This document shows, piece after piece, positions 1-64,000 of a DNA stretch of 64,000 nt. The stretch's first letter is position 1. Each line of letters begins with the position of its first letter. The notes below the pieces were generated by a model. The model worked only from the letters and a program-made list of their open reading frames with translations, was not told the origin of the DNA and did no database searches. The DNA lies in NCBI RefSeq assembly GCF_007993815.1, contig NZ_VJWE01000011.1, forward strand, positions 124,001 to 188,000, written 5' to 3'. The translations under genes were made by a program, and so were the position numbers. This DNA comes from Acidovorax delafieldii (lineage in GTDB: Bacteria > Pseudomonadota > Gammaproteobacteria > Burkholderiales > Burkholderiaceae_C).

Positions 1-668
<668 letters not shown>

Positions 669-715
669 GACGATGTCCTTGTCTATGAATGCTGTGCGAA
701 GGGTGTGGCGACGCC

Positions 716-5449
<4,734 letters not shown>

Positions 5450-5515
5450 GGCGCACTCCTATATTTTTCGCAGGGGAGCCGAGGTTAGTGCATTGCAGCA
5501 TATTTTGGCAAGCAA

Positions 5516-6376
5516 TTTAATTGGGGTCAGATTCCAATTAAACAAACCAGAACTCACACAAGCATATTATTGGGGACATATTAAAATTAATAGCAATGAG
5601 GCCAATAATTTCATGCGCCTCCGTCGGTTTTCGCATGATTTTTTGCCATTCGAGGCCTGCCAGGCATTCCTCGAGTCACGCGGCGCAGGGTCTGCTGTTG
5701 CAGGCCCGCAAGAAACTCGGTATCGCCCAAAGCCCAACCGCTGAGCGCCGAGTCGGTCAAAGCCGTTTGCACCGACGCCCCCAGGCCCGCCTGAACCAGT
5801 GCGGCATAGGCGGCCTCGCGCGCAAACGGGGTGTTGCCCAAAGCCCAATACAGGGCATGGGGCGTCAACCACCGGTCGTTGCGCAAGCCCAACCAATGTG
5901 CATGGCTGGACCAGGCGTAGTCAGCGGGCTGCTGCACCAATCCGGCCCGCACAGGGTTGAGGTCCAGGTACACCATGCACGCCAGCAAATACCGTTCCGG
6001 CTGCAATACCGTGGAACGGTAGCGCCCCTCCCACAAAGTACCTGTGCGGGCATGTCGGCGGTTGAAGTACTGCACATACCGGCGCCCCACTGCCTGCATC
6101 ATCTGGGGCAGTCCGTCTTGTGAGGCTGGCGTAACCAGCAGGTGAAAGTGGTTGTCCATCAGCACATAGGCATGGACGGCCACGGCATATTTCTGCGCGT
6201 TGTCCATCAACAGCGCCAGCAGCGCGTCGAAATCTTCCACTCCGTGGAAGATCGGCTGGCGGTTGTTGCCCCGCAGGATGACATGGTGCAAATGACCCGG
6301 CAGGGTCAGGCGTGGCAAACGGGCCATGGGTCTTGATCAGGAATATGGGAGTTACGATCATAGACCTGTCCCCTAT
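5516..6376 (-). mobile_element. REP-associated transposase unit with flanking repeat-like ends
   Basis: The single-gene element spans a transposase CDS and recognisable edge sequences. Read on the minus strand, the 5' flank carries GGGGACAGGTCTA (6361-6373). The 3' flank carries TATGTCCCCAATA (near 5570) and ATCTGACCCC (near 5527), so GGGGACA/GGGGTCA motifs occur in inverted orientation at the two ends. At the 3' edge TTTAATTGG and CCAATTAAA (5516-5524 and 5534-5542) form a perfect 9-bp hairpin around a 9-nt loop. No target-site duplication or classical terminal inverted repeat is evident, as expected for RAYT-type elements, which are domesticated rather than IS-like. The exact ends are uncertain. 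Confidence 0.55.
5611..6327 (-). CDS. REP-associated tyrosine (Y1/HUH) transposase
   Basis: The protein is 238 residues and belongs to the TnpA_REP/RAYT branch of Y1 transposases, single-strand endonucleases that act on short palindromic repeats. The opening (LPGHLHHVILRGNNRQPIF) and the HUH metal motif His60-Phe-His62 within VLMDNHFHLL are diagnostic. A catalytic tyrosine is expected at Tyr84 or Tyr87 in RRYVQYFNRR. The family motif GTLWEGRYRSTVL and LDLNPVRAGLV follow. The reading frame is intact, so it could be active. It sits between gltB and a methyltransferase gene without disrupting either. Confidence 0.92.
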   Translation of the reverse strand: MARLPRLTLPGHLHHVILRGNNRQPIFHGVEDFDALLALLMDNAQKYAVAVHAYVLMDNHFHLLVTPASQDGLPQMMQAVGRRYVQYFNRRHARTGTLWEGRYRSTVLQPERYLLACMVYLDLNPVRAGLVQQPADYAWSSHAHWLGLRNDRWLTPHALYWALGNTPFAREAAYAALVQAGLGASVQTALTDSALSGWALGDTEFLAGLQQQTLRRVTRGMPGRPRMAKNHAKTDGGA

Positions 6377-6475
6377 TTCTCATCGATGCAAGCTGGCGAC
6401 GCCCATCATCCGCCACGAAGATAGCGAGGCGCATGCTTGATTCTGGCCTGCCCTTGCGCGCCTTTTGGGTACGCG

Positions 6476-7411
6476 TCAATGCGTAGCCAAGTTCTCCACT
6501 GGGTCTGCCACCACACCAATGCCAAACCGCGCCCCCATGGCGTGTTCCAGGCCAAATTCGCCGAGAAGCGCCCGCAACCGCTCGGCCGCGCTGCGTTTTT
6601 TCTGTCCGGTGTAGCGCGCGATGATGAGTTCATTCTTCATGCTGTGCTCCCATCCCACCAGCTCGGTCACAGTGACCTGGTAGCCATTGGCCTCCAGGTA
6701 CAGGCAGCGCAGCACATTGGTCACCTGGCTGCCGAGTTCGCGGGTGTGCAAGGGGTGACGCCACAGTTCCGCCAGGGGCGTGCGCGCCAACTGCAAGGCC
6801 TTGCCTTGGCGCAGGCAGGCTGCCATCTCCGCTTGGCAACAGGGCACCAGAACCATGGCCCGGGCCTTTTTTTGCAGCCCGAAGGCAATCGCGTCGTCAG
6901 TGGCGGTGTCGCAAGCATGCAAGGCGGTGACCACATCGATCTGGTCGGGCAACTCACGGGCCTCCGCAGACTCGGCCACGGATAGATTGAGAAACGACAT
7001 CCGCTCAAAATGAAGGCGCTGCGCGAGCACCCGCGACTTCTCTACCAGTTCCGCCCGGGTCTCCACCCCGTAGATACGCCCGTGGCCCAGAGCCTTGAAG
7101 TACAGGTCGTACAGGATGAAACCCAGATAGGACTTGCCCGCGCCGTGGTCCGCCAACGTGGGCCCACCGCCTTGGGCGGACAGCTCCGTGAGCAGGGGCT
7201 CGATGAAGTTGAACAGGTGGTACACCTGCTTGAGCTTGCGGCGTGAGTCCTGATTGAGACGGCCATCCCGCGTGAGGATGTGCAGCTCCTTGAGCAGCTC
7301 TACCGATTGGCCAGGGCGCAGTTCCTGCAGCTCAGCACTCTCGTTCTTGGATTTTCCCGCATCGCGAATTCGCTTGTCGGTCGTCACTGCAGATAGGTTC
7401 TTTTTATTCAT
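6476..7411 (-). CDS. SAM-dependent methyltransferase (Methyltransf_32-like), target unknown
   Basis: The 311-residue protein has a class I methyltransferase core. The SAM-binding motif I is DHGAGKSYLGF near residue 87, an acidic residue ends the next strand (YGVETRAELV), and HACDTATDDAI and VPCCQAEM follow. The combination of an HACD-like motif and a PCC motif resembles the TRM13/METTL25/GSTCD group, some members of which modify tRNA. Whether the substrate here is RNA is inference. Its ATG (7411) overlaps the stop of the DUF1415 gene by 4 bp (ATGA), so translational coupling is likely. Confidence 0.75.
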   Translation of the reverse strand: MNKKNLSAVTTDKRIRDAGKSKNESAELQELRPGQSVELLKELHILTRDGRLNQDSRRKLKQVYHLFNFIEPLLTELSAQGGGPTLADHGAGKSYLGFILYDLYFKALGHGRIYGVETRAELVEKSRVLAQRLHFERMSFLNLSVAESAEARELPDQIDVVTALHACDTATDDAIAFGLQKKARAMVLVPCCQAEMAACLRQGKALQLARTPLAELWRHPLHTRELGSQVTNVLRCLYLEANGYQVTVTELVGWEHSMKNELIIARYTGQKKRSAAERLRALLGEFGLEHAMGARFGIGVVADPVENLATH

Positions 7412-8070
7412 AAACCGGTGCCTTGTGCTGGCGGATTTTCATCGCTGGCGGCAGTGGCGGCCATGTTCGCACCGCCTTTGTCATGAGGGCCCACGTCCAA
7501 CGCCAGCCAACCGGCCATGCCCATCTCTTCAAGTACTTCCATGTTGCGCTCAAAGATGGTTTCCGCCTCGGGAAAGACCGACACCGCCCGATCAATGCTG
7601 GCCTCGCGCAACAAGTGCAGCGTAGGGTATGGAGCGCGATTGGTGCAATTAGTCACGTCGTCCGCATCTGTGCCGGCGAACTGAAACTGCGGGTGAAAGC
7701 TTGCGACCTGCAGCGTGCCCGCCAACCCGAGAACGTGCACCACGTCCTCCACGTCACCAAGAAAGTCGTTGAAATCCAGAAAATCCTGCAGGCAATGCGG
7801 CATCACCAGCAAGGTGGTGTCCCTGACTTCTGCGGGTGTTTTTGCGAGCGCCTGAAGTTCTTCGCGCAACACCTCCAGCACATCCTCCCCGGTCGTGGCC
7901 AAGCTCACCACATAGTGAATTTGCCCTTTGACATGCACCGACTTGGCAAATGGACAGAGATTCAATCCAATGACGGCCCGCTCCAACCACCGGACAGTGT
8001 CCTGGACGTAGATATCAGTGGACACAAAATGGGGGGGCGCCTTAGCGGCGTTGGTGGAGGAAGATGTCAT
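7408..8070 (-). CDS. DUF1415 family protein
   Basis: The 220-residue cytosolic protein matches the DUF1415 family, common in proteobacteria and of unknown function. Recognisable conserved segments are RAVIGLNLCPFAK near residue 33, MPHCLQDFLDFNDFL, and FHPQFQFAGT with YPTLHLLREAS. There is no signal peptide or membrane segment. The conserved Cys and His residues in these motifs could bind metal or be catalytic, but that is speculation. It overlaps the following methyltransferase gene by 4 bp, so the pair should be expressed together. Confidence 0.85.
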   Translation of the reverse strand: MTSSSTNAAKAPPHFVSTDIYVQDTVRWLERAVIGLNLCPFAKSVHVKGQIHYVVSLATTGEDVLEVLREELQALAKTPAEVRDTTLLVMPHCLQDFLDFNDFLGDVEDVVHVLGLAGTLQVASFHPQFQFAGTDADDVTNCTNRAPYPTLHLLREASIDRAVSVFPEAETIFERNMEVLEEMGMAGWLALDVGPHDKGGANMAATAASDENPPAQGTGL

Positions 8071-8343
8071 GGGTGCGCGCAGAAGCGCAGGGATAGAGGC
8101 GGGATTTTATCGGTGTGAGTTGTTGGCAGATCTAGCGATAGCGGCGGTCCAATCTGGAAGCCTCATGGACTCCTCAGTGCACGCTCACATCGGCGGGAGG
8201 GCAGTGGAGAAAAAGAATAGATGCGCAAGCCCACACAGCAAACACGCTTCAGGCGGCCACGTCTACCCCAGCCTGAAGTCGCGCTACACCAGCGACGAAC
8301 CACCCCAAAATCAACGCATCTCGCTCCACCCCGGAACCGGGCG
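8071..8343. other. Intergenic region with one inverted repeat
   Basis: No credible gene lies in these 273 bp between the dGTPase and DUF1415 genes, both on the minus strand. CTTCAGGC (8247-8254) and GCCTGAAG (8271-8278) form an 8-bp inverted repeat around a 16-nt loop. No T-run follows on either strand, so it is not a convincing intrinsic terminator. Confidence 0.4.
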
Positions 8344-9519
8344 CTATTCCTGCAGCAGTCGGCGCCCTGTCAGGCGCTCATGCTCCCGCACCGCAAAGCG
8401 GTCCGTCATCCCAGCAATAAAGTCAGCAACCGTCCGCGCTCGTTCATGCCTATCACCCTCCAAGGCCCGTGCGGCAAACGCTGCTTTCATTTCTTGAGGC
8501 TGAGCCATGTATTCCTCGAACAACTCTCGTACGATTTCCTGAGCGTGGCCCGTAGTCTCCATGACCCGGGGATGCCGGTACAGATGCTTGAAGAGGAACC
8601 GCTTGAGTACGGTAGAGCGCTCGCGCATCTCACCACTGAAGCTCACCAGAACTGGGAGCTTCCGCACCTCATCGGGATGGGCTGGTGCATGCTCGTGCAG
8701 CGCGGCTTTTGTGGTGTCAATGACGTCGTACACCTGCGCACTCAGCATCCTCCGTATCGCCTCGTACAACAAGCGGCGCTGCATTGATGGGGTGGAGAGG
8801 TCGGGATGCTCCATCTGAGCTGCCGAACGGTACGCATCAAACAAGGGTACTTCTTGCAGCTGCGTCAGAGTAATCAACCCAGAGCGCACGCCGTCATCAA
8901 TATCGTGCGCGTTGTACGCAATCTCATCAGCCAAGTTGCACAACTGCGCCTCCAGGCTCGGCCGCTCATTGCGCAGGAAGCGAGCACCGACACCATTGGG
9001 CTCCTCACTCTCCAACTGTAAAGCATGAGTGCGCGAGCAGTGTTTGAGAATCCCTTCTCGGGTCTCGAATGTGAGATTGAGTCCGTCATACAACGGGTAT
9101 CGTTCTTCCAGCTTGTCCACCACTCGCAAGCTCTGCAAGTTGTGTTCAAAGCCTCCAAAGTCGGCCATGCAGCCATTCAAGGCGTCCTGCCCTGCATGCC
9201 CGAACGGGGTATGTCCCAAGTCGTGGGCTAAAGAGATGGCCTCAACCAAGTCTTCGTTAATCTGTAGCGACCGTGCGATGGATCGCCCGAGTTGCGCGAC
9301 TTCTAACGAATGAGTTAGCCGGGTACGAAATAGATCCCCCTCGTGGTTGAGGAAGACTTGTGTCTTGTAGACAAGCCGTCGGAATGCCGTGGAATGGACG
9401 ATTCGGTCGCGGTCGCGCTGGTATTCGGTCCGGGTAGGTGCCGGATTTTCGGGGTAGCGCCGGCCTCTCGTCGTGTCAGGATGGCAGCCAAATATAGAAA
9501 AACCAGATGTTGCTGTCAA
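8344..9519 (-). CDS. dgt: Deoxyguanosinetriphosphate triphosphohydrolase-like HD protein
   Basis: The 391-residue HD-domain hydrolase is of the short dGTPase type, which converts dNTPs to deoxynucleoside plus triphosphate. The hallmark N-terminus RDRDRIVHSTAFRRLVYKTQVF is followed by RLTHSLEVAQ (metal His), AHDLGHTPFGHAGQ (HD pair) and DEIAYNAHDIDDG (last metal Asp). Conserved tail motifs near the C-terminus (RTVADFIAGMTDRFA) are present. It lies downstream of aroB on the same strand with a 66-bp gap, the order expected for this locus in related betaproteobacteria. The substrate preference cannot be read from sequence; many short members are dNTP-regulated with unclear physiological roles. 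Confidence 0.92.
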   Translation of the reverse strand: MTATSGFSIFGCHPDTTRGRRYPENPAPTRTEYQRDRDRIVHSTAFRRLVYKTQVFLNHEGDLFRTRLTHSLEVAQLGRSIARSLQINEDLVEAISLAHDLGHTPFGHAGQDALNGCMADFGGFEHNLQSLRVVDKLEERYPLYDGLNLTFETREGILKHCSRTHALQLESEEPNGVGARFLRNERPSLEAQLCNLADEIAYNAHDIDDGVRSGLITLTQLQEVPLFDAYRSAAQMEHPDLSTPSMQRRLLYEAIRRMLSAQVYDVIDTTKAALHEHAPAHPDEVRKLPVLVSFSGEMRERSTVLKRFLFKHLYRHPRVMETTGHAQEIVRELFEEYMAQPQEMKAAFAARALEGDRHERARTVADFIAGMTDRFAVREHERLTGRRLLQE

Positions 9520-9585
9520 AGCAGTCGCTCGTACTTAGCAGACAGCCCAAATAACGATCAAAAGAGACACTTCAACAGATGCGCC

Positions 9586-10710
9586 TCAGCGGCAACATGC
9601 ATCAATTACTTCACGCACCAACCGGTCAGGCGCGGAACGGACCACCGCTTTGCCAGGACTTTCTATCAACACAAAACGGATCTCGCCAGCCTCAGATTTC
9701 TTGTCACCCCTCATGAGCTGAAGATAACGACCCGCGTTGTCTTTACTATCCAAAATAGGCCCCTTAACAGACAACCCCGCTCTATCGATTATCGACATCA
9801 ACCGCTTAACAAAAATCTCGTCCACCAATCCGAGCCGGCACGACAGTTCGGCAGCCATTACCATGCCGGCGCCCACTCCCTCGCCGTGTAACCATATGCC
9901 ATAGCCCAGACCCGCCTCAATAGCATGACCAAAGGTATGGCCAAAGTTTAAAATCGCTCGTAAACCAGACTCACGCTCGTCTAGCCCAACCACCTCGGCC
10001 TTGATTTCGCAACTACGGCACACCGCATGCGCCAAGGCCTCAGGGTGTTGCGCCATCACCGCTTCAATGTTGTCTTCCAGCCAAGTAAAGAACTGCATGT
10101 CCGCGATAGGGCCGTACTTAATCACCTCGGCTAAACCCGCACTGAACTCTCGCTGCGGTAGCGTGGTTAAAACACTGAGATCGCACACGACTCGCTGTGG
10201 TTGATAGAACGCACCCACCATATTTTTACCCAATGGATGATTGATACCGGTCTTGCCTCCGACAGAGGAATCAACTTGGGAGAGCAGCGTCGTTGGCACC
10301 TGTACAAATGGTATGCCCCGCATGTAACATGCTGCAGCAAAGCCCGTCATGTCACCCACAACGCCACCACCAAGCGCATAAAGGATGGTCTTGCGATCGC
10401 AGCCCTTTTGAAGCAGCACATCAAAGATGGTTTGAAGTGTCTGCCAGTTCTTGAACTCCTCGCCGTCAGGTAATCGCACTTCATGAACCTGCGCGTAGCG
10501 ACTCGAAATCGCATTGCGCAGTACATCGCTGTATAGAGGCGCTACTGTCGAATTACTGACGATTACTGCGTGGTGGCTTTCTGGAACCCCCTCCCATACG
10601 CCGCCATCAGCCAAGAGATTGGCACCGATCAGGATACGATAACTGCGCTCGCCCAGTGATATGGGCACTTCGCTGAATATTTTCGTCGATGATTTAATAA
10701 TAGAGGACAT
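9586..10710 (-). CDS. aroB: 3-dehydroquinate synthase
   Basis: AroB makes 3-dehydroquinate from DAHP, the second step of the shikimate pathway, using NAD+ and a divalent metal. Family motifs are in order: [63 protein letters not shown] (metal Glu), [11 protein letters not shown] (metal His) and [10 protein letters not shown] (metal His). The start was set at the ATG at 10710 (374 residues, [12 protein letters not shown]). A longer frame begins only at a TTG at 10773 and has no ribosome-binding site. Neighbours normally include aroK upstream; here it is replaced by an Ig-like lipoprotein gene and a terminator. Confidence 0.96.
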
Positions 10711-10946
10711 GACTGCCAAAAAATAACAACGACGCGATCTAGATATGGCCCGCCTTACGAAAGGCACATTCAACGTTCAATTTTTGCCTACTAATACTTA
10801 GAATTACCATGCAAAATATCATGACCGCTAACTGACTGCCGTTAAATAGGCTTCATAACGAACGGCGAACACTTCCACGGCCTAAAGTACCGCCTGACTA
10901 AAGCACTCTAGCAGGCAAGCTTGACTCGAGTACAAAAAGCAAAATA

Positions 10947-10973
10947 AAAATCCCCGGGCGCGCCGGGGATTTT
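10947..10973 (-). terminator. Rho-independent terminator of the pil operon
   Basis: AATCCCCGG and CCGGGGATT pair around a GCGCG loop, within a symmetric AAAA/TTTT context. On the minus strand the stem runs into TTTTATTTTGC. It lies about 50 bp after the stop of the Ig-like lipoprotein gene and some 237 bp before the aroB start, so it separates the pil transcript from aroB. aroB therefore needs its own promoter within 10711-10946. The rest of the 10711-11024 interval contains no gene. Confidence 0.85.
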
Positions 10974-11024
10974 AAGCTATGGAATACCAACCGAGGGACC
11001 TTTACACACCCTCGAGATCATTCA

Positions 11025-12533
11025 TCAAGGAGCTGCTACACAGGCTACCGTACCTTGAGTAACGGTGATACTGAGCCTCCGGGTCACCGAAGAAGCACCC
11101 TTCGTGGCAGTAACGATAAATTCGCTGGTGCCACAATCGCCTGTTACTGGGGTTCCTGTCAGAACGCCTGCAGTACCACTTGTAGCACCAGTGAGCCATG
11201 TTGGCAGGGCCACAAACTGATAGCTCACTCCCGTTGTCGAAGAGACAAAAGAGTACGAGTACTTGTTGCCAGTCGTCGCGCCAGGCAACACACACACCGT
11301 GTTTGAGTTGCAGCCCCCGATCGCAAAATCTTCCGACAAACCACCGACCACCTTCAAAGTTACAGATCCCGATGCAGATTTCTTATTCTTGTCAGTCACT
11401 GTAATCGTTGCGCGATACACGCGCTCTTCAGCATCTTGGGCCACCTTGCCGCCAATCATGCCGGTAGCAGAATCCACCGTCAGGCCCGAAGGCAAGCCGG
11501 TCGCAGACCATGAGTAAGGAGGCAAACCACCCGTTACGGAAAGAAGCGATGTGAACTGCACACCCTTGGTCACGTCACCCAGATCAACGTCGGCAAAAAC
11601 CGGCGGTGCCGTCACTGCTTCCAAGACAGAGATTGGAATGATTGCGGTCATGGGATCGGAGATGCCGTTGGTCACGTTGTTGTCCGACCGATCCGCAGAA
11701 AGCTCCAAAAAGATCTGACCAGTTTCGCTCCCACTAAGCAAGGAGAACGTGGCGACGCCACCGATGGATGGCAGCTGCAGCACACTGCCGCTCTGGGATC
11801 CAGCCACCAGACGCGCGCCTTGTGCAGCTTCAGTACCTGAAAGAAGACGAACTTGGACGCTACCACCCGTAACGCCTGACGCAGGCTGATTGGCGTCATC
11901 GAGCACAAATGCCTGAATCGCCATTTGAGACAGCAGACCATTGACGTTGTTCTTTACGCCCAAGTAGCCTGGTATCGAAGCTTCTAAGCGGACGCTGGCA
12001 GGTTTACCCGTTGCTCCGCCAACACTAATATCCACGCTCGCGAACTTTTGCTGTTTATCCCGTGGATCTGTTACGGAACAGACAATGCGCGCAGTACCAG
12101 CTTGGTCAGCTGAATGAAAGTGAAACGAATTGCCCCCAGAATTAGAGCCTAGTGTGATACTCCGGTAAGCATTTGGCACCTTAACTTTACCACCGTTACC
12201 GTCATCAACTTCGGTTTCGTGCTCCGCTTTGCCATCCAAGTAATATAACGACCCAGTATCCAAACCACCCGAAATATTACAACCAAATATATCTTCGCCA
12301 CCTGGAATCGGGAAACTACCCTTACGAGCATCAACATACACCGTTGTTGTATATGGACTATACACGCCAATACCAGGCCTTATACCGGCAACATTTAAAG
12401 GCAATTGACTCTTTTCGGCCCGTACAGTGATAGTGTAGGCTTCTTGAGTTTCACCTGAACTGCCGCCGCCGCCACCGCAAGCAGCCAAAGCCACAGTCAA
12501 TGCAGCGGGTATGAATTTAAAATATTTTAACAT
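11025..12533 (-). CDS. Ig-like (He_PIG) domain lipoprotein at the end of the pil operon
   Basis: The 502-residue protein has a lipoprotein signal (MLKYFKFIPAALTVALAAC, lipobox LAAC, then a Gly/Ser linker), so it is predicted to be lipid-anchored and exported. The middle resembles Big/Ig-like beta-sandwich repeats (KPASVRLEASIPGYLG near residue 180; GVATFSLLSGSETG). A putative Ig domain with the He_PIG signature GGLPPYSWSATGLPSGLTVD lies near residue 330, and a second Ig-like unit with paired Cys near residue 460. It starts 26 bp after pilQ and is followed by a terminator, so it is the last pil operon gene. A role at the outer-membrane secretin or in adhesion is inferred from position only. 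Confidence 0.75.
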   Translation of the reverse strand: MLKYFKFIPAALTVALAACGGGGGSSGETQEAYTITVRAEKSQLPLNVAGIRPGIGVYSPYTTTVYVDARKGSFPIPGGEDIFGCNISGGLDTGSLYYLDGKAEHETEVDDGNGGKVKVPNAYRSITLGSNSGGNSFHFHSADQAGTARIVCSVTDPRDKQQKFASVDISVGGATGKPASVRLEASIPGYLGVKNNVNGLLSQMAIQAFVLDDANQPASGVTGGSVQVRLLSGTEAAQGARLVAGSQSGSVLQLPSIGGVATFSLLSGSETGQIFLELSADRSDNNVTNGISDPMTAIIPISVLEAVTAPPVFADVDLGDVTKGVQFTSLLSVTGGLPPYSWSATGLPSGLTVDSATGMIGGKVAQDAEERVYRATITVTDKNKKSASGSVTLKVVGGLSEDFAIGGCNSNTVCVLPGATTGNKYSYSFVSSTTGVSYQFVALPTWLTGATSGTAGVLTGTPVTGDCGTSEFIVTATKGASSVTRRLSITVTQGTVACVAAP

Positions 12534-12559
12534 TGGCCATCCTCAACTATATACTAAAT

Positions 12560-14695
12560 TTACCGATTCGCAGTGCGTTCGTTGATTACCTTAGGACTAA
12601 TAAAAATCAGCATTTCCCGCTTGGTAGATTCTTTTGTTCTATTCTTGAATAAATTACCCAGAACAGGGACATCCCCAAGCACTGGTATTTTATTTTCTTG
12701 ATTGGTCTCTTCCATTTCAAAAATACCACCAATAACCACTGTACCGCCATTTTCTATGAGAATTTGAGTTTTCACATGTTTAGTGTCAATGGCGACTCCC
12801 TGAGTGGTAGTCTCGCCTCGACTGTCCTTGTTGACATCGAGATCTAAGATGATATTACCCTCGGGAGTAATTTGCGGCGTGACTTCAAGTTTCAGCACAG
12901 CCTTTTTGAAGGCCAGAGTAGTCGCTCCGTTGGGTGCCGTAACAGCGTATGGATATTCTGTACCTTGCTCAATAAGCGCTTTGGTCTGATCTGCCGTAAT
13001 GATACGTGGACTGGAAACAATGCGCCCTTTACCATCAGCCTCCATCGCAGAGAGCTCCAGAGTCAAAAATCGGTTCGCCGCAGAGTTAAATATGGATAGC
13101 GCAAAGCTACCAACGCTGCTCACATTCGAAAGACTAGCAGGTAAGTTCACAAAATTGCCGCTGGTACTGGTCGTTCCACCGGCACCACTAGACGCCACAG
13201 CATTGCTGTAAGACGTGCCAAAGGCAACACGGTTATCACCTCCAATGCCATATCCACCGTCCCCACCTCTATTGGCTCGCAAGTCCGTTGCTCCCAAACG
13301 AACGCCCAGCGATCTGCCAAACGTATCACGAGCCTCAACAATCCGTGCCTCAATCAGCACTTGACGCACAGCAACGTCAAGGCTTGCCAACAAAAGTCGA
13401 ACCTCTTCGAGCTTCGCAGCAGTATCCGTCACGAATATCTGGTTAGTACGTGGTTCTGAAATCGCGCTTCCACGCTCCGACAGGAAGCGAGTGGCAGTAC
13501 TCCCTGCTGTCGAGCCAGACGTTGCAGTAAGTTGTGTGACGATATCTGCGGACTTGGCATAGTTAAGCTGAAAAGCTTGGGTCTTGAGAGGCTCTAACTT
13601 CTGAATGGCTTGAGCCGCTTCGAAATCCTTTTTGGTACGCGCATCTATTTCATCTTTCGGAGCGATCCATAGAACCGATCCAGTCTTGCGCATTCCCAAG
13701 CCCTTTGCATCCATAATGATTTGAAGAGCTTGATCCCAAGGAACATCCTTAAGCCGTAACGTCAGTGCCCCAGTCACCGTATCGGAAGTAACTATATTAA
13801 AGTTTGTAAAATCAGCAATAACCTGAAGCAAAGATCTCACTTCGATATTCTGAAAATTCAAAGAAAGCTTTTCACCGGAGTAACCAGGCCCTTGAGTTAG
13901 CTTGCTTAGATCAATTTTTTTCTGGCGAATTTCAACCACAAATTGATTATCGCTTTGATAGGCACTGTGCTCCCAATCCCCATTGGATTCAATAAGCATC
14001 CTCACTCGCTCACCATTTTGAGTGGCAGTCACAGTTTGGACCGGCGTACCAAAGTCGGTAACATCCAAACGGCGCCGAAGCCCCTCCGGAATAGAAGATT
14101 TCATGAAATCCACAACGATTCCTTTTGATTGCTGCTGCAAGTCAACGCCAACCTGATTGCTTGCGAGATTAACAATCACCCTTCCCGCCCCGTCTGCACC
14201 ACGACGGAAATCGATATCTTTCAATGGCAGAACATCTGCGTTTTGGCTTTCAGAAAAGGCCGCTGGCTGCGCATTCGACGCAGAAGCACTCGAAACAGGT
14301 TCTAAAAATAAGAACAATGTTTTGCCCTGCAGATCAGTTCTGTACGACGTGGGTGACTTCAAGTTCAAGACAACACGAGATCGATCTCCCGCTTGAACAA
14401 TATTGACAGACTTCAAATTCCCCAAATTTGCTTCAAATACTGATTTTCCAGCAGAATTAACAACCCCTTGAAAATCAAGTGCAATGCGGGCGGGAGATTG
14501 CGTCGCAAATCCCGTTGGGGGTGTTGCAACAGGGTCTGTGAAGTCAATTTTGAGCGTCTCAACCCCGCTCTGGACGCTAGAAGAGACAGCGCTGATAGCA
14601 CCTTGAGCGAGAGCACCAAAGGAGATCAAAAGGACTGAAATGCCAACAGCAGCGCTACGGCAGTAATTCAGAAGTTTGCCACTATTTTGTTTCAT
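12560..14695 (-). CDS. pilQ: Type IV pilus outer-membrane secretin PilQ
   Basis: The 711-residue secretin forms the outer-membrane pore for the type IV pilus. A signal peptide (ending near FGALAQG, residue 32) is followed by two AMIN domains (about 40-130 and 150-250), an STN/N0 domain (SLNFQNIEVRSLLQVIADFTNFNIV near 280), secretin N1 (about 360-440) and the secretin core (VLIEARIVEA, GTEYPYAV, LEVTPQITPEGNIILDL). The C-terminus carries VPVLGDVPVLGNLFKNR. The ATG overlaps the pilP stop by 4 bp. PilP, also encoded in this operon, is its known periplasmic partner. Confidence 0.97.
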   Translation of the reverse strand: MKQNSGKLLNYCRSAAVGISVLLISFGALAQGAISAVSSSVQSGVETLKIDFTDPVATPPTGFATQSPARIALDFQGVVNSAGKSVFEANLGNLKSVNIVQAGDRSRVVLNLKSPTSYRTDLQGKTLFLFLEPVSSASASNAQPAAFSESQNADVLPLKDIDFRRGADGAGRVIVNLASNQVGVDLQQQSKGIVVDFMKSSIPEGLRRRLDVTDFGTPVQTVTATQNGERVRMLIESNGDWEHSAYQSDNQFVVEIRQKKIDLSKLTQGPGYSGEKLSLNFQNIEVRSLLQVIADFTNFNIVTSDTVTGALTLRLKDVPWDQALQIIMDAKGLGMRKTGSVLWIAPKDEIDARTKKDFEAAQAIQKLEPLKTQAFQLNYAKSADIVTQLTATSGSTAGSTATRFLSERGSAISEPRTNQIFVTDTAAKLEEVRLLLASLDVAVRQVLIEARIVEARDTFGRSLGVRLGATDLRANRGGDGGYGIGGDNRVAFGTSYSNAVASSGAGGTTSTSGNFVNLPASLSNVSSVGSFALSIFNSAANRFLTLELSAMEADGKGRIVSSPRIITADQTKALIEQGTEYPYAVTAPNGATTLAFKKAVLKLEVTPQITPEGNIILDLDVNKDSRGETTTQGVAIDTKHVKTQILIENGGTVVIGGIFEMEETNQENKIPVLGDVPVLGNLFKNRTKESTKREMLIFISPKVINERTANR

Positions 14696-15237
14696 TTTTT
14701 CCCCTCTTGCAGATCAAGCGATGCAGAACGCTCTATCCAATCCCCAGTTGCATCCTGTGCTATCTCGCGCAACTGAATTGAACTCTCAGTAATTCGAATC
14801 ACCCTTCCGTAATTCTGGCCGAGATAGCTTCCAACCTTTACTTGGTAAATTAAATTATCAACCTTTACCAAAGCTGTCGGCGTTCCAGACTTGTTCAAAC
14901 TCCCCACCATAGCCATTGAATCCAGTGGAAAAGCTTCCAACGGCTCTTTACGACGAGCCATTTCCGGTGCAATCAGGGCCGCATTTGAGGCCACTTGATT
15001 TGAGTCACGCTTTAATGCCTGAGTCAATTTGACTTGATTGAAAGGCTCTATTGCACCCTCTTGAGTGTATGGCTCAGGAATAAATTTTTTGGGCTCAGTC
15101 AAAGGTTGCACACTCGGCTTAGTGCTAGCTCGCTGTTCAGCCATCCAAACTCTTAACTCATCCTCACCTGAAGGCCCGCAACCAACAAGAATAAGGGACC
15201 AGCCAACCAAAAGTAGCCCAGCATGAGCTTTCATCAC
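14692..15237 (-). CDS. pilP: Type IV pilus inner-membrane lipoprotein PilP
   Basis: The 181-residue lipoprotein has signal MMKAHAGLLLVGWSLILVGC, with Cys20 as the predicted lipidation site. A low-complexity linker precedes the C-terminal beta-sandwich domain (AMVGSLNKSGTPTALVKVDNLIYQVKVGSYLGQNYGRV), which in the family binds PilN/PilO and the N0 domain of PilQ. It overlaps pilO upstream and pilQ downstream by 4 bp each, indicating tight coupling and one transcript. The length is typical. Confidence 0.95.
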   Translation of the reverse strand: MMKAHAGLLLVGWSLILVGCGPSGEDELRVWMAEQRASTKPSVQPLTEPKKFIPEPYTQEGAIEPFNQVKLTQALKRDSNQVASNAALIAPEMARRKEPLEAFPLDSMAMVGSLNKSGTPTALVKVDNLIYQVKVGSYLGQNYGRVIRITESSIQLREIAQDATGDWIERSASLDLQEGKK

Positions 15238-15896
15238 TTGCCCCCCCCTGCTTTCTTCTGTGCCTGAATTTCTTCAGGATCCAAATATCTAAAGGTGCGC
15301 GCAGTCGCATCCATAGCTAACCCATCGCGAGCCCCGGGGGTAATCGTCATATTATTAATCGTCACAATACGTGACAGGTGTGCAATATCAGACGCAAAGG
15401 CCCCAATATCGTGATATTTTCCAGTTACCCGAATGGAAATGGGCAACTCTGCGTAATAATCTCGAGCGACCACCTGCCCTGGCCGGAAGAGCTCAAACTG
15501 CAGACTCCGCCCCAAGCCAGATTGATTGATATCAGAAAGCAGTGCTGCCATTTCAGCCTTGCTGGGAAGTTGTTTTTCCAGCTGGATGACATACTGCTGA
15601 ATTTGCTCTCGCTGCTTTTTCAACGCATCCAAGCTGACGGCCTTTACCAGTTTTTTTTGATAATCCGTGCGCAACGCGAGTTCTTTGGTGCGCTCCGTTT
15701 CCAACTGCACTTCATAATCCTGCAAAAATGCGAACCACGATATAGCAGCAACGGCCCCAGCAATAAAGGCACACAGAATTACCTTTGGTAAAATCGGCCA
15801 AACCGACGGATCTTTAGTATCTAAGTTCTTAAATTGTCGCTGAACCAACTCCATCCGCTCAGCAAAACTTATCGCTTTTTCTTTTACTTTCGCCAT
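15234..15896 (-). CDS. pilO: Type IV pilus alignment protein PilO
   Basis: PilO forms the inner-membrane alignment complex with PilM, PilN and PilP. The 220-residue protein has a short cytoplasmic N-terminus, one membrane segment near residues 38-58 (ILCAFIAGAVAAISWFAFL), a coiled-coil region (LETERTKELALRTDYQKKLVKAVSLDALKKQREQ) and a ferredoxin-like periplasmic domain (FRPGQVVARDYYAELPISIRVTGKYHDIG). The ATG at 15896 was chosen because it is 8 nt after GGAGG and follows the pilN stop by one base. An in-frame start 33 bp upstream would overlap pilN and lacks such a site. Confidence 0.95.
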   Translation of the reverse strand: MAKVKEKAISFAERMELVQRQFKNLDTKDPSVWPILPKVILCAFIAGAVAAISWFAFLQDYEVQLETERTKELALRTDYQKKLVKAVSLDALKKQREQIQQYVIQLEKQLPSKAEMAALLSDINQSGLGRSLQFELFRPGQVVARDYYAELPISIRVTGKYHDIGAFASDIAHLSRIVTINNMTITPGARDGLAMDATARTFRYLDPEEIQAQKKAGGGK

Positions 15897-15897
15897 G

Positions 15898-16518
15898 TTA
15901 CTTGCCTCCAGGCGAAGACGCTGCAGCATTTGCAGCCGCTATGGTTTTTTGGGCATCGCTGGCGCGCACCAATTGAAACCTCAAATTGAAGGAGGAAACA
16001 CGGCGTTGATCCCGCTGACTTAGGGCTACTGTACTGGCAGTAATTTCCACCAGCTCAGGTTTCGTCAGCCACGGAGTGTTACCTGCCAAATTGCGCAATA
16101 GCTCCGAAACACGCTCATTGGATTGAGCCATCCCCAACATCGTAATCGCTTGTCCAGATTGCCTGATCGCAGTGATATATACCCCGTCAGGCAGTTGCTT
16201 TACAAGCTCAGTAAGCAAGTGAACGGGCAGATTTCTATCAGACTGGAGGTCCTCTACGGCCTTCTGGCGCGCACGTAAAGACGCAATTTCGTCTTCAATA
16301 GACGCAATTTCCTTGATCTGGCTCTCCAACACCTTGATCTCCCGCTGAAGAAAGGCATTCTGATTTTGCTGATCCGTAATCATGATCTGGAACCACCAAT
16401 AAATGGCTCCAGCAATGGCGAGACCTAATAACAACGACGCAAACATCGTCGCCTGAAAGGCTTCCTTGCGGCGTTTACGCGCCTCCTCGCGGTGAGGCAA
16501 AAGATTGATAAGAATCAC
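15898..16518 (-). CDS. pilN: Type IV pilus assembly protein PilN
   Basis: PilN is the bitopic inner-membrane partner of PilO; its N-terminal tail binds PilM. The conserved PilN tail ILINLLPHREEARKRRK opens the protein, followed by a membrane segment near residues 22-42 and a coiled coil (QREIKVLESQIKEIASIEDEIASLRARQKAVEDL). The start is set at the GTG at 16518 (206 residues), which lies 8 nt after GGAGG and overlaps the pilM stop by 4 bp (GTGA). The longer frame also begins with GTG but lies deep inside pilM. The normal family opening right after this GTG supports the choice. Confidence 0.95.
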   Translation of the reverse strand: MILINLLPHREEARKRRKEAFQATMFASLLLGLAIAGAIYWWFQIMITDQQNQNAFLQREIKVLESQIKEIASIEDEIASLRARQKAVEDLQSDRNLPVHLLTELVKQLPDGVYITAIRQSGQAITMLGMAQSNERVSELLRNLAGNTPWLTKPELVEITASTVALSQRDQRRVSSFNLRFQLVRASDAQKTIAAANAAASSPGGK

Positions 16519-17585
16519 TGCAGAAACCTCCGCATAGCAAGACCGCACGAGGTCAGGTACGACGGTGCTTCACGCACCATTTTTTTCAGTCGCACGGAAC
16601 TTCCGATTTCCATACCGTCAAATGGATTGACAGCGCTGCACGCAAAGCCGGTTTGCTGCGTGACAGCCTCGGTTAGCCCTGGCAGTGGGGCCGAGCCGCC
16701 AGCCAGCATGATGTGGTCCACACGGTTGTGGGGCGTGCTGGTGAAGAAGAATTGGAGGGCTCGGCCAATCTCTTGAGCCATGCTGTCGACAAAAGGACGA
16801 AGGACCGCTGATTGATAGTCTTCCGGCAAATCACCGCTGCGCTTTTTACTTTCGGCTTCTTCCACGGAGAAACCATATTGCCGAACAATCAGTTGGGTCA
16901 GCTGGGCGCCGCCGAAGGCTTGGTCGCGGTCGTACAGAACCTCTTCGTTCCGAATCACCTGCATACTGGTCGTCAAGGCTCCAACCTCGAAAAGCGCCAC
17001 CATCGCATCAACGCCTTTATTCGGCAGCGCTTCAATGAGACGCCCTGCAGCCAGTCGTGATGCATGGGATTCAATATCGACCACCACAGGCTTTAACCCG
17101 GCGGCCTCCGCCAAGCCTTGTCGGTCCTGGACTTTTTCGCGCCGAGACGCAGCAATCAGAACGTCAACGTCCCCCGGCGCGTTTTTACTCGGACCAATAA
17201 CGCAGAAATCCAAGCTCACCTCGTCGAGCGAAAACGGGATGTACTGATTGGCTTCGGATTCGACCTGAACCTCAAGCTCCTGCTCCGTCATTCCACCCGG
17301 CAGCGTAATCTTCTTGGTGATCACAGCGGAGGGGGGCAATGCCAGCGCCACGTTTTTGGTTCGGGTGCCGCTCTTTTTGACTAGGCGACGCAATGCGTCC
17401 GCCACTTCGTCAAATTTTTCGATGTTGCCATCGGTGATCCAGCCTCGCTCCAGCGGCTCGATCGCGCAACGCTCTAGGACCAGACTACCTGCCTTATCGC
17501 GCCCCAACTCCACCAGCTTGACACTGGAGGAGCTGATGTCGATTCCCAGCAGCGGAGCAGACTGGCGATTGAACAAAGACCCCAT
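16515..17585 (-). CDS. pilM: Type IV pilus actin-like ATPase PilM
   Basis: The 356-residue actin/FtsA-like cytoplasmic protein is the first gene of the pil operon. Features include LLGIDISSSSVKLVEL (phosphate-1 motif), FGGAQLTQLI, and LAGGSAPLPGLTEAV (adenosine motif). It binds the PilN tail and links the alignment complex to the motor side. The ATG at 17585 (MGSLFNRQSAPLLGID) is preferred; the longer frame starts with TTG. The family ordinarily begins with this GLF-type sequence. Confidence 0.95.
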   Translation of the reverse strand: MGSLFNRQSAPLLGIDISSSSVKLVELGRDKAGSLVLERCAIEPLERGWITDGNIEKFDEVADALRRLVKKSGTRTKNVALALPPSAVITKKITLPGGMTEQELEVQVESEANQYIPFSLDEVSLDFCVIGPSKNAPGDVDVLIAASRREKVQDRQGLAEAAGLKPVVVDIESHASRLAAGRLIEALPNKGVDAMVALFEVGALTTSMQVIRNEEVLYDRDQAFGGAQLTQLIVRQYGFSVEEAESKKRSGDLPEDYQSAVLRPFVDSMAQEIGRALQFFFTSTPHNRVDHIMLAGGSAPLPGLTEAVTQQTGFACSAVNPFDGMEIGSSVRLKKMVREAPSYLTSCGLAMRRFLQ

Positions 17586-17650
17586 TGAGATCAAGATTGG
17601 TCCCCTGTAACTTGCCAAAATGAGGCAACAAAACTTAACACTTCACATGA

Positions 17651-17679
17651 ATGCTATCAGTAAGATAGTTCTCCGGCAA
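17651..17679 (-). promoter_or_regulatory. Candidate sigma-70 promoter of the pil operon
   Basis: Read on the minus strand, TTGCCG (-35) and TAGCAT (-10) are separated by exactly 17 bp, about 65 bp before the pilM start. The spacer includes the short inverted repeat CTATC-TTACT-GATAG. Two copies of GTTACAGGGG followed by AATC (about 17681-17698 and 17595-17611) bracket the promoter. No other match of this quality was noticed in the pilM-PBP1A interval on this strand. Confidence 0.5.
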
Positions 17680-17829
17680 AGATTTTTCCCCCTGTAACGC
17701 CCGAAGAGCGTTGCCAAAAGCAGACGAAATTTCAGAGCACTGCAATACCGCTTGGCCACTACGGGAAGCCTTTCAGCGACACCTTGCCAAGTACGAAATC
17801 GGATTTCCGACCCCAGCGGTGGACATTTT

Positions 17830-17835
17830 TATAAT
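17830..17835 (+). promoter_or_regulatory. Candidate -10 element for the PBP1A gene
   Basis: TATAAT lies 26 bp before the preferred ATG at 17862. A transcription start near 17842 would fall after the alternative GTG at 17838, supporting the ATG. The -35 match is poor (TTCCGA with a long 19-bp spacer), so the promoter may need an activator or be extended by upstream sequence. Confidence 0.45.
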
Positions 17836-17861
17836 GGGTGGTCTTACCCCATCGGAGCGAT

Positions 17862-20255
17862 ATGCCGCCCTCCCCCTCGAAGTCCTCCGACAAGTCGGAC
17901 TCCTCTCCTGCTCGCACCCGTCCCAGTTGGCTTCGCTGGTTGGTTCGCATCGCTCTATGGATCACTGGACTGGCGGCGGCCGCGGCTTTGGGCTTGGCGC
18001 TCACAATCGCTGTGGCTCTATCAGTGGCCTACCCCAACCTGCCGGACATCTCTGACTTGGCGGACTACCGCCCCAAATTGCCGCTGCGGGTGTACTCTGC
18101 GGAAGGGGCCTTATTGGGCGAGTTTGGAGAAGAGCGTCGCAACCTCACGCCCATCGACGAGATTCCGCAGGTCATGAAAGACGCAGTGCTGGCGATCGAA
18201 GACTCTCGCTTCTTTCAGCACGGTGGTGTGGACTACAAAGGCGTGCTGCGTGCGGGCCTCGCCAATCTGGGCCGTGTGAAAAGCCAGGGCGCCTCGACGA
18301 TCACCATGCAGGTTGCGCGAAATGTTTATCTGTCCTCAGAAAAAACATTTACTCGCAAAATTTACGAAATCTTACTGACTTTCAAATTGGAACATTTGCT
18401 GACCAAGGATCAGATTCTTGAGATTTACATGAATCAGATTTTCCTTGGCAATCGTGCGTATGGATTTGCGGCAGCCTCCGAGGCTTATTTTGGGAAGCCG
18501 CTGAAATCCGTTTCTATTGCTGAAGCAGCAATGCTTGCGGGCTTGCCCAAGGCACCATCTGCATACAACCCCATCAGCAATCCCAAACGTGCCCGCGCTC
18601 GACAGCAGTACATCATCGAACGGATGGAAGAGAACGGCTTCATCACTGCGCAACAAGCAGAGCAAGCCAAGAAGGAAGAGTTGAAAATCCGTACGGGACC
18701 CGACAACACGCGCATCCACGCGGAATACGTTGCCGAAATGACCCGCCAGCTAATCTTCGCCCAGTACGGCAACGAGGCCTACACACGCGGCCTTAACGTG
18801 TACACCACCCTCAATGCGGCGGAGCAAGAGGCCGCCTATGTGGCCCTGCGGCGCGGGATCATGGACTACGAGCGGCGCCAGCAGTATCGGGGACCAGAGA
18901 AGTTCGTCGCGTTGCCCACAGCAGCCCAGGAAGTGGAGGACGCCATTGATGACGCCCTTGCCAACCACCCAGACAACGGAGACGTACTCTCCGCTGTGGT
19001 GCTGGAAGCATCCACCAAACGCATCCTGGCCGCACGAGCCAATGGGGACTCACTGGAGATCACCGGCGATGGACTCAAACCAGCGCAGTCGGGGCTCAGC
19101 GACAAGGCGCCGCCCAATATCAAGATCCGGCGCGGCGCTGTCATCCGAGTGGTCAAGACACCAAAGGGCGCATGGGAGATTACACAGCTGCCCGAAGTGG
19201 AGGGGGCTTTTGTAGCCCTTGACCCCCGCAATGGCTCCATCCGGGCATTGGTGGGTGGATTCGACTTTGACAAGAACAAGTTCAACCATGCAGCGCAGGC
19301 ATGGCGCCAGCCTGGTTCGAGCTTCAAGCCGTTCATCTATTCAGCAGCGCTTGAAAAGGGCTTCACGCCTGCCACCGTGATCAACGATGCTCCGCTGTTC
19401 TTTGATGCGGGTATCACCGGCGGTCAGCCTTGGGAACCCAAGAACTACGACGGCAAGTACGACGGCCCCATGAGTATGCGCACGGGCTTGGCGAAGTCCA
19501 AAAACATGATCTCCATCCGGATCCTGCAAGCCGTAGGACCCAAAACCGCGCAGGAATGGGTGGGACGATTTGGATTCGACCCAGAAAAGCACCCGGCCTA
19601 CCTGACCATGGCGCTTGGCGCGGGCTCGGTCACGCCCCTGCAAATGGCATCCGCTTATTCCGTGTTTGCCAACGGGGGCTACCGCGTCAATCCTTGGCTG
19701 ATTGCCAAGGTGACTGACCACAAGGGGCGAGTGATTTCAGAAATCACGCCACCAGCGCTCAACGAGCAGCCCCGGGCCATCGACGCACGCAATGCCTTTG
19801 TGATGAGCAGTCTGTTGCAGGAGGTGACCCGCACCGGCACTGCAGCGCGGGCCCAGGCCACTCTCAAGCGCCCCGATCTTTATGGCAAAACCGGCACTAC
19901 CAACGATTCGGTGGACGCGTGGTTCGCAGGGTTCCAGCCCACCATTGCGGCTGTCACTTGGATTGGATATGACACGCCACGCAATCTGGGCAGCCGGGAA
20001 ACCGGTGGCGGGCTCAGCCTGCCCGTGTGGATCAGCTTCATGGAGCGTGCGCTGAAGGGCGTGCCAGTGATGGAGCCTACAGTGCCACCCGGTGTCGTGA
20101 ATGTGGGCGGTGAGTGGTTCTACGAGGAGTACGCACGCAATGCGGGTGTTTCGAGCGTGGGGGTGGACGACCGGTCCGCGTCTCCCGCAGTAACGCCCCA
20201 AGCACCTCCGCCTTCTGAAGAGCGCAGCCGCATCCTGGACTTGTTCCGAAACTGA
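17862..20255 (+). CDS. mrcA: Class A penicillin-binding protein 1A
   Basis: This is a bifunctional peptidoglycan glycosyltransferase/transpeptidase of the inner membrane, 797 residues. A Pro/Ser-rich cytoplasmic tail and a membrane anchor (ITGLAAAAALGLALTIAVAL) come first. The GT51 domain carries the catalytic Glu in AIEDSRFFQHGGVD near residue 113, and GASTITMQVARN. An OB-like insert follows, then the transpeptidase domain with SSFK (near residue 487), SKN and KTGTTND (near 676). The ATG at 17862 has GGAG just upstream; a GTG 24 bp earlier probably precedes the transcription start. It is divergent from pilM, a common arrangement for ponA/mrcA genes. Confidence 0.95.
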   Translation: MPPSPSKSSDKSDSSPARTRPSWLRWLVRIALWITGLAAAAALGLALTIAVALSVAYPNLPDISDLADYRPKLPLRVYSAEGALLGEFGEERRNLTPIDEIPQVMKDAVLAIEDSRFFQHGGVDYKGVLRAGLANLGRVKSQGASTITMQVARNVYLSSEKTFTRKIYEILLTFKLEHLLTKDQILEIYMNQIFLGNRAYGFAAASEAYFGKPLKSVSIAEAAMLAGLPKAPSAYNPISNPKRARARQQYIIERMEENGFITAQQAEQAKKEELKIRTGPDNTRIHAEYVAEMTRQLIFAQYGNEAYTRGLNVYTTLNAAEQEAAYVALRRGIMDYERRQQYRGPEKFVALPTAAQEVEDAIDDALANHPDNGDVLSAVVLEASTKRILAARANGDSLEITGDGLKPAQSGLSDKAPPNIKIRRGAVIRVVKTPKGAWEITQLPEVEGAFVALDPRNGSIRALVGGFDFDKNKFNHAAQAWRQPGSSFKPFIYSAALEKGFTPATVINDAPLFFDAGITGGQPWEPKNYDGKYDGPMSMRTGLAKSKNMISIRILQAVGPKTAQEWVGRFGFDPEKHPAYLTMALGAGSVTPLQMASAYSVFANGGYRVNPWLIAKVTDHKGRVISEITPPALNEQPRAIDARNAFVMSSLLQEVTRTGTAARAQATLKRPDLYGKTGTTNDSVDAWFAGFQPTIAAVTWIGYDTPRNLGSRETGGGLSLPVWISFMERALKGVPVMEPTVPPGVVNVGGEWFYEEYARNAGVSSVGVDDRSASPAVTPQAPPPSEERSRILDLFRN

Positions 20256-20306
20256 GCGCCGCATAATCCGCAGCGCCCCTCCTCAACTGGGCGGGCGCGG
20301 GGTAAG

Positions 20307-20636
20307 TTACGGGGCAAACTGCAGCGACATCCCGGACTGTTGCGAGGCATCGCGCGTGAGGCATGCAAAAAATTCTCCGGCGCCCTTGGTGTCCTGCCAA
20401 TGGCTGCCATCAAAACGATAGTGATAGCCGCCAGAACGGGCGGCCATCCACACCTCGTGCAGCGGTTTTTGCAGGTTGATCACGATCTGGCTGCGGTTGG
20501 GAAAGGTCAAGGTCACCATGCCCCCCGAGCGCTGGCTGTCCACATCGGCATCCGAGGTGTCATTGATGCGATCACAACTGCGTTCGACGGCAAGCAGCAG
20601 TTGTTCGGCGTGGTCCATGAATTCGAGGTCGGTCAT
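20307..20636 (-). CDS. cyaY: Frataxin-like iron donor CyaY
   Basis: The 109-residue frataxin family protein binds iron and modulates IscS-dependent Fe-S cluster assembly. It opens with [22 protein letters not shown] and has the acidic helix ending [17 protein letters not shown], then the beta-sheet motif [28 protein letters not shown]. The ATG at 20636 gives the normal length; the only longer start is TTG. It is transcribed divergently from the LptM-like gene, whose ATG begins only 12 bp away, a neighbour relation also seen in enterobacteria. Confidence 0.93.
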
Positions 20637-20648
20637 TACAATTTGCGC

Positions 20649-20855
20649 ATGTTGAAAGCTCCCCAAATTCTAGTCAGGACGCTTGTCCTTGCTGCCAGTG
20701 CGGCAGCCCTCTTCGGCTGCGGTCAGCGGGGGCCGTTGTATCTGCCCACCGGCCCTGCGGCAAGCCAGCGTGCCACGCTACCGCAAACACTCACCCCGGG
20801 CAACGACGCCAGCGGTGCGCCAACGCCCGCTGCCACCTCCTCCCAGCCACGCTGA
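20649..20855 (+). CDS. lptM: LptM/YifL-type small lipoprotein
   Basis: This is a 68-residue lipoprotein. [24 protein letters not shown] is the signal with Cys24 at the lipobox, followed directly by the family signature [10 protein letters not shown] Pro/Thr/Ala-rich tail ends the protein. Members of this family (LptM, formerly YifL) assist maturation of the LptD/E lipopolysaccharide translocon. lysA usually follows in proteobacteria; here the next gene is instead a diiron protein behind its own promoter. No good ribosome-binding site precedes the ATG. Confidence 0.85.
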
Positions 20856-20900
20856 CGCACGCAGCCGCCTGCGCAGGATCGCCAGGCAATGCGGTTTCGC

Positions 20901-20949
20901 TTGATTTCCATCAAGCACAAAGCTTAGGGGTACTCGTACAGTCTGCGCT
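20901..20949 (+). promoter_or_regulatory. FNR/Anr-type class II promoter
   Basis: TTGATTTCCATCAA (20901-20914) is a perfect match to the FNR consensus TTGAT-N4-ATCAA. A TACAGT -10 candidate (20937-20942) sets the transcription start near 20949, which places the FNR site centre at exactly -41.5, the class II activating position. The ODP-type diiron gene begins 16-22 nt after that start, so it should be induced when oxygen is low. Confidence 0.75.
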
Positions 20950-20970
20950 TTATTGCACCGCAGGATGGCC

Positions 20971-21798
20971 ATGGCCCTGGAACTCTACCGCGACAAAAAT
21001 CATGCTTGCCTGATGTTCACCGACCTCATTGAGGAAGATGGACAGGCCGTGCAGGCCAATCAGTTCCTGATCGTGGACGACGACACCGGCGCCATCATCG
21101 ACCCGGGCGGCAACCTCGCTTTCAACGAGCTGTTCATGGGGATGACCAAACATTTCCCGCCGCACAAGCTGTCGTACCTGATCGCCTCGCACGCAGACCC
21201 GGACATCATTGCCTCGCTGGACCGCTGGATGACCAGCACCAAGGCCAACCTGGTGATCTCGCGTGTCTGGGAGCGCTTTGCACCGCACTTCACCAAGGTG
21301 GGCAAAACCGAAAACCGCGTGATCGGTGTGCCAGACGGTGGCGGCCACCTGCCCCTGGGACGCCATGAACTGGTGCTGCTGCCTGCGCACTTCATGCACT
21401 CCGAGGGCAATTTCCACTTCTACGACCCGGTCAGCCGCATCCTGTTCACAGGCGACCTGGGCGTGTCGATGATGTCGGGGGCCGAGGCCCGTGTGCCGGT
21501 GACTGACCTCAAGGCGCACATTCCGCGCATGGAGGGGTTCCACCGCCGCTATATGGTGTCCAACAAAATCCTGCGCCTGTGGGCACGCATGGCCCGGCAG
21601 CTCGACATTGCCATGATCGTGCCGCAGCATGGTGCCCCGATCATGGGCAAGGAAGCCATTAGCGACTTCTTTGAATGGATCGAGAACCTGATGTGCGGCA
21701 TCGACCTGTTCGATGACCGCGCCTACCAGATTCCCACCGCGTACATCGACCCTGTGACCCGGCAGATGCGCCCTGCGCTGCGGGCAGTCAATGGGTAA
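20971..21798 (+). CDS. ODP-type diiron metallo-beta-lactamase-fold protein (flavodiiron core without flavodoxin)
   Basis: The 275-residue protein corresponds to the diiron lactamase-like domain of flavodiiron proteins (FprA/NorV) and lacks the flavodoxin domain. Metal ligands are His74-x-Asp76-x-Asp78 (SHADPD), His143 (FMHSEGN), Asp162 (FTGDLG) and His220 (PQHG). Asp76 replaces the usual Glu. Known single-domain ODP proteins bind O2 and act in oxygen sensing or scavenging; NO reduction needs a partner flavoprotein, and none is nearby. The ATG at 20971 follows AGG at 6 nt; an in-frame ATG at 20965 is the alternative. An FNR-type promoter precedes it, consistent with a job at low oxygen. Confidence 0.8.
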   Translation: MALELYRDKNHACLMFTDLIEEDGQAVQANQFLIVDDDTGAIIDPGGNLAFNELFMGMTKHFPPHKLSYLIASHADPDIIASLDRWMTSTKANLVISRVWERFAPHFTKVGKTENRVIGVPDGGGHLPLGRHELVLLPAHFMHSEGNFHFYDPVSRILFTGDLGVSMMSGAEARVPVTDLKAHIPRMEGFHRRYMVSNKILRLWARMARQLDIAMIVPQHGAPIMGKEAISDFFEWIENLMCGIDLFDDRAYQIPTAYIDPVTRQMRPALRAVNG

Positions 21799-21813
21799 GT
21801 ACTGGTCAAATCG

Positions 21814-21850
21814 ACTGCAAGCGCTACAACTATATGCCCAATAAGCTATA
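21814..21850 (-). repeat. Dispersed TAGCT/GCGCTTG repeat, copy 1
   Basis: Read on the minus strand this is TATAGCTTATTGGGCATATA followed by a block containing GCGCTTGCAGTC. It is a diverged member of the six-copy family described in the findings, located between the convergent ends of the ODP and msrQ genes. Confidence 0.5.
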
Positions 21851-21863
21851 AATTTAATAGCAT

Positions 21864-22520
21864 TCAACTTCCCGGAGATCCAGCGGCTGTCCGTCTTGCC
21901 GCTGCACCACCCGGTGCAGCCGACCGCTTTTGCAGTCGGTGCCAAAGCCTCCACCCCAGCAGCGCGCCGAGGATGGCGGCATAGATGGCCACTTCACCAA
22001 AATTGTTCTTGCCAGCACGCATCCAGAAAAAGTGCAGCACCGCCAACCCTGCCACCGCATACACGGTGCGGTGCAGCGCCTGCCAGCGTTTGCCACCCAG
22101 TGCCTTGATCGCACGATTGAATGACGTGGCGGCCAGCAGGGCCAGCAGCACCAGGGCCAATGTACCCACCAGAATGAATGGCCGCTTAGCGATGTCGTGC
22201 AGGATGTCCGGGATGTCAAAACCCATGTCGAACCAGCTGTAGCTCAGCAGGTGCAGCACGCCATAAAAAAACACGAACAGCCCCAGCATGCGCCGAAACC
22301 GAGCCAGCTGAGGAGTGGAGGTGATGACGCGCAGTGGAGTGATGGCCAGCACCAGGCAGAGCGCCCGCAGTGTCCAGTCACCGGTTGCCCGGATCAATGC
22401 CTCTGCAGGGTTGGCTCCCAGCTGGTTCGCCACCGCCGCATAGACCAGCCATGCCAGCGGCAACAGGCACAACACAAACACCGCTGGCTTGGCGACGGGG
22501 TGGAGCAGTAGTTTTCGCAT
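21864..22520 (-). CDS. msrQ: Heme-binding membrane subunit MsrQ
   Basis: This 218-residue integral membrane b-type cytochrome passes quinol-derived electrons to MsrP. About six membrane segments are visible (PAVFVLCLLPLAWLVYAAV, ALCLVLAITPLRVI, LGLFVFFYGVLHLLSY, ILVGTLALVLLALLAAT, TVYAVAGLAVLHFFWM, YAAILGALLGWRLW). Conserved His residues in GVLHLLSY, LHRTVYAVAGLAVLH are the heme ligand candidates. RATGDWTLRALC is a family signature. The ATG at 22520 is used; the only longer start is TTG. msrP lies 61 bp upstream on the same strand, so the two form a repair system for oxidised periplasmic methionines. Confidence 0.93.
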   Translation of the reverse strand: MRKLLLHPVAKPAVFVLCLLPLAWLVYAAVANQLGANPAEALIRATGDWTLRALCLVLAITPLRVITSTPQLARFRRMLGLFVFFYGVLHLLSYSWFDMGFDIPDILHDIAKRPFILVGTLALVLLALLAATSFNRAIKALGGKRWQALHRTVYAVAGLAVLHFFWMRAGKNNFGEVAIYAAILGALLGWRLWHRLQKRSAAPGGAAARRTAAGSPGS

Positions 22521-22581
22521 CGCGATCAAGAGAAGACCACAGCCTCATACACCGCCAACGATGGCGCCGAGACCAGGGCCA

Positions 22582-23586
22582 TCAGTAGAACTTCTTGAGG
22601 TCCATGCCGGCGTAAAGCTGGCCAACCTGGGCTTCGTAGCCGTTGAACATCAACGTCTTGCGCTTCTTGGCAAACAAGCCGTCTTCACCAATGCGCCGCT
22701 CGGTCGCCTGGCTCCAGCGGGGGTGGTCCACATTGGGGTTCACGTTGGAATAGAACCCGTACTCCTGCTGGGCCGCCTTGTTCCACGCGGTGCCTGGTTC
22801 CTTTTCGACAAAGCGGATCTTCACAATGCTCTTGGCGCTCTTAAAGCCGTACTTCCATGGCACCACCAGACGCACCGGTGCACCGTTCTGGTTGGGCAGC
22901 ACCTCGCCGTACATGCCAAAGGCCAGCAAAGTCAGAGGGTGCATGGCTTCGTCCATGCGCAGGCCTTCCACATAAGGCCAGTCCAGCACGCGCGAGCCGA
23001 CGAATGGCATCGTGGCCTTGTCGGCCAGGGTCACGAACTCGACGTACTTGGCGCTGCCCTGGGGCTCCACCCGCTTGATCAGCTCGGCCAGCGAGTACCC
23101 CACCCACGGGATGACCATGGACCAGCCTTCCACGCACCGCAAGCGGTAGATGCGTTCTTCCTGCGCGCTGAGCTTGATCAGGTCTTCAATGCCGTATTTG
23201 CCGGGCTTCTTGACCAGGCCCTCGACCTCCACCGTCCATGGGCTGGTCTTGAGGGTGTGCGCATTGCGGGCGGGGTCGGCCTTGTCGGTGCCAAATTCGT
23301 AGAAGTTGTTGTAGGTGCTCGCGTCCTTGTAGTCCGTGAGCTTCTCCATGGAGACCGCACCTGCCACCGCCGACTTGGCGCCCGCCAGAGGCGCCAGCTT
23401 GCCGGGACGCGTGACCGCCACCTGCTGCGCCAGGGCCTCACGGCCCGCACAGGCCGCCATTGCCGCACCTGCGGCACCGCCTGCCATCAGCTTGAGCATC
23501 TGACGGCGGTCTTCATAGACCGAGCGGGGGGTGATTTCGGAGGAATGTGGGTGGTGAAAACCCGAATCGCGCGAGGGGATCAGCAT
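22582..23586 (-). CDS. msrP: Periplasmic methionine sulfoxide reductase catalytic subunit MsrP
   Basis: This 334-residue molybdopterin enzyme reduces methionine sulfoxide in periplasmic proteins. It carries a twin-arginine signal ([24 protein letters not shown]) for folded export. The Moco ligand Cys lies in [14 protein letters not shown], and [37 protein letters not shown] and [20 protein letters not shown] are family signatures. The ATG at 23586 is preceded by GGAG at 5 nt; the longer frame has no site. It is followed by msrQ. Confidence 0.95.
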
Positions 23587-23768
23587 GGTGGCTCCGGTGA
23601 TGTGGGGTGAGACAGCTGCAGCGGTAGAGCAGAACAACTGTTAGTTCGTTCCCTGGACCGCTCAGGTTACACCGAAGACGCAATAGTTGTTGCGCGCCAC
23701 CGAATGCCCGACATGCCTGCCGCGCCTGCCAACAATCTCGCGGGGAGTCGTTAGCAGGCCTTGAATCA

Positions 23769-25118
23769 TCACAGCGTGCCGTAGCTGTGCAGGCCGCTCA
23801 GGAACATATTGACGCCCAGGAACGCAAACGTTGTCACCGCCAGGCCAACCAGCGCCCACCAGGCGGACACGGTACCGCGCAAGCCCTTCATGAGCCGCAT
23901 GTGCAGCCACGCCGCGTAGTTGAGCCAGACGATCAGCGCCCAGGTCTCCTTCGGATCCCAGCTCCAGTAGCCGCCCCAGGCCTCGGCGGCCCACAGCGCA
24001 CCCAGCACCGTGGCGATGGTGAAGAACGCAAAGCCCACCGCAATGGACTTGTACATCACGTCATCCAGAATCTCGAACGAAGGCAGACGCGCCGCGATGC
24101 GCTTGCGCCCCAGCAGGATGCCCGCAACGATCAGCGCAGAAATGCCGAAGTACACCATCCAGTAGCTGCCGCCATTCTCCGTCGCCCCCTGGCGGAACAC
24201 GATGGGCTCGAAACACAGCACCACGCCCAGCAGCCACAGCGGCGCCAGCTTGTACCAACGGGTTTCGGTGGCCTGCTGCTTGATCAGGTAGGCAAACGCC
24301 ACCATGGCCGACAGCGCAAACGTGCCGTAACCGATGAAGTTGGCGGGCACATGCAGCTTCATCCACCAGCTCTTGAGCGCAGGGACCAGCGGCTGGATCT
24401 CATGCGCTTCGCGCACCACGGTGTACCAGAGCAGGAAGCCCACCGCCGCGCTCACCACCAGCATCACGAAGCCGCCCAGGGCGCGCGTGTCGTACTGCTC
24501 TTCGTAGTACAGGTAGAACGCCGCTGTCATCCAGCAGAACAGCACGAACACTTCGTAGAGGTTGCTCACCGGGATGTGGCCGATGTCCGGGCCGATCAGG
24601 TAACTTTCGTACCAGCGCACCAGGGTGCCAATGAGCGCCATGGCCACCGCCACCCACGCAATGCGCGAGCCCAGCATGCTCATGGTCTTGCCTTCGCCAC
24701 GTGCAAACATCCCCACCCAGTAAAACGCCGTGCTGATGAAAAACAGCATGCTCATCCACAGGATGGCCGACTGGCTGGACAGGAAATACTTGAGGCCGAA
24801 CACCGTGTCGGCCCGCGTCAGGCTGCCTGCCCCATCTTGCTGGTACAGGCCAATGGCCATGAGCGCCACGGCCGCCACCACCAGCATCAGAACGCGCAGC
24901 GGGCGCCAGAACCAGCCCAGCCAGATGGTGCTCGGAATGGCGCCCAGCAAAATGCCTTTTTCGTAGACATCCATGAAGGCCCCGTAGCGCTGCAGCGCAT
25001 ACAACGCCCCCACGGCCACGATGGCGGCAAACAGCCAGTCAAACCAGTTGCGGCGAGCGAAGAACCCCTCGTTCAGGGTGATCGTGGTGACGGTCGAGGA
25101 AGAAGTCGCGGTGTTCAT
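23769..25118 (-). CDS. ccsB: System II cytochrome c biogenesis protein CcsB/ResC (CcsA-type, WWD domain)
   Basis: The 449-residue polytopic protein carries the heme-handling motif WGGYWSWDPKETWALIVWLNYAAWLH near the C-terminus, with flanking conserved His. With ResB it exports heme and ligates it to apocytochrome CXXCH motifs. The ATG at 25118 overlaps the resB stop by 4 bp (ATGA), fixing the start; a longer open frame running into resB is an artefact. The opening MNTATSSSTVTTITLNEGFFARRNWFDW and repeated hydrophobic segments fit the long betaproteobacterial form. Confidence 0.95.
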   Translation of the reverse strand: MNTATSSSTVTTITLNEGFFARRNWFDWLFAAIVAVGALYALQRYGAFMDVYEKGILLGAIPSTIWLGWFWRPLRVLMLVVAAVALMAIGLYQQDGAGSLTRADTVFGLKYFLSSQSAILWMSMLFFISTAFYWVGMFARGEGKTMSMLGSRIAWVAVAMALIGTLVRWYESYLIGPDIGHIPVSNLYEVFVLFCWMTAAFYLYYEEQYDTRALGGFVMLVVSAAVGFLLWYTVVREAHEIQPLVPALKSWWMKLHVPANFIGYGTFALSAMVAFAYLIKQQATETRWYKLAPLWLLGVVLCFEPIVFRQGATENGGSYWMVYFGISALIVAGILLGRKRIAARLPSFEILDDVMYKSIAVGFAFFTIATVLGALWAAEAWGGYWSWDPKETWALIVWLNYAAWLHMRLMKGLRGTVSAWWALVGLAVTTFAFLGVNMFLSGLHSYGTL

Positions 25119-27268
25119 GCGGTGCCTTCGCGGGGCGATGCCCCGATCAGTTTCTGTGCGAGCTGGACAAACTCCTGGTCGCCATCCATGGTCTTGCGGT
25201 TGGTGGACAGGGCCATGGTGGCGTGGGTGCGGCCATCCTGCGGCGCCACCCAGACCCACACGCGCCGCTCGCGCACGTAGAGCATGGCAAAAACGCCCAG
25301 GATCAGCAAGGCGCAGCCCAGATAGACAACATTCTTGCCAGGGGCTCGCGCCACCTGGAACACGCTGGCCTGGACCTGGGTGAAGTCCTTGAGTTCAAAC
25401 GCCAGGGGTGCAGGGTAGATCTGCGCATCGCTGAGCGAGAGCACGGCCTGTGTCATGAAACCCCGGGTCTGCTCGTCCTGCGCCAATGGCGGAAGCCCCT
25501 CGCGCTGGCGCGACAGCTGGGCCAGCTCGAACAACGTGCCATTCAGAATGCGCACCAGGACCTCGCCTGCGCGCGCGCGCTCGGCCTCGGGCACATTGGC
25601 TTCCATGAAGTCCGACACGGCCTGCAGCCCGCCCGTGGGCTTGCCATCGACCATGCCCCGCCCCGCAAAGAGCGCCAGCGCACGCACGGCAGACTGCTGC
25701 AATTGCTCGGCCAGCTCCGGGCGCGAGGCATCCATGGCCTGGGACACATAGCGGCGCACCGCCTGCTCCCGGGCTTGCGGATCGGCCAGGGCAGCTTTCA
25801 TGCGCATGAAGCCATCCATGCTGCCCTTGTCGTCGGCTGGCACACGCAGGTAGCGGAAGGGCTCTGCCGGAGACTCGCGCACACCGAGCAGGAACACCGG
25901 CACGCCGTCGCCCGTGTCCACCGGCAGCATGTAGTTATGGAACTCGCGGGCCTGGCCAGCCGCATCACGCAGCTTGTAGCTCACGCTGGGGCCCACATTG
26001 CGCAGTTCTTTTTTGGTGGCGGTCTTGTTGGCTGCCCCCAGGCGCGACTCCACCGATTCGCGCAGGTTCACCTTGCGCACGTCTGCACCGCTGGCGCCAG
26101 GGCCAGCCCCACCAAAATTCTCGACGTTGATGGTGCGCAGCGCCGTGAACTCCAGCGTCAGCGTATCGCTGCCAGGGCCGCCGCCCTTGTTGGTGAGCTG
26201 GGTGGAGTTGCCCACCACACCCTCGACGTCGAATGCCTTGGCGCCCGCCACCATGGGCACGGCACGCAGCTTGAGGTGCGAGCCGCCGTCGTCAAAACTC
26301 GACTGATAGATCTCGATGCCCTTGTAGCTGGCCGGGTGGTTCACCTCGACGCGCGCGGGTGTCTTCTCTCCCGTGGCCTTGTCGTGGATGATGATCTCGC
26401 TGGCGAACAGCTTGGGCATGCCGGTGGAGTAGTGCTCCACGATGAACTTCTTGAGCTCGATCGCAAACGGCAGGTCCTGCAGCAACACGCCGTCGGACTG
26501 GCTCAGGATGGCGGTGCTCGACTGTGTGCCCTCTGCCACGAGCAGGTTGCCCCGGAAGGTGGGGTTGCGCTCGGACAGTCGGTGCTCGGGCTTCACATCG
26601 GCGATCAGCCCCCCCCCGGTGTAGACCGACTTGCCGCCCAGCAGCATCTGCGCACGCACGATGAGGTCGCCATCCAGCAGGCCGCCCACACACACCAGCA
26701 CGATGGCGCTGTGCGCTGCGATGTAGCCAATCTTGTTGGCGGCGCCAGCCTTGGCAGCCACCATCCAGCCGGTGCCTGGACCTGCGGCTGTGTCGCGCTG
26801 CTGCAGGCGCACCTTCCACCCGCCACCGGTCAGCAGTGTGCCAATGCGGCGTGCCTCGGCCTCGGCCGATCCGGGCAGATCGGCCTGCGCCTTGTGGTGG
26901 AACGCCTTGAGGCCCTGCTCGCGGATGTTTTCCTTGTAGGCCTTGAGGTCCACCAGGATCTTGGGCGTGTTGCGGGCAATGCACAGCGAGGTGCTGATCA
27001 CCAGGAACGCCAGGATCAGCAGAAACCACCAGGCGCTGTACACCGCGTTGAGCTGGATGGCGCCAAACAACTCGGCCCAGAACGGTCCGAACTGGTTGAC
27101 GTAGTTGGCCGAAGGTTCGTGCTGCTTGAGCACCGTGCCGATGACCGAGGCGATGCAGATCACCGTCAGCAGCGAGATGGCAAAGCGCATGGAAGACAGC
27201 AGCTCGACCCCGGCGCGCAGGGCCTGGGAGCCGGACTTCATTCGAAGGCCCTGGGTGTTGTCGGACAT
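25115..27268 (-). CDS. resB: System II cytochrome c biogenesis protein ResB
   Basis: The 717-residue ResB/Ccs1 protein works with CcsB. The N-terminus carries the signature ELLSSMRFAISLLTVICIASVIGTVLKQ and a second hydrophobic pair (AWWFLLILAFLVISTSLCIAR). A large periplasmic domain includes HPASYKGIEIYQSSFDDGGS, and the final membrane segment is VVYLGCALLILGVFAMLYVRERRVWVWV. The ATG at 27268 was chosen because an in-frame ATG 48 bp upstream sits in the stem of a strong terminator hairpin. It is the first gene of a unit resB-ccsB. Confidence 0.94.
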   Translation of the reverse strand: MSDNTQGLRMKSGSQALRAGVELLSSMRFAISLLTVICIASVIGTVLKQHEPSANYVNQFGPFWAELFGAIQLNAVYSAWWFLLILAFLVISTSLCIARNTPKILVDLKAYKENIREQGLKAFHHKAQADLPGSAEAEARRIGTLLTGGGWKVRLQQRDTAAGPGTGWMVAAKAGAANKIGYIAAHSAIVLVCVGGLLDGDLIVRAQMLLGGKSVYTGGGLIADVKPEHRLSERNPTFRGNLLVAEGTQSSTAILSQSDGVLLQDLPFAIELKKFIVEHYSTGMPKLFASEIIIHDKATGEKTPARVEVNHPASYKGIEIYQSSFDDGGSHLKLRAVPMVAGAKAFDVEGVVGNSTQLTNKGGGPGSDTLTLEFTALRTINVENFGGAGPGASGADVRKVNLRESVESRLGAANKTATKKELRNVGPSVSYKLRDAAGQAREFHNYMLPVDTGDGVPVFLLGVRESPAEPFRYLRVPADDKGSMDGFMRMKAALADPQAREQAVRRYVSQAMDASRPELAEQLQQSAVRALALFAGRGMVDGKPTGGLQAVSDFMEANVPEAERARAGEVLVRILNGTLFELAQLSRQREGLPPLAQDEQTRGFMTQAVLSLSDAQIYPAPLAFELKDFTQVQASVFQVARAPGKNVVYLGCALLILGVFAMLYVRERRVWVWVAPQDGRTHATMALSTNRKTMDGDQEFVQLAQKLIGASPREGTA

Positions 27269-27295
27269 GGGTGGGAGCGGTGTCTGCGAGGCGCG

Positions 27296-27340
27296 AAAGA
27301 AAAAGGGCGGGACCATCGCTGCGATGGACCCGCCCTTTTT
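27296..27340 (-). terminator. Strong terminator between cytochrome c4 and resB
   Basis: AAAAGGGCGGG and CCCGCCCTTTT enclose an inner CCATCGC/GCGATGG stem, giving a long, almost uninterrupted hairpin with A/T-rich edges suited to either strand. It lies about 75 bp after the cytochrome c4 stop and 28 bp before the resB start, so it should end the cytochrome c4 transcript. resB transcription would then have to start within or after it or depend on read-through. Confidence 0.8.
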
Positions 27341-27414
27341 GGGGTTGTTATTGGCGGTAGGTTCCGTGCCGCCCGGTCAATCAGGCCGGGTCATGACAAA
27401 TATCAAGCAATCAA

Positions 27415-28044
27415 TCAGCGCAGGCCGGCGATGTAGTCCGCCACGGCCTTGATTTCCTTGTCATTGAGCTTGGCAGCCACCTGGGTCATCTGAATGCTGT
27501 TGGCGCGCGAGCCGTCGCGGAACATGTTCAGCTGCGACACCGTGTAGTCGGCGTGCTGGCCCGACAGGCGGGGGTACTGCGCAGGGATGCCAGCGCCATT
27601 GGGGCTGTGGCAGCCAGCGCAAGCAGCGATCTGGCGGTCGGCAATGCCGCCACGGTAGATGCGTTCACCCATGGCAACCAGGTCTTTGTCCTTGGCAAAG
27701 CCGGCCTTGGCGGGCTTGGACGTGAGCCAGTAGGCGATGTTGCGCATGTCGTCATCCGACAGGGCTGTGGCGAAGCCCTTCATGATGGCGTTGTTGCGCT
27801 TGCCGGACTTGAATTCCTGCAGTTGCTTGACCAGGTATTCGGGGTGTTGCTGCGACAGCTTGGGGTTGGCCGCGATGGCCGAGTTGCCGTCGGCGCCGTG
27901 GCAGGCCGCACACACCGCAGTGAAGCTGGCCTCGCCCTTGACGAGATCCGGCTTGGCCGCTTTGGGTGCATCACCCGCTGCAAAGGCCGAAAAAACAGGT
28001 GCTGCCAGTGCGGCAGCCGTCAGCAATGAGGCGAGCAACTTCAT
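27415..28044 (-). CDS. Diheme cytochrome c4
   Basis: The 209-residue periplasmic cytochrome has signal peptide MKLLASLLTAAALAAPVFSAFA. Two cytochrome c domains carry CAACH (near residue 45) and CAGCH (near 140), each followed by a distal Met (AIMKGFATALSDDDM; SIQMTQVAAKLND). Members of the family transfer electrons from the bc1 complex to terminal oxidases such as cbb3. It neighbours the ResB/CcsB heme ligation genes it depends on, separated by a terminator, and is divergent from engB (72 bp). Confidence 0.94.
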   Translation of the reverse strand: MKLLASLLTAAALAAPVFSAFAAGDAPKAAKPDLVKGEASFTAVCAACHGADGNSAIAANPKLSQQHPEYLVKQLQEFKSGKRNNAIMKGFATALSDDDMRNIAYWLTSKPAKAGFAKDKDLVAMGERIYRGGIADRQIAACAGCHSPNGAGIPAQYPRLSGQHADYTVSQLNMFRDGSRANSIQMTQVAAKLNDKEIKAVADYIAGLR

Positions 28045-28116
28045 ATCGAGGGTGTGTGTTTATGTGCGCAAAACCTCGCGATTCTACAATGATGGTTCTT
28101 TCTCTCCCAACTCCCC

Positions 28117-28872
28117 ATGACGACACCCCCCTCCGCGCCAGTTGCTGGCTCTCTCCCGCCCGCACCTGACGCCAAAATCGCCATGGGCTGGATGCACACC
28201 GCCAGGTTCCTGACCACCGCGGCGCAACTGCACCACCTGCCGCCCATCGACGTGCCCGAAATCGCTTTCGTGGGCCGTTCCAACGCGGGCAAATCCACCT
28301 GCATCAACACCCTCACCCAGCAAAAGCAGCTGGCATTTGCCTCCAAGAAGCCGGGGCGTACCCAGCACATCAATTTGTTCTCGCTGGGCAAACAAGGGGT
28401 GATGGACGCCGTGCTGGCCGACCTGCCCGGCTATGGGTATGCCGCCGTATCGCGCTCGGACAAGGTGCGCTGGCAGCAGGTGATGGTGAATTACCTGGTC
28501 AGCCGCCCCGGCCTCACGGGCATCGTGCTGTTGTGCGACCCCCGCCTGGGCCTGACCGAGCTGGACGAGGCGCTGCTCGAAGTGGTGCGCCCCCGGGTCG
28601 AGGAAGGTCTCAAGTTCCTCATCGTGCTGACCAAGGCCGACAAGCTCACGCGCGCCGAACAGGCCAAGGTGCTGTCGATTACGCGACTGCACGCGGGTGG
28701 CGGCGAGGTGAAGATGTTCTCGGCACTCAAAAAGCAAGGGGTGGATGAAGTGGCCCAGCTGCTGTGGCAGTGGGCGCACCCGGTGAAGCCCCTCGCCGAA
28801 GAGCCCCCTGTTGCTGCTGACAGCGTCAGCCCCACCCAGCCGTCATCCACCGGCGAATCGGAGTCCAACTAG
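28117..28872 (+). CDS. engB: Ribosome biogenesis GTPase EngB/YsxC
   Basis: EngB is an essential-type GTPase for large ribosomal subunit assembly. G motifs are clear: G1 GRSNAGKST near residue 53, G2 region KKPGRTQHINLF, G3 DLPGYGYA and G4 LTKADKL; G5 is in FSALKKQG. The 251-residue length includes an N-terminal extension and an unstructured Pro/Ser-rich C-terminal tail. It is divergent from the cytochrome c4 gene, a frequent neighbour in betaproteobacteria. Confidence 0.96.
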   Translation: MTTPPSAPVAGSLPPAPDAKIAMGWMHTARFLTTAAQLHHLPPIDVPEIAFVGRSNAGKSTCINTLTQQKQLAFASKKPGRTQHINLFSLGKQGVMDAVLADLPGYGYAAVSRSDKVRWQQVMVNYLVSRPGLTGIVLLCDPRLGLTELDEALLEVVRPRVEEGLKFLIVLTKADKLTRAEQAKVLSITRLHAGGGEVKMFSALKKQGVDEVAQLLWQWAHPVKPLAEEPPVAADSVSPTQPSSTGESESN

Positions 28873-28908
28873 CCGCAAGCGCAATCGTTTCATGCGCTGG
28901 CAGCTACA
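28873..28908 (-). repeat. Dispersed TAGCTGCCAGCGC repeat, copy 2
   Basis: On the minus strand it reads GTAGCTGCCAGCGCATGA, then ATTGCGCTTGCGG. It sits in the short gap between engB and the alpha/beta hydrolase gene, directly before the latter's start codon. Confidence 0.6.
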
Positions 28909-28910
28909 GA

Positions 28911-29831
28911 ATGCATAGCGCCATGATCCAAGATTGCCCTGTTGACCTCCCCCACGGAATCACCCTGCACTGCCGCGTGAGCGGCATCCCCGGGCGCCCG
29001 GTGCTGTTGTTCCTGCACGGATTCCCCGAAGGGGCCTTCATCTGGGATGAACTGCTGCTGCACTTTGCCCGCCCCGAGAACGGCGGCTACCGCTGCGTGG
29101 CGCCCTACCTGCGCGGGTTTGGCCCGTCCAGCAGCCCACAGGCGGTGGATGCGTACCGCGCCAAGCACCTGGTGCAGGACCTGGTCGCGCTGATCGCCCA
29201 CGAATGCCCCGGCAGTGCGCTGGAATGCCTGGTGGCCCATGACTGGGGCGGCGCCGTGGCATGGAACCTGGCCAACCAGCAGCCGCAGCTGATGAAGCGC
29301 CTGGCTATCATCAACTCACCCCACCCCGGCGCCTTTGTGCGCGAGCTGTCGCACAACGCCGCCCAGCAGGCGGGCAGCCAGTACATGCATTTTTTGTGCA
29401 GGCCCGATGCCGAGGCCCTGCTGGCCGAAGACGACTTCCGCCGCCTGTTTGCCTTTTTCAACGCCCCGGACGGCAGCGCCCCCGCATGGCTGACCGACGA
29501 GGTGCGCGCCCAGTACCGGGCCCTGTGGCAACAGGGGTTGCATGGTGCCTGCAACTACTACCGGGCCAGCCCCATCCGCCCGCCGCGCGAGGGCGACCCC
29601 GGCGCCCAGGCCATCACCCTGCCCGAGTCGATGTTGACGGTGGACGTGCCCACGCTGGTGCTCTGGGGCATGGACGACCCCGCCCTGCTGCCCGGCTTGC
29701 TGGACGGCCTGCCCGGCTGGATCCCCCGGCTGCAGGTGCAGCAGGTGCAGCAGGCATCGCACTGGGTCGTGCACGAGCACCCCGAGCGCGTGGCCGTGGA
29801 GCTGCAGCGTTTTTTGCTATCTAAACAATAG
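28911..29831 (+). CDS. Alpha/beta hydrolase (epoxide hydrolase or dehalogenase-like)
   Basis: The 306-residue alpha/beta-hydrolase fold protein has the oxyanion-hole motif HGFPEGAFIWDELL near residue 36, the nucleophile elbow AHDWGGAVAW with Asp as nucleophile (near residue 109), and a C-terminal catalytic His in ASHWVVHEHPE. An Asp nucleophile followed by Trp (HDWGG) is typical of epoxide hydrolases and haloalkane dehalogenases. The exact substrate cannot be told. No signal peptide is visible. No clear ribosome-binding site precedes the ATG at 28911; an in-frame ATG at 28923 is possible. Confidence 0.8.
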   Translation: MHSAMIQDCPVDLPHGITLHCRVSGIPGRPVLLFLHGFPEGAFIWDELLLHFARPENGGYRCVAPYLRGFGPSSSPQAVDAYRAKHLVQDLVALIAHECPGSALECLVAHDWGGAVAWNLANQQPQLMKRLAIINSPHPGAFVRELSHNAAQQAGSQYMHFLCRPDAEALLAEDDFRRLFAFFNAPDGSAPAWLTDEVRAQYRALWQQGLHGACNYYRASPIRPPREGDPGAQAITLPESMLTVDVPTLVLWGMDDPALLPGLLDGLPGWIPRLQVQQVQQASHWVVHEHPERVAVELQRFLLSKQ

Positions 29832-29864
29832 CTATCAGCGCATGATGCACTAGCGCATCAAGCC
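29826..29864 (+). repeat. Dispersed TAGCTGCCAGCGC repeat, copy 3
   Basis: AATAGCTATCAGCGCATGA is followed, after a short spacer, by TAGCGCATCAAGCC. The copy begins at the stop codon of the alpha/beta hydrolase gene and lies between it and the convergent acyltransferase gene. Confidence 0.6.
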
Positions 29865-29879
29865 ATTTTTGCTGATATT

Positions 29880-30761
29880 TCAGCGGGAATACACGGAGGG
29901 CTCGCCCTCCGGGCGGGTCTTGAAGCGCTTGTGCACCCAGTAGTACTGCTCGGGCATGGTGTCGATCACGGCCTGCAGCTCGCGGTTCATACGGGCCGTG
30001 TCGGCCTCAGCGTCGTCGGTGGGGTAGTTGGCCCAAGCGGGCGAAACCTCGGCCACGTACCCGGTGGGCGTCATGCGCGAATACACACCCACCACCTTGG
30101 CGCGGCCCAGTCGCGCAAACCGCGACAGCGACGGAATGGTGGCTGCCGTCACGCCATAGAACGGCACAAACACCGAATCATTGCGGCCGTAGTCCATGTC
30201 GGGCAGCAGGTACAGCAAGCCCCCCTTGCGCAGGTTGGCGATGATGGGTTTGACGCCGTCCGAACGGTTGAGCATGCGCACATCGCCAAAACGCTGGCGC
30301 CCGGCCATGAACCAGGCATCCACCGCCGGATCAGGGTGGGTGGCAAAGATGGACGTGAACGCACGGCCGCTGCGCAGCGGCAAGGCCAGGCCACCCGCGT
30401 CCATGCCGTAGAAATGCGGCGCAAACAAGATGGTGGGCGTGTCGCCCTCCAGCTCGTGCACGGCACCCGTCAAACGCACACGCTGCTCCACCACCGAACG
30501 CGGCGCGGCCCACAGCCAGCTGCGGTCCAGCCAGGTCTGGCAGAACGCGACAAAGCTGGCCCGCGCCACGGCGCGGCGGCGCGCTTCGGTCCAGTCAGGA
30601 AAACACAGCGCCAGATTGCGCAACGCCACCCTGCGGCGGGGCGCCACCAGCACAAAGGCCGCCTGCCCCAGCAGCCAGCCCATGCCGCGCAACACCGGCA
30701 GCGGCAGCAGCGCCAGCACCCGCATGAACCACACACCCAAACGCCCTGTGAGGCCCTTCAT
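29880..30761 (-). CDS. LpxL/LpxM-family lysophospholipid (lipid A) acyltransferase, second copy
   Basis: The 293-residue inner-membrane acyltransferase adds a secondary acyl chain to Kdo-lipid A. The N-terminal hydrophobic anchor (MRVLALLPLPVLRGMGWLLGQAAFVLV) is followed by RRRVALRNLALCFPDWTEARR, the catalytic HX4D motif in APHFYGMDAGG, and LLYLLPDMDYG. The ATG at 30761 overlaps the upstream paralogue stop by 4 bp (ATGA), which fixes the start. The C-terminal YYWVHKRFKTRPEG is the usual family ending. Two tandem paralogues suggest two distinct acylation positions. Confidence 0.9.
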   Translation of the reverse strand: MKGLTGRLGVWFMRVLALLPLPVLRGMGWLLGQAAFVLVAPRRRVALRNLALCFPDWTEARRRAVARASFVAFCQTWLDRSWLWAAPRSVVEQRVRLTGAVHELEGDTPTILFAPHFYGMDAGGLALPLRSGRAFTSIFATHPDPAVDAWFMAGRQRFGDVRMLNRSDGVKPIIANLRKGGLLYLLPDMDYGRNDSVFVPFYGVTAATIPSLSRFARLGRAKVVGVYSRMTPTGYVAEVSPAWANYPTDDAEADTARMNRELQAVIDTMPEQYYWVHKRFKTRPEGEPSVYSR

Positions 30762-31621
30762 GCGGCGCCTCCGGCGGCAGGTTCGACCGGAGCAGCCTCG
30801 CCACGCGGCTGCTTGTAGCGGCCATAGCCCCACAGATATTGCTCGGGGCATTGGCGAATGAGGTGTTCCATGGCTTGGTTGATTTGCAGCACGGCCTGGT
30901 CCATCTGGTCGGACAGCGGCTGGGGCAAGGGCTCGAAATGCGTGACATATCCACGACCCCATGGCAGACGCTCGCAACGCGCCAGCACCACGGTCGCGCC
31001 GGTCTGTTGCGCCAGGCGCACGGCCAGGGTCATGGTGTAGGCGTCGCGCCCAAAAAAAGGTGCCCACTGGCCCTGCCCCTCGGGCGGCACCTGGTCAGGC
31101 AGCAGGCCCACGGCCTCGCCCCGGCGCAGGGCCTTGATCATCTGGCGCACACCCGCCAGCGTGGTGGGCACGGCCAGCATGCCGGGGCGGTTGCGTGCGG
31201 TCTCCATCACCTTGGCCAGCCAGGCCTGGCGTGCCGGGCGGTACAACACCGTGATGGGGCCACGCTCCGCGCTCCAGCGGCGTGCAGCGGCCTGGGCCGA
31301 CAGTTCAAAACACCCCTGGTGCGGGGTCAGAAATACGATGCCGCGACCGGCTGCATAGGCCTGCTCCACACAGGCTTCGCCCGTGAGTGCGCAGGGCATG
31401 GTCGCGCCCATCCAAAGGCGTGGCAGCTCGGCCACCATGCGGCCCGCATGGGCCACGGCGGCGCGCACATCGCCAAAGGCATAGCCCGCCAGCGCTGAGT
31501 TGGCGAGAAACCGGCGCCGGTAGGTGGGAGACGCCACAAACGCCACCCAGCCCATGGCCGCGCCCATGATGTGCAGCAACCACAGTGGAAATACGGAAAA
31601 GAATCGAAAGACGACTGGCAT
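30758..31621 (-). CDS. LpxL/LpxM-family lysophospholipid (lipid A) acyltransferase, first copy
   Basis: The 287-residue paralogue of the following gene has the N-terminal hydrophobic segment VFRFFSVFPLWLLHIMGAAMGWVAFV and the RRFLANSALAGY motif. Its catalytic motif is HX4E (TPHQGCFE), the Glu variant, while the next gene has HX4D. LLPDQVPPEGQGQWAPFFGRDAYTMTL and the ending QYLWGYGRYKQPRG are family signatures. It starts 132 bp from metK on the opposite strand, so the metK leader and this gene's promoter share a short divergent interval. Confidence 0.9.
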   Translation of the reverse strand: MPVVFRFFSVFPLWLLHIMGAAMGWVAFVASPTYRRRFLANSALAGYAFGDVRAAVAHAGRMVAELPRLWMGATMPCALTGEACVEQAYAAGRGIVFLTPHQGCFELSAQAAARRWSAERGPITVLYRPARQAWLAKVMETARNRPGMLAVPTTLAGVRQMIKALRRGEAVGLLPDQVPPEGQGQWAPFFGRDAYTMTLAVRLAQQTGATVVLARCERLPWGRGYVTHFEPLPQPLSDQMDQAVLQINQAMEHLIRQCPEQYLWGYGRYKQPRGEAAPVEPAAGGAA

Positions 31622-31633
31622 TAAAATGACGGG

Positions 31634-31753
31634 GTCGCTGAGTTAAATGAGCAACTTGCAGGGCGACGTTAAAAAAATCTGCTAAAGCGTTCGCCAGATC
31701 TCCTTCGGGGTGAGGGCAACGCCCCAAATGCCGGAACACAGGAGTTTATTCAA
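31634..31753 (+). promoter_or_regulatory. metK leader with SAM-II-like pseudoknot candidate
   Basis: GTCGC (31634-31638) pairs with GCGAC (31663-31667) as stem P1. The loop begins TGAGTTAAA. GCAG at the loop end (31658-31661) can pair with CTGC at 31679-31682, giving an H-type pseudoknot followed by TAAAG. The order P1, U/A-rich loop, second P1 strand, A-rich linker and GCTAAA is that of the SAM-II aptamer. A TAAAAT -10 candidate (31622-31627) would start the RNA at about P1. A small GGGC-AAC-GCCC hairpin (31714-31724) and AGGAG (31740-31744) precede the metK ATG. Class assignment is from memory of the motif and is uncertain. Confidence 0.45.
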
Positions 31754-32935
31754 ATGGCGAACGACTTTCTCTTTACCTCGGAATCCGTCTCCGAAGGCCA
31801 CCCCGACAAGGTGGCCGACCAGATCTCGGACGCGATTCTCGATGCCATCTTCAAGCAAGACCCCCGCAGCCGCGTCGCCGCTGAAACGCTGACCAACACC
31901 GGCCTCGTGGTGCTGGCGGGCGAGATCACCACCAACGCGCATGTGGACTACATCCAGGTGGCGCGCGACACCATCAAACGCATCGGCTACGACAACACCG
32001 ACTACGGCATCGACTACAAGGGTTGCGCCGTGCTCGTGGCGTACGACAAGCAGTCCAACGACATCGCCCAGGGCGTGGACCACGCGTCCGACGACCACCT
32101 GAACACCGGCGCTGGCGACCAGGGCCTGATGTTCGGCTACGCCTGCGACGAGACGCCCGAGCTGATGCCCGCGCCCATCTATTACGCGCACCGCCTCGTC
32201 GAGCGCCAGGCCCAGCTGCGCAAGGACGGTCGCCTGCCGTTCCTGCGCCCCGACGCCAAGTCGCAAGTGACGATGCGCTATGTGGACGGCAAGCCCCACA
32301 GCATCGACACCGTGGTGCTGTCGACCCAGCACCACCCCGACCAGAGCGAAACGCAAACCAAGATGAAGGCCTCGTTCACCGAAGCCATCATCGAAGAGAT
32401 CATCAAGCCTGTGCTGCCCAAGGAATGGCTGCAGAACACGCGCTACCTGATCAACCCCACCGGCCGCTTCGTCATCGGCGGCCCCCAGGGCGACTGCGGC
32501 CTGACCGGCCGCAAGATCATCGTGGACACCTACGGTGGTGCCTGCCCCCACGGCGGCGGCGCATTCAGCGGCAAGGATCCAACGAAGGTGGACCGCTCGG
32601 CCGCCTACGCCGCCCGCTACGTGGCCAAGAACATCGTGGCTGCCGGCCTGGCGCGCCAGTGCCAGATCCAGGTGGCCTACGCCATTGGTGTGGCCGAGCC
32701 GATGAACATCACCGTCTACACCGAAGGCACCGGCGTGGTGTCGGACGAGCGCTTGGCCGCCCTGGTCCGCGAGCACTTCGACCTGCGCCCCAAGGGCATC
32801 ATCCAGATGCTGGACCTGCTGCGCCCCATCTACGAAAAGACGGCAGCCTACGGCCACTTCGGCCGCGAAGAACCCGAGTTCAGCTGGGAAAAGACGGACA
32901 AGGCTGCTGCGCTGCGCGCAGCGGCGGGCCTGTAA
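31754..32935 (+). CDS. metK: S-adenosylmethionine synthetase
   Basis: MetK makes S-adenosylmethionine from methionine and ATP. All three family blocks are present in the 393-residue protein: [18 protein letters not shown] near residue 12, the active-site loop [12 protein letters not shown] near residue 118, and [20 protein letters not shown] near residue 266. The start follows AGGAG at 9 nt. The C-terminal [14 protein letters not shown] is normal for the family; its coding sequence is repeated in frame about 230 bp downstream. A structured leader upstream may regulate it. Confidence 0.98.
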
Positions 32936-33241
32936 AGGCCCGGAGCGAAGCGAGCTTGTCCGGCTTTCGGCGCAGGCTCATATCGCGCAGCGATGTGAAG
33001 GGCCGCAAGGCCCGTGCCGCAGCCAACGTACGGGCAAGGCTGTAAAGCCCGCTGCGCGAATAGCGCGGTATCGGCCTTCGGGCGAAGTTCATATCGCGCA
33101 AGCGATGTGAACGCAGGCCAAGGTACGGACAAGGCTGCTGCACTGCGTGCGGCAGCAGGGCTGTAAGCCCTCCGCGCGGCACGCGCGGCTTTCCGTACGT
33201 GGACGAAGCTCATATCGCGCCAGCGATGTGAGCGCAGGCCA
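32892..33241 (+). repeat. Threefold degenerate repeat re-copying the metK 3' end, with conserved hairpins
   Basis: The unit, roughly 100-120 bp, contains the last codons of metK, an ACGG(A/G)CAAGG block ending at a TAA stop, and then a hairpin plus CGCAGGCC. Copies begin at about 32892 (inside metK), 33021 (shortened) and 33121. Copy three encodes [14 protein letters not shown]-stop, almost the MetK tail. Hairpins are TCATATCGC/GCGATGTGA (32978-32998), GTTCATATCGC/GCGATGTGAAC (33087-33112) and GCTCATATCGC/GCGATGTGAGC (33208-33233). One stem position changes T-A to C-G between copies two and three, so pairing is preserved. No gene is supported in this tract. Confidence 0.8.
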
Positions 33242-33268
33242 AAAGACGATCAGGGCAGCCCCCCCCAC

Positions 33269-33304
33269 AAGCCGCAACGCCCCGCGTTGCGGCTTTTCTT
33301 TTGG
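33269..33304 (+). terminator. Rho-independent terminator of metK
   Basis: AAGCCGCAACGC (33269-33280) pairs perfectly with GCGTTGCGGCTT (33284-33295) around CCC, followed by TTCTTTTGG. It is 330 bp after the metK stop and just after the repeat tract, so the repeats are probably part of the metK 3' untranslated RNA. Confidence 0.85.
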
Positions 33305-33450
33305 CGCTTCACCACCGCCCGCCAGCGGCGCTCTCCTACACCCGCCGCCCGCTTGCACTGACGGCACACGCCACAGGCCGCGGGTATCGTTCCTGCACAC
33401 CCTTTCGCAGCCCCGAGCTGCCTCAACATCCACCGCAAGGAGCGACCACC

Positions 33451-33636
33451 ATGCTGAAGTACGCCATCATTTTTGCCCTGATTTCCCTCGTGGCAGGGGC
33501 TCTGGGTTTCAGCGGTGTGGCCGCAGGTGCAGCGGGCATTGCCAAGGTGCTGTTTGTGCTGTTCCTGGTGGTTGCCGTGGTGTTTGTGGTGCTGGCGGCC
33601 ATCGGGGTGGGCGCCGCGCGCAAGGTGCTCAAGTAG
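33451..33636 (+). CDS. Small DUF1328 (UPF0391) membrane protein
   Basis: The 61-residue protein consists of two hydrophobic segments (MLKYAIIFALISLVAGALGFSGVAAGAAGIAKV and LFVLFLVVAVVFVVLAAIGVGAA) with a short basic tail. This is the DUF1328 family, a common small inner-membrane protein of unknown function often linked with stress conditions. AAGGAG lies 8 nt before the ATG. The hemerythrin gene follows after 42 bp and may be co-transcribed. Confidence 0.88.
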   Translation: MLKYAIIFALISLVAGALGFSGVAAGAAGIAKVLFVLFLVVAVVFVVLAAIGVGAARKVLK

Positions 33637-33678
33637 TCCTGCACACCTTCGTCACTGCAACACAACACACAGCCCACC

Positions 33679-34137
33679 ATGACCGATACGACCACCATTT
33701 TTGAAGCCCTGCGCGAGAGCCACGAGCGCCAGCGCGCGCTGTACGGCGCACTGACGGACACCAGCGGCGACACGCCCGAGCGGCGTGACCTGTTCGATCA
33801 ACTCAAGAAGGAACTCGCCGCCCACGCCCAGGCCGAGGACCGCCACTTCTATGTGCCGCTGATGGCACACGACGCAGGCATTGATCTGTCGCGCCACGCC
33901 ATTTCAGAACACCACCAGATCGACGAACTGGTGGAGTCACTGGAAGAGACCGAGCCATCGAGCCCTGCCTGGTTGCCGCTGGCCAAGAAGCTGGCCGAGA
34001 AGGTGGAACACCACCTGAAGGAAGAGGAACACCGCTTCTTCCAGATGGCGGGCAAACTGCTGACGGAGAAGCAGAAAACCGCGCTGGCGGCAGACTACCG
34101 GGCGGACTATGAGGACGCCAAGGCCGCTACGGCCTGA
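33679..34137 (+). CDS. Hemerythrin-like HHE cation-binding protein
   Basis: The 152-residue four-helix protein carries hemerythrin ligands: HERQRALY near residue 15, HAQAEDRHFYVPLM (His and Glu) near 48, HAISEHHQIDELVE near 72, and KVEHHLKEEEHRFF near 108. It may bind iron and O2 or serve in iron or oxidative stress handling. It follows the DUF1328 gene closely and converges on the diguanylate cyclase gene. Confidence 0.88.
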   Translation: MTDTTTIFEALRESHERQRALYGALTDTSGDTPERRDLFDQLKKELAAHAQAEDRHFYVPLMAHDAGIDLSRHAISEHHQIDELVESLEETEPSSPAWLPLAKKLAEKVEHHLKEEEHRFFQMAGKLLTEKQKTALAADYRADYEDAKAATA

Positions 34138-34156
34138 AACCACGCACCAACGCGAA

Positions 34157-35398
34157 TCAGGCGGCGTCTTCGGCCTGGATCACGCAGTTGCGGCCGCTGG
34201 ACTTGGCCTTGTACAACGCTGTGTCCGCGCGCTTGATGAGCGCATGGCTGTCTTCCTTGTGGTCCCAGGTGGCCACGCCAAAGCTGGCACTGACATGGCC
34301 CACGGCGTCGAATGGCACCCCTGCAATGCGCGCGCGCACCGCCTCGGCCATGGCCATGGCGGCGTCCACCGGGGTTTCCTTGAGCAGGATGATGAACTCC
34401 TCGCCCCCAAAACGCGCAGCGCAGTCGGACGACCGCAGCAACTCGCGCACACGCAGCGCGGTGCTCTTGAGCACCACATCGCCAGAGTCATGCCCAAAGG
34501 TATCGTTGATGCGTTTGAAAAAGTCGATGTCGAACATCACCACCGACAGACTCCCCTTCCTGATGCGGGTGTCGGCCATCTCAGTCTCCAGCCTCTCAAA
34601 AAAGCGCCGGCGGTTGACCAGGTCCGTCAGGAAGTCCTTGGTGGCGAGGTCTTCCAGCTTGCGGTTGAGCCGTGCCATGGGCTCTATCACCAGCGACGAC
34701 AGCGACAGGTTGAGGCCCACGAACAGCAGCACAAAGCTGCCCACCAGCGCCGTCATCACCGTGTTGAAGGTCTGACGCGCCTTCTCCAGCGGGAAATACA
34801 TGGGCACCTTCACCACCTGGATGCCGACCGTTTCGTTCATGCCCCAGCCAAAGCCGTTCTTGTCGCCATAGACCTTGAGCATGGTGGGTGGGGCCACGGC
34901 GGGCGTGCTGTGGCAGGCCATGCACTGCGGCTGCTTGATGGTGATGGGCCGTGCCACGTACATGGCACGGTGCATGCCCTCGCCCACCTCGCCGGTCACT
35001 TCCTTCTTGAGGTCGGCACGGCCTTCGCGAAAGTCGCTGACGATGCGCTCTTCCCACTCGTTGGCACGGTCGCGCAGGTTGGTCGGGTTGAGCACCGCCT
35101 CCTTGTATTCGTAACCGGGGAACCGGTTCTGCAGCCGGCGCAGGGTCTCGGTGGCGGCATAGGCGGGCACGGTCTGGGGCAGGAATTTTTCGGCCAGCGT
35201 CACGTCCAGGTGGGGCTTGACCAGCTCGGTGGTGTAGTCGCGGATGGCCATGGCGGCGTGCATCATGATCTGCGAGTTGTGCTGCACCTCCTCAATGGCA
35301 GACTGCTGCAGGAAGCGGTGCACATAGGCGCCCGCGCCCAGCACCGCCAGCAGCAGCACGCCCGCCAGCACCAGATTGAATTTGAGCCGCAACGACAT
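34157..35398 (-). CDS. Membrane diguanylate cyclase with heme-c sensor (DUF3365-GGDEF)
   Basis: The 413-residue protein starts with a membrane segment (LVLAGVLLLAVLGAGAYV), followed by a periplasmic Tll0287-like DUF3365 domain with a covalent heme motif Cys159-Met-Ala-Cys162-His163. A second membrane segment (VMTALVGSFVLLFVGLNLSLSSLVI) precedes a GGDEF domain with active-site GGEEF near residue 340 and an RSSD product-inhibition site exactly five residues upstream. It should make cyclic di-GMP in response to a redox or gas signal at the heme. The ATG at 35398 is preceded by GGGAG at 4 nt. Confidence 0.88.
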   Translation of the reverse strand: MSLRLKFNLVLAGVLLLAVLGAGAYVHRFLQQSAIEEVQHNSQIMMHAAMAIRDYTTELVKPHLDVTLAEKFLPQTVPAYAATETLRRLQNRFPGYEYKEAVLNPTNLRDRANEWEERIVSDFREGRADLKKEVTGEVGEGMHRAMYVARPITIKQPQCMACHSTPAVAPPTMLKVYGDKNGFGWGMNETVGIQVVKVPMYFPLEKARQTFNTVMTALVGSFVLLFVGLNLSLSSLVIEPMARLNRKLEDLATKDFLTDLVNRRRFFERLETEMADTRIRKGSLSVVMFDIDFFKRINDTFGHDSGDVVLKSTALRVRELLRSSDCAARFGGEEFIILLKETPVDAAMAMAEAVRARIAGVPFDAVGHVSASFGVATWDHKEDSHALIKRADTALYKAKSSGRNCVIQAEDAA

Positions 35399-35959
35399 GG
35401 ATCTCCCTCGGTGGCCCGCGCACGGCGGGCCTGTTATTGGAGGTGCGGACACGCCATATCGGGCGCAGTCCCCCTGGTTCACACAGGTGGGCTTGCACGC
35501 CGCATCACGGGACCACGGCACGAAAAGGACGGATTCGCGCTACAGAAACTTTGCGCGCAGCGTGCAAGCGGCGCATTGTCGCCACGTTTGTACGGCCCGG
35601 TCCATCTCTTTTTTGCCACGCTGCCCTGCGCCCCCGCCCCATGCCCGGCATGAACCGCCGGGTCGCACAATAGCAACTTCAGAGGCGGGTGGCAGCGCCG
35701 CCCATCTGCCGCCGCCAGGGCGCCCTGCGATGGTCATCCCCCCACCCACGACACTGGCCGGCGGTAAAATCACTACAAAAAAGATAGCTACCAGCATATA
35801 TACATCCAGCGCGTACAGCCCCATTGCTTGCTCGACCTGCTCCAACGCCGACCCAATGCCCCGGTCAACCCCTGGCATGCGACGGCCACCGCGAGGACAT
35901 GGGCGGCCCCCAAGCCAGCAACGCGAAGGGCCCTGAAGCGCACCACCAGCCGGAGACAC
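35399..35959. other. 561-bp divergent intergenic region
   Basis: It lies between the divergent starts of the diguanylate cyclase and NMNAT-Nudix genes. Frames crossing it are short and have no recognisable protein. It holds one dispersed repeat (35779-35816). No confident promoter was identified. Confidence 0.5.
35779..35816 (+). repeat. Dispersed TAGCTGCCAGCGC repeat, copy 4
   Basis: AAAGATAGCTACCAGCATAT is followed after a short spacer by CCAGCGCGTACAGCC. It is about 145 bp upstream of the NMNAT-Nudix start, the only copy that is near neither a gene end nor a start codon. Confidence 0.55.
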
Positions 35960-36997
35960 ATGGTCGACACCGCCATCTACATCGGACGTTTTGAGCCCGT
36001 CCACAGCGGCCACATGGCGCTATTGCAACGTGCACTGGACAGCGCCCCGCAGGTCATCGTGGTGATCGGCTCGGCGTGGCAGGCACGCTCGCCCAAGAAC
36101 CCTTTCACCTGGCAAGAGCGCGAAGCCATGCTGCGCGCTGCCCTGGCCCCCGCCGACAGCGCCCGGGTGCAGGTGCTGCCCATGCGCGACTACTACAACG
36201 AAGCCGTGTGGGTGCAGGCGGTGCGCCGGGGCGTAGCGCGCCTCACTGCCCCGGGCGCACGCATCGGCGTGGTGGGCCACTTCAAGGATGCGACCAGCGG
36301 CTACCTCAGCGCCTTTCCAGGCTGGCAGCTCATTCACATAGACCGCCAGGGCCGCATCGACGCCACCGCCATCCGGGACGCGTACTTTGGCGCCACGCCT
36401 GCCACCGCGCGCGCCGCCGTGGCGCCGCTGGCCGCAGAGATTCCCGAGAGCACCATCGCCACGCTGGAGCACTTTGCGCAGACCCCACACTACCCCGCGC
36501 TGCAGGAGGAGTGGCGCATGCTGCGTGGTTACCGCCAGGCCTGGTCTGCTGCACCCTACCCGCCCGTGTTCGTGACGGTGGACGCCGTGCTGCGCTGCCA
36601 GGACCATGTGCTGCTGATCCGCCGCGCGCACGCACCCGGCAAGGGCCAGCTGGCCGTGCCCGGCGGCTTCATCGAGCAGCGAGAAACCGTGTGGCAGTCC
36701 TGCCTGCGCGAACTGGTGGAAGAAACCCACTGCCACCTGCCCGAGGCCACCATGCGCGCCGCGCTGCAGTCCGTGGCCGTGTTCGACCACCCCGACCGCA
36801 GCCAGCGCGGCCGCACCATCACGCATGCGCACTACTTTGATTTGGGAGATGCGCAGTTTCCAAACGTGCAAGCAGACGACGACGCGCTGCAGGTGCAGTG
36901 GACACGCATCGACCAGCTGGCGGGGATGGAAGAGGAATTCTTTGAAGACCACTTCCACATGCTGGATCACTTCCTGGGGCTGACGGAGCTGCACTGA
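35960..36997 (+). CDS. Bifunctional nicotinamide-nucleotide adenylyltransferase / Nudix hydrolase
   Basis: The 345-residue fusion has an N-terminal NMNAT nucleotidyltransferase domain with GRFEPVHSGH at residues 9-18 (HxGH motif) and a C-terminal Nudix domain with a complete Nudix box at 235-256 (GGFIEQRE...RELVEET). Known NadM-Nudix fusions make NAD from NMN and hydrolyse ADP-ribose or similar dinucleotides, linking NAD salvage and turnover. The ATG at 35960 is 4 nt after GGAG and gives the normal start of the domain. No partner pyridine-nucleotide gene is adjacent. Confidence 0.9.
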   Translation: MVDTAIYIGRFEPVHSGHMALLQRALDSAPQVIVVIGSAWQARSPKNPFTWQEREAMLRAALAPADSARVQVLPMRDYYNEAVWVQAVRRGVARLTAPGARIGVVGHFKDATSGYLSAFPGWQLIHIDRQGRIDATAIRDAYFGATPATARAAVAPLAAEIPESTIATLEHFAQTPHYPALQEEWRMLRGYRQAWSAAPYPPVFVTVDAVLRCQDHVLLIRRAHAPGKGQLAVPGGFIEQRETVWQSCLRELVEETHCHLPEATMRAALQSVAVFDHPDRSQRGRTITHAHYFDLGDAQFPNVQADDDALQVQWTRIDQLAGMEEEFFEDHFHMLDHFLGLTELH

Positions 36998-37025
36998 CAA
37001 CGTGCAGCCAGACTTCAAGCAAAAA

Positions 37026-37068
37026 CAGCCGCCAGCGCTTTTCCATCAAGCGCCGACAGCTATTGTTT
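37026..37068 (-). repeat. Dispersed TAGCTGCCAGCGC repeat, copy 5
   Basis: On the minus strand it reads AACAATAGCTGTCGGCGCTT, then GATGG and AAGCGCTGGCGG. It sits between the convergent ends of the NMNAT-Nudix and ureidopropionase-type genes. Confidence 0.6.
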
Positions 37069-37076
37069 AAATAGCA

Positions 37077-38333
37077 TCAAGTCCCTGCACGCTCCAGCAT
37101 GGCATGCAGCAGCACGTTGCAGCCCGCCTCGATGTGCTCGGGCTTGGCGTCCTCGATCTCGTTGTGGCTGATGCCGTCCTTGCACGGGATGAAGATCATG
37201 CCGCTGGGTGCGAGCTTGGCCATATACACGGCGTCGTGCCCCGCGCCAGAGACGGCAGGCATGTGGCTGTAGCCCAGCTTGGCGGCGGCGCGGCCCACGG
37301 CCTGCACACATTCGGGCTGGAAGAGTTGCGCGGGGTAGCTGGACACCATCTCGATGTGCACCTGCACACCGTGTTCTTGGGCCACCTGGTCGGCAAAGGC
37401 CTTGACCTCGGCAGCCATGGCGTCCACCAGTGCGTCCGTGCTGTTGCGCAGGTCGATGCTGAACTTGACCCGGCCGGGGATGACGTTGCGGCTGTTGGGG
37501 AAGACTTGCACCATGCCTACGGTGCCGCGCCCGTGCGGCGGGTGGCGGTGGGCGGCGGCGACTACGTCTTGCATGATGTGGGTGGCTGCCAGCATGGCGT
37601 CTTTGCGCAGGGCCATGGGGGTGGGGCCTGCGTGGGCTTCCATGCCGGTGACGGTGCAGTCGAACCAGCGGATGCCCAGCACGCCGCTGACCACGCCGAT
37701 GGTCTTGTTGTTGTCTTCCAGCACGGGGCCTTGTTCGATGTGGGTTTCAAAGTACGCGCCAATGGGGTGGTCTCCCGGTTCCTGGTCTCCGATGTAACCG
37801 ATGCGCTCGAGTTCGCCCTTCACCGTCTTGCCTTCGATGTCGGTGGCGGCGTAGGCGTGCTCCAGCGTGAAGGCTTTGGCGAACACGCCCGAGCCCATCA
37901 TCACGGGCACGAAACGCGATCCTTCTTCGTTGGTCCAGAAGGCGACTTCGATGGGGGCTTCGGTTTCGATGCCGTGGTCGTTGAGCGTGCGCACCACTTC
38001 GATGCCGGCGAGCACGCCGTAGTTGCCGTCGAACTTGCCGCCGGTGGGCTGGGTGTCGATGTGGCTGCCGGTCATGATGGGTGGCAGGTTGTTGTTGCGC
38101 CCGGGGCGGCGCATGAAACCGTTGCCGATCTTGTCGATGGTGACGGTCATGCCTGCTTCGCGCGCCCAGCGGGTGACGAGGTCGCGGCCCTGCTTGTCCA
38201 GGTCGGTGAGGGTGAGGCGGCACACGCCGCCCTTGGGGGTGGCGCCGATCTGCGCCAGCTCCATCAACGATGCCCACAGGCGATTGCCGTTGATGCGCAG
38301 GTTCTCGATGTCGGGTTTGACTTTCGTGTCCAT
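37077..38333 (-). CDS. pydC: Zn-dependent M20-type amidohydrolase (beta-ureidopropionase / N-carbamoyl amino acid hydrolase)
   Basis: The 418-residue enzyme is of the hydantoinase/carbamoylase family. In this context it should cleave N-carbamoyl-beta-alanine, the last step of reductive uracil degradation, to beta-alanine, CO2 and ammonia. Metal-site motifs are GSHIDTQPTGGKFDGNYGVLAG, TNEEGSRF, ETHIEQGPVLE and ISHNEIED. The lid/dimer domain motif GMEAHAGPTPMALRKDAM is present. The ATG at 38333 has GGAGAA at 6 nt; an ATG 18 bp upstream would put that site inside the gene. It follows dihydropyrimidinase by 26 bp. Confidence 0.88.
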   Translation of the reverse strand: MDTKVKPDIENLRINGNRLWASLMELAQIGATPKGGVCRLTLTDLDKQGRDLVTRWAREAGMTVTIDKIGNGFMRRPGRNNNLPPIMTGSHIDTQPTGGKFDGNYGVLAGIEVVRTLNDHGIETEAPIEVAFWTNEEGSRFVPVMMGSGVFAKAFTLEHAYAATDIEGKTVKGELERIGYIGDQEPGDHPIGAYFETHIEQGPVLEDNNKTIGVVSGVLGIRWFDCTVTGMEAHAGPTPMALRKDAMLAATHIMQDVVAAAHRHPPHGRGTVGMVQVFPNSRNVIPGRVKFSIDLRNSTDALVDAMAAEVKAFADQVAQEHGVQVHIEMVSSYPAQLFQPECVQAVGRAAAKLGYSHMPAVSGAGHDAVYMAKLAPSGMIFIPCKDGISHNEIEDAKPEHIEAGCNVLLHAMLERAGT

Positions 38334-38359
38334 GGGGTTCTCCAGATGCATTGCAGCGC

Positions 38360-39835
<1,476 letters not shown>

Positions 39836-39891
39836 TCAATTCAAAAAAAGGGACCCTGCGCTGGCACCAGGCCCAGGCAGGGTCCAGGGCG

Positions 39892-41349
39892 TCACTTCTT
39901 CTTGGCCGTCAGGTAGTAGTAGGTGCCGGCCACCGCCAGGCTGAAGAACCAGCCCGAGTCGAACAGCGACAGCCAGATGGCAGGCATGCCCGCCTTGTCC
40001 ACCACACCCGACACCGCCAGGTAGCCAGGCAGGCAGGGCAGCACGCCCAGCGCGAAAGCGATCAGGGCCTGCAGATTCCAGCCGTTGCTGTACTCGTATT
40101 CACCGCCACGGCGGTACAGGTCGTCCACCTTCAGCTCGCTCTTGCGCACCAGGTAGTAGTCCACCAGCAGGATGCCCGCGATGGCGCCCAGCAGCGTGCC
40201 GTAGCCGCCCAGCCAGGTGAACAGGTAGCCGCCCGAGGTGGCCAGCAGTTTCCAGGGCATGAACAGCAGACCGATGCCTGCAGCGATCAGGCCGCCCATG
40301 CGGAAGCTGATCTTGGACGGCGCGCACTGGCTGAAGTCATACGACGGCGAAACCAGGTTGGCGGCCACGTTGGTGGTGAGGTTGGCGAGCAAGATCACCA
40401 GCAGGCCCAGGCCTGCGGCCATGCTGCCCATCTGCGTGAGCAGACCATCGGGGAACAGCTGGGCCTTGCCGTACAGGATGGCCGAGGCAGAGAAGCCGAT
40501 CACGCCCACCATGGAGAACAGCGCCATGGGAATCGGCAGGCCGATGGCCTGCCCCACCACCTGGTCCTTCTGCGACTTGGCAAAGCGGGTGAAGTCCGGA
40601 ATGTTGAGTGCCAGCGTGGCCCAGAAGCCGACCAGGCCGGTGAGCGCCGCCCAGGTCTTGGGGCCGCCCTCGACCACCTTGGCGGGCAGGTTGAAGAGCT
40701 GGCCCGAGGGCACCTTCATCATCAGCACCACAACCAGTGCGATGGACGCAATGATCATCAGCGGCGCCGCAATCACCTCCAGCATGCGGATGGACTCCGG
40801 CCCCTTCCAGATGAACCAGATGTGCACCGCCCAAAACGCCAGAAAGCACATGAACTGCGAGGTGCTGATGGTCTGCCCATCGGCCGGTCCCGCGAGCCCC
40901 ATGCCCAGGATGTTGAGGAACCCGTGCAGCGCCAGCGCGCCAAAGTAGCAGTTGATGGAGAACCAGCCACACGCCACCAGCCCGCGCAGCACGGCGGGCA
41001 GGTTGGCGCCTTTCACGCCAAACGATGCACGCGCCAGCACCGGGAACGGCACGCCGTACCGGGGCCCCACGCGCCCGATGAGCACCATGGGCACCAGCAC
41101 GATGCAGTTGGCCAGGAACACCAGCCACACGGCCATCTGCCAGGTGAAGCCTTGGTCCAGCATGGAGCTGGCCATGGTGTAGGTGGGCACACACACGACC
41201 ATGCCCACCCAGAGTGCGGCAAAGTCCTTCCACGTCCAGTGTCGCTGCGCGGCGGTGGTGGGGAGCAGATCTTCATTGGCGAGCGTGTTGGATGCATCGC
41301 CGGGCATCAGCCCCGCCACATGGGCCGCGCTGCCGGTACTGTTGGTCAT
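39892..41349 (-). CDS. NCS1 family nucleobase/hydantoin:cation symporter
   Basis: The 485-residue transporter has about 12 membrane segments of the NCS1 (PucI/Mhp1/FurE) fold. Family signatures are LWVGMVVCVPTYTMASSMLDQGFTW (first helix), GPRYGVPFPVLARASFGVKGANLPAVLRG, and the later SYDFSQCAPSKISFRMGG. The context indicates uptake of uracil, thymine or a hydantoin-like substrate for the catabolic genes around it. The ATG at 41349 is 7 nt after CAGGAG. A 221-bp gap with a hairpin separates it from preA. Confidence 0.9.
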   Translation of the reverse strand: MTNSTGSAAHVAGLMPGDASNTLANEDLLPTTAAQRHWTWKDFAALWVGMVVCVPTYTMASSMLDQGFTWQMAVWLVFLANCIVLVPMVLIGRVGPRYGVPFPVLARASFGVKGANLPAVLRGLVACGWFSINCYFGALALHGFLNILGMGLAGPADGQTISTSQFMCFLAFWAVHIWFIWKGPESIRMLEVIAAPLMIIASIALVVVLMMKVPSGQLFNLPAKVVEGGPKTWAALTGLVGFWATLALNIPDFTRFAKSQKDQVVGQAIGLPIPMALFSMVGVIGFSASAILYGKAQLFPDGLLTQMGSMAAGLGLLVILLANLTTNVAANLVSPSYDFSQCAPSKISFRMGGLIAAGIGLLFMPWKLLATSGGYLFTWLGGYGTLLGAIAGILLVDYYLVRKSELKVDDLYRRGGEYEYSNGWNLQALIAFALGVLPCLPGYLAVSGVVDKAGMPAIWLSLFDSGWFFSLAVAGTYYYLTAKKK

Positions 41350-41492
41350 GCCTGTACTCCTGTCAAAGACGTCGTTGGGGTTGCACACAACCCGCTGTCT
41401 GTTCCAGCGCCCTCACGCTGGCAGATGGCGGGCAAAGGGAAGCGAGCGATGCTAGAGATCACGCAAGAACTGCACCAGATGCAGTGCAGCAT

Positions 41493-41532
41493 GCGTTGCA
41501 AATCGGCACCACAACGGGTGCTGCCGCAACGC
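41493..41532. repeat. Large imperfect hairpin upstream of the NCS1 gene
   Basis: GCGTTGC (41493-41499) pairs with GCAACGC (41526-41532), and GCACC with GGTGC nests inside. It lies in the 221-bp gap between preA and the permease gene. No T-run follows, so it may modulate mRNA stability or relative expression rather than end transcription. Confidence 0.45.
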
Positions 41533-41570
41533 CTTGCGGGGTCTGTGGCACAAGCTCGCAGGGGCACATG

Positions 41571-42884
41571 TCAAGCTGCGGCAGACACGCGCTGCGGGTT
41601 GTTGGGGTGCGTGGTCCAGTTGGCGTATTCGCCCGTCACCGTCTTGCCGGTGCGCACATCCACCTCGCCGGGCGCGAGCGCACGCATGGTGATGCACTCG
41701 GGCACGGGGCAGATCGACACGCACAGGTTGCAGCCCACGCATTCGGCCTCGTTGATCTCGAACTTGCGCACGCCGCCTTCTTTGGTGAAGGTGATGGCCT
41801 GGTGCGAGGTGTCTTCGCAGACCACATGGCAGCGGCCGCACTGGATGCAGGCATCCTGGTTGATGACAGCTTTTTCGATGTGGTTGAGGTTGAGGTTCTT
41901 CCAGTCCTTCACGGTAGGCACGGCCTGGCCCTTGAAGTCGTCGAGCGTGGCGTAGCCGTGCTCGTCCATGAAGTTGGACAGGCCGTCGCACATGTCCTGC
42001 ACGATCTTGAAGCCATACACCATGGCGGCCGTGCACACCTGCACCGTGCCGCAGCCCAGCGCGATGTACTCGGCCGCATCGCGCCAGGTGGTGATGCCGC
42101 CGATGCCGCTGATGGGCAGGCCCCCCGTCTGCGCGTCGCGTGCGATCTCGGCCACCATGTTCAGCGCAATGGGCTTGACGGCCGGGCCGCAGTAGCCGCC
42201 GTGCGAGCCCCAGCCGTCCGTGCTCGGACTCATCACCATGCGGTCCAGGTCCACGCCCATGATGGAGTTGATGGTGTTGATGAGCGACACCGCATCGGCT
42301 CCGCCCGCCTTGGCGGCGCGTGCGGGCTGGCGCACGTCGGTGATGTTGGGTGTGAGCTTCACGATCACGGGCAGCTTGCTATAGTGCTTGCACCAGGCCG
42401 TGACCATCTGGATGTATTCAGGCACCTGGCCCACGGCCGCGCCCATGCCGCGCTCGCTCATGCCGTGGGGGCAGCCGAAGTTGAGTTCAATGCCGTCGGC
42501 GCCGGTGTCTTCCACGAGCGGCAGGATGTTCTTCCAGCTCTGCTCCTCGCACGGCACCATCAGTGAGACGATCATGGCGCGGTCGGGCCAGTTGCGCTTG
42601 ACGCGTTTGATCTCTTCGAGGTTGGTCTGCAAAGGCCGGTCGGTGATCAGCTCGATGTTGTTCAGGCCGATCACGCGGCGGTCTTGCGACATGAGTGTGG
42701 AGTAGCGCGGGCCGTTGACGTTGACCACGGCCGGGTCTTCGCCCAGCGTCTTCCACACCACGCCGCCCCAGCCCGCCTCAAAGGCGCGGGTGACGTTGAT
42801 CTCTTTGTCGGTGGGCGGTGCGGAGGCCAGCCAGAAGGGGTTAGGGCTTTGGATGCCCAGGAAATTGCTGCGAATGTCTGCCAT
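41571..42884 (-). CDS. preA: NAD-dependent dihydropyrimidine dehydrogenase subunit PreA
   Basis: The 437-residue protein joins an FMN-binding dihydroorotate dehydrogenase-like barrel and two C-terminal 4Fe-4S motifs. The active-site loop is NFGCPHGMSERGMGAAVGQ with a catalytic Cys; GGADAVSLINTINSI and ISGIGGITTWRDAAEYI bind FMN. The ferredoxin motifs are CIQCGRCHVVC and CVGCNLCVSICPVPEC. With PreT it reduces uracil or thymine to the dihydro form. It follows preT by 33 bp, and the order preT-preA is the usual one. Confidence 0.95.
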   Translation of the reverse strand: MADIRSNFLGIQSPNPFWLASAPPTDKEINVTRAFEAGWGGVVWKTLGEDPAVVNVNGPRYSTLMSQDRRVIGLNNIELITDRPLQTNLEEIKRVKRNWPDRAMIVSLMVPCEEQSWKNILPLVEDTGADGIELNFGCPHGMSERGMGAAVGQVPEYIQMVTAWCKHYSKLPVIVKLTPNITDVRQPARAAKAGGADAVSLINTINSIMGVDLDRMVMSPSTDGWGSHGGYCGPAVKPIALNMVAEIARDAQTGGLPISGIGGITTWRDAAEYIALGCGTVQVCTAAMVYGFKIVQDMCDGLSNFMDEHGYATLDDFKGQAVPTVKDWKNLNLNHIEKAVINQDACIQCGRCHVVCEDTSHQAITFTKEGGVRKFEINEAECVGCNLCVSICPVPECITMRALAPGEVDVRTGKTVTGEYANWTTHPNNPQRVSAAA

Positions 42885-42917
42885 GGGGTGCTCCCGTGAA
42901 AACTGGGGTGAAGGGGT

Positions 42918-44267
42918 TCAAGCCATCAATGCGGCGTGGATGGACACAGCGGCGACCTTGCCGTGCTCCACCGCCTCCACCGTGAGGTCGCGGCCGCCCA
43001 CACGGCAGTCGCCACCGGCCCATACACGCGGCAGGCTGGTCTGGCCTTCGGCATCGGTGGCGATGCGCCCGCCCTCCAGTGCAATGCGGTTGCCCACGGG
43101 TTCGGCCACAAAGGTCTGGCCAATGGCCTTGAGCACCATGTCGGCGTCCAGCGTGAAGGTTTCGCCCGTTTCCACCAGCTTGCCGCCGCTCAGCGCCGTG
43201 GCGGCGAACCGCACACCCGTCACAGCACCGTTTTCGCTCAGCACCTCCTTCGGTGCCGCCCAGTGGCGGATCGTCACACCATTCGTCTGCGCCCACTGCT
43301 GCTCCACAGCGGACGCCGACATGGCCTCAGCGCCCCGGCGGTAGACGATGGTCACTTCTTCCGCGCCCAGCTTGCGCGACTGCACAGCGGCATCCACCGC
43401 CGTCATGCCGCCACCAATCACCACTACGCGGCGGCCTACAGGCAGGGCGGAGAGGTCGGTGCTCTGGCGCAGCTCGGCGATGAAGTCCACGGCATTGCGC
43501 AACCCAGTGGCCGTGGGCTCGGCCACGCCCAGTGCGTTCACACCCTGCAGGCCCAGGCCAAGGAAAACGGCGTCATACGCGCCCAGCAGACTGTCGAGCG
43601 TGATGTCACGGCCCAGTTGCTGGCCGGTGCGCACCTCGATACCGCCGATGGACAACAGCCACTCCACTTCCTTTTGCGCGAAGTTGTGCGTGGTCTTGTA
43701 GCTGGCCAGGCCATATTCGTTGAGGCCGCCGAGCTTGGGGCGCGCCTCGAACAGCACCACGTCATGCCCACGCACAGCCAGGCCATGCGCGCAGGCCAGG
43801 CCCGCCGGCCCGGCGCCCACCACGGCCACGCGCTTGCCGGTGGCGGCTGCACGCTGGAACAGCGGTGCACCGGGCTGGGCAAAGAAGGCGTCGGTGGCGT
43901 AGCGCTGCAACGAGCCGATCTCCACCGGCTTGTCCTCGTTGGTGTTGCGCACGCAGGCCTGTTCGCACAGCACCTCGGTGGGGCACACGCGGGCGCACAT
44001 GCCACCGAGCGGGTTGGCCTCCAGGATGGCGCGGGCAGCCCCCCGGTTGTTGTCCTGCGCAATGCGGTGGATGAACGACGGGATGTCGATGCCGGTGGGG
44101 CAGGCCGTGGCGCAGGGAGCGTCGTGGCAGTAATAGCAGCGCTCGGCCTCGATCAGCGCTTGCGGGCGGGTGAGCGGCGGGTGTGCGTCGCTGAAGTTCA
44201 CGGCGTAGTCGGCCAGGTTCAGGCGTGCGGCATGAATGCCGCAGGCACGGCTTGCGGGTGTGTCCAT
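42918..44267 (-). CDS. preT: NAD-dependent dihydropyrimidine dehydrogenase subunit PreT
   Basis: The 449-residue GltD-like flavoprotein is the NAD(H) module of dihydropyrimidine dehydrogenase. It has the Fer4_20 domain (CYYCHDAPCATACPTGIDIPSF; GGMCARVCPTEVLCEQACVRN), then FAD and NAD binding motifs (VAVVGAGPAGLACAHGLA near 140; VVVIGGGMTAVDAA near 275) and the terminal FAD motif VWAGGDCRVGG. The ATG at 44267 has GGAGG at 7 nt. It is the first gene of the pyrimidine cluster and is divergent from a RutR-like regulator. Confidence 0.95.
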   Translation of the reverse strand: MDTPASRACGIHAARLNLADYAVNFSDAHPPLTRPQALIEAERCYYCHDAPCATACPTGIDIPSFIHRIAQDNNRGAARAILEANPLGGMCARVCPTEVLCEQACVRNTNEDKPVEIGSLQRYATDAFFAQPGAPLFQRAAATGKRVAVVGAGPAGLACAHGLAVRGHDVVLFEARPKLGGLNEYGLASYKTTHNFAQKEVEWLLSIGGIEVRTGQQLGRDITLDSLLGAYDAVFLGLGLQGVNALGVAEPTATGLRNAVDFIAELRQSTDLSALPVGRRVVVIGGGMTAVDAAVQSRKLGAEEVTIVYRRGAEAMSASAVEQQWAQTNGVTIRHWAAPKEVLSENGAVTGVRFAATALSGGKLVETGETFTLDADMVLKAIGQTFVAEPVGNRIALEGGRIATDAEGQTSLPRVWAGGDCRVGGRDLTVEAVEHGKVAAVSIHAALMA

Positions 44268-44484
44268 CAGGTTTCCTCCGAGAGGGTCAGGGTGGGGGTC
44301 TGGGCGCCCATGGGGCGTGCAAGCGCACGCCGCGCAGCGTTGGAGCGCCAGCAAGTGGCGCCAACCAATGCGGCACCGGCGTGAATGCTGGTGCCCGCAA
44401 ACTTCGGAGGTTTCATCGTGGTCCTCGCTGTGGGGTGCAGGTGCCCGCTGCTTTGCGACGGCGGTGCCCTGCGTTGTGGGTCAA

Positions 44485-44518
44485 TTTACCAACCCGTAAA
44501 AATTTACCAATTGGTAAA
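44485..44518. promoter_or_regulatory. Double palindromic operator for the RutR-like regulator
   Basis: TTTACCAATTGGTAAA (44503-44518) is a perfect 16-bp palindrome. TTTACCAACCCGTAAA (44485-44500) is a second, imperfect copy 18 bp away centre to centre. Both resemble the RutR consensus TTGACCA-N2-TGGTCAA with T for G. They lie in the 331-bp divergent region between preT and the regulator, closer to the regulator start. On the preT strand TTGGTA and TAAATT spaced 16 bp overlap them, so repression of that promoter is plausible. The remainder of the region contains no gene. Confidence 0.7.
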
Positions 44519-44598
44519 ATCCCTACAGCAAACCGCGTGCCAGCCTCCAGCCAGCCAATTGCCAGTTTTCAGGCCCCGGCTTGTTCCACAATGGTGCA

Positions 44599-45303
44599 AT
44601 GACTGCAGCCCGCCCGTCCATTGCCCCCCCGCCCCCGCGTCCCCGCAAGGCGGCCCTCCCGCCTCACAACGAGTCCGCCCCCCGCGCCCCCACGGCCTCG
44701 CGGCTGCTCAAGGAGCAGGGCATCCTTACCGAGGCCGAGAATCAGTTTGCGCAATTCGGCTTTGAGGGCGCATCGCTGGAGAGCATTGCCGCCGCCATCG
44801 GCATCAGCCGCCACAACCTGCTGTATTACTTCCCGAGCAAGGAAGCGCTGTACCAGCGGGTGCTGGACGATGTGCTCACCCAGTGGCTGGCGGGCATGGA
44901 AGACCTGTCGCACAGCGATGACCCCCAGCAGGCGCTTCGGCGCTACATCCGCGCCAAGCTGCACTATTCGCGCACCCGCCCCCAGGGCGCTAAGGTGTTC
45001 ACCAAAGAGGTGATTGCAGGTGCACCACGGTATGGCACGGCCATCACCGAACGCGTGGCGCCGCTGCTCAAGACCGAGGTGCGCACCTTCGAGCGCTGGG
45101 CGCGCGAGGGCCGCATTGCCAAGGTCAACTTCACGCACCTGATGTTCATCATCTGGTCGGTCACCCAGGCGTATGCGGAGCAGGAAGCCCAGTTCGCCCT
45201 GCTGCTGGGCAAGCCCTCCCTGACCGAGCGCGACTACGAAAAGGCCGAGGAACTGATCGTGCGCATGGTGCTGAGCGCGCTGGCGCCCGATGCGGTGGTC
45301 TAA
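44599..45303 (+). CDS. RutR-like TetR-family regulator of pyrimidine catabolism
   Basis: The 234-residue TetR-type repressor has its DNA-binding helix-turn-helix in FEGASLESIAAAIGISRHNLLYYFPSKEALYQ near residues 52-85, very close in type to RutR (LLYYFPSKEALY). The C-terminal ligand domain (TKEVIAGAPRYG, MFIIWSVTQAYAEQEAQ) matches the YcdC/RutR family, which senses uracil or thymine. A Pro-rich N-terminal extension of about 30 residues precedes the domain. The ATG at 44599 is used; the longer frame starts at TTG. It is divergent from preT with paired palindromes between them. Confidence 0.88.
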   Translation: MTAARPSIAPPPPRPRKAALPPHNESAPRAPTASRLLKEQGILTEAENQFAQFGFEGASLESIAAAIGISRHNLLYYFPSKEALYQRVLDDVLTQWLAGMEDLSHSDDPQQALRRYIRAKLHYSRTRPQGAKVFTKEVIAGAPRYGTAITERVAPLLKTEVRTFERWAREGRIAKVNFTHLMFIIWSVTQAYAEQEAQFALLLGKPSLTERDYEKAEELIVRMVLSALAPDAVV

Positions 45304-45330
45304 GCCAGCAAGGCGCACCAAACGCTATAT

Positions 45331-45372
45331 AAAAGATAGCTGCCAGCACAATCAACATATGCGCTTGAGGCC
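45331..45372 (+). repeat. Dispersed TAGCTGCCAGCGC repeat, copy 6
   Basis: AAAGATAGCTGCCAGCACAA is followed by ATGCGCTTGAGGCC. It sits between the convergent ends of the RutR-like and sigma-54 activator genes. Confidence 0.6.
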
Positions 45373-45392
45373 AATTTCTTCACTTATTGGCG

Positions 45393-46757
45393 TCAAGCAC
45401 CCAATGTTTTCAGCCGCCGGTACAGCGATCGCTCGCTGATGCCCAGCCGCCGCGCCAGGGCTGAACGGCTGCCCTGGTGGGCAGCCACGGCCCGGCGCAG
45501 GGCCTCGTCGTCGGGCAAGGGGCGGCGTGATAGCCCCGCTAACGCAACCGATACAGGCAGCACCCCTGCGCCCTGAGCCACCGCACCCGCGAGCGGGGGC
45601 AGACCACAGGCAAGCGCTTGCTGCACATGCTCCGCGCCGATGCTGTCGCCATCGCACAGCAAGGCGGTGCGCTCCAGCAGGTTGCGCAGTTCCCGCACAT
45701 TGCCGTGGTAGGGCTGCGCCTCCAGCAAGGCCAGCGCAGCGCCAGACAACTGCAGCGCACGGGGCTGGGGCGCCACGCGTTCCAGCAGCGCGCGTGCCAG
45801 CAAAGCGGTGTCCCCCTGGCGTTCGCGCAGCGGTGGCAGGTGGATGGGGAAGGTGCTCAGGCGGTAATACAGGTCTTCGCGAAAGTGCCCTGCGGCCACC
45901 ATGTGCTGCAGGTTGCGGTGCGTGGCAGACACCACGCGCAGGTCGGCATGCCTCAGCTCGGTGCTGCCCACGCGGCGGTAGGTGCCGGTCTCCAGCAGGC
46001 GCAGCAGCTTGACCTGCAGCGGCAGGGGAATGTCGCCCACTTCGTCCAGAAACAGCGTGCCACCGTTTGCCGCCTCTACCAGCCCCGGCCGGGCCTGGGC
46101 CGCGCCGGTGAACGCCCCTTTCTCATGCCCGAACAGCTCGGACTCAAACAGCGCCTCGGGCAGGCTGGAGCAGTCCACGGGTACCAGCGCACGCCGCGCG
46201 CGCAGGCTGCCCTGGTGCACGGCATGGGCCACCAGCTCCTTGCCCGTGCCCGACTCGCCCAGCAGCAACACCGCAGCCCGCGAGGGTGCCACCCGCGCCA
46301 CCAGCCCCAGCATCTTCTGGAACGCGGGCGACCGCCCGATGAGCCCCTGCGCGGACGGCACCGGCTGCGCCGCCACCGGCAAAGGCACCATCTTTTCGAC
46401 AAAGAACCCCATGGTGCCGTCCGCCCCCGCCACGGGCGCCAGCTCGATCTGCACATATTCCTCACCCTGGGCCGTGTGGTGCACATGCAGCACCCGTTCG
46501 CATTGCCCCGAGGCGCGCGCCTGCGCCAGCGGACAGGACTCGCCCGCCTGGTCACAGGGCACGCTGGCGTGGTGGGACACAGCGTGGCAGGTGCGCCCCA
46601 CCACGCTGCCCCCCGCGCCGCCAGCCGTACCGAACAGGCGGCGATAGGCGCCATTGGCCGCCAGGATGCGATAGCGGTCGTCCACCAGGATGTGCGGATC
46701 TGGCAGGCCTTCCAGAAAGGACACCAGTTCTGCGGGTGGTGCGGGGAGGTGGGGCAT
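45393..46757 (-). CDS. Sigma-54-dependent activator with PAS sensor (NtrC family)
   Basis: The 454-residue regulator has a PAS domain (residues about 10-115) containing a Cys/His-rich motif [20 protein letters not shown] that may bind a metal or sense redox state. The AAA+ domain follows, with Walker A GESGTGKE, the sigma-54 contact loop GAFTGA, Walker [12 protein letters not shown] and [16 protein letters not shown] Fis-type helix-turn-helix ends it ([21 protein letters not shown]). The ATG at 46757 is 8 nt after GAAGG; an ATG 18 bp earlier is possible. It is divergent from an orphan Rieske gene that has a sigma-54 promoter, its most likely target. Confidence 0.9.
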
Positions 46758-46844
46758 GGAAAAACCTTCGTACATGCAAGGGCCCTGACGGTGCACCGGT
46801 TTCGGCAGCGGGCCTTTGATCTATGCCATGCGGACTGCAATGGA

Positions 46845-46920
46845 TGGCAGTTGGCAGCCGGCTTGGCAGACAGGGTGGCAGTGAATCCGGCCGCTGCCGG
46901 GCCTGCGGCGCACCTGCCAA
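46845..46920. promoter_or_regulatory. Candidate enhancer with TGGCAG repeats for the sigma-54 activator
   Basis: TGGCAG occurs four times (46845-46850, 46852-46857, 46864-46869, 46876-46881), and the inverted form CTGCCAA at 46914-46920 pairs with TTGGCAG. They lie 80-155 bp upstream of the -24/-12 promoter, the usual distance for a bound sigma-54 activator. The assignment is inference from position and repetition. The whole 46758-47118 interval has no gene. Confidence 0.5.
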
Positions 46921-47000
46921 CCCGACATCGCGCGCGCAATCCATTGAATTCACGGGCTTTTCATGCAGCACGCGCCATGGCACGCAGGTCTTGCGGGCGA

Positions 47001-47015
47001 TGGCACGCGGTTTGC
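47001..47015 (+). promoter_or_regulatory. Sigma-54 (-24/-12) promoter of the Rieske gene
   Basis: TGGCACGCGGTTTGC matches TGGCACG-N4-TTGC exactly, with GG and GC separated by the required 10 bp. Transcription should start near 47027, giving a 92-nt leader before the Rieske ATG at 47119. Confidence 0.8.
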
Positions 47016-47118
47016 GGTAAGCCATAGCCGTCCGCAGCGATGCGGGCGGTGGCTGTCACCCCGGCGAGAACCTTTTCTGTACCACAGCCCGTCCCGTCCT
47101 CCTTCTCAGAAAGCCCCC

Positions 47119-47745
47119 ATGGCCCTCCACCCCGCTACAACGAATGGCTCCCTTCCAGGCACAGAGGGCGATCCCGCTGCAGAGCGTCGGCAGCTGGTGC
47201 TGCTGACGGCGGCCACAGGCTGCGTGGCGGCGGCAGGGGTCGCCGTGCCCCTGGTGTCCAGCCTGGCCCCCAGCGAGCGCGCGCGGGCCATGGGCGCCGG
47301 TGTCGAGGTGGACATCAGCGACCTGCCGCCCGGCGGCGTAAAGACGGTGGAATGGCGCGGCAAGCCCGTGTGGATCATGCGGCGTACGCCCGAGATGCTG
47401 GCCGCCCTGCCCCAGCAAGACGCCGCGCTGGCCGACCCGGCCTCGCGCAAGGACCAGCAACCCGAGTACGCCCGCAACCCGCAACGCTCCATCCGCCCGG
47501 AGGTGTTTGTCACCGTGGGCATATGCACCCACCTTGGCTGCTCCCCCACCGCCGTGCCCGCAGGCACCACCAACCCCAGCGTGGGCGACCAGTGGCAGGG
47601 CGGCTTCTTTTGTCCATGCCACGGCTCCACCTTCGACCTGGCGGGCCGCGTCTTCAAGAACAAGCCCGCGCCCACCAACCTGGAGGTACCGCCGCACCGC
47701 TACGTGTCCGACACCCGGCTGCTCATCGGGGACGACGCTGCCTGA
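47119..47745 (+). CDS. Orphan Rieske iron-sulfur protein (ubiquinol-cytochrome c reductase type)
   Basis: The 208-residue protein has a twin-arginine membrane anchor (AERRQLVLLTAATGCVAAAGVAVPLV), the hinge (SERARAMGAGVEVDISDLPPGG) and the Rieske domain. The 2Fe-2S ligands are Cys136/His138 (CTHLGC) and Cys165/His168 (CPCHGS), with Cys141 and Cys167 as the disulfide pair. It is like PetA in every feature, but no cytochrome b or c1 gene is near: LysR follows on the opposite strand. It is probably a second copy that exchanges into the bc1 complex or another quinol enzyme under a special condition, controlled by the divergent sigma-54 activator. Confidence 0.9.
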   Translation: MALHPATTNGSLPGTEGDPAAERRQLVLLTAATGCVAAAGVAVPLVSSLAPSERARAMGAGVEVDISDLPPGGVKTVEWRGKPVWIMRRTPEMLAALPQQDAALADPASRKDQQPEYARNPQRSIRPEVFVTVGICTHLGCSPTAVPAGTTNPSVGDQWQGGFFCPCHGSTFDLAGRVFKNKPAPTNLEVPPHRYVSDTRLLIGDDAA

Positions 47746-47792
47746 GCGACAGGCGGCGGCCTGGGGCGGCACATTCCCGGTTCAGCTTCGCG

Positions 47793-48680
47793 TCACACCT
47801 GCTTCTGTTGCCACAGCACATCCAGCACATGCTGGGTGGCGCGCTCCACCGGGCCCGCGCGGTGGGCGATGCCCAGGGGGCGCCACAGCCGGGGCTGCAC
47901 CGGCAGCATGCGAATGCGCGGGTCCAGCGGCGTGGCGGTGGAGGCCTCGTGCGGCAGCAGCGTGGCTCCGTAGCCCGCAGCCACCAGGCTCTTGATGGCA
48001 TCGTTGTAGTTGAGCTGGATGCGCGCCTTGGGCTGCTCGCCCGCCAGGGCCAGCCATTCGCTCGTCAGGCGCGACAGGCTGGTGCCGTCGTCATTCAGGA
48101 TCAACGGCTGCCCTGCCAGCCACTGGGGCGTGACCCTGCGGGGTGCCTCCCAGAACGAGGGGACGAACGCCATCACGGGGTCGCGCCGCCACGGCATCAC
48201 CGTCACCCCGCGCACCGAGGCCATGGGCAAGGCCACCAGGCCCACATCCAATGCCCCCAGCGCCAGCCGCGACACAGTCTCCTGCGACGTGAGCACCAGC
48301 ACCTGCACATCGATGCCGGGGTGGTACTGGCCCAGCACTTCCAGCGCCTGGGGCAGCAGGTGCGCGATGGCGCCGGTGGACGCGCCCAGCCGCACCCGCC
48401 CCTCCAGCCCCTGCACCTGGCGCCGCACCAGGTCCATGGCCTCGTCGGCATCGGCCAGCAAACGCCGCGCCCGCTCCACCAGAACCTCCCCCGCGCCGGA
48501 CGGCCGCACCTCGCCCCGCTTGCGCACCAGCAACGGCGCACCGATCAAGGCCTCCAGGTCGGCAATGTGCAGGCTGACCGTGGGCGGCGCCAGGTGCAGC
48601 GTGCGGGCAGCTTCAGCGAAAGACCCGAGGTCAGCGATGGTGACCAGGGTACGCAGCCGATCGAGATTGAGTTCGCGCAT
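47793..48680 (-). CDS. LysR-family transcriptional regulator
   Basis: The 295-residue LysR regulator has an N-terminal winged helix-turn-helix (LDRLRTLVTIADLGSFAEAARTLHLAPPTVSLHIADLEALIG) and a type 2 periplasmic-binding-like effector domain beginning near residue 90 (GRVRLGASTGAIAHLLPQALEVL). It is convergent with the Rieske gene and its start is 110 bp from argC on the opposite strand, so argC or an unlinked gene may be its target. The effector cannot be told. Confidence 0.9.
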   Translation of the reverse strand: MRELNLDRLRTLVTIADLGSFAEAARTLHLAPPTVSLHIADLEALIGAPLLVRKRGEVRPSGAGEVLVERARRLLADADEAMDLVRRQVQGLEGRVRLGASTGAIAHLLPQALEVLGQYHPGIDVQVLVLTSQETVSRLALGALDVGLVALPMASVRGVTVMPWRRDPVMAFVPSFWEAPRRVTPQWLAGQPLILNDDGTSLSRLTSEWLALAGEQPKARIQLNYNDAIKSLVAAGYGATLLPHEASTATPLDPRIRMLPVQPRLWRPLGIAHRAGPVERATQHVLDVLWQQKQV

Positions 48681-48790
48681 GACATTCAGTAGAACTGATC
48701 TTGATGTTTGTGAAATTCAACTTTTCAAATTTTAGACCGGCGCTGAAGATTCCCACATCCCATCTCCCACCCCTGCCAGGAATCCGCACC

Positions 48791-49726
48791 ATGACCACCC
48801 AGCCCCTTGTTTTTATTGACGGCGACCAAGGCACCACCGGCCTGCAAATCCACCAGCGCCTGCACGGCCGCACAGATCTGCAGCTGCTGACACTGCCCGA
48901 AGCCGACCGCAAGAACCGCACCCGCCGCGCCGAAGCCATCAACAGCTGCGACATCGCCATCCTGTGCCTGCCCGACGCCGCCGCCCGCGAAGCCGTGGCC
49001 GCCATCCACAACCCCTCGGTGCGGGTGATCGACGCCAGCTCGGCCCACCGCACGGACGCGCAATGGGTTTATGGGTTCCCTGAGATGGATGCGGCGCAGG
49101 CCGCGCGCATCGCCAACGCGCAACGCGTCAGCAACCCCGGCTGCTACCCCACAGGCGCCATCGCCCTGCTGCGGCCCCTGGTGCAGGCCGGCTTGTTGCC
49201 TGCCGACCATGCGCTCACCATCCATGCGGTGTCGGGGTATTCCGGCGGTGGGCGTGCCCGGGTGCAAGCACACGAAGGCCCCGAAGCAGCCAGTGCGCCC
49301 GCCTTCCAGGTCTATGGGCTGCAGCTGGAGCACAAACACACGCCCGAGATCGCGCAGCACGCCGGGCTGTCGCAGCGCCCGTTTTTTCTGCCCTCGTACG
49401 GCGCCTTCCGCCAGGGCATCGTGCTGACCATCGGGCTGCATCTGCGGCAGCTCGCGCCCGGAGCGCGAGGCGAACACCTGCACGCCTGCCTGCAGCAGCA
49501 CTATGCCGGCGCCACCTTTGTCGAGGTGATGCCCCCCGCCACCACCGAAGCGGCCGAGCATCTGGACCCGCAAGCCCTGAACGGCACCAACCGGCTGCAG
49601 CTGGGGGTGTTCAGCAATGCCCGCCACGGTCAGGTGTTGCTGACCGCCGTGTTTGACAACCTGGGCAAGGGTGCCTCGGGGGCGGCGGTGCAGAACCTGG
49701 ATCTGATGCTGACAAGTGGAGGTTAA
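48791..49726 (+). CDS. argC: N-acetyl-gamma-glutamyl-phosphate reductase, short (type 2) form
   Basis: The 311-residue arginine biosynthesis enzyme reduces N-acetylglutamyl phosphate to the semialdehyde. It opens with [17 protein letters not shown] (NADP site). The active-site Cys is in [17 protein letters not shown] near residue 117, and [11 protein letters not shown] and EHKHTPEI are characteristic of the shorter ArgC subfamily. The ATG at 48791 is used because upstream codons in the long frame do not resemble the family. It is divergent from the LysR gene. Confidence 0.93.
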
Positions 49727-49924
49727 GCCGACCGAGCGTGGCGCGAATGCTGGACATCACCGGTGCGGTGCAGCAATGGCGTCCGTCAATACGCGAACGC
49801 GCGCAAGCCCGATGTTTTTAAACACTTTTTCACAGTTCGTCGTACTTTTTGCTCTGCTACACTGACCCGGCACTTTGCCTCCCGCTCGGGTTGGCGCCTC
49901 CCACCCTCTCCCTGAAGCCCTTTC

Positions 49925-51922
49925 ATGGCTGAATCCGGCAAAGCACCCTATTTTTTCGCATTGATCGTGTTGTTGGCCGTGTTGGGCGTATACCTGCCAA
50001 CATTGAGCAACGAGCTGCTGTTTGACGACCTGCGGCTGACCGAAGGCTCCATCTTTGGCGTGTACGGGAGCTTGCTGGATGTCAAGCAACGCATGATTTC
50101 GTATGGCAGCTTCGTATGGATAGAGCAGATCTTTGGCGCTGGCTGGTGGAAGCAGCGTATTGTCAACATCGTGCTGCATCTCGGCGTAGTAGCGGCCATG
50201 TATGGCTTCTTCAAAGCGCTCCTGAGCCAGACTCGCTTTCCTCAGGACATTGAAGAGCAAACACACTTTGCATCCTCTCAGCGCGCCGCCTTGCGGGTGG
50301 GAGTAGCACTGTTTGCCCTGCATCCCATGGCAGCCTATGCGGTGGGCTATCTGATACAGCGGTCTATCCTCATGGCTACGTTGTTCGCGGTGCTCGCTTG
50401 CTGGGCATTCGTACGCGGACTGCAAACGCAGCGTGTTGCGTGGTACGGGGGTGCACTGCTGAGCTACCTGCTCGCCGTGTTATCCAAGGAACACGCGGTC
50501 ATGACCATTGCTCTTGCAGTGCCTCTCTACATTCATATCAAGCGGCCGGGCTGGAAAGAGATCGCGGCTTTGATGGGCGGCACGCTGTTGCTTCTGGCTG
50601 TGGTCACAGGAGTTCTCCTGCACTTTTACGGCAACGTTGTCGGCCGACTCTTTGACGAGCAGTCTCTGGCTTTTGCCCAGCAGCTGGAGGCACTGCAACC
50701 GGGGGTCACGCAGCGGATGTTTCCGCTGAGCATCCTCAACCAGGCGGCACTCTTCTTTGCTTACGGACTGCTGTGGGTCGTGCCTTATGTGGGATGGATG
50801 TCAATTGACCTGCGGCCGGCCTTCCCGCTGGGGTTTGCATCGTCATGGCACATAGTGGGTGGGTTGGGGTACGCAACCCTGCTTGTGGGTACCACGTGGC
50901 TGCTGTTGCGACGCACCGGAGCGCTGAGCCTCGTAGCGCTGCTCCTGCTTCTTCCCTTAGTATGGTTTGCCACGGAGTTTTCGACCATTTGGGTGCAGGA
51001 TCCGTTCGTGCTATACCGCAGCTATCTCTGGGGTGTGGCCCTGCCTGGATTGCTGGCCATAGCGCTCACAGGCTTCAAACCACGCACGATCTACACACTG
51101 GGTATCGTGCTTGGATTGGTGTTTGGCGCCCTTGCCCTTGAACGCAACCTCTCGCTGGCTGACGAAGTAACCGCCTGGACTGACGCGGCCGAAAAGACCA
51201 ACCTCAAGGCCCCCGCCAACGCCGTAGGGCGTAGCCGCCCATTCTTGAATCTGGGCGCCTTTTACATACGCAAAGGCATGCTTGAGCAAGCGGAGCGGAA
51301 TATTGCCACGGCATCTGCACTGCGCGACCGAGGAGAACTGGGCAGCGGTGCGGTCTTCAATTCGGGCGTCATTCTTCAACTCAAAAAGAAACATGCCGAA
51401 GCCCTTCAGGCGTTTTCAACAGCCGAGGAACAAGGCTATTCCGAGCCTGGTTTGTATTTTCACAAAGCCGAATCTCAGGCCGCCTTGGGGCAATTTGTAC
51501 CCGCACTAGAAAACTTTCGCATTGCACTAGCCAAGGTAGAGAAAGACCCGCAGCAACAGAGCGTAGTACCAACCATTCGTATCCGACTGGTCGAAACAGC
51601 TATGGCCGCTCAACGGTACGACGAAGCCATCGGCGGATTCAAAGTGTTGCTTCAAGCCAATCCCAACGACCCCAGGCTACGGCTAGGCCTGGGCATGGCG
51701 TTAGTGGGCAAGGGGGAAGCGCAAGCCGCCATTGGAATCTTTGACCAACTCATCGCATCCCATCCGGGAGCCCCTGTCTATTACGGCCGGGCATTGGCAC
51801 ACCATCAAGCGGGTCAAGGTGCCGACAGCCTGAAAGATCTTGATGAAGCGATCAGACTGGATCCGCGGAACGCTCAGTACGGCCAAATGCGGGCAATCAT
51901 TGCGGCTGCCAAAAGACGATAG
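49925..51922 (+). CDS. TMTC-like membrane protein with C-terminal TPR repeats
   Basis: The 665-residue protein has about ten hydrophobic segments in its first 400 residues and a GT-C style Asp-Asp pair right after the first helix (SNELLFDDLRLTEG near residue 34), as in lipid-linked sugar transferases. From about residue 430 to the end it has TPR-like helices (GMLEQAERNIATASALRD, KHAEALQAFSTAEEQGYSEP, RYDEAIGGFKVLLQANPNDPRL, DSLKDLDEAIRLDPRNAQYG). TMTC-type proteins O-glycosylate exported proteins; pilin is a candidate acceptor here, but that is inference. A glycosyltransferase gene follows after 27 bp. Confidence 0.75.
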   Translation: MAESGKAPYFFALIVLLAVLGVYLPTLSNELLFDDLRLTEGSIFGVYGSLLDVKQRMISYGSFVWIEQIFGAGWWKQRIVNIVLHLGVVAAMYGFFKALLSQTRFPQDIEEQTHFASSQRAALRVGVALFALHPMAAYAVGYLIQRSILMATLFAVLACWAFVRGLQTQRVAWYGGALLSYLLAVLSKEHAVMTIALAVPLYIHIKRPGWKEIAALMGGTLLLLAVVTGVLLHFYGNVVGRLFDEQSLAFAQQLEALQPGVTQRMFPLSILNQAALFFAYGLLWVVPYVGWMSIDLRPAFPLGFASSWHIVGGLGYATLLVGTTWLLLRRTGALSLVALLLLLPLVWFATEFSTIWVQDPFVLYRSYLWGVALPGLLAIALTGFKPRTIYTLGIVLGLVFGALALERNLSLADEVTAWTDAAEKTNLKAPANAVGRSRPFLNLGAFYIRKGMLEQAERNIATASALRDRGELGSGAVFNSGVILQLKKKHAEALQAFSTAEEQGYSEPGLYFHKAESQAALGQFVPALENFRIALAKVEKDPQQQSVVPTIRIRLVETAMAAQRYDEAIGGFKVLLQANPNDPRLRLGLGMALVGKGEAQAAIGIFDQLIASHPGAPVYYGRALAHHQAGQGADSLKDLDEAIRLDPRNAQYGQMRAIIAAAKRR

Positions 51923-51949
51923 TCACTCATAAATCAGGCTGGCATTCTT

Positions 51950-53800
51950 GTGGCGTTGCGCGTATTGCACATTGGTAAGTTCTATCCCCCGCACCGGGGT
52001 GGCATGGAGGTATTCCTTGCCGACCTCGTCAATGAACAACGAGCCTCTGGAATCGAGGCCGTAGCGATTGTGCACGGCTCGCCCGAGCCAGATGATCCGC
52101 CGTGGATCAAACGTGTCCCCGTGCAACTCCAGTTTGTCTACGCTCCGCTGGCGATGGGTTTTCGCGCCGCATTGGCCCAGGCCATCAAACAGCACAAGCC
52201 TGATGTGCTTCATCTGCACATGCCCAACAACTCGGCGCTATGGGTTTTGACACTGCGCGAGGCACGCTCGATCCCATGGGTGGTGCATTGGCAGTCTGAC
52301 GTAGTGGTGTCACGCATTCGTGTCGCCATTGCACTGGCTTATAGGCTATACCGCCCTTTTGAACAGGCTGTATTGGGACGTGCGGCGCGCATTATCGCGA
52401 CTTCGCCGCCTTACCTCGAAGCGAGCGAGCCGCTGCAGGCTTGGCGCGCCAAATGCGCTGTCATCCCATTGGGACTTGAGGCACCGAATGGGCCAATTAC
52501 AGACGCATCCTTGGTTGCACGCTCCAGTCACTGGGTGGCAGGCAAACTTCGCCTGCTCTCCATCGGGAGGCTAACCTATTACAAAGGCTTCGAAACTCTG
52601 ATCGCAGCAGCGGTTGGCGTGGCAGATGTGGAGCTACTGATCGTGGGCGACGGCGAGCTCCGTGGTGAGCTGCAAGCTCAAATCGACAAGCTAACTCCTC
52701 AGGGCCAAACACCCAACGTACGGCTGCTTGGCAATGTAGACGATGCTGAAAAAATCGTCTTGCTCCAAAGCTGTGACGTGTTCTGCCTCGCGTCTCGTGA
52801 ACGGACTGAAGCTTTTGGCATGGTCCTGCTGGAAGCCATGCAACACGCCAAGCCGTGCATTGTTTCATCTCTTGCAGGTTCTGGAATGCCCTGGGTTCTA
52901 CAAACCGCAAATGCGGGGATTCAAGCGCCCCCGGAAGATGTAACGGCATGGGCCACGGCGATCCAACAGATGCAAGCCAATCCTCACCTGCGCCAACAAT
53001 GGGGGGAGTCGGGGCGACGAGCGTTGCAGAAGCACTTCTCCATAGGAGGCTGCGCGCAGGCCATCTACAACCAATACAGAGTGGCCGCTCCCGAAGCCGT
53101 CCTCGACACACCTCCCGGCAAGGACTTGCTCATCGTCATACCGGCGCGCAACGAAGCCGCGACCATTGGCGACCTGCTTCACCGATTGGACGCAGAAGGA
53201 TGGCGTGATGTTTTGGTGATCAACGATCAAAGCACCGACGATACCCAGGCCATCGCGAGCGCGGCAGGCGCTCAGGTGCTCAGCCCCACCTTGCCCGTGG
53301 GTGCTTGGGGAGGAATGCAATTAGGCATCCGATACGCGCTTCGACACGGATATCAGGCCGTAATAACCATGGACGCAGATGGGCAGCATGAGGTCGACGA
53401 AATACCCACATTGCTCCAAGCGCGGCAGCAGGCTGACCTCGTTGTAGGAGCCTTCCCCGAAAGAGCCAGCCCATTACGCCAATTGGCCTGGAACTGGTTC
53501 AGACATCTCGCTGGCTTCGATCTGCGTGACTTGACATCTGGCTTCCGCCTATACAACCGCCAGGTTCTGGAGGTTCTAGCCTCGCGCGAGGCTACGCTGC
53601 TTGACTATCAGGATCTCGGTGCGCTGCTACTTGTGCGCCGCGCTGGCCTCCAGATCACCGAAATCCCTGTCAACATGAACATGCGCACCATAGGGAAATC
53701 GCGTATTTTCAATTCATGGCTCAACGTGGCGAAATACATGCTGGCCACCAGCCTGCTCTGCTTGGCGCGCTGGGATCTCCGTTCGCGCAGCACCCCGTAG
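51950..53800 (+). CDS. Fused glycosyltransferase: GT4 then GT2 domains
   Basis: The 616-residue protein starts at GTG (VALRVLHIGKFYPPHRGGMEVFLADL, the usual GT4 opening). The GT4 domain (about 1-385) has SIGRLTYYKGFETLIAA and the EX7E-type motif ERTEAFGMVLLEAMQ. A short linker leads to a GT2 domain (about 395-600): LLIVIPARNEAATIGDLL, INDQSTDDT and the metal motif TMDADGQHE, as in dolichol-phosphate mannose synthase-like enzymes. One chain could add a sugar and make the lipid-linked donor. It follows the TMTC-like gene closely, so a shared glycosylation pathway is likely. Confidence 0.85.
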   Translation: MALRVLHIGKFYPPHRGGMEVFLADLVNEQRASGIEAVAIVHGSPEPDDPPWIKRVPVQLQFVYAPLAMGFRAALAQAIKQHKPDVLHLHMPNNSALWVLTLREARSIPWVVHWQSDVVVSRIRVAIALAYRLYRPFEQAVLGRAARIIATSPPYLEASEPLQAWRAKCAVIPLGLEAPNGPITDASLVARSSHWVAGKLRLLSIGRLTYYKGFETLIAAAVGVADVELLIVGDGELRGELQAQIDKLTPQGQTPNVRLLGNVDDAEKIVLLQSCDVFCLASRERTEAFGMVLLEAMQHAKPCIVSSLAGSGMPWVLQTANAGIQAPPEDVTAWATAIQQMQANPHLRQQWGESGRRALQKHFSIGGCAQAIYNQYRVAAPEAVLDTPPGKDLLIVIPARNEAATIGDLLHRLDAEGWRDVLVINDQSTDDTQAIASAAGAQVLSPTLPVGAWGGMQLGIRYALRHGYQAVITMDADGQHEVDEIPTLLQARQQADLVVGAFPERASPLRQLAWNWFRHLAGFDLRDLTSGFRLYNRQVLEVLASREATLLDYQDLGALLLVRRAGLQITEIPVNMNMRTIGKSRIFNSWLNVAKYMLATSLLCLARWDLRSRSTP

Positions 53801-53865
53801 GACAAGGTCAGGCACAAAAGCTCGCGGGATGGACTGTTGCGCTCCAGCCGCTTTGCACATATTTG

Positions 53866-53899
53866 TTAACAATACAAAGATTAACCACCATAATCTTTG
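53866..53899 (+). promoter_or_regulatory. Sigma-70 promoter with overlapping palindromic operator for the secreted protease
   Basis: TTAACA (53866-53871) and CATAAT (53889-53894) are spaced 17 bp, near consensus. CAAAGATTA (53875-53883) and TAATCTTTG (53891-53899) form a perfect 9-bp inverted repeat covering the spacer and the -10 element, so a repressor bound there would block the promoter. The protease ATG is about 115 bp downstream. Confidence 0.6.
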
Positions 53900-54013
53900 A
53901 AACAGTCTGCTTCTTTGACTCAGAAGTTGGGTTGCACCCACGATCTGCGCGTCTCGCGTTGACTTCATGGCTGTGTGCCGGGAAAAGACAACCAACATGA
54001 GAATGAAAAAATA

Positions 54014-56311
54014 ATGCGTCTATCTATCTCAGCATGGCGCTCTTCGATAGCCGTTTTGTCTGTCACCGCGCTGGCAATGTTTTGCGGGCAAGCGTATGCA
54101 CAGCAAGTAATGCAACTTGTCCCCGGGCAGGCGCCGTCCGATAGAACCGCCCTGGCGGCATTGAGTGTCAAGCCCGGGGAATCACTGCGGATCGAAAACC
54201 TCCGCGTCAACGACGCTAGCCCCACCGTAGTGAACCTGGAGTTGAGCCGCTCAGAGGTGGTAAGCGCAGGGACCCAATACACCGTGGTTGATGACAAGGG
54301 TCGTCGCGCCTACCCACTGGCCGTCAACGCCCACTTTGTGGGGGTTGTGCAGGGCAAGCCAGACAGCTATGCCTTTGCGACAGTGTCCCCCGATGGTGAA
54401 ATCCGCACCATCATTCATCAGGACAAGGATACGCTGTTGAACGAGTTGGTGCCGGCACGCAGTAGCGGAGACGGCAAAGCGGTTTCGCGGGCGGTGGACC
54501 ATCAAAGGGATTTCGTCAACAGAGAGTTTTCTTGCGGCGTGACACCAGCCTTCCTGCAAAGCGACCCGACCCAGCGCAAACTTCTTTTCCAACAAGTTTC
54601 GAACACTGGTGAATCAGGCTCTTCGCAAGCCATAAGTGAAAAGGCAGGCACCCAACGCAGGGCAGACATCATTATTGATAGCGACTATGAGTTTTACCAA
54701 CTCAAAGGAACCGAGGCAGCCGCATTCAACTACGTTGTGGATCTGTTCACCTACGTTGGCACCCGGTACCAAGCTGAAGCCTCTACCCGATTCAATTTGA
54801 AGCAGATCATTATTCGGACGACCACAGTCGACCCATGGAACGCCACGAATACGAGTGCCATGCTGACCGAGCTCCGCAATTACGGAAACGGGGGTGCCTA
54901 TGCACCGCAGACATGGCACCATGTTCACCTACTGAGCGGCAAGCCCGCGGGCGGCGGGATTGCTTACGTCAATACGCTAGGTGCTCCCAGTTACGCGTAT
55001 GGTGTGAGTGCGGCGCTCGCAGGTAATTTCACGCCCTCAAATCCTCAAGTGATTTGGGACTCGGTGGTAGTAGCCCACGAAATTGGACATGCATTTGGTA
55101 GCTCTCACACCCATGATTATGACAACCCCGCCGTAGTACCCTCTCCTAACACAGGCGGAGCTATCGATTGCTGCTACTCAGGTAATGCAACCGGCCAGTG
55201 CGGCATCGCTTTGGGTGGGCCTGATCGTTTTGGTTATTTGCCAGGGCTGAGTTCGACCACGGGAGGTGGCGCGGGTCAAAGCAACGGCACCATCATGAGC
55301 TACTGTCATCTGCTATCAGGCGGAATGAGCAACATTGCGTGGTCGTTTGGTACAGGGCATCCGTATGGGGTCAACGCTGGGCGAGTGCCCATAGTCATGA
55401 CTGGACAAGCACAGACCTACCTACCTCTAGACGCTTCCAGCACGTACGATGTATACGTCACAAAAGCAGGTGCTGGTGCAAGCACAGGCACGGTTACCAG
55501 CGCACCCGCAGGTATTAACTGCGGTACTGACTGTACAGAAGCTTATTCAGTCGGCACTTCAGTGACCCTATCGGCCACTGCAGGCTCAGGCTATGTTTTT
55601 GCCGGCTGGTCAGGGGCTGGTTGTTCTGGCACAGGCACTTGTACCGTCACGGTGGACTCCTACAAGGGCATCACCGCCACTTTCACGATTCCACCTGTCG
55701 GCGTGCTCTCCATCGCAAAAATTGGTACCGGGGGAGGTACGGTAACGCGGTCCAGCGGCACTCTTAATTGCGGGTCAACCTGCACGGAGTCTTTTACTCC
55801 CGGAGCTACTGTCACGCTTACAGCGACTCCTGCAGCCGGTAGCACTTTTGCCGGATGGAGTGGTGGAACCTGTAGTGGCACGGGTTCTTGCTCTTTCACC
55901 ATCAACGCCAGTACAACAGTCAATGCCCAGTTCAATCTCACCTCGGGCGGCACAACCACCACCCCCCTCCTCCAAAGCAATTTGTCAGGTAGTGCGGGTT
56001 CTACCCAGTATTTTTCCGTAGTTGTACCCGCTGGCGCTACGAACCTTGTTATTCAAATGAATGGCGGGTCCGGGGATGTTGACCTGTATGTCAAGTTTAA
56101 TCAGGTTCCTACACTCAACTCTTACGACTGCCGCCCTTATCTAGACGGGAACGCAGAAACCTGCACTTTCACAACACCAAGCGCAGGCACTTATCATATT
56201 ATGCTCAGTGGTTATCAAGCATTCAGCGGGGTCACTCTTGCAGCGAGCTACCAGTATACAAAAAAAATAAACGTTGATCTTACGCCCATTCTTAATCTTT
56301 TACTTGACTAA
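54014..56311 (+). CDS. Secreted metzincin metalloprotease with InlB-like repeats and PPC domain
   Basis: The 765-residue protein has a Sec signal (MRLSISAWRSSIAVLSVTALAMFCGQAYA). The reprolysin-like zinc site is His355-Glu356-x-x-His359 ... His365 (HEIGHAFGSSH), with a Met-turn at IMSYCH. The tail has two tandem repeats of about 75 residues with the pattern GTVTSAPAGINCGTDCTE ... FAGWSGAGCSGTGTC, each with Cys pairs, similar to InlB-B-like repeats, then a PPC (pre-peptidase C-terminal) domain (FSVVVPAGATNLVIQMNGGSGDVDLYV). It is probably an extracellular protease attached or secreted by a type II route. The ATG at 54014 was chosen because the longer frame begins with GTG. Confidence 0.85.
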   Translation: MRLSISAWRSSIAVLSVTALAMFCGQAYAQQVMQLVPGQAPSDRTALAALSVKPGESLRIENLRVNDASPTVVNLELSRSEVVSAGTQYTVVDDKGRRAYPLAVNAHFVGVVQGKPDSYAFATVSPDGEIRTIIHQDKDTLLNELVPARSSGDGKAVSRAVDHQRDFVNREFSCGVTPAFLQSDPTQRKLLFQQVSNTGESGSSQAISEKAGTQRRADIIIDSDYEFYQLKGTEAAAFNYVVDLFTYVGTRYQAEASTRFNLKQIIIRTTTVDPWNATNTSAMLTELRNYGNGGAYAPQTWHHVHLLSGKPAGGGIAYVNTLGAPSYAYGVSAALAGNFTPSNPQVIWDSVVVAHEIGHAFGSSHTHDYDNPAVVPSPNTGGAIDCCYSGNATGQCGIALGGPDRFGYLPGLSSTTGGGAGQSNGTIMSYCHLLSGGMSNIAWSFGTGHPYGVNAGRVPIVMTGQAQTYLPLDASSTYDVYVTKAGAGASTGTVTSAPAGINCGTDCTEAYSVGTSVTLSATAGSGYVFAGWSGAGCSGTGTCTVTVDSYKGITATFTIPPVGVLSIAKIGTGGGTVTRSSGTLNCGSTCTESFTPGATVTLTATPAAGSTFAGWSGGTCSGTGSCSFTINASTTVNAQFNLTSGGTTTTPLLQSNLSGSAGSTQYFSVVVPAGATNLVIQMNGGSGDVDLYVKFNQVPTLNSYDCRPYLDGNAETCTFTTPSAGTYHIMLSGYQAFSGVTLAASYQYTKKINVDLTPILNLLLD

Positions 56312-56329
56312 CTTTAAAATAGAGGTCTT

Positions 56330-56665
56330 ATGAAAAAATTTTTTAATATAATTTTTACAGCATCGATTCTGACATGCTTCAACTCTGCAAACGCCGGAAT
56401 TTCCTCTGGAAAGGTTACCAGTGTTTTTATGCACACCCCGGATGTTGTAATGTTTGCAGCTGGACCAATGAGCAACCCTGCAGGCTGCGTAAGCAGTGTT
56501 CAACAATGGGCCATTAAACTATCCGACCCAGCCGGAAAAGGCTTTCTCGCAATTTTACTCTCAGCACAAGCGCAGGGAAAATCAGTATATGTCCAAGGCT
56601 ATACCAATACATGCCGCGACTGGCCAGATCGGGAGTTACCATCTTATATTGTCATTCTCGATTAA
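56330..56665 (+). CDS. Small secreted protein of unknown function
   Basis: The 111-residue protein starts with a signal peptide (MKKFFNIIFTASILTCFNSANA) and has a compact remainder with two Cys (NPAGCVSS and TNTCRDWPD) that could form a disulfide. The segments WAIKLSDPAGKGFLAILLSAQAQGKSVYVQGY and the short Trp-rich end look like a conserved small beta-rich secreted family, but I cannot name one. It begins 18 bp after the protease stop with GAGG before the ATG, so the two are likely co-expressed. A role as protease inhibitor or partner is speculative. Confidence 0.65.
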   Translation: MKKFFNIIFTASILTCFNSANAGISSGKVTSVFMHTPDVVMFAAGPMSNPAGCVSSVQQWAIKLSDPAGKGFLAILLSAQAQGKSVYVQGYTNTCRDWPDRELPSYIVILD

Positions 56666-56793
56666 AAATACAAGCCACATCAAAAAATATTTATTGGATC
56701 AAAATCCAGCTCTCAAAACATCACTACTAAATATTTTCAAAAACTTATTAAAAAACAACCGAATTGCATCCACGATGATTCAAGAGAATTAGA

Positions 56794-57704
56794 TCAATTT
56801 CCTCGAAACATCCAGTCAAGTGTGGTCTGCAGTTTTGGCGTATGCCAGTCGCCAATTAGTCCACGCAACTTGGCGCTGTCACCGCTCAATGATCTGACTT
56901 CGTTAGCACGCACAAAAGCCGGATCGATCTGTACCTCCAGCGTGTGCCCTGCTATACATTCCAACATCTGTATCAATTCGCGCAATGAATGAGGATGACC
57001 GGAACATACATTGACAGTGACTCCCGCAGGACACACCTCAAGCAAACGACGATACGCCCGAGCGACGGCCCGCACATCAGAGAAATCGCGCCACACATCA
57101 ATGTTACCAAGTTGAATGATATTCGCGTGCCGACGAAAATGAGCCACTATTTTAGGAACCAAAAAGACTTCTGATTGCCCGATGCCGGTGTAGTTAAAGG
57201 GCCTTGTTATTACTATAGGCAGTCGACTCATCCATAGCCGAGCCATCTGCTCCATGGCAATTTTACTGACTGCATAATCATTGGCAGGATTCAGAGGGGC
57301 ATCCTCTGCCAAGACCCCCCCAGAAGAGTTGCCATATACATTTGCACTACTGGCCAACAATATGCATTTTGGCCTATGCATAGAGCTATCAAGTGCCGCC
57401 AACAGATTTCGCGTGCCTAAAAGATTCACTTTGTAAAAAGAATCTACGTTATCGTGCCCCACAAAAGCTATCGCAGCAAGGTGAATAACAAAATCGGGCT
57501 TCACTTCCGATACAACAGCGTTTACGCCAACGGCGTCGAGCAAATCTACGCAACGATAGCGTAGATCTACTGCATCAGGCTGTGTTCCAAGGCCATAAAC
57601 CTCCCACCCATGAGCCAGCAACTCTGAAGCAACATAGCGACCAGTGAATCCCTTTATCCCTGTAATCAAAGCTCTGGGCTTTGCTGCGACATTTTCTATT
57701 GCCA

Positions 57705-57705
<1 letters not shown>
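56794..57705 (-). CDS. rmd: GDP-4-dehydro-6-deoxymannose reductase
   Basis: The 303-residue extended short-chain dehydrogenase has ITGIKGFTGRYVASEL (NAD(P) site), catalytic Ser and YAVSK (Tyr-x3-Lys), ITRPFNYTGIGQSEVFLVPKIV and the terminal NVCSGHPHSLRELIQML typical of Rmd. It reduces GDP-4-keto-6-deoxymannose to GDP-D-rhamnose. The start codon shares one base with the gmd stop (TGATG), so translation is coupled. Composition is AT-rich relative to most of the window. Confidence 0.85.
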
Positions 57706-58760
<1,055 letters not shown>

Positions 58761-58842
58761 TTAACCCGAAAATCAAGTTAAAAAAATTTGCAAACCATCA
58801 ACTGCCTATTTTTGAAAATTTCATTATTCAAAATTACACAGA

Positions 58843-61800
58843 TTAGGCAACAACACTCGCAAGAAGCTTCTCTCGTCGTAACGATTTAATTATATTAAAT
58901 AGTCGCTCAGACAAATATTCCCAGTCATGGGACCTCAACCACTCCTCTTGGCGTTCGAACAACGGGTTGTCTTTTCCTTGAGCATTGAAGAGATGCGACA
59001 CCGCACTAACAATATCTTGCACCTCTGAGCCATCCATCCTCCAAGTTACATCCGCGAGATCTGAAAATATCTCAAGGGGGCTAACAAGAACTGGTTTAAG
59101 AGTAGAAAGTCCAACCGTCACTGCAGCACTGGAGCTTTCTTGGGTATGCTTATAGGGAAAAATTACACAGTCAGCGGCGCCCAATTTTTTTTGCGAATCC
59201 TCAATTGGTAAATAATCAGTCATCCAATGAATATTTTTTTCGACTCCAAATTTCTTTGCAATCTTTCGACATTCTTCAATATAAATTGAACTGCGCTTAT
59301 CCAAGATAGATGTCACAGCAATCAAATGAACTGACCTTTTGGTGACAGAAATTAGTGGTGGTATTGCCTTGATCAAAGTATCAATTCCCTTGTGAGGCAA
59401 GGCAAAACCAAAGCAACCCAAAACTAACGCATCTGAAGGAATATTTAATTCAGCTCTCACAGAAGATGAATCAGAGGGCGCTAATGGCGCCACCCCCCCC
59501 AATTGGAGCAGCATCACATTCTCAACCAAACCCAATGCAAGCAAATTATTTAAATCTTGAGGCTTGTGCACAATAATTCGATCTACCTTACTCAATGCTT
59601 CGATCACAGTCGAGGTCAGTCTCGAATCATGGAGCAAGGGTTGTGTTGAATGCAACTCCAGAACAACTACCACACCCACTTTACTCAAATGAGCTAGTTG
59701 CTCGCAAAGAGCCTCCGTAAGAGGGAATAGACTGGGTTGATGCTGCACAAAAACAATATCAGTATTACTCTGATTTATTCGCTCAAGAAGTTTGTGAACA
59801 CTATCATTTTCGCCAGCCCTCCAAGCTATTTCAGCATCTGGCGGAACATTAACAGTACGATCATCACAATATATTTTTAAAATCATCCGACGTTTATAAA
59901 CACTCGGTGACAATAAGCTATTAGCATATTCTGCAATCCCGCATCGCGTTGCCCATGGGCTAACCGCAGCAACTCTTAGAGGAGAAGATTCAGAGCGGGA
60001 TTGGTTTTGCATCCATTGTGCACTCCGTATTAATGAGCTAGCGCAGTTAGCCCAAGTATAAATTTTACGTACGTGCAATGCACCAGACTTAACCCGAGCC
60101 TCCAGTTCGGGATCCCTAATAATAACTTTTTCACGCACTCTCCGCATTTCATCTGCCAAATGTAGGGGGTCGGGTTCCACCCAACAGGAATCACTGCTCC
60201 GCAAATGACTACGGGACGCTGAAAATTCGAAATTTATCAGCGTAGCAGTCGCGTGTGTACAGAAATCCGCATGGGCGCTATGCCCCGTTGTTATGACTGG
60301 TAAGGCCAAAGCCAACGCTTCTGCCGCAGGAAGATTGAAGCCCTCTCCGCGCGACGGCAAGACCATGCAATGCGCAGTTCGATAAAGCCTAAGCATGTTC
60401 AAATCATCCAAGGGATTCTCGTCAATAATGACTTTGGGGGGAAACTTCAACCCCTCACTTAAAGACTTCAGCTGTGCATGCACCTTGTTATGTGGATTTG
60501 GAAATGTCTTTATGTATAGCTCTACCGAATCAGCAGAAGTAAAAGTATTTAAATATGCCGACAAAAGTACATCAATCCCCTTGCGTTCGAACGCTGACGA
60601 CACATGGAGGAAGCGAAACACCTGCCCAGCAGACACGGTTAGTTTATCAATAGGCTCTTCACTCTGATCAATCAAATGATCTATCCCGATCGGAATGACA
60701 AAAACCTGGATACCACAGCCGGAATTTATTAATGCCCTTTTAACAGAGGTCGCAGCGACCCAAACAATATCAAAATTATTGTTAATATTTCGAACTACAT
60801 CGATAGGGACAGAAGTTTCTTCCCAGAAGAATAGCACTCCACGCATGCCACATGGCTGCGTATCCGCAATAACTGGATAGTGATGTACTATTGAAATAGT
60901 GCCTTGGATCTCCTCAGAAGGAATTTTTCGCCAGAGCGCATCGTGTATAAGTGAGTCCTGCTCAGGGCTAAGCCTCGGCATCTCAGAACACAACTCATTT
61001 TCGTACGGTATATAGCTAAACCGTTTCTCATTAATACTTTCCATCCCAACGGCCAATCCACGATTAACTATAGCCAAACTATAGGCTCCTTCCACATGAC
61101 CAACCAGCCTCACCCAGCAAGATTTAGCAATAACCAGTTCAGGAAGTGACATTGCTTCAGGAAGAACTGGAGTTTCAGGAAGAACTCGAGGATGATTTTT
61201 AAAATCTCCACTAATCGGAATTTTGTTAAATTCTACCTTGTGTACATGAGCAAACGGCGTACTCAACAATGCCTCTTTAAGTACATTTCGGCGGATTGCG
61301 ACACTAACTAATTGGCGATGCAGCTCAGGGTAACGAATGAGCCATCTGCTTAGAATAAAGCGGATCTTTGGATAACTAAAGACTTGTCCAAATAGCCAGC
61401 CCAGAAGAGGCTGAGATTTTTCGATTCCGAAGAATAAAAGATAATTTAAAAAATTACGCACTACGAGTACAAAATCAAAGAATTTACCCGCCATCCACCG
61501 AAGTGGAGAAGAGATACGCCAAGACAGACTTTGATAAATTCCATTAATTTTCAACTGAAGTTTTAGCGTTTCTTCTTGATAAAAGGTGGCTTTTTTTTTG
61601 AATTCACTGATTTCATGCTTCTTCTTTTGAATTTCTGCGTGCAAATCTAAGATTTGCGCACGCCCTGAAGCAGCCTCGCGCGCCAAATCGTCAAAACGTA
61701 CGTCTTGCTCATCTTGCAATTTTTTTGAAATATCACGAATGCGTTGAGCTAGTAAGGTCTCAGCACGAATCGCCAACTCACGCGCCCGACTTTCGTGCTC

Positions 61801-62796
61801 GGTTGTTCTTATAAGATCCGAGGATGAAACCATTTCATGCGAAAACGAAGGTCGGTGACGCTCCCGCGCAATCTGGATTGCGCTGAGATCAGCCTCAGTC
61901 CAACCACCTTCTATGAGCCACCGATGGACTCTTATCTCAAGAGGTAGAAAAAATTGACTATCTCGTTCTGAGTACCGGCCTTGAGGCACTTCACAGTCAG
62001 AGAAATTGATTTCATTGATGCCCATGTTTTTGAGGGCAGCTAGAATTTCCAACTTGTAACAGGAAGAATCACTAAGGCTATCAATATTGATCATCAGATC
62101 CGCATGAACCATTCCCTCCCGAAGAGCCAAGCACCAAAGAAGGTAAAAAATGAGATAGCTTTTCTCACTAGTGAGTGCAATATTTTCATAAAATGAAAAC
62201 AAATTGCTCAAACTCCTTTCCGAGCACGAAGGAATATCAAGCTCTGCCCAGATATTCTTCACAAGCGGAGGTGCTTGAGGAGAACTAACGATTATTAGAT
62301 TTACAACATCAAAATATGACGTGACCTTATATGACCACCACTGATCCCATGGATTGCGCCATAAATATACGTGACTTCCTTCGAGATGCCTTTTAATAAA
62401 CTCGATACGACCCGATGTGCGGCACTCTTGGAACACAGGTCGGCCTTTAGCGCCTCGTGCCAGGGTTCTCCAGTACTCAATTTCCGCTTCACTTTCTGGG
62501 TCGTAAAAATATTCTTCGTAGATTATTTTTTCGTTAATCGCTTTTTCCCACACAGGCCAAACATCGATTAATTCATCAAAATAAGACTTCTCCAGTTTTG
62601 GATGACGGAGCAGCTGCGTCTTAGAATCGAGATCATCAAATCTAAGACTAGATGGATCCGCCCTGTAGTAATAAGCAGCCTCGTGAAGAGGTTCCTGATA
62701 ACACCAATAGCCCCCGCAACTACGACGAAATACATTGAATATATATGTACTTCCCGCACGAAAGATAGAATGAACGAAGATCGGCGAATTTTGCAT
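58843..62796 (-). CDS. Trimodular sulfotransferase - coiled coil - GT4 - GT4 protein
   Basis: The 1317-residue protein begins with a sulfotransferase-like domain (about 1-320) with a 5' phosphosulfate loop HSIFRAGSTYIFNVFRR and 3' phosphate motif YLWRNPWDQWWSYK. A coiled-coil linker (about 335-425) and the segment SLSWRISSPLRWMAGKFFDF follow. The first GT4 module is at about 650-930 (RFLHVSSAFERKGIDVLLSAY, LPSRGEGFNLPAAEALAL) and the second at about 975-1300 (LGCFGFALPHKGIDTLIKAI). It is likely a tailoring and chain-extending enzyme for a surface polysaccharide. The ATG at 62796 lies 4 bp after the wzt stop; a GTG 27 bp upstream is the alternative. Confidence 0.8.
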   Translation of the reverse strand: MQNSPIFVHSIFRAGSTYIFNVFRRSCGGYWCYQEPLHEAAYYYRADPSSLRFDDLDSKTQLLRHPKLEKSYFDELIDVWPVWEKAINEKIIYEEYFYDPESEAEIEYWRTLARGAKGRPVFQECRTSGRIEFIKRHLEGSHVYLWRNPWDQWWSYKVTSYFDVVNLIIVSSPQAPPLVKNIWAELDIPSCSERSLSNLFSFYENIALTSEKSYLIFYLLWCLALREGMVHADLMINIDSLSDSSCYKLEILAALKNMGINEINFSDCEVPQGRYSERDSQFFLPLEIRVHRWLIEGGWTEADLSAIQIARERHRPSFSHEMVSSSDLIRTTEHESRARELAIRAETLLAQRIRDISKKLQDEQDVRFDDLAREAASGRAQILDLHAEIQKKKHEISEFKKKATFYQEETLKLQLKINGIYQSLSWRISSPLRWMAGKFFDFVLVVRNFLNYLLFFGIEKSQPLLGWLFGQVFSYPKIRFILSRWLIRYPELHRQLVSVAIRRNVLKEALLSTPFAHVHKVEFNKIPISGDFKNHPRVLPETPVLPEAMSLPELVIAKSCWVRLVGHVEGAYSLAIVNRGLAVGMESINEKRFSYIPYENELCSEMPRLSPEQDSLIHDALWRKIPSEEIQGTISIVHHYPVIADTQPCGMRGVLFFWEETSVPIDVVRNINNNFDIVWVAATSVKRALINSGCGIQVFVIPIGIDHLIDQSEEPIDKLTVSAGQVFRFLHVSSAFERKGIDVLLSAYLNTFTSADSVELYIKTFPNPHNKVHAQLKSLSEGLKFPPKVIIDENPLDDLNMLRLYRTAHCMVLPSRGEGFNLPAAEALALALPVITTGHSAHADFCTHATATLINFEFSASRSHLRSSDSCWVEPDPLHLADEMRRVREKVIIRDPELEARVKSGALHVRKIYTWANCASSLIRSAQWMQNQSRSESSPLRVAAVSPWATRCGIAEYANSLLSPSVYKRRMILKIYCDDRTVNVPPDAEIAWRAGENDSVHKLLERINQSNTDIVFVQHQPSLFPLTEALCEQLAHLSKVGVVVVLELHSTQPLLHDSRLTSTVIEALSKVDRIIVHKPQDLNNLLALGLVENVMLLQLGGVAPLAPSDSSSVRAELNIPSDALVLGCFGFALPHKGIDTLIKAIPPLISVTKRSVHLIAVTSILDKRSSIYIEECRKIAKKFGVEKNIHWMTDYLPIEDSQKKLGAADCVIFPYKHTQESSSAAVTVGLSTLKPVLVSPLEIFSDLADVTWRMDGSEVQDIVSAVSHLFNAQGKDNPLFERQEEWLRSHDWEYLSERLFNIIKSLRREKLLASVVA

Positions 62797-62800
62797 AGAT

Positions 62801-64000
62801 TTAATTTCGCAGAATGACTTCACTGCTCACATCTAGTTGAGCTTTCATATCCATCAACCCAGCAACAACGGTTAGCCCCTCTCCAGCAGTGACACGTAGC
62901 AGTGCCGAATCAACTCTTCGGCTCAAAAACTCAGCACCATGCTCCCCCTCTATTCTCACACCACAGTTTAGATAATAAATGCCCGGGGCCAATTGATTTT
63001 TCAAAGAAAAGCAAACCTGAACAACATCGCCAGATTTATAATCTGTATCAGACAATTCGTCCAAAGTTGAATCAGTCCCGTACAGCGCCACACCTTCACG
63101 GGTTTTTAGCATCATGGCAAAAATAGGATTTTTGACATCTTCAATAAATCGGACGCGATAGCACCATTGAAAAGGAATACCAGACTCAACAACATTAATT
63201 CGACAGCCATCAGTGTCAGCCAACCAGCAAGCTTCTATATCAGCTTGACCGTTGCCATAGATTATTTCGCAACTCACGGCAAGGGACTGATCGAAGTGAG
63301 AAGCTTCTATCGCTGATTTTAAATTAATTTGAAATTCCCGCTTATTTTCCCCACCTACTTTTCGATCACCAAATAAGTACCGCTCATATTCATCACAAAC
63401 TTGTTTGGACGCACCCGATATGACCAGAGTACCTTGGTTTATAAATAATGCCCGGTTACATATTTTTTTTATCGCGTCGATATCGTGACTCACAAAGAGT
63501 AATGTAGTACCTGCCGCGCGAAACGCTTCAATACGTTGAAAGCATTTACGCTGAAATGAAGCGTCACCCACCGACAGCGCCTCATCAACAATGAGCACAT
63601 CTGGGCGGATTGCCGTGGCCACCGCGAAAGCCAGTCGAACTTGCATACCACTTGAGTACACGCGCACAGGTTGATCAATGTACTTCCCAATATCTGCAAA
63701 TTTCTCGATTTCGGGTGTAACTAGCGATATTTCTTCAGCTGTATGGCCGAGCAACTGCCCCGCCATGAATATATTTTGTCGACCTGTGAAATCCGAATGG
63801 AATCCCATTCCCAATTCAAGCAAAGCAGCAACCTTCCCATTTACATGGACCCCCCCCTCCGTCGATTGAGTAGTACCGGCAATAATTTTTAGCAGTGTGC
63901 TTTTACCAGCACCATTTTCCCCCACAATACCAACTGCTTCTCCAGGCTGTAAGCTGAAAGAAATACCACGCAATACCCAAGTTTTTTCGTGACGAGTTTT
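62801..64000 (-). CDS. wzt: Wzt-type polysaccharide ABC transporter ATPase, 5' end cut by window
   Basis: The ATP-binding subunit exports an O-antigen or capsule glycan with a Wzm permease, which must lie upstream beyond the window. The frame is open to the last base (KTRHEKTWVLRG). Visible motifs are Walker A GENGAGKST, signature YSSGMQVRLAFAVA, Walker B VLIVDEAL and the H-loop LLFVSHDIDAIKKIC. A C-terminal Wzt carbohydrate-binding domain follows (about residues 215-385 of the visible part), which recognises the terminal modification of the glycan. This suggests an ABC-dependent chain-capping pathway, with the downstream sulfotransferase a candidate capping activity. Confidence 0.93.
   Translation of the reverse strand, partial: KTRHEKTWVLRGISFSLQPGEAVGIVGENGAGKSTLLKIIAGTTQSTEGGVHVNGKVAALLELGMGFHSDFTGRQNIFMAGQLLGHTAEEISLVTPEIEKFADIGKYIDQPVRVYSSGMQVRLAFAVATAIRPDVLIVDEALSVGDASFQRKCFQRIEAFRAAGTTLLFVSHDIDAIKKICNRALFINQGTLVISGASKQVCDEYERYLFGDRKVGGENKREFQINLKSAIEASHFDQSLAVSCEIIYGNGQADIEACWLADTDGCRINVVESGIPFQWCYRVRFIEDVKNPIFAMMLKTREGVALYGTDSTLDELSDTDYKSGDVVQVCFSLKNQLAPGIYYLNCGVRIEGEHGAEFLSRRVDSALLRVTAGEGLTVVAGLMDMKAQLDVSSEVILRN

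Follow-up and report, generated by a model that had tools for sequence, protein, structure and literature searches.

A conserved divergent pair of a probable FisR-type sigma-54 activator and an orphan Rieske gene in Acidovorax delafieldii, a possible switch for a substitute bc1 subunit

FisR of Cupriavidus pinatubonensis JMP134 is a sigma-54 activator of sulfide-oxidising genes, as Li and colleagues reportedly showed in 2017. The available text of PMC12170894 describes FisR together with sigma-54 as activating the sulfide-oxidising genes of C. pinatubonensis, and states that its cysteines form tetrasulfide or polysulfide bridges. In A. baumannii, according to the accessible part of PMC7315123, sulfide induces cydAB, and both FisR and the ArsR-type BigR are used; this FisR answers sulfide without having the Cupriavidus cysteines, so that the cysteine triad is not required in every FisR. 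In the available portion of PMC10164946 we did not find a sigma-54 regulator of cydA2B2 in CO-tolerant Cupriavidus necator. A known bacterial response to respiratory poisons, H2S among them, is to switch oxidases, from which the exchange of a Rieske subunit would differ. Such an exchange has a precedent in Rubrivivax gelatinosus, in which the orphan Rieske protein can replace the copy of the operon (Ouchane et al. 2005, as related in the accessible parts of PMC6256036 and PMC4013037).

We analysed a stretch of 64,000 nucleotides of the A. delafieldii genome, spanning G000:C1:124001-188000 and here called the window, in which a sigma-54 activator gene and a Rieske gene face away from each other. 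The module comprises the following features:

45393-46757, minus strand: gene of the FisR-type sigma-54 activator, 454 aa (Pfam PAS_4, Sigma54_activat, AAA_lid_14, HTH_8)
45408-45506, minus strand: HTH_8, Fis-type DNA-binding domain, residues 418-450 (domain search)
46101-46118, minus strand: GAFTGA loop, residues 214-219 (sequence)
46533-46589, minus strand: Cys triad of the PAS domain, C57/C68/C75, C-x10-C-x6-C (aligned sequences)
46845, 46852, 46864 and 46876 (46845-46881), plus strand: four TGGCAG half-sites, predicted activator-binding UAS
46914-46919, plus strand: inverted half-site CTGCCA (sequence)
47001-47015, plus strand: -24/-12 sigma-54 promoter TGGCACG-CGGT-TTGC (motif match)
47027, plus strand: predicted transcription start, about 12 nt past the -12 element (from spacing)
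47119-47745, plus strand: petA2, orphan bc1-type Rieske iron-sulfur subunit, 208 aa, with twin-Arg N-terminus, CTHLGC and CPCHGS

The original prediction had described a PAS-AAA+ activator divergent from a Rieske gene that lacks bc1 partners. We found the activator's complete domain set and its intact GAFTGA loop, which in this activator family is the sigma-54 contact, and corrected the start of the reading frame from 46758 to 46757; the open reading frames flanking the Rieske gene hold no cytochrome b or c1 gene. The claimed promoter has the spacing TGGCAC-N5-TTGC and is conserved across loci, and all four predicted repeats as well as the inverted half-site were located within 46845-46919. 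The module lies between a RutR-like TetR gene and, at its other end, LysR and argC-like genes, the last name being given from sequence only.

We propose, with about even confidence, a joint reading in which this module is a FisR-type switch that takes sulfane sulfur as its signal and supplies a substitute Rieske subunit to bc1. Sulfane sulfur, i.e. persulfide or polysulfide from H2S, would modify C57/C68/C75, and the modified triad would free the AAA+ motor from the hold of the PAS domain. The activator would bind the TGGCAG half-sites and, as we infer from the architecture, its ring and RpoN polymerase would open the promoter, rpoN being present in one copy in the genome. PetA2 would be made and exported, and most likely it would replace or supplement PetA1 in the bc1 complex, whose genes lie elsewhere; quinol oxidation could thereby be kept running when sulfide or persulfide damages the normal chain.

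The activator combines a PAS sensor, an AAA+ domain with GAFTGA and a Fis-type HTH with three cysteines at spacings of 11 and 7, as expected of a FisR-type protein; it has no adjacent pdo-sqr operon, its target being petA2, which is a matter of context and not a property of the protein. Searched against 72,556 plasmid and chromid records, it gave three matches at E<=1e-80, the best of which is an activator of Cupriavidus metallidurans CH34 (identical in 52% of 444 aligned columns, which include the PAS domain). In CH34 the activator gene and an MBL-fold gene point away from each other, and an SQR-like flavoprotein gene comes next after the latter, an arrangement as in FisR; a TauE exporter gene flanks the activator gene on its other side. 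With 389.9 bits the MBL-fold protein matches, over its length, the dioxygenase part of the Blh sulfur transferase/dioxygenase model (NF040641, the cut-off for the two-part protein being 625), and the flavoprotein reaches 182 bits with NF049943, below the cut-off of 525. The PAS cysteines C53, C64 and C71 of the CH34 activator, which we take to be the published FisR cysteine numbers, show the same spacing as C57/C68/C75, and the CH34 intergenic region contains the same UAS half-sites (CTGCCAAGTTGGCAG) and TGGCAC-N5-TTG. The three cysteines of the window protein are invariant together with H62, H91 and H93 in 42/42 aligned sequences (7/7 in a smaller alignment). An AlphaFold model of the PAS domain (pLDDT 85.9) gave no ligand hint among the 50 matches listed for the fold, all being PAS/LOV-type proteins, and no solved sequence matched the activator PAS profile at 0.001. 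The predicted redox or metal signal can be narrowed, because of family, cysteine spacing, UAS and neighbours, to that of a FisR-type sensor, suggesting that the activator probably responds to sulfane sulfur.

The neighbours of related activators bear on the signal, for which a different candidate has to be weighed: the same switch and the same exchange might answer low oxygen, nitric oxide, cyanide or another oxidase inhibitor, the Cys/His-rich PAS domain reading the stress as a metal or redox centre. We consider this unlikely, while noting that it fits several observations. We compared 92 activator loci, 80 of which were those whose PAS domain most resembled that of the window among at least 574, so that the sample favours close relatives. 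On the divergent side, bd oxidase genes (cydAB/cioA) occur at 34 loci, petA2 at 44 and both at 11, and genes of a truncated globin (PF01152) and CcoG (TIGR02745) recur at activator loci; the commonest neighbours are respiratory, and the three invariant histidines accompany the three cysteines as they would in a metal site. Against another signal speak the divergent SQR/FCSD-like, PDO or TauE genes that recur at 21/92 loci (five with TauE alone), the best plasmid or chromid match, which faces pdo-like and sqr-like genes, and the cysteine spacing, which is that of FisR. A strict sulfur gene is absent from the divergent side at 71/92 loci, the SQR-like matches at activator loci score below the curated cut-off, and the sulfur-linked loci become 54/92 if an ETHE1-like MBL-fold protein is counted. 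The solved relatives of this protein (L060:2813-3469) include mitochondrial ETHE1 and others that we take to be persulfide dioxygenases; its metal motif looks incomplete, and it may represent a persulfide dioxygenase that is degenerate or altered. Taken together, relatives of the activator stand opposite genes of bd oxidase, SQR-like proteins, dioxygenase-like proteins or PetA2, which come in varying order. A second activator paralogue in one genome (L047; G023:C1:117000-130000) faces genes of bd oxidase subunit I, CydB, an SQR/FCSD-like flavoprotein, an MBL-fold protein and a truncated globin, a putative large sulfide-respiration cluster.

The A. delafieldii genome has no cydA, as judged by a search in which control genomes gave matches, and no match to three SQR-like queries, a search run without a positive control; both findings would also suit another signal. 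The sulfur link within this genome hence rests on the activator family and on a UAS-less cluster of PDO and ArsR genes. This cluster (L143; G000:C2, about 289.6-293.5 kb) encodes a PDO-like protein with 66% identity to its CH34 counterpart, a rhodanese, a Sulf_transp (YedE-like) protein and, divergently, a BigR-like ArsR protein. The closest solved relatives of the latter are 3pqj (biofilm growth-associated repressor), 13ct/6o8l and others, the named ArsR entries presumably being BigR and SqrR. We rejected FisR-type control of the PDO-like cluster, as its 3,849 bases hold no TGGCAYN5TTG, the gap before the gene contains no half-site and the ArsR gene is divergent. The cluster apparently represents a second sulfane-sulfur response and, since it has neither UAS nor -24/-12 element before the PDO-like gene, the ArsR protein seems to govern persulfide removal here, whereas the FisR-type activator seems dedicated to petA2. 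A further-reaching form of the sulfane-sulfur reading, which we put forward tentatively, is that a persulfide-sensing activator remodels complex III: sulfide or persulfide stress would trigger a dedicated Rieske swap and, in genomes without bd oxidase, the present one included, the swap would stand in for the usual bd oxidase bypass, making bd oxidase and PetA2 interchangeable outputs of one switch.

PetA2 scores 212.5 bits with TIGR01416, the curated cut-off being 97.4, carries both cluster motifs and an N-terminal anchor, and aligns over its length with bc1 Rieske chains. The longest open reading frame would begin at 46963; we discarded this start since relatives align from the ATG at 47119 and the promoter falls inside the long form. 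A full petABC elsewhere in the genome, as the original prediction implied, does exist: petA1 and the genes of cytochrome b and cytochrome c1 lie contiguously (G000:C1, ~94.6-97.4 kb), about 74 kb from petA2 on the same contig. PetA1 and PetA2 share 62% identity, have KR and RR, respectively, at the N-terminus, and fall into groups separated by seven diagnostic residue positions, among which we found none that would explain sulfur tolerance. As PetA2 has kept both cluster motifs and the anchor, exchange with PetA1 would be the simplest outcome. We think it quite improbable that PetA2 is made under sigma-54 control yet works outside bc1, be it as a Rieske protein for a different partner or by taking up electrons or sulfur as a sink. 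Such a role would agree with the 11 loci at which petA2 shares a side with genes of bd oxidase, an enzyme that bypasses bc1 (gene order cydAB-petA2-ybgE at nine loci, petA2 after bd oxidase genes without ybgE at two more); the score far above the bc1 Rieske cut-off, the retained motifs and anchor and the alignment with bc1 Rieske chains argue against it, as does the orphan Rieske of Rubrivivax, which works in bc1 (Ouchane 2005, cited in the accessible parts of PMC6256036 and PMC4013037).

The strict -24/-12 motif occurs twice in the 64-kb window, 0.54 being expected and 10/100 shuffles reaching two, so that the promoter match is by itself only suggestive. The UAS is more distinctive: TGGCAG-N6-TGGCAG is found twice in the window, both times upstream of petA2, against 0.05 expected. 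Genome-wide, in a search for this direct form and not for palindromic forms, it occurs at 12 places, two of which are the overlapping pair at petA2, and among the 3-kb stretches around the matches petA2 alone has two adjacent UAS matches with a same-strand -24/-12 element close downstream. One further candidate target (L135) was rejected, its -24/-12 element lying about 190 bases off on the opposite strand and both elements lying inside a 658-codon open frame. At 46978-46994 on the plus strand, 23 bases upstream of the real promoter, there is a near-copy of the petA2 promoter, TGGCACGCAGGTCTTGC, whose spacing is two bases too long and which resembles a partial tandem duplication. The second exact promoter match in the window, TGGCACGCGGTTTGC (44528-44542, minus strand), is a 15-mer identical to the petA2 promoter and lies upstream of a preT-like gene (42918-44354, minus strand; Fer4_20 dihydropyrimidine dehydrogenase domain). 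It adjoins the palindrome TTTACCAATTGGTAAA (44503-44518), presumably RutR-like, and a RutR-like TetR gene (44581-45303) is divergent; TGGCACGCGGTTTGC may serve pyrimidine catabolism as a sigma-54 promoter.

Across the 92 loci, own locus included, TGGCAYN5TTG is present within 300 bases upstream of the activator gene in 73 and absent from the 300 bases searched in 19, compared to a mean of 0.49 and a maximum of 2 in 100 rounds of shuffling in two-base blocks. Half-sites number 228 against 21 expected, and the palindrome CTGYCAN4TGGCAG is found at 28/92 loci against 0 in shuffles. Where petA2 is the first divergent gene, the promoter motif lies between both genes in 27/29 loci. Outside the Acidovorax group the -12 element of the sequences examined is mostly TTGA, TTGG or TTGT and not TTGC, so that the exact TTGC consensus is largely peculiar to that group.

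The predicted conservation of the activator-petA2 pair was borne out in the genus as well as in the wider family. A second bc1 Rieske gene is present in 9/36 genus genomes, all nine having a divergent activator, and the activator occurs in 1/27 other genomes of the genus (G029), where it faces cydAB (Fisher p 1e-7, not corrected for kinship; three genomes in which no Rieske was found, G012, G019 and G026, are counted among the 27). One genome (G035) was not counted as having a second Rieske: its sole bc1 Rieske match (G035:C12:271807-272374) consists of two pieces that overlap, contains a TGA within, and is thus broken or misassembled. In the wider family the PAS model matched 82/397 genomes from 43/126 genera. 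A second Rieske was found in 25/45 activator-positive and 5/35 activator-negative genomes (p 1.7e-4, relatedness ignored), the positives being what remained of 80 outside the genus once the 25 genomes whose best E exceeded 1e-45 and 10 with stronger matches had been set aside, and the negatives comprising 16 shown to have no PAS match and 19 merely absent from the positive list. In 23/25 cases the second Rieske gene lies on the contig of the activator within about 11 kb, in G104 and G282 on another contig.

A Rieske tree places 43 linked PetA2 on one side of a branch (SH-aLRT 96-99) and 50 PetA1 on the other. This is a quick, midpoint-rooted tree of matches with at least 140 residues, 103 rows being collapsed to 94, and two of the 44 petA2 loci (L053 and L097) are missing from it; the PetA1/PetA2 labels follow whichever BLAST score was higher and are in part circular, which does not apply to adjacency to the activator. 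One Azoarcus protein (L100), labelled PetA2 and encoded on the other side of its activator, falls beside PetA1 on a long branch. On the activator tree (89/92 loci) the presence of petA2 beside the activator changes 23 times, 30 changes being expected with shuffled labels, and 11 of the 23 gains or losses are forced by well-supported branches. These many changes, set against the single PetA2 branch, suggest that the Rieske lineage looks old while its membership of the regulon comes and goes. That petA2 is a redundant extra copy behind an incidental promoter match is scarcely credible: the strict motif is not rare by itself, but the conservation of the motif, the UAS and the divergent arrangement in different genera greatly exceeds what shuffled controls give, and one well-supported branch separates linked PetA2 from PetA1.

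If the sulfane-sulfur switch operates as proposed, the second, orphan Rieske gene, a curiosity known for a long time, would gain a concrete regulator, a signal that can be tested and a likely purpose, and the FisR regulon would reach beyond sulfide oxidation into the make-up of the respiratory chain. The conserved pairing suggests that the cell may alter one part of a respiratory complex under sulfur stress. In the open-licence literature we found no FisR-Rieske or sigma-54-Rieske-bc1 link by title and abstract, and among the titles and beginnings of abstracts of the top matches listed none describes a Rieske gene as controlled by sulfide or RpoN.

The closest described regulator is FisR of C. 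pinatubonensis JMP134, which according to the accessible parts of PMC7315123, PMC12170894 and PMC11211675 has the PAS-AAA+-Fis architecture seen here; likeness in cysteine spacing, half-sites and divergent promoter is drawn via the CH34 relative and not from the JMP134 protein itself. The target of JMP134 FisR is pdo-sqr, whereas the activator described here faces a Rieske gene, and the PDO-like gene of A. delafieldii adjoins a BigR-like ArsR gene instead. The A. baumannii sulfide response resembles the present genome in having FisR and an ArsR-type sensor together; it differs in that its FisR is devoid of the Cupriavidus cysteines and that the word Rieske does not occur in the available text of PMC7315123. 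Among Rieske systems, R. gelatinosus petA1/petA2 likewise comprises one petABC Rieske and one orphan bc1-type Rieske, the accessible parts of PMC6256036 and PMC4013037 mentioning no sigma-54 regulator. Mesorhizobium loti has a second, differently regulated Rieske gene as well, according to the title of PMC6256036, the main text of which names neither NifA nor RpoN. FisR-type activators are thus known and exchangeable Rieske proteins are known, their conserved union being what we did not find in the open-licence literature. The new element is the regulator together with its likely signal, and not the exchangeability of the Rieske subunit, which was already reported in Rubrivivax.
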